Shown: positions 1 to 20,002 of the stretch, piece after piece | Numbering within the stretch: position 1 is the stretch's first letter | Layout of the letters: each line of letters begins with the position of its first letter | DNA from: a virus | Reading direction: 5' to 3' (one strand) | Length of the DNA stretch: 20,002 nt | IMG/VR virus record: IMGVR_UViG_3300018481_000092 | Span: 1-20,002 of that record | The notes under the pieces: model-generated | What the model was told of the DNA's origin: nothing | What the model saw: the letters and a program-made list of their open reading frames with translations, nothing else | The model's database searches: none | Translations under genes and position numbers: made by a program

Positions 1-377
1 CCAGTAGGAAGAACGGTAGTATTGACAGTCGAATTGCCTGTAAATACTGTCGTAGTATTTGCTACGACGTTTGCACCTACACCAATTGCTGTAGTATTGA
101 TTGATATAATACCGGAAGAGATACCTGCCGTATTGACCGTAGTAGTACCTACGGTAATAGCAATCGGGGTTACGGTAACAGTATTTGTGCTGTTAGCAAC
201 CGAAATTGAGGTAGTTCTAAACGTCGCATTGACTGAAGAATTGCCCACAAACAATGCAATAGCATTTACGGAAGAATTTACGGAGGAATTACCGATAGTA
301 AGGGTATTACCGGAAAGAGAAGTTTCAGAGCCTGCAATTGCAAGTCCGTTTTTAGCAAGAAAGGATTTATCGACCAC
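1..377 (-). CDS. Tail-fibre-like structural protein, N-terminal part (runs off the window)
   Basis: An open frame on the minus strand starts with GTG at 377-375 and stays open to base 1, giving about 125 codons; the C-terminus lies outside the window. An in-frame TAA lies nine codons upstream, and GAGGG about 10 bases before the GTG is a modest ribosome site, so GTG is the likely start. The protein begins VVDKSFLAKNGLAIAG, resembling the 'KxFxVKNGL' openings of many phage tail-fibre and virion proteins. It continues as a Ser/Thr/Asn/Val-rich, low-charge sequence with short repeats such as GNSSVN, GNSTVN and VANST, typical of repetitive beta-structured fibres. The preceding 484-residue gene has a similar style. 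A late-promoter-like motif sits about 37 bases upstream. I infer a virion fibre or appendage subunit; its receptor is unknown. The family is supported by composition and opening motif only. Confidence 0.72.
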   Translation of the reverse strand, partial: MVDKSFLAKNGLAIAGSETSLSGNTLTIGNSSVNSSVNAIALFVGNSSVNATFRTTSISVANSTNTVTVTPIAITVGTTTVNTAGISSGIISINTTAIGVGANVVANTTTVFTGNSTVNTTVLPT

Positions 378-413
378 GGTTCGTTGTCCCTCGTGTTTAT
401 GTTACTCGTAGTC

Positions 414-421
414 TATTTATG
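414..421 (-). promoter_or_regulatory. Late-promoter-like motif CATAAATA upstream of the partial fibre gene
   Basis: The minus strand reads GCATAAATAGAC here. This is one base from the T4 late promoter -10 element TATAAATA and fits the relaxed form NATAAATA. It ends 36 bases before the GTG start of the downstream fibre gene. It contains the TAA stop codon (419-417) of the 484-residue gene. The position is right for a late promoter, but the motif is short and transcription has not been shown. Confidence 0.55.
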
Positions 422-1871
422 CTGTAGTAATTGCTAATCTAGATAGTCTGATTGTCAATGGAAAAGTAGTAGGAGTTAATCGCAGACGAAGTTGACCGCC
501 GGTTAAGTCGGTAGTTAAAGTACCTAAACTGTTATTTGTAGTTAAAATAGCATATTCTGTAGTTTGAGTAGACGAACCATCATGTACCGACATCAGTTTA
601 GACATTTGATATGAAGAAGTCGAAGCATCTTCAATTACTACAGTCCAATCTACACAACGATTACTCGTTGCAACCATAGTATCAACTGTCTGAACGTCAG
701 CATTTGCAGTTATTAACTTAGTAGCAATTGAATGGGCAAGTGCATTTATCGTAACCGTTTGAGTTGCAATTACTGGAGAATTTATTGTTGGTGTTACAAT
801 GCTAACATTGGCTACAAAAGTATTTGCTCTAACAGTAGCACCAAAGAAGTTATAACTATTTGCTGATCTATCAATGATACCAATCGTTTGACCAGCTGCA
901 GTTATAACAACTTGATTAGATCCAGTAACCGCTACAGATGAAGTTCCAGCCAAGATAGTTGAAATACCATCAGGTCGAGGAACGGTAGCACCATCAGGGA
1001 ATCTGAATGTATCTGCTGTAATGGTTCCATTGACCGTTATAGTAGATGAAGGATCCATTACGATATTACCAAAGGAAGCCTTCAATCCGGTCGTATCTAT
1101 AATGAAAACATTTGCGCCATTTGCACTGATTGCTACGTTACCGCTTGCAGTAAGTCTACCGGTAGTAAGTGAAGCAACCGTAGTATTTGGAAGGGTTACT
1201 GAACCAGAAGTGATAGTAAGAGTATTAACAGAAAGAGTGCTTGTTACCACCGCATTAGTAAATGCACTGTTTCCTGTAACATTCAATCTACCAGTAAGAG
1301 TAGAGTTTGCTGTAACATAAAGATTGGCACCAAAAATAGTAGTATTGGTTGCGCTAATAATAGCGGTGTTGGTGATAAATGAAGCAAGCGTAACAGAACC
1401 ATTTGCTCTGATAACGAGAGGACCCGTTTGAGTAAAATAGGTATTGCCGTTAAGATTTACCGAGGTAATGTTTGTAGATACGGCATTGATGTTTAATACT
1501 GGACCACTAAGAAGAGTATTGCCAGACGGATTGACTGTGATATTTGAAGGAACTAGAAAAACATTTGAAAAGAGAGTGTTAGAATAGACTACAAGTACGT
1601 TTGCTCCAGAAGGAGTAGTAAAAATAGCATTTGAAGAAATGATCAGAACATTGCTTGAAGAATTGTTTCCGCCTCGAATACTTCCGTTAGCAATCAGAGT
1701 ATTACCTAATAGATTGCCACGAACTTGTACGTTTCCATTAGTCAAAGATCCATCTGCGGTAGCATCTGCTGTTACTGTGTTAGCAGAAGTAATTTCCGTC
1801 ATCTGACGGAAGCGTTCGATCAATGTCGAGAAGCTTTGATTATTAGATACCGTAGAAATTTGTATAGCCAT
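417..1871 (-). CDS. Tail-fibre-like virion protein with repetitive shaft and C-terminal domain
   Basis: This 484-residue protein begins at ATG (1871-1869), preceded by a purine-rich AAGAAAGAAGA stretch and, further up, by a TATAAATA motif. Residues 1-30 (MAIQISTVSNNQSFSTLIERFRQM) look like a short helical attachment or trimerisation segment. Residues about 35-370 are rich in Asn, Thr, Ser, Val and Ile with many 'ANT', 'SNT' and 'GNT' units, a pattern of phage fibre shafts. The last 110 residues (375-484) look like a separate beta domain, containing SVHDGSSTQTTEYAIL and a closing GGQLRLRLTPT. Similar endings occur in virion structural proteins of T4-like marine phages, as I recall. No enzymatic motif is seen. 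It follows the radical SAM gene and precedes another fibre-like gene with the same composition. It is probably a distal tail or baseplate-attached fibre; its receptor cannot be guessed. Confidence 0.75.
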   Translation of the reverse strand: MAIQISTVSNNQSFSTLIERFRQMTEITSANTVTADATADGSLTNGNVQVRGNLLGNTLIANGSIRGGNNSSSNVLIISSNAIFTTPSGANVLVVYSNTLFSNVFLVPSNITVNPSGNTLLSGPVLNINAVSTNITSVNLNGNTYFTQTGPLVIRANGSVTLASFITNTAIISATNTTIFGANLYVTANSTLTGRLNVTGNSAFTNAVVTSTLSVNTLTITSGSVTLPNTTVASLTTGRLTASGNVAISANGANVFIIDTTGLKASFGNIVMDPSSTITVNGTITADTFRFPDGATVPRPDGISTILAGTSSVAVTGSNQVVITAAGQTIGIIDRSANSYNFFGATVRANTFVANVSIVTPTINSPVIATQTVTINALAHSIATKLITANADVQTVDTMVATSNRCVDWTVVIEDASTSSYQMSKLMSVHDGSSTQTTEYAILTTNNSLGTLTTDLTGGQLRLRLTPTTFPLTIRLSRLAITTA

Positions 1872-1895
1872 TATTCTTCTTTCTTGATTCTATTT

Positions 1896-1903
1896 TATTT
1901 ATA
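1896..1903 (-). promoter_or_regulatory. Exact T4-type late promoter motif TATAAATA
   Basis: The minus strand reads GTATAAATAAAATAG, an exact match to the T4 late promoter -10 consensus TATAAATA. The motif ends 24 bases before the ATG of the 484-residue fibre gene. It contains the TAA stop (1901-1899) of the radical SAM gene. Late promoters of this type need no -35 box; they are read with a gp55-like sigma factor and a sliding clamp, which would be encoded elsewhere in the genome. Of the four such motifs in the window, this is the best match. Confidence 0.68.
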
Positions 1904-3275
1904 CGGCCAATTTGGTTTCAACGGTTCTGGTTTTAGGAACGATAGACTGATCATTTAGGGATCCCCAAATATCTTGACGTTCCTCTGGCAAATGCGATGC
2001 ATTAATTCGATATGGAACATATCCTCCAGTAATCAGTTCAAAAGCAACAGCAAAATAAGGAAGATGGTCATTGTATGAATTATCACAAGATTTGTCCCAC
2101 AGATCATCTTCAAGATACATACAGGCACCCTTACATGCCTGAAGCATCGGACATTTTGGACAGTTTTTTCGAAGAGACCAATGGGTAGATGTGGTAAGTT
2201 TAATGTCTTCCATCTTGGAGACATGTCCAATTCTATGGGATTTGCCATTTGGTGCAATTGCAACTGCAGATGTATTATGACAGGTCAGAACATTTCCGTT
2301 AAGATCTACTGCCATCGTATCAGGTCTATCCATATTGCATTTTTGCATTAGAGTAGATGCAGGACGATGGCTTGAAATTGCATCTATCCATTCTTTGATT
2401 CTTTGTTTAGTAATCAAAAAATTCATAGTCAGAGATTCTCTAGTCTGTTCCATAGTAAGACGTCTGAATCCCAGCTGTTCTGCCTTACCATTAATGGCAT
2501 TTGCAGCACCACCGGCATCATAAGTGTCGATAAATCCGCCTTCGCCGATACTAAAATCATTTGTACCTAGGAAATCAGCAAAAAACTTCTGGATTGCAGC
2601 ACGATCCATGTTTTCACGATGGACCATAGCATTGATAGACATTCGATCTTTACCAAGACGTTTCCAAAGATCGCGAATGTTTGCAGCCTGTACTGGATTA
2701 TCAAATGGATCTGGACCTCTTACTATCTGTCCAGGACCATCGTGTGACATGCCAATGCTAAATTTCATTGTGTCGAGAAACTCATTGATTTCCGGTGTCA
2801 ACAAAGAACCATTGGTTACCATACCAAATTTAACCCCAGGAAATTTTTCACGAAGTGCAGTTGCAAGTGGTTTGAGTGTCTTCCAATATACCAGAGGTTC
2901 ACCGCCCCAAAACTGAAACTTTCTCGGCACATTCTTCAACCAGAGATCTAAATTCTTCATGAATTTAACTACTGCTTTTGGATTACCATTTTCAGCATGA
3001 GGAACGAAACGCTGTGAACAATATTCGCAACCATAGTTACAGGAAAGACCCATTTGAATTTTAATGTCTTGAATGTTAGTACTGTTCTTACCAAGCGGAT
3101 TCTTTGGGTCCGTGATAAGTGCCGTAGTCCATTCAATTTCTTTTTTAGACATTGGATCAATAATATGCGCTCCCTCAGAATTTTTAAGTTCTGAAGTCAT
3201 GTTGTCATAATAAAATTTAGCAATCCTAGGTCCTTTTCCAGGTATAGGCTTTGCTGCATGTATTTCAAAAATCAT
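1899..3275 (-). CDS. Radical SAM/SPASM-domain enzyme encoded in the tail operon
   Basis: This 458-residue protein carries the complete radical SAM signature C79xxxC83xxC86, which binds the [4Fe-4S] cluster that cleaves S-adenosylmethionine. GGEP at 124-127 (SAM binding) and TNG at 154-156 follow as expected in the barrel. The C-terminal third fits the SPASM pattern exactly: C313-x13-G-x4-C332, then C372-x2-C375-x5-C381-x3-C385, then C397. That predicts two auxiliary Fe-S clusters, as in anaerobic sulfatase-maturing enzymes, PqqE and thioether-forming RiPP enzymes. Family members usually modify a peptide or protein. The first 75 residues are unassigned and could bind substrate. The ATG overlaps the stop of the 75-residue gene (ATGA), the ribosome site is weak, and no promoter precedes it, so it should be made together with the tail proteins. 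The substrate is not known; the Cys-rich tract of the 2046-residue tail protein is a candidate. The family call is very secure, the target is inference. Confidence 0.95.
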   Translation of the reverse strand: MIFEIHAAKPIPGKGPRIAKFYYDNMTSELKNSEGAHIIDPMSKKEIEWTTALITDPKNPLGKNSTNIQDIKIQMGLSCNYGCEYCSQRFVPHAENGNPKAVVKFMKNLDLWLKNVPRKFQFWGGEPLVYWKTLKPLATALREKFPGVKFGMVTNGSLLTPEINEFLDTMKFSIGMSHDGPGQIVRGPDPFDNPVQAANIRDLWKRLGKDRMSINAMVHRENMDRAAIQKFFADFLGTNDFSIGEGGFIDTYDAGGAANAINGKAEQLGFRRLTMEQTRESLTMNFLITKQRIKEWIDAISSHRPASTLMQKCNMDRPDTMAVDLNGNVLTCHNTSAVAIAPNGKSHRIGHVSKMEDIKLTTSTHWSLRKNCPKCPMLQACKGACMYLEDDLWDKSCDNSYNDHLPYFAVAFELITGGYVPYRINASHLPEERQDIWGSLNDQSIVPKTRTVETKLAV

Positions 3276-3499
3276 TTAAGTTTTTCCATAAGTTGTGCTA
3301 ATAAATCTTTAATGTCAGATAGTTCCTTCTTGATAACTACTTGCTCTGCAGCAATGTGTTGTTGTTCTTCAAGCGCTTTCAGTTTCATATTTCTTGATGC
3401 TTTATATTGTTGCAAGCTAGATGCATCCGTGACGAGAATAGCTTTGTTACTCTCGTCTCTTAATAGTGTTTTCTCATCTTTGATTTTGACTAATTTCAT
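3272..3499 (-). CDS. Small coiled-coil phage protein
   Basis: This 75-residue protein starts at ATG (3499-3497), which shares one base with the TAA stop of the giant tail gene (TAATG). Its own TGA overlaps the ATG of the radical SAM gene (ATGA). No strong ribosome site is visible, so re-initiation from the upstream gene is likely. Residues 1-30 (MKLVKIKDEKTLLRDESNKAILVTDASSL) resemble small proteins found among tail genes of T4-like phages, which open with a short 'KAI..TD' segment. Residues about 40-75 form a charged helix with hydrophobic spacing (IKKELSDIKDLLAQLMEKL), predicted to be a coiled coil. Its role is unknown: a small virion component, an assembly chaperone, or an adaptor between its neighbours are all possible. 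The tight position on both sides argues that the gene is real. Confidence 0.8.
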   Translation of the reverse strand: MKLVKIKDEKTLLRDESNKAILVTDASSLQQYKASRNMKLKALEEQQHIAAEQVVIKKELSDIKDLLAQLMEKLK

Positions 3500-6400
3500 T
3501 AGATTTGTAGTGCTATTGCTCTGACATCCTGTAGTCTAGGTACTAGATGAGATCCTTCAGACATTAGAACAACCTTAACAGCAAATGCTTTATACGAATT
3601 ATAAATGATGCCTGTTGGGCTCGTATATGAAACAATGCTATTGACATTTGCAGAATCACGCCATGCTGAATTATCTCCAGGATTAGCTGGAACTGTTGGA
3701 AGATCATATTGAAATTCAATAAAATCTTGAAGATTTGTTTTAGATGAAACGAGCGTAGTTTTAGTTGTTAGCGGTGTCCATGCTTTTGAAGTGAAAGCAT
3801 CAGTATCTGCAATGTTCTGAAGTCTAGCATAAACATACATTGAAGTTCCTGCAGGCAAATAAGCACCAACATAAACTCTTAGATCTTCTGCATCCTGACC
3901 ATCAGCGAGAATTACAGCTTTAGAAATATACTTAACAATACCCGTACCAAAATTGGTCTTTTCAGAATCATAGATTGAAGTTCCCGACTCATTATTTACG
4001 ATGTTATAGATAGTCAACATTCCAAGTTTGATAGTATCAATTGCGGGCGAAGAACGCTCAATACCTGAAGTAAATTGTGCATACATCTTAAGTGATTTGT
4101 CACCACCTAGATTAATAATTTCATTAGTTCTAGACATGACTACGCGTTCACGATCATGGAAACTTTGTTCTGTTGCAAAGTTAAGCGCAAGATCAGAAGG
4201 ATCTTTAACATAACCAAGTGTAGTATTTGCAGTACCACGCAGACTGAAAGTCAATGAAGTAGGCGGAGGAATAGATACTGCAAGTTTAGGCATAACTGTA
4301 TTGTATGGCATATCCATAATTGAAACAATATTTGCAGAAGCATTAGAAGTCGCGCCAATTACTTTAGTATTTGCAGAGAGATAATAATTTACATCTGAGG
4401 TAGATGCATTAAGAATAAGCGTATTTGCTGCCTGATAAACTGCATTGACTCTACCAGTCAACAAACCATTCTTTCTAAGATGGCCAATGCCGCAATCTGG
4501 ATCTGTAAATGCAGGTACAGTATTGATAATAATAGCAGTAGCATTTACTACTGACTGGACGTTTGCAGTAAAGGAAACAGTATTAGTATTAGAAGTAATG
4601 TAAATTTTAGAATTTGCTTCAAAGGTAGTGCTGTTTGCAACACCGACGCCCCCGCCGATAATGACGGTAGTGTTTCCAGCAACTACAGAAACATTGTTTG
4701 CATAGAATTCCCCATTGGATAGGTATGCAGTTTCTCCAGTTTCAAAGGCACCGAGATAATTGTTATAAAGAATATATTCAGCATCATCATTAGTAAAACA
4801 TGCTCGGGAATCAAGTTCAGTAAAGGTCAGGCGATAAATCGCCATCTTCATATCTTCCTGCTGATATGCAGTCCAACCAGAATCTACCGATGAAGTAAAG
4901 AATTTACCAAGGAACGAATTATCAAATGTTTTTGCCCCCGTGGTAACATCCGGGCTACCACCGAGAGCAGCAGTCCATAGAGCGTAATTCGGATTATAAC
5001 CGTCCGCACGAACAACAACACAATATTCAGTTCGAGTCGATAAAAATAGCGGAGCATCAAAAACAACCGTTGTTGGAAGACTTGCATTTTCAGAAACTGT
5101 AACTTCAGCAGAGGTTAAATGCTTCTGACCGAATGGAACAATCTTCGTTGAAGGATAACCGTTTTCCATTTCTCTAATATAAACGGTGCAACCAAGATTT
5201 GGATCTTTACGTTCAAAATAAATGTCAATAGCAGAGACGTAAATGCCTCCGATAGATTGAGCTCTGAAGGTTTCTTCTGGCATTCTCCAAGATTGAGCGC
5301 AAGGTGAACCACCACCGCCGCCACCGTCACCACCATCACCGCAGGCACAAGCGCAAGCGCAGTCACAATTACAATCGGCTACTGGTTCAACTTGTGGTAC
5401 GCCGTTTACTATCGTGTAAGTTCTGATAGTAGAAGTTGGATTTGGTGATGTACTGGATGAAACAATAGCAGTAGTATCAGTAATCGTAGCAGAATAATTC
5501 TGTGTATCAGTAGTGTTTAGACCAATGTTATTCTTTGCATATGTTAAATTCGTACCGAAGAATGTTGATGTAGCAGATGATAACAGAATAGTATTATCAG
5601 TAACCAGATTATCAATATCAAGAACGCGAAACTTACGTTCGCCCGTTCTAAATGTTCCACGTGGAATGTTAAACGAGCCATATAGTGATCCAGAAGCGTC
5701 TGAAACCAACGGCCCGCCAACTGGAAAAACTGTCGGATTATTTGGAAGTATTTGGCGGCAATACTCCGTGATTGGCGTTTCATCGAAATATGTCCACATC
5801 CTCTGGTTCGGCTTAATGCCATGTGCTTCAAAAAGAACCTGTTGAGGTCTAATGAACGGCTGAAGTGCTACGTCGGTAACATAGGAACCAAGTTGATATG
5901 ATTGACTTGAAGAAGTAGTTGCAGTTGCCTGCCCTTCTCTTTGTAGATTTGAAGTCGTGGTAGTAGTTGTAGTACCGCCACCAAAAATGTAATCATTCTC
6001 AATGATAGAAATAGCATTAGGATTATAAATGCCAGTCTGTGCATAATACTGATCAATTGTTAGTGCAGCAGTACCAGATAAGGTACCTGATGGACTATAT
6101 CCGCCAGAAGATGATACTGAAGTACTAGAGCTAGTTTCTCTCCAAGTTCCCCACTGTGTAGACCAACCAAGTTGAGGTGAATTTGCAACCTGTGCTTGTG
6201 TATAAACATAATTGCTATGTGATGAAAGATTTACAACTACGTCTGGATTAATGCTTACATCAGGATGATAGTCGCCTTCTGGTCTAAGGGTAAGAGTACC
6301 AGCCCAACGGTATGAAACGTCCTGAGATGGTGAGCGAAGTTGTGTAGCAAAATATTGAAATAGATATGGTGCAGTAACCCGTTCATTTTTCAGAAGAATA

Positions 6401-9400
6401 AGACGCCCATTAGTAGAAACTACGACTGAATTTGAAGGAACAGAATTAGCAAGTTGTAGATTAATAAGTTCTTGTGTGAAGATTGGACGAGCTTCAGTAG
6501 TGTCAGAATCAATAGCAATGTTATATTGTGGATTTATCGTGTCACCAATTGAATGGTCATTAAACGGATCTACAAGAATACCATTCTTAAATCTGTTCAG
6601 ATCTGTTGTTGATGGAATAAGAAGATTCTTTGTTGCCTGTTCAAGGGCATTAAGAACCGTGTAATATTCTACGACTTGAAGACGCTGATCAATGCTTCCA
6701 ATATCATGCATCGTATAACGACGGTTTTTCATGTAATTGAAAGTGATAACCGAAGCATAAGAACCAGAGACGCGCACGTCATCCATAGTCAAAGATGGAT
6801 ATGGTGAAATACTTGCAAGTGCAAGATCAATACCGTTTACAACAGATGGTGCAGGAACAGGAGATTCTGAAGGAGTTCCTTCGATGATAAGAAGAGCACC
6901 CTTTGTATCCATACCAATACGATCTTGTCGACCAAGATAATACTGAAGATCGGTCTCAAATGAGGCATCGAGTGCAGGAATATATGCCGCAGAAGTATTG
7001 AGGGTTAATGTGTTAGCAGGATTGATTGACGCAGCAGCTGCTGTGGTTGCATATGCTGCAGTATTTGTTGCATACAATCTGAAGTCGATAGAATTTCTAT
7101 ATGAGAATACTTTACCATCTGATTTAGATTTATATGTTGGAATATATTGCGTGAAGATAGTATTTGCAGTAACACCAGTGTCATCTACAGGATAAGATTC
7201 CACAGAGAAGAATCCAACACCGGATGATACGTCTGGTTTGAATACCGCAAGTTCTACCAACAATCTATCTGCAGAAAGCAATGGAGATTTTGGAGTGATC
7301 TTTGCCAGACCATAATACATGTCAGTCTGACCAGAGTCAAAATTGAAAGATGATTTTACTTCTGGATTAGTATTTGCATATGTAGAACCTTTCCAGATAT
7401 TCTTAACAGCAAAAATATCAGGAAAACCAAGGCAATATGGACCTATAACATTTGAAGTACAATCAATCTTCACGAATACAGAAGTGAGCAGTTTCTTAGA
7501 TGCAGGAACAGCTGCTGTTCTGCGGACATTGTAATAGATAGTACCATAGAATGGAGCAGTGAATACTTTATTGAGTGCAAAGGTTGCCGTATTTGCTGGC
7601 GTTCCAGAGATAGTAATAGTCTGTCCGCCCTGTGTTGAAACAGGAATAACCTGACCCTGTACATAAGTCTGCCAATAAGCAGAGTTTGTATAGGTATTAG
7701 AAAACGGAGTAGAAATGGTAAGCGTTGTAGGAGTTACTGCTGTAATTCTACGAGTCGCAAAGTCAATAGTATTACCAACTGTAATACAGTCACCGACATT
7801 AAGACTAGCACCGGTAACAAAGTTGTTTACCTGACCTACAGTAAATGTGACGCTAGTACCTGTAGTTTGTACTCGTCCCGCAAGATTAGCAGTGTTGATC
7901 AGTGAGTTAGCAACAACGATGAAGTCGCGTTCAGATACAGAATCCAGAACACCAATACCGTAAGTGAACTTATTAACGCCACCGACACCTGAAGATGGAA
8001 CCGAAAGAATGCCTACGCCGGTATTGGAGAATGCGATATTTGAAGAAGTTCTAAAATCAAATTGAGTAACGACGGTGTTTGCTGAACTCTTAAGGTTTTT
8101 AACTGCAGATGCAGCATCATTTGTCAACGGATAGATAAGGCGCTTTAGAGTGTTATCATAAAGAACAGCAGCGCCGTTTTCTAGTACACAATCACCGAAT
8201 CCCTTTTGACCAGCTGTAATAGTATAAAGTGATTTAATGTTTTCAAAAGATTGACCAGAGTTCATAACAACGTCAAATAGATAAACTCTAAATTTGCCGG
8301 TTGGAGTAGCACCGGCATCGGAGTCAAATTCTACCGCAAGAAGTTTTGCAGTACCGATTTCAGCACCAGGTGCTGCAAGTGCATCTATAGAATTACCTAT
8401 AGATGAAACGGTAGAAATAGCTTGAGCAGTTGCAGAACGAAGTGAAACGGTAGCTCCTGTAGTAATACTCCAATGTCCTGCAAATTCTGTGCAATAGACG
8501 AAGTTACCCATTGTGATGGTAGTAACTTGACTTTCAAGGTATCGAATATCGGTACCCTTACGAAGTTTGTTTACGAGTTTACCTACCGTTTCAACACGAT
8601 AACCATGAATATAAGCAAGACCTGGATCAACTTCTAATCTTACATTTTGAGTATCTACTGAACCGTTGGCAAGATAACGGGTAAGGGTTCGCATATTGAA
8701 TGGTGAAATAACATAGTTGCCCGATTCTTCATCGGTACGTCGGGCAAGTTGTGCACCCAGAGTAGCATAGTTTGGATCGGTGTTGATAATCGTGGGATAA
8801 CCCTCTACGAAATTTACGAGAGGGAAGAATGAATTTGTAGTATTTGAGAAATTAGTATTTTGTACTTTAAGAACAGGAGTTAACTTAAGACGATGTGCAC
8901 CAGGAGCAGCATAGTTTGGAGAACCTGCAGCATTGTCAAGCAGTGATGGATCGGCTTCTGGGGTTACTAGAGTTTCGATAAGATCGAAACCAACGGAAAT
9001 ACCGTCTGGGAATCCTGAATACTTAGAGATAATCAGTGACTGGGGTTCAACACCGACAAAGAATCCCTGAGAGAAAATAGTTCCATCAGTTACGTTAGTA
9101 GATACAGAGAATCCACGGAATTTTGTGTTTCCGGTATTAATAGTATTTGCCGTGGTCAACTGACCAATGATACTATTAGATGAAGTTTTCAGTGTAAGTA
9201 CTTGATCTGTATCAAAAAATCGAGTTACATTATCGTTTGCGGTAGTCAGATAGTTAATATAGAGCGTATTTAGATCTGGTGCTGCAGGAAGTGCACCAGC
9301 AGAAGCATCAACGATATGTGCTCTAATACCATTCGATGACTCAACATAACTTCCGATGAAGTTGTCGATAGTAAAGGTTGAACCGTTAGCATAGGTATCA

Positions 9401-9639
9401 AGAATTTTGATGTATTGAAGATTAGTAGAGAATGACAGTTCACACTTTTCTACTACAGAACCGTCCGTGAAGATGTGACGACCAAATTTTTCAATCTGAT
9501 CCTGTAAGATTGTTTGACTTCCAGTAAGTTCCTGAACCTGAACTGGAACTCCTGCACGATATTCGACACGATGAAAATGATTATTTGCCTTAAAATTATC
9601 AAAATAAGGAGGTCTGGATAAGTCAATCTTCGTAGTCAA
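3499..9639 (-). CDS. Giant DUF4815-type tail/baseplate protein with Cys-rich tract
   Basis: This 2046-residue protein starts at TTG (9639-9637), with AAAGGA 8 bases upstream and an in-frame stop just before. The opening TKIDLSRPPYFDNF, then YRAGVPVQVQELTGSQTILQDQI at about residues 27-50, matches the start of phage DUF4815 proteins, so TTG is convincing. Residues about 590-660 hold a beta module (GDCITVGNTI, ITAVTPTTLTIS) of a kind also present in its gp7- and gp8-like neighbours. A Ser/Thr/Gly linker with a seven-threonine run precedes a conserved segment at about 1250-1300 (YVTDVALQPFIRPQQV, then FDETPITEYC). Residues 1423-1447 are the Cys-rich tract. From 1446 a domain (PCAQSW, DIYFERKDPNLGCTVYIREM) resembles the 'DPLAQTF' domain of T4-like virion proteins. 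No catalytic site is visible. It probably forms a peripheral baseplate or fibre-connecting structure. It lies 17 bases after the gp8-like gene. Confidence 0.88.
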   Translation of the reverse strand: MTTKIDLSRPPYFDNFKANNHFHRVEYRAGVPVQVQELTGSQTILQDQIEKFGRHIFTDGSVVEKCELSFSTNLQYIKILDTYANGSTFTIDNFIGSYVESSNGIRAHIVDASAGALPAAPDLNTLYINYLTTANDNVTRFFDTDQVLTLKTSSNSIIGQLTTANTINTGNTKFRGFSVSTNVTDGTIFSQGFFVGVEPQSLIISKYSGFPDGISVGFDLIETLVTPEADPSLLDNAAGSPNYAAPGAHRLKLTPVLKVQNTNFSNTTNSFFPLVNFVEGYPTIINTDPNYATLGAQLARRTDEESGNYVISPFNMRTLTRYLANGSVDTQNVRLEVDPGLAYIHGYRVETVGKLVNKLRKGTDIRYLESQVTTITMGNFVYCTEFAGHWSITTGATVSLRSATAQAISTVSSIGNSIDALAAPGAEIGTAKLLAVEFDSDAGATPTGKFRVYLFDVVMNSGQSFENIKSLYTITAGQKGFGDCVLENGAAVLYDNTLKRLIYPLTNDAASAVKNLKSSANTVVTQFDFRTSSNIAFSNTGVGILSVPSSGVGGVNKFTYGIGVLDSVSERDFIVVANSLINTANLAGRVQTTGTSVTFTVGQVNNFVTGASLNVGDCITVGNTIDFATRRITAVTPTTLTISTPFSNTYTNSAYWQTYVQGQVIPVSTQGGQTITISGTPANTATFALNKVFTAPFYGTIYYNVRRTAAVPASKKLLTSVFVKIDCTSNVIGPYCLGFPDIFAVKNIWKGSTYANTNPEVKSSFNFDSGQTDMYYGLAKITPKSPLLSADRLLVELAVFKPDVSSGVGFFSVESYPVDDTGVTANTIFTQYIPTYKSKSDGKVFSYRNSIDFRLYATNTAAYATTAAAASINPANTLTLNTSAAYIPALDASFETDLQYYLGRQDRIGMDTKGALLIIEGTPSESPVPAPSVVNGIDLALASISPYPSLTMDDVRVSGSYASVITFNYMKNRRYTMHDIGSIDQRLQVVEYYTVLNALEQATKNLLIPSTTDLNRFKNGILVDPFNDHSIGDTINPQYNIAIDSDTTEARPIFTQELINLQLANSVPSNSVVVSTNGRLILLKNERVTAPYLFQYFATQLRSPSQDVSYRWAGTLTLRPEGDYHPDVSINPDVVVNLSSHSNYVYTQAQVANSPQLGWSTQWGTWRETSSSTSVSSSGGYSPSGTLSGTAALTIDQYYAQTGIYNPNAISIIENDYIFGGGTTTTTTTSNLQREGQATATTSSSQSYQLGSYVTDVALQPFIRPQQVLFEAHGIKPNQRMWTYFDETPITEYCRQILPNNPTVFPVGGPLVSDASGSLYGSFNIPRGTFRTGERKFRVLDIDNLVTDNTILLSSATSTFFGTNLTYAKNNIGLNTTDTQNYSATITDTTAIVSSSTSPNPTSTIRTYTIVNGVPQVEPVADCNCDCACACACGDGGDGGGGGGSPCAQSWRMPEETFRAQSIGGIYVSAIDIYFERKDPNLGCTVYIREMENGYPSTKIVPFGQKHLTSAEVTVSENASLPTTVVFDAPLFLSTRTEYCVVVRADGYNPNYALWTAALGGSPDVTTGAKTFDNSFLGKFFTSSVDSGWTAYQQEDMKMAIYRLTFTELDSRACFTNDDAEYILYNNYLGAFETGETAYLSNGEFYANNVSVVAGNTTVIIGGGVGVANSTTFEANSKIYITSNTNTVSFTANVQSVVNATAIIINTVPAFTDPDCGIGHLRKNGLLTGRVNAVYQAANTLILNASTSDVNYYLSANTKVIGATSNASANIVSIMDMPYNTVMPKLAVSIPPPTSLTFSLRGTANTTLGYVKDPSDLALNFATEQSFHDRERVVMSRTNEIINLGGDKSLKMYAQFTSGIERSSPAIDTIKLGMLTIYNIVNNESGTSIYDSEKTNFGTGIVKYISKAVILADGQDAEDLRVYVGAYLPAGTSMYVYARLQNIADTDAFTSKAWTPLTTKTTLVSSKTNLQDFIEFQYDLPTVPANPGDNSAWRDSANVNSIVSYTSPTGIIYNSYKAFAVKVVLMSEGSHLVPRLQDVRAIALQI
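5299..5373 (-). other. Alternating Cys-X-Cys tract in the giant tail protein
   Basis: This segment encodes residues 1423-1447 of the 2046-residue protein. Six cysteines alternate with Asn, Asp or Ala (C1423 N C D C A C A C A C1433). A Gly/Asp linker ending in six glycines follows, then Ser-Pro-C1447. The other roughly eleven cysteines of this protein are scattered singly, so the cluster stands out. It sits at the joint between the Thr/Ser-rich middle and the conserved 'DPLAQTF'-like domain, where C1447 takes the Leu position. It could be a metal site, a disulfide staple between chains of a trimer, or a substrate for the downstream radical SAM enzyme. The sequence is certain, the role is not. 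Confidence 0.85.
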
Positions 9640-9647
9640 AATATGAT

Positions 9648-9653
9648 TCCTTT
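9648..9653 (-). promoter_or_regulatory. Ribosome binding site AAAGGA for the TTG-started tail gene
   Basis: AAAGGA lies 8 bases upstream of the TTG at 9639-9637, and no ATG or GTG is available nearby. A stop codon in the same frame lies just upstream. Together with the DUF4815-type N-terminus, this fixes the start of the 2046-residue protein. Confidence 0.7.
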
Positions 9654-9656
9654 AGC

Positions 9657-12600
9657 TTAAAACTTAAGAATTAATTTTGCTGTTTCTTTTGAAACAGCAG
9701 ATTTAGCAAATGGTGAGAAGTTTTCAACATATATTACTTCGCCTGAGTTCTTAACAAGATCTGGATAATTCAAAGTATTAGCAAAAGCGCATTTTCCAGC
9801 GGCACCAGAGGTATTTCCTGTTATAATATTTTGTCCGATCTGGAATTTACCTTTTATGGCATGAAGTTTAAGAACCGGATAGACAGAAGATACCGTAGCA
9901 CCCACGTTAAAGTTATTTATGATTGTATCTGAGGTGTTTATAGCACCATTGACGTTAGTTATCTTAAGATAGCTCGAATTTGCCATCAAAATGGTCGCAG
10001 TAGCCCCAGTATTGTTATCCGTTAATGTCTCGCCGAATGCAAATAGCCCGTTTGCTGAAACGATGGCAAGATCCTTATGAGTAGTAAGATCAAAGATTCT
10101 AGCCTTAGCTGCAGAAGTTTCCTGAGTAACGAACTCATTATTGATATAAGGAATGTTATTGGATGAAAGCGTCAAACGGACAGTCTGATTGAAATACTTA
10201 CCATAATTGCTTCCAATGTTGTTATAACCATTTGCTATAGCAATGCCGCTTACTGTTGCATGAGCGTTAGTAGTAGGATCATTGATTTCTTGACCTATAG
10301 CAAATCTGCCTATTGCTTTGGTAAGTTTGATAGTATTTGCATTAATTATCTGTTCAAGAACCCCAGTAGCATTAGTAGTTTCTTGTATGATAGGTTGGTT
10401 ATTGGACAGGATTACGAAGTCTGTAGTTTCAACAATCCTACAATTGGCAGTTTCACCGGAAGTTATGCCAAAAATTGAATCTCCAGCACCGTTTGCAGTA
10501 AAGTCTCCAGTAGCCGATTTTAGTTCAAGATAAGAAGAATTAGAGAATACGACAATACCTGCAGAATTTGAAGATGGTTGATAAACTATTTCGCCAGCAT
10601 CGAATGCAGATGATCTGTTAGAAATAATCATTTTATTGTTGTTTATGTTAGTAAGTGTGAGAATCACGTTATCGTATTCTGGATTCTTTAAGATGCCCAG
10701 TCTTCTATAGTTACCAGAAGATTCTAGAGCATAAGAATCATTAACATAATTGTCAAATTTTGTAGAAATACAGAGAAAACGTGCGCCCAAATCAAGTAGG
10801 GTATTTGCACCATGACCGTCGATTGGACCGATGATTGGAGTAATAAGAGCATTTGAACCAAAAAGTGAATTGGCGATCAATGATGCAGTAGCATAAGTGT
10901 AACCTTCGCCTCCAGAGATCATGTTGACAGAAGCAATACCATATGCAGAATATGCCGAAGTATTTACGGTACAGTATGCAGAAGCCCCTGAACCATCACC
11001 TTCGATTAAAACTCTAGGACCAACTTTGTATTGTGTCAATTGGTTTGGAATAGAATGTGAAGCGATAACAGTAAGATTGCCTGTGATTTCATCACCATAG
11101 AAATTAGCAATATATGCTTCTTGACCAGAGAATAATGATCTACTATCAGATTTAATAGTTATGCTAGGAAATGAAAGTATGGATACGATGTTAGATTTCT
11201 GACTAGAAGAACCGCCTTTAATATAAAATGTATTAGAGAAAGTGCCAGATACATCTGAAAGAATAAGAGTTGATGAATTTGAGAATGCTACAAAACCATT
11301 TGCACCCTGTTCAATGTTGCTTTGATCTACCATGGTTACTGCTTCACCAGGAATATATGTAGCGTCGACGATAGAATTATTAGTATAAGTAAGAGTGATG
11401 CCTGAGAAGTTAGTATGTGTTATGATGCCAGAATTTACTCTTACGGTAATAGATGAAGGTGAAAACGCATTAGGTACTTTAAAATGAGTAGTAGAAGAAA
11501 GAGTATTACTAAAATTAGTACTACATGTTAACACTGTAGTATTAACTACATTTTCTACACGGCGCAATTGACTATTTGGATTAGGACCTACTCGAATATA
11601 ATCACCAGTAATATATCCGTTTGCAAGATCTGTGAAATTAGTACCTATTCCTAATACTCGATTGTTACCAGTAACAATAGAAGCGGTTCCAGGCTTTGGT
11701 GTACCGGTAGAAATGGTATTATATATAGGAAGATCTAAAGAAAACGGGGTAACGAATTGCGTTCGTTGAGTACTCAGAATTGATGAGTTTGAAGTTAGAA
11801 CCTCTGCTACAATGCCAGAATCTGTCTGTGCAATTGTATCACCAATATCAAAATAACCGACTTTGTACAATATAGAAACTAAATCATATTGTTGGAATAA
11901 TGTTTGATCTACCGCAATATCACCAGTTTTATTAGCAATCTGTGCAGTAATATATGCATCAAAAGTTTCATCGACATAGGCTAATCTGTTAAGACCATCA
12001 TAGAATCTAATGTTTCTAAGTTGATTAGCTCCTGGACCGGCATACAAATAAATTGCGGAATTGGTATAAAAATTGTCTATGGAAGAAGCATCGGATGATA
12101 ATTCTACAACTGAAGTGTTGACATAATTTGCCAAAAATCCATCTGCAACTGCTAGATAATTGAATCCGCTTTGATCTACTTTGATATAATCGAGTGAACC
12201 TGGAGATGCAGCAACTTCTACAGAATTGTTTGGGAGAACCACAAGAAAAGCATTGGAAGAAAAGCGCGTCATAGATGTTGCATCTATGTTATACATAAAT
12301 TTCCAGATATAATTATCAGATGTAGAAAACACGCCAGTGGTAGAGGTCAAAGTAGGTTTGATGAGTGAAGGACCACCGTCATTGTTGTAGATACACTTAT
12401 AGATATTGTTTTCATCCGTGAATACATAAAAGTTATATTCATCAAAGAGGGTACTATTGCGTTGATTATATGCAGTATAGACAGTATTTGCTGTCCAATT
12501 GGTTCGTGGAATAGTGGGTTTCACGGACGTGGTATCAATGATTTTCCCATAGACAATATCATTGAAAATGCTTTGCTCATAGTCTAAAATAGAATTATTA

Positions 12601-12737
12601 GCAGCAGGTGGATTAATGTCATCTATCCATGGATATGGGCGTCCGACAAACGTATAATAAGCATTCTGTTTGTCTTCGAGAGAGCTCAAAAACAAATTCA
12701 TAAGTTCGACTGAATGTTTTATGGTTAAGACTGACAA
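9657..12737 (-). CDS. gp8-like baseplate wedge protein, greatly enlarged
   Basis: The 1026 residues carry clear T4 gp8 landmarks at both ends. Near the N-terminus are YTFVGRPYPW (28-37; T4 has ITFGRSEPW), IPRTNW (76-81; IPRRDW), YKCIYN (113-118) and DNYIWKFMYNI (141-151; DGYVWEYLFEI). The C-terminus has PDLVKNSGEVIYVENFSPF and ends KLILKF (T4: PEDLMRHSGEMIYMENRPP, ending NILFTF). In T4, gp8 is a wedge protein of about 334 residues that binds gp7 and gp10. Here roughly 700 extra residues lie between the end motifs, made of beta-rich modules such as GIGTNF..GDYIRVG and FAIGQEI or FAFGETL followed by 'TGATATI'-type strands. The start is TTG (12737-12735) with GGTAGG 6 bases upstream and a late-promoter-like motif before it. 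It directly follows the gp7-like gene, as in T4. The gp8 assignment is by my recall of the T4 sequence. Confidence 0.87.
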   Translation of the reverse strand: MSVLTIKHSVELMNLFLSSLEDKQNAYYTFVGRPYPWIDDINPPAANNSILDYEQSIFNDIVYGKIIDTTSVKPTIPRTNWTANTVYTAYNQRNSTLFDEYNFYVFTDENNIYKCIYNNDGGPSLIKPTLTSTTGVFSTSDNYIWKFMYNIDATSMTRFSSNAFLVVLPNNSVEVAASPGSLDYIKVDQSGFNYLAVADGFLANYVNTSVVELSSDASSIDNFYTNSAIYLYAGPGANQLRNIRFYDGLNRLAYVDETFDAYITAQIANKTGDIAVDQTLFQQYDLVSILYKVGYFDIGDTIAQTDSGIVAEVLTSNSSILSTQRTQFVTPFSLDLPIYNTISTGTPKPGTASIVTGNNRVLGIGTNFTDLANGYITGDYIRVGPNPNSQLRRVENVVNTTVLTCSTNFSNTLSSTTHFKVPNAFSPSSITVRVNSGIITHTNFSGITLTYTNNSIVDATYIPGEAVTMVDQSNIEQGANGFVAFSNSSTLILSDVSGTFSNTFYIKGGSSSQKSNIVSILSFPSITIKSDSRSLFSGQEAYIANFYGDEITGNLTVIASHSIPNQLTQYKVGPRVLIEGDGSGASAYCTVNTSAYSAYGIASVNMISGGEGYTYATASLIANSLFGSNALITPIIGPIDGHGANTLLDLGARFLCISTKFDNYVNDSYALESSGNYRRLGILKNPEYDNVILTLTNINNNKMIISNRSSAFDAGEIVYQPSSNSAGIVVFSNSSYLELKSATGDFTANGAGDSIFGITSGETANCRIVETTDFVILSNNQPIIQETTNATGVLEQIINANTIKLTKAIGRFAIGQEINDPTTNAHATVSGIAIANGYNNIGSNYGKYFNQTVRLTLSSNNIPYINNEFVTQETSAAKARIFDLTTHKDLAIVSANGLFAFGETLTDNNTGATATILMANSSYLKITNVNGAINTSDTIINNFNVGATVSSVYPVLKLHAIKGKFQIGQNIITGNTSGAAGKCAFANTLNYPDLVKNSGEVIYVENFSPFAKSAVSKETAKLILKF

Positions 12738-12743
12738 AAAATA

Positions 12744-12749
12744 CCTACC
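12744..12749 (-). promoter_or_regulatory. Ribosome binding site GGTAGG for the TTG-started gp8-like gene
   Basis: GGTAGG lies 6 bases upstream of TTG at 12737-12735. The next in-frame ATG is residue 13, inside the segment that aligns with the T4 gp8 N-terminus, so the TTG start is preferred. Confidence 0.6.
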
Positions 12750-12762
12750 AAATCGTGTTATA

Positions 12763-12770
12763 TATTTATG
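12763..12770 (-). promoter_or_regulatory. Late-promoter-like motif CATAAATA upstream of the gp8-like gene
   Basis: The minus strand reads AACATAAATATATAAC, one base from TATAAATA. The motif ends 25 bases before the TTG start and contains the TAA stop (12768-12766) of the gp7-like gene. Spacing and stop-codon overlap match the motifs at 414-421 and 1896-1903. Confidence 0.58.
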
Positions 12771-15483
12771 TTTGAACTAGGGACGTTTCTACGATCCTTG
12801 ATGGTTCTGCTTTCATATCAGTTTTCACAAAGGTTCCAAATAATGCTAGACCAGCAGGATGAATTAAATCTTCTACGAAAGAACGATAGGTATCTATCAT
12901 TCTAGATGCCTGAATATCATATGAGAATCTCTGATAATAATGAGAATCCTGTATATACATTTCTTCGGATGGAAAGGATTTACGATTTTTCCAGTATCCT
13001 GCCGAGATACCTTGTTGATCTATAATAGAATCTCCATAAACCGCACTGTTATTATTAGCGTTTGACAGATACAGTGTATCACCTATAGTATATCCGAATC
13101 CAGAATCTACGAGTCTAACAGAAGTAACGATGCCTCTAGCATATCCTGCTGTTGAGGAAACGATCGCGTTGTTACCTTTTATGTTTCCAGCATTATCTGG
13201 AATTGATAAGAATATGACATATGGTTCTTGTATTTTTACTTTAGGAGCAACCGCATATCCGATACCGCTGTTAATAGCAGTAATATATCTAATAGAACCA
13301 ACAACAATGTCGTGATAAGTAAAGATATTTGCAAGCGAAGTATTCATATTCTCAACGTCTGGAATATTGACGTATGGAAAATTCCAGTTAGTAAGCCTAG
13401 TAACAGTGCTTATTGTGCCGAGAGCACCTGAGGTTTGACCTGTCAGAACTGCATTTGGATATGGATACCCTGCAAGATAACCTCTGACAGGAACAATAGT
13501 TGCACCGGAACCATTTGCAGTGTTTATTGTAGCTGTAGGCAGAGAGGTGTAGTTAATTCCATTATTACGCATATCTACAACTGCAATAGAACCGGTATCT
13601 GAGGTTGTAATTTGTGCAGTTGCACCAGTACCGCCACCACCTGTAAATATTACAATCTCTCCGTTTGCATATCCAGTTCCTGCTGATGAAGCAGATGCAG
13701 AAAGTACTACTGAATAATTTGGAGTATATGAATAACAATTTTTAAGTGTAAGATTAGAACCAACAACTGCAGAAACCATAGCATTTGCTTGCACGTTTCT
13801 TGTTGGAAAAATTGAATTGATGGAAACAGTAGCACCCGAAGTATTTCCAACAAGAATCATTTCTGGTACAAAAGCTCCGGTATTGCCTGTTACTTCTAAA
13901 TAAGTAAGATCAGAACGTCCTACTCTAGCTGTAATAGAACCATTTGATACGGTTTCAGAATTTGCAAGTAGACCAGATACGACCGTGACATCCATTGGTA
14001 CGACATTGATGCTTGACTTTACTAATTCATTAACCTGAAAAGTACCAGAAACACCTGTAAGATTTACCGTGAAAGTGTTTGCGACATTTTCCAATACCGT
14101 AGAAACATAATTTAATATAAGGTCATTAGTAACTGAGATAGTTTCTGTGTTTGTTAAATCACCGATTTCAAATGAAGCCCCAGCACCACCTGTATTGGTT
14201 GAGTCTATAATAATAGAAGCATTCATACTGTAACCTGAACCGCCATCTTCGAGGAAGAAGCTCGTTTTACCGTTGCTGTTTGTTACAGAAGTTACTACTG
14301 CCAGACCACCTTCACCGCCATCATTAATTTCAAGAACATCGCCAATTGAAAATCCTGATCCACCATTTGTCATCGATATAGCAGAAAGAGAACCGCTAAT
14401 GAATGGTGCATTCTGTGGAATTATTTGAGGAACTGCAGTACTTAGAATTCTTTCGCCGTAATGAAATGTTCCTTCAATATTAGAAAGAATAAGACCGGTA
14501 ACTTGTTTGCCTTTAATGGTTTTCTTAAAAACATATTCTACAGTTGCAGTTGCACCTAGTGATGAAGAATATATTTCTTGATTTATTAGTTCATTAAGAT
14601 ATGGAGTATCTGAAATTTCAATATAGCGTTGGATAAACCATTCTGATTCTGATGGAGCAAAAAGTTGCAGTGATGGCAGATAAATTGAAACATCTTCATT
14701 GAATAGAATTCTGAAAAGAAGTTCATAGGCTCGCTGTGAACCCTTTGATCTATAAAAGTCTTGAATATGTTTAGTTAAAAATCGCTTTGATACCATCATA
14801 TTATTGGGCATTGAAGCCATATATTTTGTCTTGAAATACTGGACAAACTGTTCTAATGTTTCATCAACATCACCATCTTCTGTAATTCTTCTTGAAGCTG
14901 CAATCAGATTTGGCGTATTGTAAATCGCGATTACTTCTGCTTCAGAATTTATGATATATCGAACATATGGAAGACCAGCAAGGGTTTCAGTAGCATCCAA
15001 TGAAATTACGAGAGAATTATTATCAATGATTTTTATAATCTTATGTGCGGTTTCATTAGTATAGATATATTCTCCAGGAATAAAATCAGACAGGAATGAA
15101 GTACCAGTTCCTATTACAATCCTAGAATTATTTGTAAGGTTGACAATTCCAGCAACAGAATTATCAATTTCATCTATTTGAGAAATTACAGAACCTACCG
15201 CATTTTCAAAATTAGTTCCAAGGAACTCAATGCTCATATTATCAGGGGTACCAACGATGAACCCCTGCTGCGATGTATTAGCATTGCAGATAATGTTTTT
15301 TCCAATTTTAAAAACAGTGTTTGAAGACGGATTAATTGTTACCGTATATTTGTCGGTTCTTTCTAACCATTCATAATATGCTTTGACGAAAGCAATAAAG
15401 TTTGGTCCTTCTTCCTGATAAAATTCAGGAAAATTGGATTCTATAAAAGTAGATAAGTATTGTTCGAAATACTGATTATTCAC
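12766..15483 (-). CDS. gp7-like baseplate wedge protein
   Basis: The 905 residues resemble the C-terminal part of T4 gp7, the central wedge protein that holds gp6, gp8 and gp10 together. Landmarks are NFIAFVKAYYEWLE (28-41; T4 NFEAFCEAYIQYL), FYRSKGSQRAYELLFRILFNEDVSI (243-267, the SKG...LFK-LYNE segment of gp7) and FVEDLIHPAGLALFG (869-883; T4 FVHPVGFGF). The N-terminal roughly 700 residues of T4 gp7 have no counterpart. Instead about 600 residues of beta-rich modules separate the second and third landmarks (FHYGERIL at about 340, several 'GGxGxTAxV'-like glycine-rich repeats). A further 'IVIGTGTSF..GEYIYT' module lies at about 122-141. The start is GTG (15483-15481); it overlaps the gp6-like stop by 8 bases and has no strong ribosome site, suggesting coupled translation. 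Gene order gp25-gp6-gp7-gp8 supports the call. Confidence 0.84.
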   Translation of the reverse strand: MNNQYFEQYLSTFIESNFPEFYQEEGPNFIAFVKAYYEWLERTDKYTVTINPSSNTVFKIGKNIICNANTSQQGFIVGTPDNMSIEFLGTNFENAVGSVISQIDEIDNSVAGIVNLTNNSRIVIGTGTSFLSDFIPGEYIYTNETAHKIIKIIDNNSLVISLDATETLAGLPYVRYIINSEAEVIAIYNTPNLIAASRRITEDGDVDETLEQFVQYFKTKYMASMPNNMMVSKRFLTKHIQDFYRSKGSQRAYELLFRILFNEDVSIYLPSLQLFAPSESEWFIQRYIEISDTPYLNELINQEIYSSSLGATATVEYVFKKTIKGKQVTGLILSNIEGTFHYGERILSTAVPQIIPQNAPFISGSLSAISMTNGGSGFSIGDVLEINDGGEGGLAVVTSVTNSNGKTSFFLEDGGSGYSMNASIIIDSTNTGGAGASFEIGDLTNTETISVTNDLILNYVSTVLENVANTFTVNLTGVSGTFQVNELVKSSINVVPMDVTVVSGLLANSETVSNGSITARVGRSDLTYLEVTGNTGAFVPEMILVGNTSGATVSINSIFPTRNVQANAMVSAVVGSNLTLKNCYSYTPNYSVVLSASASSAGTGYANGEIVIFTGGGGTGATAQITTSDTGSIAVVDMRNNGINYTSLPTATINTANGSGATIVPVRGYLAGYPYPNAVLTGQTSGALGTISTVTRLTNWNFPYVNIPDVENMNTSLANIFTYHDIVVGSIRYITAINSGIGYAVAPKVKIQEPYVIFLSIPDNAGNIKGNNAIVSSTAGYARGIVTSVRLVDSGFGYTIGDTLYLSNANNNSAVYGDSIIDQQGISAGYWKNRKSFPSEEMYIQDSHYYQRFSYDIQASRMIDTYRSFVEDLIHPAGLALFGTFVKTDMKAEPSRIVETSLVQT

Positions 15484-17251
15484 TTGTTACGTCTACTGTA
15501 AAATTAAGAACATCTATTTCTAGAATGTTATTTGCTTTGGAATAAACATCCTGATTTGCAGGAATTACGGTGAAAACAACGCCATTATGACCAAGAAAAT
15601 CAGTAATTTCTAACGCATTGATATTGAGCAATCCTGTTTCATAATTGATAGAACCCATAACGGTATAGTTTGGGGTTGCATTGTTTGGATTGTTTTCAAC
15701 TAGATATAAATTTGAACCGGGATTTGTAATGCCTTGAACCGTATCGGTAAAATACCATTCTTTTGCTTTTGCAACAAAGTAAGAAGAAATAATTCCAGGC
15801 AGAATCTTATTAAGAAAACTAACACTGTTAGAATAAATGACATTAAGTGGTGGTGAGATATTCTTTTGAAGTCTTACTGTTACCTCATTTGAAATAATAG
15901 ATGGATCGAGGGTATTGAGATATGTGACAAACTTGGAGAATCTAAAGGCACTATGAAAGCGCTGAAGATGAGTATTATTGAAATATGCGACCCCAGAAGC
16001 TATTAGCGTCTTAATCATTGGAATAGTAAGATTAGTATTATTCAAATTTACATGAGTATTAATGTAAAGTTTTAAGGCAAGATAATCAGGGTCAATTAGA
16101 ATTGGTTGTATTCCCAGAGAATTCTTATTTGAGACATATGCTTTGATAGACGACTTATCAACATTTGAAATAGGATTTCCGGAAATTGATGAAGCTACAA
16201 TATAAACTCTTCCGTATTCTACAGAACCATCAATTTCTTCTCCACCATAAACGTGTACAGATTTTACATTTGGAAATGCTTCTGTAATCAGTGTTTCATA
16301 ATCTTCTGGAATGATCGCACGACTTTGAGTTTGATAATGTCGTGGTGACATATAACGAATAGATTCAAGTGTTTCAGCAGCTGCACCACCTTCAGTAGTA
16401 CTACTTGCTGAAATAGTAAGAGGTGAAAGAACGGTTCCGCCGTTTGGTGTTCCAAGTTCACTATCGAGAATGAAAGTTTTCATTCCATTTCCATCGGCAC
16501 CAGTACAGACACGATATTCTGCAGTAATGACAGCACCATGGATAGGAGAAAATCCGAATATTCCATTTCCGAATTTTAATTCATAACGATAATCAGAGGT
16601 AGCTTCTAAGAAGAAAATTTTAGAATCTGCACCAATGCTATACAAAGTTGTTGCTTGAAGATATACTATGTTTGAGATTCCATCATTTACCGTTACAGTA
16701 ATAGATGCAACGTCTATGTTTTTATTAGAAAGAACAAATCTTTGAGTTTCTGAAGCAGTATCTACTACATAAGATTCCTTGAAATAGGATCCTTCATATA
16801 CCGCAAGATCTGTTATTGCAAAAAAGTTATTAGAGGATTTATAGATATTGTTACGATCTGTGACAAATTTGTGATTGCCGGTAGTATTAAGACCAGAAAA
16901 CTGGGTTCCTTTAGGTACTTCTAGAGTTGAAATTCCTGAAGTAGGAAAAGTCAGGTTGAGATTTGTCGTAGCAGATTTTGCCGATCTGGGGAGATAATTT
17001 AGTTCTTTCGCATGAGAAACGATAGAATCTCGAAGTTGAGCAGAGTCATTAAAGCGTTCTGCAGCAACCATGTTATAATAGAACGACATCAGATAGGTAT
17101 TATAGGCTTGGACTGCTAGAAGAGCTCGCATATTTGAACCATCAAAGTTGTAATCTTTGAATGCAGATTGCGATTGCATGAAAGTCTTTTGAGCAGTTAA
17201 GATACCCTCAAAATCAAGACTTGCTAATGAGAGTGAAGTATTTGCGGCCAA
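15476..17251 (-). CDS. gp6-like baseplate wedge protein (Baseplate J family)
   Basis: The 591 residues match T4 gp6, the wedge protein that forms the iris-like ring around the hub. Residues 26-94 carry the typical opening: FKDYNFDGSNMRALLAVQAYNTYL, then AQLRDSIVSHAKELNYLPRSAKSA (T4: FLDYDFEGS.., ANLRSSVVQAAQDNGYLPTSKSA). YELKFGNGIFG at 223-233 and HYQTQSRAIIPEDYETLI followed by VHVYGGEE (305-339) are the Baseplate_J core landmarks. Length is close to T4 gp6 (about 660). The start is TTG (17251-17249) with AAGGA 9 bases upstream; the next ATG is residue 25, inside the conserved region. A late-promoter-like motif precedes it. The gene ends within the GTGAATAA overlap with the gp7-like gene. Function rests on family resemblance and gene order. 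Confidence 0.93.
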   Translation of the reverse strand: MAANTSLSLASLDFEGILTAQKTFMQSQSAFKDYNFDGSNMRALLAVQAYNTYLMSFYYNMVAAERFNDSAQLRDSIVSHAKELNYLPRSAKSATTNLNLTFPTSGISTLEVPKGTQFSGLNTTGNHKFVTDRNNIYKSSNNFFAITDLAVYEGSYFKESYVVDTASETQRFVLSNKNIDVASITVTVNDGISNIVYLQATTLYSIGADSKIFFLEATSDYRYELKFGNGIFGFSPIHGAVITAEYRVCTGADGNGMKTFILDSELGTPNGGTVLSPLTISASSTTEGGAAAETLESIRYMSPRHYQTQSRAIIPEDYETLITEAFPNVKSVHVYGGEEIDGSVEYGRVYIVASSISGNPISNVDKSSIKAYVSNKNSLGIQPILIDPDYLALKLYINTHVNLNNTNLTIPMIKTLIASGVAYFNNTHLQRFHSAFRFSKFVTYLNTLDPSIISNEVTVRLQKNISPPLNVIYSNSVSFLNKILPGIISSYFVAKAKEWYFTDTVQGITNPGSNLYLVENNPNNATPNYTVMGSINYETGLLNINALEITDFLGHNGVVFTVIPANQDVYSKANNILEIDVLNFTVDVTSE

Positions 17252-17260
17252 ATCTTTGAT

Positions 17261-17265
17261 TCCTT
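17261..17265 (-). promoter_or_regulatory. Ribosome binding site AAGGA for the TTG-started gp6-like gene
   Basis: AAGGA lies 9 bases upstream of TTG at 17251-17249. No ATG or GTG is in frame between this site and residue 25, and conserved gp6 sequence begins before that residue. Confidence 0.65.
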
Positions 17266-17273
17266 GTTTTTAA

Positions 17274-17281
17274 TATTTATG
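17274..17281 (-). promoter_or_regulatory. Late-promoter-like motif CATAAATA upstream of the gp6-like gene
   Basis: The minus strand reads ACCATAAATATTAAAAACAAGGA in the 35-base spacer between the gp25-like and gp6-like genes. One base differs from TATAAATA. It ends 22 bases before the TTG start. Unlike the other three motifs, it lies just after, not over, the preceding stop codon (17289-17287). Confidence 0.58.
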
Positions 17282-17286
17282 GTTAT

Positions 17287-17709
17287 TTACCGGACTCTTT
17301 TTAGGATTAAATCCAAGGATATTGGTTGAGTATGATTGATGATAGTGAAAATAATATTCACTCCAATGCTATTCTGGCCTTCTGCCTCATAGATATTTAC
17401 TTGAAGAAGATTAGCTCTTGGTTCCGAATGTCTGATAGTATCTCTAATAGCATTAGTCAAATCTTCAATAAGAAACGGTCCAAAATGATCGAAAAGAGCT
17501 CGTCGAATATTGCATCCAATATCAGGACGGAATGGCCATTCTCCCTGATTAGTCAGCACTAGATTTTTAATGGACTGAGTAACTGCTTCTTCATTAGTAA
17601 GCGTAACTATCTGATTAGTGACCGGATGCTTAAGGATATTATCCGTAAAATCAATATAGTAGTCTAACTGTTTAGAAGTCTGTGTGATAAATTCGTTGCG
17701 TAATGACAT
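17287..17709 (-). CDS. gp25-like baseplate wedge / sheath initiator
   Basis: This 140-residue protein has the size and motifs of the gp25/GPW family. In contractile tails it joins the inner baseplate to the sheath and templates the first sheath ring. GEWPFRPDIGCNIRRALF (56-73) and the EPR motif (96-98, in RHSEPRANLL) are the conserved core, followed by a beta hairpin (VNIYEAEGQNSIGVNIIF). T4 gp25 has 132 residues. Despite the old name 'gp25-like lysozyme', no enzymatic activity should be assumed. The ATG (17709-17707) has AAGG 7 bases upstream, and the gene begins 9 bases after the spike gene ends. Its place directly before gp6 matches many contractile-tail gene clusters. Confidence 0.95.
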   Translation of the reverse strand: MSLRNEFITQTSKQLDYYIDFTDNILKHPVTNQIVTLTNEEAVTQSIKNLVLTNQGEWPFRPDIGCNIRRALFDHFGPFLIEDLTNAIRDTIRHSEPRANLLQVNIYEAEGQNSIGVNIIFTIINHTQPISLDLILKRVR

Positions 17710-17718
17710 TAGTCTACC

Positions 17719-18594
17719 TTATTTCTTGAAAATGTAGTGGTCAGGCGTCAACTGTTGACCACCCTCAGTAACATGAACCTTCGGAGCATCCAATTTAATA
17801 AGACCATCAGTAATCTCAATCTTAGTGCCACCGACTTCTAATACTATCTTAGAATCTGCCTTGATAGTTATAGTACCTTTCGAAGTCATTAAAATATCGG
17901 CGTCAGCTTCAATTTTCGTATCAGATTTAGAATATAACCACGCCTTTTCATCTGTATGGATCTTATAGTCTTTTTGATAGACCTGTGATGCTTTGCCATC
18001 AATGACAAATTTAGCATCCTCACCTTCTGTAACACGGATGTTAGTTCCTTTGACCATGTCAACACGATCACCGCGCTGCTGTGAAAAGGAATTGCCGTCC
18101 GCAGATCCTACAGAATCTCCTTTAGTTAATGAATGTTTATCCTTTGTAGAACCTTCAGTAATGGTTTCTTTGCTGACAGAGATATTCTGACCGCCAGTAG
18201 CAGAATAGGTTCCACCTCCGGTTGTAGATGCTCTTTCACCCTTGACCTGATTTCGTTCTGCGCCAGCCCTAGAATCTACGGTACCTTCGACTGAAGAGGT
18301 CATTCCCTTTCCGACAGACTGATGATATTGTCCTGAAGATCTTACGGAATATCTGCCCGATACCGATGAAAATTCCATATGGGAACCGTCTTTACCGGAA
18401 ATAGACATGACACCGCCGCCGGGGTCAGTGTTATATTGTTTCCCTCCGCCTGAAGTATCCTGTGCAGAAGAAGGAGTATCATCGAATACCATTCGATGAT
18501 TGACTCCCTGCCAGAGTACTGCAGCATATGGGTATCGTGGACCTGCATTAGATTGTGGAGTAGCTATTGCTTCATCTTTAATTTTTTTAGCCAC
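17719..18594 (-). CDS. Central spike protein, gp5 C-terminal-like beta-helix
   Basis: These 291 residues have no lysozyme domain and no clear full OB-fold. Residues 20-45 (RYPYAAVLWQGVNHRMVFDDTP) resemble the 'G..I.FDDTPG' entry segment of gp5/VgrG spikes. Residues about 60-275 are short repeating beta strands rich in Gly, Ser, Thr and Lys, ending in the regular alternation of ITIKADSKIVLEVGGTKIEI and GLIKLDAPKVHV, as in the trimeric beta-helix needle of T4 gp5. It should form the tail needle below the hub; I see no metal-binding HxH tip motif. The start is GTG (18594-18592), overlapping the upstream stop by one base (TAGTG), with AAGGA 9 bases before. Hub, OB-fold and any cell-wall enzyme must be separate genes, probably beyond the right edge. 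The spike call is good; exact family membership is less certain. Confidence 0.82.
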   Translation of the reverse strand: MAKKIKDEAIATPQSNAGPRYPYAAVLWQGVNHRMVFDDTPSSAQDTSGGGKQYNTDPGGGVMSISGKDGSHMEFSSVSGRYSVRSSGQYHQSVGKGMTSSVEGTVDSRAGAERNQVKGERASTTGGGTYSATGGQNISVSKETITEGSTKDKHSLTKGDSVGSADGNSFSQQRGDRVDMVKGTNIRVTEGEDAKFVIDGKASQVYQKDYKIHTDEKAWLYSKSDTKIEADADILMTSKGTITIKADSKIVLEVGGTKIEITDGLIKLDAPKVHVTEGGQQLTPDHYIFKK

Positions 18595-19952
18595 TACCAG
18601 GATTCCTTAACTCTATCACCGTCTGGTAGACCTTCAGTCGGAATTATAATCCTTTTCGGACCAACCGCTCCACCAGCATCAGCCGGCGTAGTATCTGCAC
18701 CAGGTTGAGTTGCTTTAGAATCTGTAGATTCTCCTCCCGGTTGAGATCCTGCTGGTTTAGATTCTTCGGGTTTTTCTTCTTCTTTTGGAGCTGCAGGACT
18801 TTCAGTTTTATCACCGCCTTCTACAGTTTTTTCTAAAGCCTTTCGTTTTTCTTCGACAATTGCTTGCTTTTTTGTAAATTTCTTTAATGCTTCTTGTATT
18901 TTTCCAGCATCTGTAATGGCTTTTTTAATGTAGTCCGTCATAGTCTTATCAATCATACTTCCAATCTGTGGTATGGAACTAGAAGATCCACCTGGAGATC
19001 CGAGTACTTTTGAAGCAGAACAACTTGAAATAGCATCAATCAATTTTTGAAGAAGGGCAGTTAATTTGTCTAGAGTCAAAGTCTTATCAATCAACATTCC
19101 ATGCAATGTAGGATAATATGCATCTACTGCTTGCTTGATACATTTTTCAGTATCATTGAGTTGCCAAACGCGATTGAGCATTTCAACAAGAATATCAGCA
19201 GCATGGGACAACTGACCTTTACAGTATTGTCCGTATCGATGTGCACCATGTACTTCAATATCACGAATGGTGTTAATCAAGGTTGTTGCTGATAAATTAA
19301 TTAATCCTTTATCTATGCCCTGAAAATTAAGAGATGTGATTATACGCGGATATGCATTCATTATATCAGAAGTAGTATATGTAGTAAAATAATTGAAAGG
19401 TAAATGATTGAAAGTAACAAGCAACAAATTTAATCGAGTGAACAGCATTTGAATTTGATCTACACCGAGATGTGAAAGATCTAATGCTTCAAGTGTCTGT
19501 AATATGTCAGTAATATTATCCATTCGACGAATGAATTCTTCATGGTCATCGAATGCAGAAATAGGAGCAGTACTAGTTTCAATTAATTCGCATATATCTT
19601 TCACATATGTCATAGTATTAAGTTCTTCTACTAAAAGTAGAATTGCACTCTGTGCAGATGATGTAGCAACTTCATGGGATGTTCCAAATGATCCAGTCGG
19701 TACCGTTGGTACATTTGAAGATTTCTGACTAAGTAATGATTTAAATTGTGACATTACTCCTTGGATAGATCCAAGAGCAGAGGTTGCTTGTTTTAACATT
19801 GCCTGCATACCTTGGGCACCCATGCCCGCAGCACCTGAAACTGCCTGTTCTATATCTCGAAGTTTTTTAAGACCATCGGCACCATTGGGAAGAACGCCCT
19901 TGATAACATCCGACTTTTCAATTTTTTGTGCAAGGTCTAATAAACTGGTCAT
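18594..19952 (-). CDS. Unrecognised helical protein upstream of the spike gene
   Basis: I do not recognise this 452-residue protein. Residues 1-75 are helical with a small-residue stretch (AVSGAAGMGAQGMQAM). Residues about 100-310 look like a compact alpha-helical domain rich in Leu, Ile and Thr. Residues 320-370 hold a Gly/Ser turn and then a charged helix (KKFTKKQAIVEEKRKALEK). Residues about 379-440 are rich in Pro, Glu, Ser, Thr and Gly and should be disordered, and the last 14 residues (PTEGLPDGDRVKES region) form a charged tail. There are no transmembrane segments, signal peptide or catalytic motifs that I can identify. ATG (19952-19950) is the only reasonable start, because a stop lies six codons upstream in frame, though no good ribosome site is visible. 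Its one-base overlap with the spike gene suggests a hub, spike-associated or tail-assembly role. Function remains unknown. Confidence 0.85.
   Translation of the reverse strand: MTSLLDLAQKIEKSDVIKGVLPNGADGLKKLRDIEQAVSGAAGMGAQGMQAMLKQATSALGSIQGVMSQFKSLLSQKSSNVPTVPTGSFGTSHEVATSSAQSAILLLVEELNTMTYVKDICELIETSTAPISAFDDHEEFIRRMDNITDILQTLEALDLSHLGVDQIQMLFTRLNLLLVTFNHLPFNYFTTYTTSDIMNAYPRIITSLNFQGIDKGLINLSATTLINTIRDIEVHGAHRYGQYCKGQLSHAADILVEMLNRVWQLNDTEKCIKQAVDAYYPTLHGMLIDKTLTLDKLTALLQKLIDAISSCSASKVLGSPGGSSSSIPQIGSMIDKTMTDYIKKAITDAGKIQEALKKFTKKQAIVEEKRKALEKTVEGGDKTESPAAPKEEEKPEESKPAGSQPGGESTDSKATQPGADTTPADAGGAVGPKRIIIPTEGLPDGDRVKESW
18604..18608 (-). promoter_or_regulatory. Ribosome binding site AAGGA for the GTG-started spike gene
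   Basis: AAGGA lies 9 bases upstream of GTG at 18594-18592, inside the last codons of the preceding gene. It supports GTG, joined to the upstream stop as TAGTG, as the spike start. Confidence 0.6.
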
Positions 19953-20002
19953 GCGGTATCGCCAGAGTCATAATCTTGTTTAGCCTATAGTGTTTTATCA
20001 CA

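Follow-up and report, generated by a model that had tools for sequence, protein, structure and literature searches.

Why would a phage encode a complete radical SAM/SPASM enzyme among the genes of its tail? The enzyme in question lies in a 20,002-base IMG/VR virus fragment of bacteriophage origin, the whole of which we refer to as the window. Tail fibers determine which bacterium a phage infects, and we know of no established theme of virion proteins being modified by radical enzymes. Radical SAM genes as such are carried by T4-like marine phages, with 12 in one genome (PMC5332604), and the host-recognition cluster of pelagimyophages holds radical SAM cassettes for which no substrate is given (PMC7029224). 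A previous sequence-only reading of the window knew of no established role for such an enzyme in tail assembly; this stands for the substrate but not for the tail-region setting, which had already been mentioned (PMC7029224).

The minus strand of the window carries a T4-like baseplate and fiber operon, in which genes for wedge proteins are followed by a DUF4815 gene, a 75-aa gene, the radical SAM gene, and a fiber-like gene (Table 1). The sequence-only reading had placed the enzyme in a tail operon, with an ATG that overlaps the preceding gene and no promoter of its own. All three points were borne out: baseplate wedge, DUF4815, and PHROG 473 genes precede the enzyme, its ATG overlaps the stop codon of the 75-aa gene (aaATGAttt), indicating translational coupling, and the region holds no more promoter-like matches than shuffled sequence does (32 versus 32.8). 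The strand, which that reading did not give, is minus. Encoded just upstream of the enzyme, likewise on the minus strand, is a tail protein that carries a tract of alternating cysteines with the pattern N-C-[N/D/A]-C-[N/D/A]-C, and this pattern recurs in tail and fiber proteins upstream of related enzymes. The fiber-like gene downstream of the enzyme had zero matches in Pfam and PHROG scans, and a similar gene is also found 3′ of the enzyme in locus L003. Together with the frame at positions 1 to 411 of the window, it encodes fiber-like proteins with short Asn/Ser/Thr/Val-rich repeats. In L003, the stretch 3′ of the fiber region (positions 16180-21349) holds a run of glycosyltransferase-like genes as well as a further radical SAM-like ORF.

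Table 1. Features of the window and of comparison loci (locus handles precede the coordinates where these are not from the window)
Feature	Position	Strand	Basis
Baseplate wedge proteins	17251-9657	-	ORFs and PHROG
DUF4815/PHROG 358 tail protein, 2046 aa, tract carrier	3499..9639	-	Pfam PF16075 (2.6e-47); PHROG 358
Tract CNCDCACACAC in the DUF4815 protein, proposed modification site	5341..5373	-	Inter-domain linker, 6 Cys
75-aa virion structural protein	3272..3499	-	PHROG 473; stop overlaps radical SAM start
Radical SAM/SPASM enzyme, 458 aa, proposed tail-protein maturase	1899..3275	-	Pfam, PHROG, NCBIfam, AlphaFold2 model
CxxxCxxC radical SAM cluster motif, residues 79-86	3018..3041	-	Invariant in 73 relatives
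GGEP motif, residues 124-127	2895..2906	-	Translation and relatives' alignment
Seven-Cys SPASM segment, C313 to C397	2085..2339	-	TIGR04085; alignment of 73 relatives
Fiber-like repetitive Asn/Ser/Thr/Val-rich protein, downstream of enzyme	417..1871	-	ORF translation
Second tandem enzyme	L125:5255-6526, L230:8339-9826, L036:5434-6456, L053:2333-3523, L121, L229		

The reading frame is a complete radical SAM/SPASM enzyme, as had been recognized from the letters, with coordinates, motifs, and spacing all exact. Its SPASM cysteines are spaced as C313-x13-G-x4-C332, C372-x2-C375-x5-C381-x3-C385, and C397, and ten cysteines, including all seven of the SPASM segment, are invariant in an alignment of 73 relatives. 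The protein belongs to the radical SAM superfamily by its Pfam score (Radical_SAM PF04055; 42 bits versus a cutoff of 29.5) and to the SPASM subgroup by NCBIfam (TIGR04085; 33.3 versus 27 bits), and it matches PHROG 1802, "radical SAM domain-containing protein" (3.6e-66). In the NCBIfam scan, it fell far under the cutoff of every named maturase, the best of which was PapB (NF047865; 65.6 versus 340 bits), and far under every metabolic cutoff. Identity as the SCIFF maturase CteB (TIGR03974; 31.5 versus 425 bits) or as an anaerobic sulfatase-maturating enzyme (anSME) (TIGR03942; 42.7 versus 349.45 bits) was rejected on these scores.

An AlphaFold2 model of the enzyme (pLDDT, 94.7; pTM, 0.92) forms a (beta/alpha) barrel. 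Both anSME and CteB had been named as structures worth comparing, and CteB, a peptide maturase that forms thioethers, proved to be the nearest solved fold (Z = 23.5 over 317 residues), followed by ChlB, anSME (Z = 20), and TigE. The CteB alignment begins at residue 2, and the N terminus of the model has three strands without following helices, whereas an RRE is a winged helix of three strands and three helices; no full RRE was recognized in the model and no leader peptide in the operon. The auxiliary cluster of CteB has an open site, whereas those of anSME, SuiB, and PqqE do not (reviewed in PMC8326336). With seven SPASM cysteines across the 73 aligned relatives instead of the eight of anSME, the window enzyme could resemble CteB in having an open auxiliary site, unless the invariant D316 fills it: this residue may serve as a ligand of the auxiliary cluster, and the model contains no cluster.

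The resemblance to anSME raises the alternative that tract cysteines are oxidized to formylglycine or another oxidized residue, giving a reactive tip. Structure and sequence both match anSME well, and the homologue in Achromobacter phage JWF is annotated as "anaerobic sulfatase-maturating enzyme." However, the position behind the second SPASM Cys, held in anSME by a catalytic Asp, is occupied by Gln or His in 73/73 relatives, and an eighth SPASM Cys is not found; where anSME has CGMNGTC and CDFY, this family has CxMD, without the Cys, and C[Q/H]N. The score lies far under the anSME cutoff, as given above, and the tract is without CxPxR, the sulfatase motif. Nor is there a sulfatase near the enzyme gene. 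Taken together, these differences make anSME-like oxidation improbable.

We searched for relatives of the enzyme and examined their neighborhoods. Close relatives among 50,697 phage records were found only in Achromobacter phages JWF and 2-1 (45% identity). A profile scan of IMG/VR returned 440 relatives, 80 of which were kept, and a profile scan of bacterial genomes returned 61, mostly in prophage-like tail operons. The recurring gene order, seen across 193 loci, is a gpJ-like protein, two small tail genes, a fiber, a 282-aa gene, one or more 2OG-Fe(II) oxygenases, and the radical SAM gene. Homologues occupy tail-fiber operons of unrelated phages (T4-like myoviruses, siphophage JWF, and gpJ-type prophages). 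The sequence-only reading had named homologues lying mainly beside metabolic genes as the observation that would count against it; their location in tail-fiber operons instead supports its idea of an enzyme dedicated to virion proteins, whose modification we infer. It had also asked whether the neighbors are always DUF4815 or fiber genes. Fiber operons are indeed the rule, but a DUF4815-specific partnership was rejected as a general one, as the enzyme is present in only 3/80 DUF4815 loci and most enzyme loci use other carriers.

These neighborhoods also bear on the possibility that the enzyme is a host-directed auxiliary or counterdefense enzyme of the viperin, QueE, or cofactor type that sits in a tail operon by coincidence. 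Phages do carry such radical SAM genes, and viperins appear lower in the list of structural matches. Coincidence is hard to reconcile with the recurrence of the gene in tail operons of unrelated phages together with the tract; moreover, the SPASM domain with two cluster sites is unlike viperin, and the scores are far under the NCBIfam metabolic cutoffs. We regard a host-directed role as extremely improbable.

Families of 2OG-Fe(II) oxygenases were present in 109/144 enzyme loci of at least 9 kb but in only 6/124 controls (5/56 and 1/68); within the 20,002-base window, none is visible. In part of the phages, the main enzyme gene is preceded immediately 5′ by a tandem gene for another radical SAM/SPASM enzyme of divergent sequence (Table 1). 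In Bacteriovorax-like genomes, the surroundings of a distant relative of the enzyme resemble an ordinary RiPP cluster. They comprise a peptide of 53 to 64 aa, which in one case (64 aa) ends in ACACACACGGPCY, a PqqD-like partner, another radical SAM enzyme, and also glycosyltransferases and oxygenases. This setting supports a peptide-modifying ancestry of the enzyme. Such a cluster, bacterial and apparently undescribed, was seen in L260 (positions 9923-11930; also in L254, L243, L245, L246, L252, and L255). Its 53- to 64-aa precursor carries SFGSLKPLTAxQIIxLL... (SAGACACACACGGPCY in L260), its PqqD-like protein has 107 aa, and it holds two radical SAM enzymes along with glycosyltransferases and 2OG oxygenases; the precursor and the PqqD-like protein had no NCBIfam match.

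We then characterized the tract itself. Among 147 unique tracts, the residues between the cysteines are N (401), A (168), and D (106), with every other residue at 14 or fewer, and N precedes the first Cys in 126. The tract lies no more than 9 aa from the C terminus in 119/147 cases, and three settings can be distinguished: the C-terminal end, a position before a Hint domain, and an inter-domain linker, as in the DUF4815 protein of the window. The codons of the window tract are mixed (TGT/TGC, AAT, GAC, and GCT/GCC), which excludes a low-complexity or simple DNA repeat, and chance was rejected as an origin because the expectation from composition is ∼1e-9 per protein. When the tract was masked before comparison, the carriers fell into at least eight unrelated families. 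The sequence-only reading had seen the DUF4815 neighbor, but neither the tract nor this variety of carriers.

Phage carriers are mostly structural proteins of 95 to 2050 aa. In L004, the tract NCNCNCDCACACDCACNC is the end of a 95-aa protein, and in L134, CNCDCACDCACDCACDCACDCAC is close to the end of a 120-aa frame; the carriers in L007 and L134 have no NCBIfam name, and the cluster-2 fiber matches PHROG tail fiber families. In L056 (positions 5549-6508) and L127 (positions 5030-5990), three consecutive small proteins with terminal tracts of their own (CNCNCACACNC, CNCNCACACNC, and CNCACACACACNC) are followed by one enzyme gene. Most tracts that lie 100 to 260 residues from the protein end adjoin a Hint domain. 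In JWF gp028 (Pfam Hom_end_hint, 3e-12), the tract NCNCDCNCNCSC directly precedes this domain, and the enzyme, gp030, is encoded two genes later; other carriers score near or just under the cutoff. A Hint (intein-like) domain exactly after the Cys tract was seen in L002 (positions 17793-19244; JWF gp028), L247, L248, L250, L180, and L225. Judged from domain order, a Hint domain behind the tract suggests self-cleavage of the tail fiber, which would leave the tract as a new C terminus.

In the window, the tract forms a low-confidence, predicted-disordered linker between two beta domains (the model of the DUF4815 segment has a pLDDT of 63.5 overall, and only the linker disorder is used here). It sits at an insertion whose counterpart in enzyme-free relatives is short or dissimilar, and among DUF4815 loci the tract insertion is confined to enzyme-bearing or truncated contigs. 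One such DUF4815 protein, in L368, is 71% identical over the aligned segment and shares the tract, and its contig stops too early for the enzyme to be seen. As the window tract is internal and short (six Cys), the window phage may have further substrates beyond the contig.

A cysteine-rich tip could alternatively bind a metal or an Fe-S cluster, with the alternating cysteines of three fiber chains as ligands and the enzyme altering another part of the protein or helping to load the tip. HxH motifs coordinate metal in this manner at the tips of T4 gp37 and P2 gpV, alternation would place all cysteines on one face of a beta strand, and the C-terminal position at fibers fits. A metal-binding tip would nevertheless leave unexplained the tie of the tract to a radical SAM/SPASM enzyme and oxygenases, the restriction of the intervening residues to N, D, and A, and the tract within a short bacterial peptide, and we consider it unlikely.

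How firmly are enzyme and tract linked? Pattern matches in noncoding or antisense frames were excluded from all tract counts. Among the 41 enzyme loci for which 8 kb or more of upstream sequence was available, 38 had a same-strand C.C.C.C tract. Shortened or degenerate versions occur in the other three: NCDC..C at the same DUF4815 place (L003), NCNCACK at the C terminus (L160), and CNCAGGACDC (L177). Starting from the tract, the enzyme was found in 57/120 loci, each a short stretch around the tract, and in 16/28 tract-only contigs a radical SAM match lay farther away (12 strong and 4 weak). Four contigs with C-terminal tracts (G005, G015, G025, and G026, the contigs of L029, L087, L059, and L124) have only distant radical SAM genes (40 to 100 bits), so the tract may be served by other subfamilies or may function independently. 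In 80 neck-protein control loci from related T4-like phages, the enzyme was absent (0/80), and none of the three C.C.C.C matches was C terminal. In a sample for which loci were picked by a neighboring tail gene, with neither enzyme nor tract as a criterion, 20 loci had both, 14 had neither, and none was discordant within 9 kb (P = 7e-10 by Fisher's test, not corrected for phage relatedness, which inflates the significance). Among the 14 is L513, from the same contig as L035, where a tract lies farther along near the contig end, and the true count may be 13 plus one cut-off case.

The pairing of enzyme and tract is, at the level of sequence, strong. It could also arise by hitchhiking, if the two share a mobile tail cassette but have no effect on one another: they lie 0.05 to 5 kb apart, and the phages are related in blocks. 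This reading sits poorly with at least eight unrelated carriers, three tract positions, and enzyme identities down to ∼33%. In L463, furthermore, the fiber N terminus is kept (65% identical over 82 aa) while the C terminus is replaced, and tract and enzyme are lost together although the fiber scaffold remains. Hitchhiking thus appears very unlikely.

The reading that we favor, and hold to be very probable on these genomic patterns, is that the enzyme is a RiPP-type maturase that would be made with the tail and act on the (N/D/A)-C tracts of tail and fiber proteins from the same operon. The enzyme would bind the flexible tract and modify it during tail assembly, and the modified tract would be present in virions. 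By analogy, there is roughly an even chance that the chemistry joins Cys through a thioether to the alpha or beta carbon of an N, D, or A residue. A deoxyadenosyl radical would abstract hydrogen from one of these carbons; the thioether would then be closed by the thiolate of a Cys bound to the auxiliary cluster, in the manner proposed for CteB. Related enzymes make Cys-Asn, Cys-Thr, and Cys-Asp links, including QhpD on a protein (PMC8326336). The presence of Ala among the intervening residues is compatible with alpha-carbon chemistry but not with Asn/Asp-specific beta chemistry. The resulting chain of small rings would stiffen the tip or linker, the 2OG-Fe(II) oxygenases may hydroxylate Asn or Asp of the same tract, and the likely effect would be a tip or hinge that is rigid and withstands both proteases and reduction.

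More broadly, and with somewhat better than even confidence, we propose a RiPP-like tail-tip pathway of phages in which a radical SAM/SPASM enzyme and 2OG-Fe(II) oxygenases, with or without a Hint domain, would produce multiply cross-linked C-terminal or linker caps in myoviruses, siphoviruses, and prophages. Such a pathway would have been overlooked because both the tract and its link to the enzyme are absent from every family library searched. The open-access journal literature that we searched describes neither the tract nor its pairing with the enzyme, and no role in virions. The enzyme superfamily and RiPP logic are known; the substrate class and the setting would be new. The results point to a little-noticed viral way to harden or arm the tips of tail fibers, and they add the two-enzyme combination of a radical SAM enzyme and a 2OG oxygenase to phage biology. 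Because the tract follows a simple rule, N-C-[N/D/A]-C..., modification of virions becomes directly testable, for example, in JWF or in prophages that can be induced from Limnohabitans and roseobacters in culture, and the tract offers a compact scaffold for multiply cross-linked protein ends.

Among known systems, the maturases of SCIFF and ranthipeptides (CteB and PapB) are the closest, with the best fold match, a Cys-rich substrate, and a seven-Cys SPASM domain that possibly leaves an open site. They differ in acting on a leader-core peptide, whereas the substrate here would be the end or a linker of a phage structural protein with alternating cysteines; no complete RRE was seen in the model, and the scores against both families are low, as noted above. 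QhpD, the maturase of quinohemoprotein amine dehydrogenase, is likewise a SPASM enzyme with a protein substrate, forming Cys-Asp/Glu thioethers within a protein and not a secreted peptide (PMC8326336), but its partner and substrate are different and the window enzyme scores 50.5 bits versus its cutoff of 453. The His-Xaa-Ser system (HxsB/HxsC), going by its NCBIfam family names, also combines radical SAM maturases with a tandem alternating-residue substrate; it uses His/Ser instead of Cys, has two paired enzymes, and is bacterial (41.4 versus 370 bits). anSME shares the radical SAM and SPASM fold and a Cys substrate but has an eighth SPASM cysteine and, behind the second one, an Asp, neither of which is present here. 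Finally, gp030 of JWF and its counterpart in phage 2-1 are members of the same family, PHROG 1802, although JWF, unlike the window phage, is a siphophage whose tract precedes a Hint domain. This family is annotated without a role, and our results give its annotators a likely substrate.

Follow-up and report, generated by a model that had tools for sequence, protein, structure and literature searches.

A phage-encoded radical SAM/SPASM enzyme as candidate maturase of an alternating cysteine tract in a virion tail protein

Gene order and the cysteine tract

The window, that is, the whole stretch of DNA analysed, is an entire viral record, a fragment of 20,002 bases. A large tail-protein gene, an ORF of 75 aa and the gene for a radical SAM/SPASM enzyme lie together on its minus strand, and the TAATG and ATGA overlaps by which the first-pass annotation had joined these three genes were confirmed. 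The features of the region are:

1899–3275, minus strand: radical SAM/SPASM enzyme of 458 aa, the proposed Cys-tract maturase (Radical_SAM and SPASM matches)
2085–2339, minus strand: seven-Cys SPASM auxiliary-cluster region of the enzyme (TIGR04085; C313, C332, C372, C375, C381, C385 and C397)
3018–3041, minus strand: CX3CX2C radical SAM cluster motif of the enzyme, residues 79–86 (C79, C83 and C86 invariant among 61 relatives)
3272–3499, minus strand: 75-aa protein (phrog_473, 'virion structural protein', E 1.2e-12)
3499–9639, minus strand: DUF4815 tail protein, the proposed substrate (Pfam PF16075, E 2.6e-47; phrog_358)
5299–5340, minus strand: linker GDGGDGGGGGGSPC directly after the tract, from comparison with enzyme-less relatives
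5341–5373, minus strand: alternating Cys tract CNCDCACACAC, residues 1423–1433 of the tail protein

The tail protein ORF has a TTG start and encodes 2046 aa. Its tract lies in a Gly/Asp-rich linker and is followed by a further 613 residues, which is unusual among tract carriers. The codons are mixed for both Cys and Ala (TGT AAT TGT GAC TGC GCT TGC GCT TGT GCC TGC), and the CNCDCACACAC pattern therefore belongs to the protein and not to a DNA repeat; DNA slippage, or a microsatellite, was ruled out as its origin. A match of the tract to the bacteriocin model PF25184 (E 0.05; 15 versus 40 bits) was rejected as an effect of composition, and no conclusion was drawn from a structural model of a tail fragment, which was built from three sequences and had a pLDDT of 36.

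The Cys tract is absent from the DUF4815 proteins of all seven phages examined that lack the enzyme. In the window, SPCAQSW replaces the DPLAQSF (or similar) of enzyme-less phages, and the last Cys of the linker GDGGDGGGGGGSPC occupies the position of the Leu in that motif. The same Leu to Cys replacement is present in L241 and L003, the DUF4815 proteins of which conserve N-C-D-C plus a later P-C. Conservation of these residues suggests a minimal core that would consist of the cysteines of N-C-D-C and P-C.

The first-pass annotation proposed a maturase–substrate system comprising all three genes, in which the 75-aa protein was either an adaptor or simply a structural piece. The adaptor role was rejected, since enzyme-less phages, too, have a short ORF behind the DUF4815 gene. 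An ORF of about 67–82 aa, compared by size and position, lies immediately behind this gene in six of the seven enzyme-less phages, and the one-base overlap between the two genes seen in the window is shared by three enzyme-less phages. Together with the phrog_473 match, this comparison favours the structural alternative, and the 75-aa protein is best read as an ordinary tail component. The fibre-like protein encoded downstream (417–1871), which had been named as a possible alternative substrate, contains no Cys tract. The other part of the proposal, the pairing of the enzyme with the tract, stood when co-occurrence was followed in both directions, as described below.

Relationships of the enzyme

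In a profile search, the enzyme matches Radical_SAM (E 1.5e-10), and it scores 33.3 bits against the SPASM model TIGR04085, over the cutoff of 27. The CX3CX2C motif in the radical SAM core places it in the radical SAM superfamily, and the seven-Cys auxiliary-cluster motif, in which all seven Cys are invariant among 61 enzyme relatives, places it in the SPASM subfamily. The best NCBIfam models for the enzyme are PapB, QhpD and CcpM, all of them far under their cutoffs. Eight family members were compared with the models, and every one matches those of PapB and QhpD, with PapB leading and scores far below the cutoffs. On these scores, the enzyme is a predicted separate subfamily, apart from the named radical SAM families. 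At least 517 IMG/VR stretches were matched by the family and, in the enzyme tree, the window enzyme clusters with that of L003 (support 99/93) within the tract-bearing family.

An AlphaFold2 model of the enzyme has a pLDDT of 94.7 and, among PDB structures, comes closest in fold to CteB and anSME, at TM-scores of about 0.5. The model begins with N-terminal strands, without a three-helix winged helix, the presence of an RRE being judged here from predicted structure only.

Co-occurrence of enzyme and tract

Relatives of the enzyme were drawn from viral contigs and genomes, and the surrounding DNA was scanned in six frames for C[N/D/A]C... tracts; the counted set comprised the 110 enzyme ORFs for which 3.5 kb or more was available upstream. 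A strict regular expression found a tract near 94 of the 110, compared with a mean of 2.7 and a maximum of 8 after within-ORF shuffling of the residues. Eight of the 16 misses were tracts ending in a CC run, such as CNCNCACDCCC, and, with these included, 102/110 enzyme ORFs lie near a gene that encodes a C[N/D/A]C[N/D/A]C tract; many of the enzyme loci are closely related and these counts are not independent. Variant tracts are present in three further enzyme relatives. In L187 and L220 they are split or near-terminal. The third, L233 (Polynucleobacter necessarius), is a decayed prophage in which the enzyme is broken, the J gene is fragmented and the fibre ends in YYNCNCDRNCGC; it enters the 16 exceptions twice, as pieces. 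A further exception is the truncated second enzyme of L222. Counting against the pairing are L214 and L185, which have full flanks yet no tract near the enzyme and are both apparently rearranged, and also L003, the nearest relative of the window with the same gene order, which has NCDC only and no longer tract throughout its 89.6-kb record. L004 encodes two enzymes and two tract proteins.

In the reverse direction, a scan for a seven-Cys DNA pattern was dominated by CT/CA microsatellites, which were used as negative controls, and the enzyme was present in none of the 45 microsatellite-type records. The same scan yielded 15 loci with the enzyme, in every one of which the tract contains Asn/Asp; L023 and L063 were added by record search. 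With a more specific five-Cys pattern, the enzyme was found within the locus in 66 of 119 records, rising to approximately 87 of 119 when whole-record searches were included, some of these via more distant family members. Approximately 32 of the 119 records have no detected enzyme, which counts against the pairing; about half of these are shorter than 15 kb.

A further set of loci was fetched by means of a J-like tail-tip protein (alignment A2), blind to the presence of the enzyme. Among the 36 control loci with sufficient downstream sequence, and with a tract defined as at least four Cys, 11 have both enzyme and tract, 25 have neither and none is discordant (36/36 in agreement); some of the 11 are near-duplicates, and a p-value is therefore withheld. 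In isolated phages, enzyme and tract are both present in JWF and 2-1 (Achromobacter phages) and both absent from the related phages Lumi and Seuss. The first-pass annotation had suggested that the absence of a correlation between enzyme and tract across related genomes would speak against the pairing; phylogenetic profiling, run both ways, instead gives a correlation that strongly supports it. Akkermansia and Bacteroidetes MAG labels attached to phage loci were not taken as hosts.

When the tract carriers were compared with the tract omitted, 13 sequence groups were obtained, one of them spurious, which leaves about 11–12 unrelated scaffolds. In most relatives the carriers are fibre-type proteins with a C-terminal tract, and the tract does not lie in the interior of a giant protein; it ends 0–7 residues ahead of the stop in 90 of 101 unique ORFs. 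The residues between the Cys vary (N 244, A 76, D 68), Cys being the fixed position. Most of the remaining tract ORFs run on into a Hint domain, which directly follows the Cys tract in L001 (13684–14244), L140, L190, L191, L203 and L219. Well-supported branches of the enzyme tree require at least three changes of Hint state, that is, gain or loss more than once. In these relatives, the self-cleaving domain could release the tract as a new C-terminus.

A relative of the 2OG-Fe(II) oxygenases is encoded in 83 of 106 enzyme loci, and a protein of approximately 270 aa, with a KxGFKYFxG-like C-terminus, in 75 of the 106. In the loci mapped (e.g. L004, L161, L207 and L217), both usually lie between the tract gene and the enzyme gene, and neither was found in any of 69 controls, some of which are short. 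Both are also missing from the available sequence of the window, L003 and L135; on this distribution, the enzyme and the tract appear to be the core of the system.

Proposed modification, alternatives and comparison with known systems

The enzyme and the tract occur together so consistently, and on unrelated tail proteins, that the tract is very probably the substrate which the enzyme modifies. The reading preferred here is that of a dedicated phage-encoded radical SAM/SPASM maturase acting on the alternating Cys tract of a virion tail protein, and a probability of about 0.75 is assigned to it. Counted against it are the enzyme's scores, which lie under every family cutoff, and a model in which no RRE-like domain is seen. 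If enzyme and tract proteins merely travelled together in a tail cargo module, with no mutual action, a neighbourhood common to most loci and the close relationship of many of them would be accounted for. The association holds, however, on scaffolds that are unrelated, in both T4-like and J-type tails and in several hosts, and the tract is missing from homologous proteins where the enzyme is missing; linkage alone is thus very improbable. Multi-Cys strings bind soft metals, and metal ions can occur in phage tail tips. On such general grounds the tract might be a metal- or Fe-S-binding knot, with another component of the tail module as the target of the enzyme, but no other element common to the unrelated tract proteins was found, and the enzyme of the window, like that of L135, adjoins the tract gene with neither the 2OG oxygenase nor the 270-aa partner. 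This explanation, too, is improbable.

By analogy with characterized enzymes, thioether cross-linking is marginally favoured as the chemistry of the proposed maturase. A 5'-deoxyadenosyl radical would take hydrogen from Asn, Asp or Ala of the tract, and a bond from Cys sulfur to the abstracted residue would give a series of thioethers and, in consequence, a compact non-reducible knot. PapB tolerates Cys-Xn-Asp with n = 0–6, its links being both in-line and nested (PMC9413430), and QhpD links Cys to Asp or Glu within a protein subunit, as thioethers (PMC7876137); this range of substrates makes the neighbouring residues of CNCDCACACAC plausible partners. Alternatively, the enzyme could modify the tract without forming thioethers, through formylglycine formation as in anSME, epimerization of the alternating residues as in EpeE, or C–C cross-links. 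Several observations are in keeping with this: anSME is among the top folds of the enzyme model, with similar E-values, the enzyme of phage JWF carries the annotation sulfatase-maturating enzyme, alternation is also a possible signature of a repeat epimerase, and EpeE/YydG matches the enzyme weakly in sequence and fold. Set against these are the fixed Cys and variable intervening residue, which imply sulfur as the reactant, and the lead of the thioether former PapB amongst the models matched by the family members. A modification of the tract other than thioether formation is, on balance, rather unlikely.

If the tract is cross-linked by thioethers, it might serve as a rigid tip or joint that withstands proteases and reductants, a role that is put forward tentatively. 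The tract would be a portable tag, attached in relatives to tail-fibre proteins or small Cys-rich proteins that are unrelated to one another and nearly always forming their last residues, which in a fibre would place it at the distal tip. It is an evenly balanced question whether all of this belongs to a widespread phage system with RiPP-like tail-tip chemistry, in which radical SAM enzymes would cross-link a portable Cys-x-Cys tag on unrelated tail proteins, typically at the distal fibre tip, with a Hint domain in some cases exposing the tag and a 2OG-Fe(II) oxygenase in some cases alongside.

Radical SAM maturases are known in peptide natural products, cofactors and a few enzymes. In the maturation of the ranthipeptide freyrasin by PapB (NF047865), as is proposed for the present locus, the gene for a radical SAM/SPASM enzyme lies beside that of its substrate, which is Cys-rich and repeated, with acidic or amide residues. 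The window enzyme nevertheless falls outside the PapB family (65.6 bits; cutoff 340), and its proposed substrates are virion proteins that carry alternating CxC and range in length from about 80 to 2000 aa, whereas that of PapB is a short leader–core peptide with CX3D. As with QhpD and the gamma subunit of quinohemoprotein amine dehydrogenase (TIGR03906), the proposed target is a protein subunit and not a peptide antibiotic (PMC7876137). Here again the enzyme lies outside the family (50.5 bits; cutoff 453), and QhpC differs from the tract proteins in its leader of 28 residues and its three defined links. The CteB/SCIFF maturases (TIGR03974; PDB 5wgg and 5why) are the nearest in fold (E 3.4e-12, TM about 0.5), but the enzyme scores 31.5 bits against their cutoff of 425, and no RRE-like N-terminal domain is seen in the model of the window enzyme. 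Fold scores are similar for the anSME sulfatase maturases (TIGR03942; PDB 4k36–4k39), the target of which is a protein Cys or Ser; the enzyme is not a member of this family (42.7 bits against a cutoff of 349.45), and there is no sulfatase in the window. In contrast to RiPP systems, there is no short precursor of leader and core, the proposed substrate being a 2046-aa tail protein and, in relatives, mostly a fibre-type protein.

The literature searched, which covered subscription journals little and is weak evidence of absence, yielded no virion protein matured by a radical SAM enzyme and no pairing of such an enzyme with the tract. The enzyme superfamily is known and the chemistry is probably known; the substrate class and its setting have no precedent known to us. 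If correct, the proposed maturation would be a new kind of virus-particle maturation, would add phage tail tips to the substrates of radical SAM enzymes as a new class and would explain the recurrent CNCNC ends of phage fibres. The large family of enzymes matched in IMG/VR would then also be a source of enzymes for a short transferable tag.

Three of the viral records (G059, G063 and G082, containing loci L365, L371 and L417) have three radical SAM matches each. These loci also contain an ORF of 71–76 aa with a C-terminal CNCNCNCNC or similar, which is possibly a small-peptide version of the enzyme–tract system.
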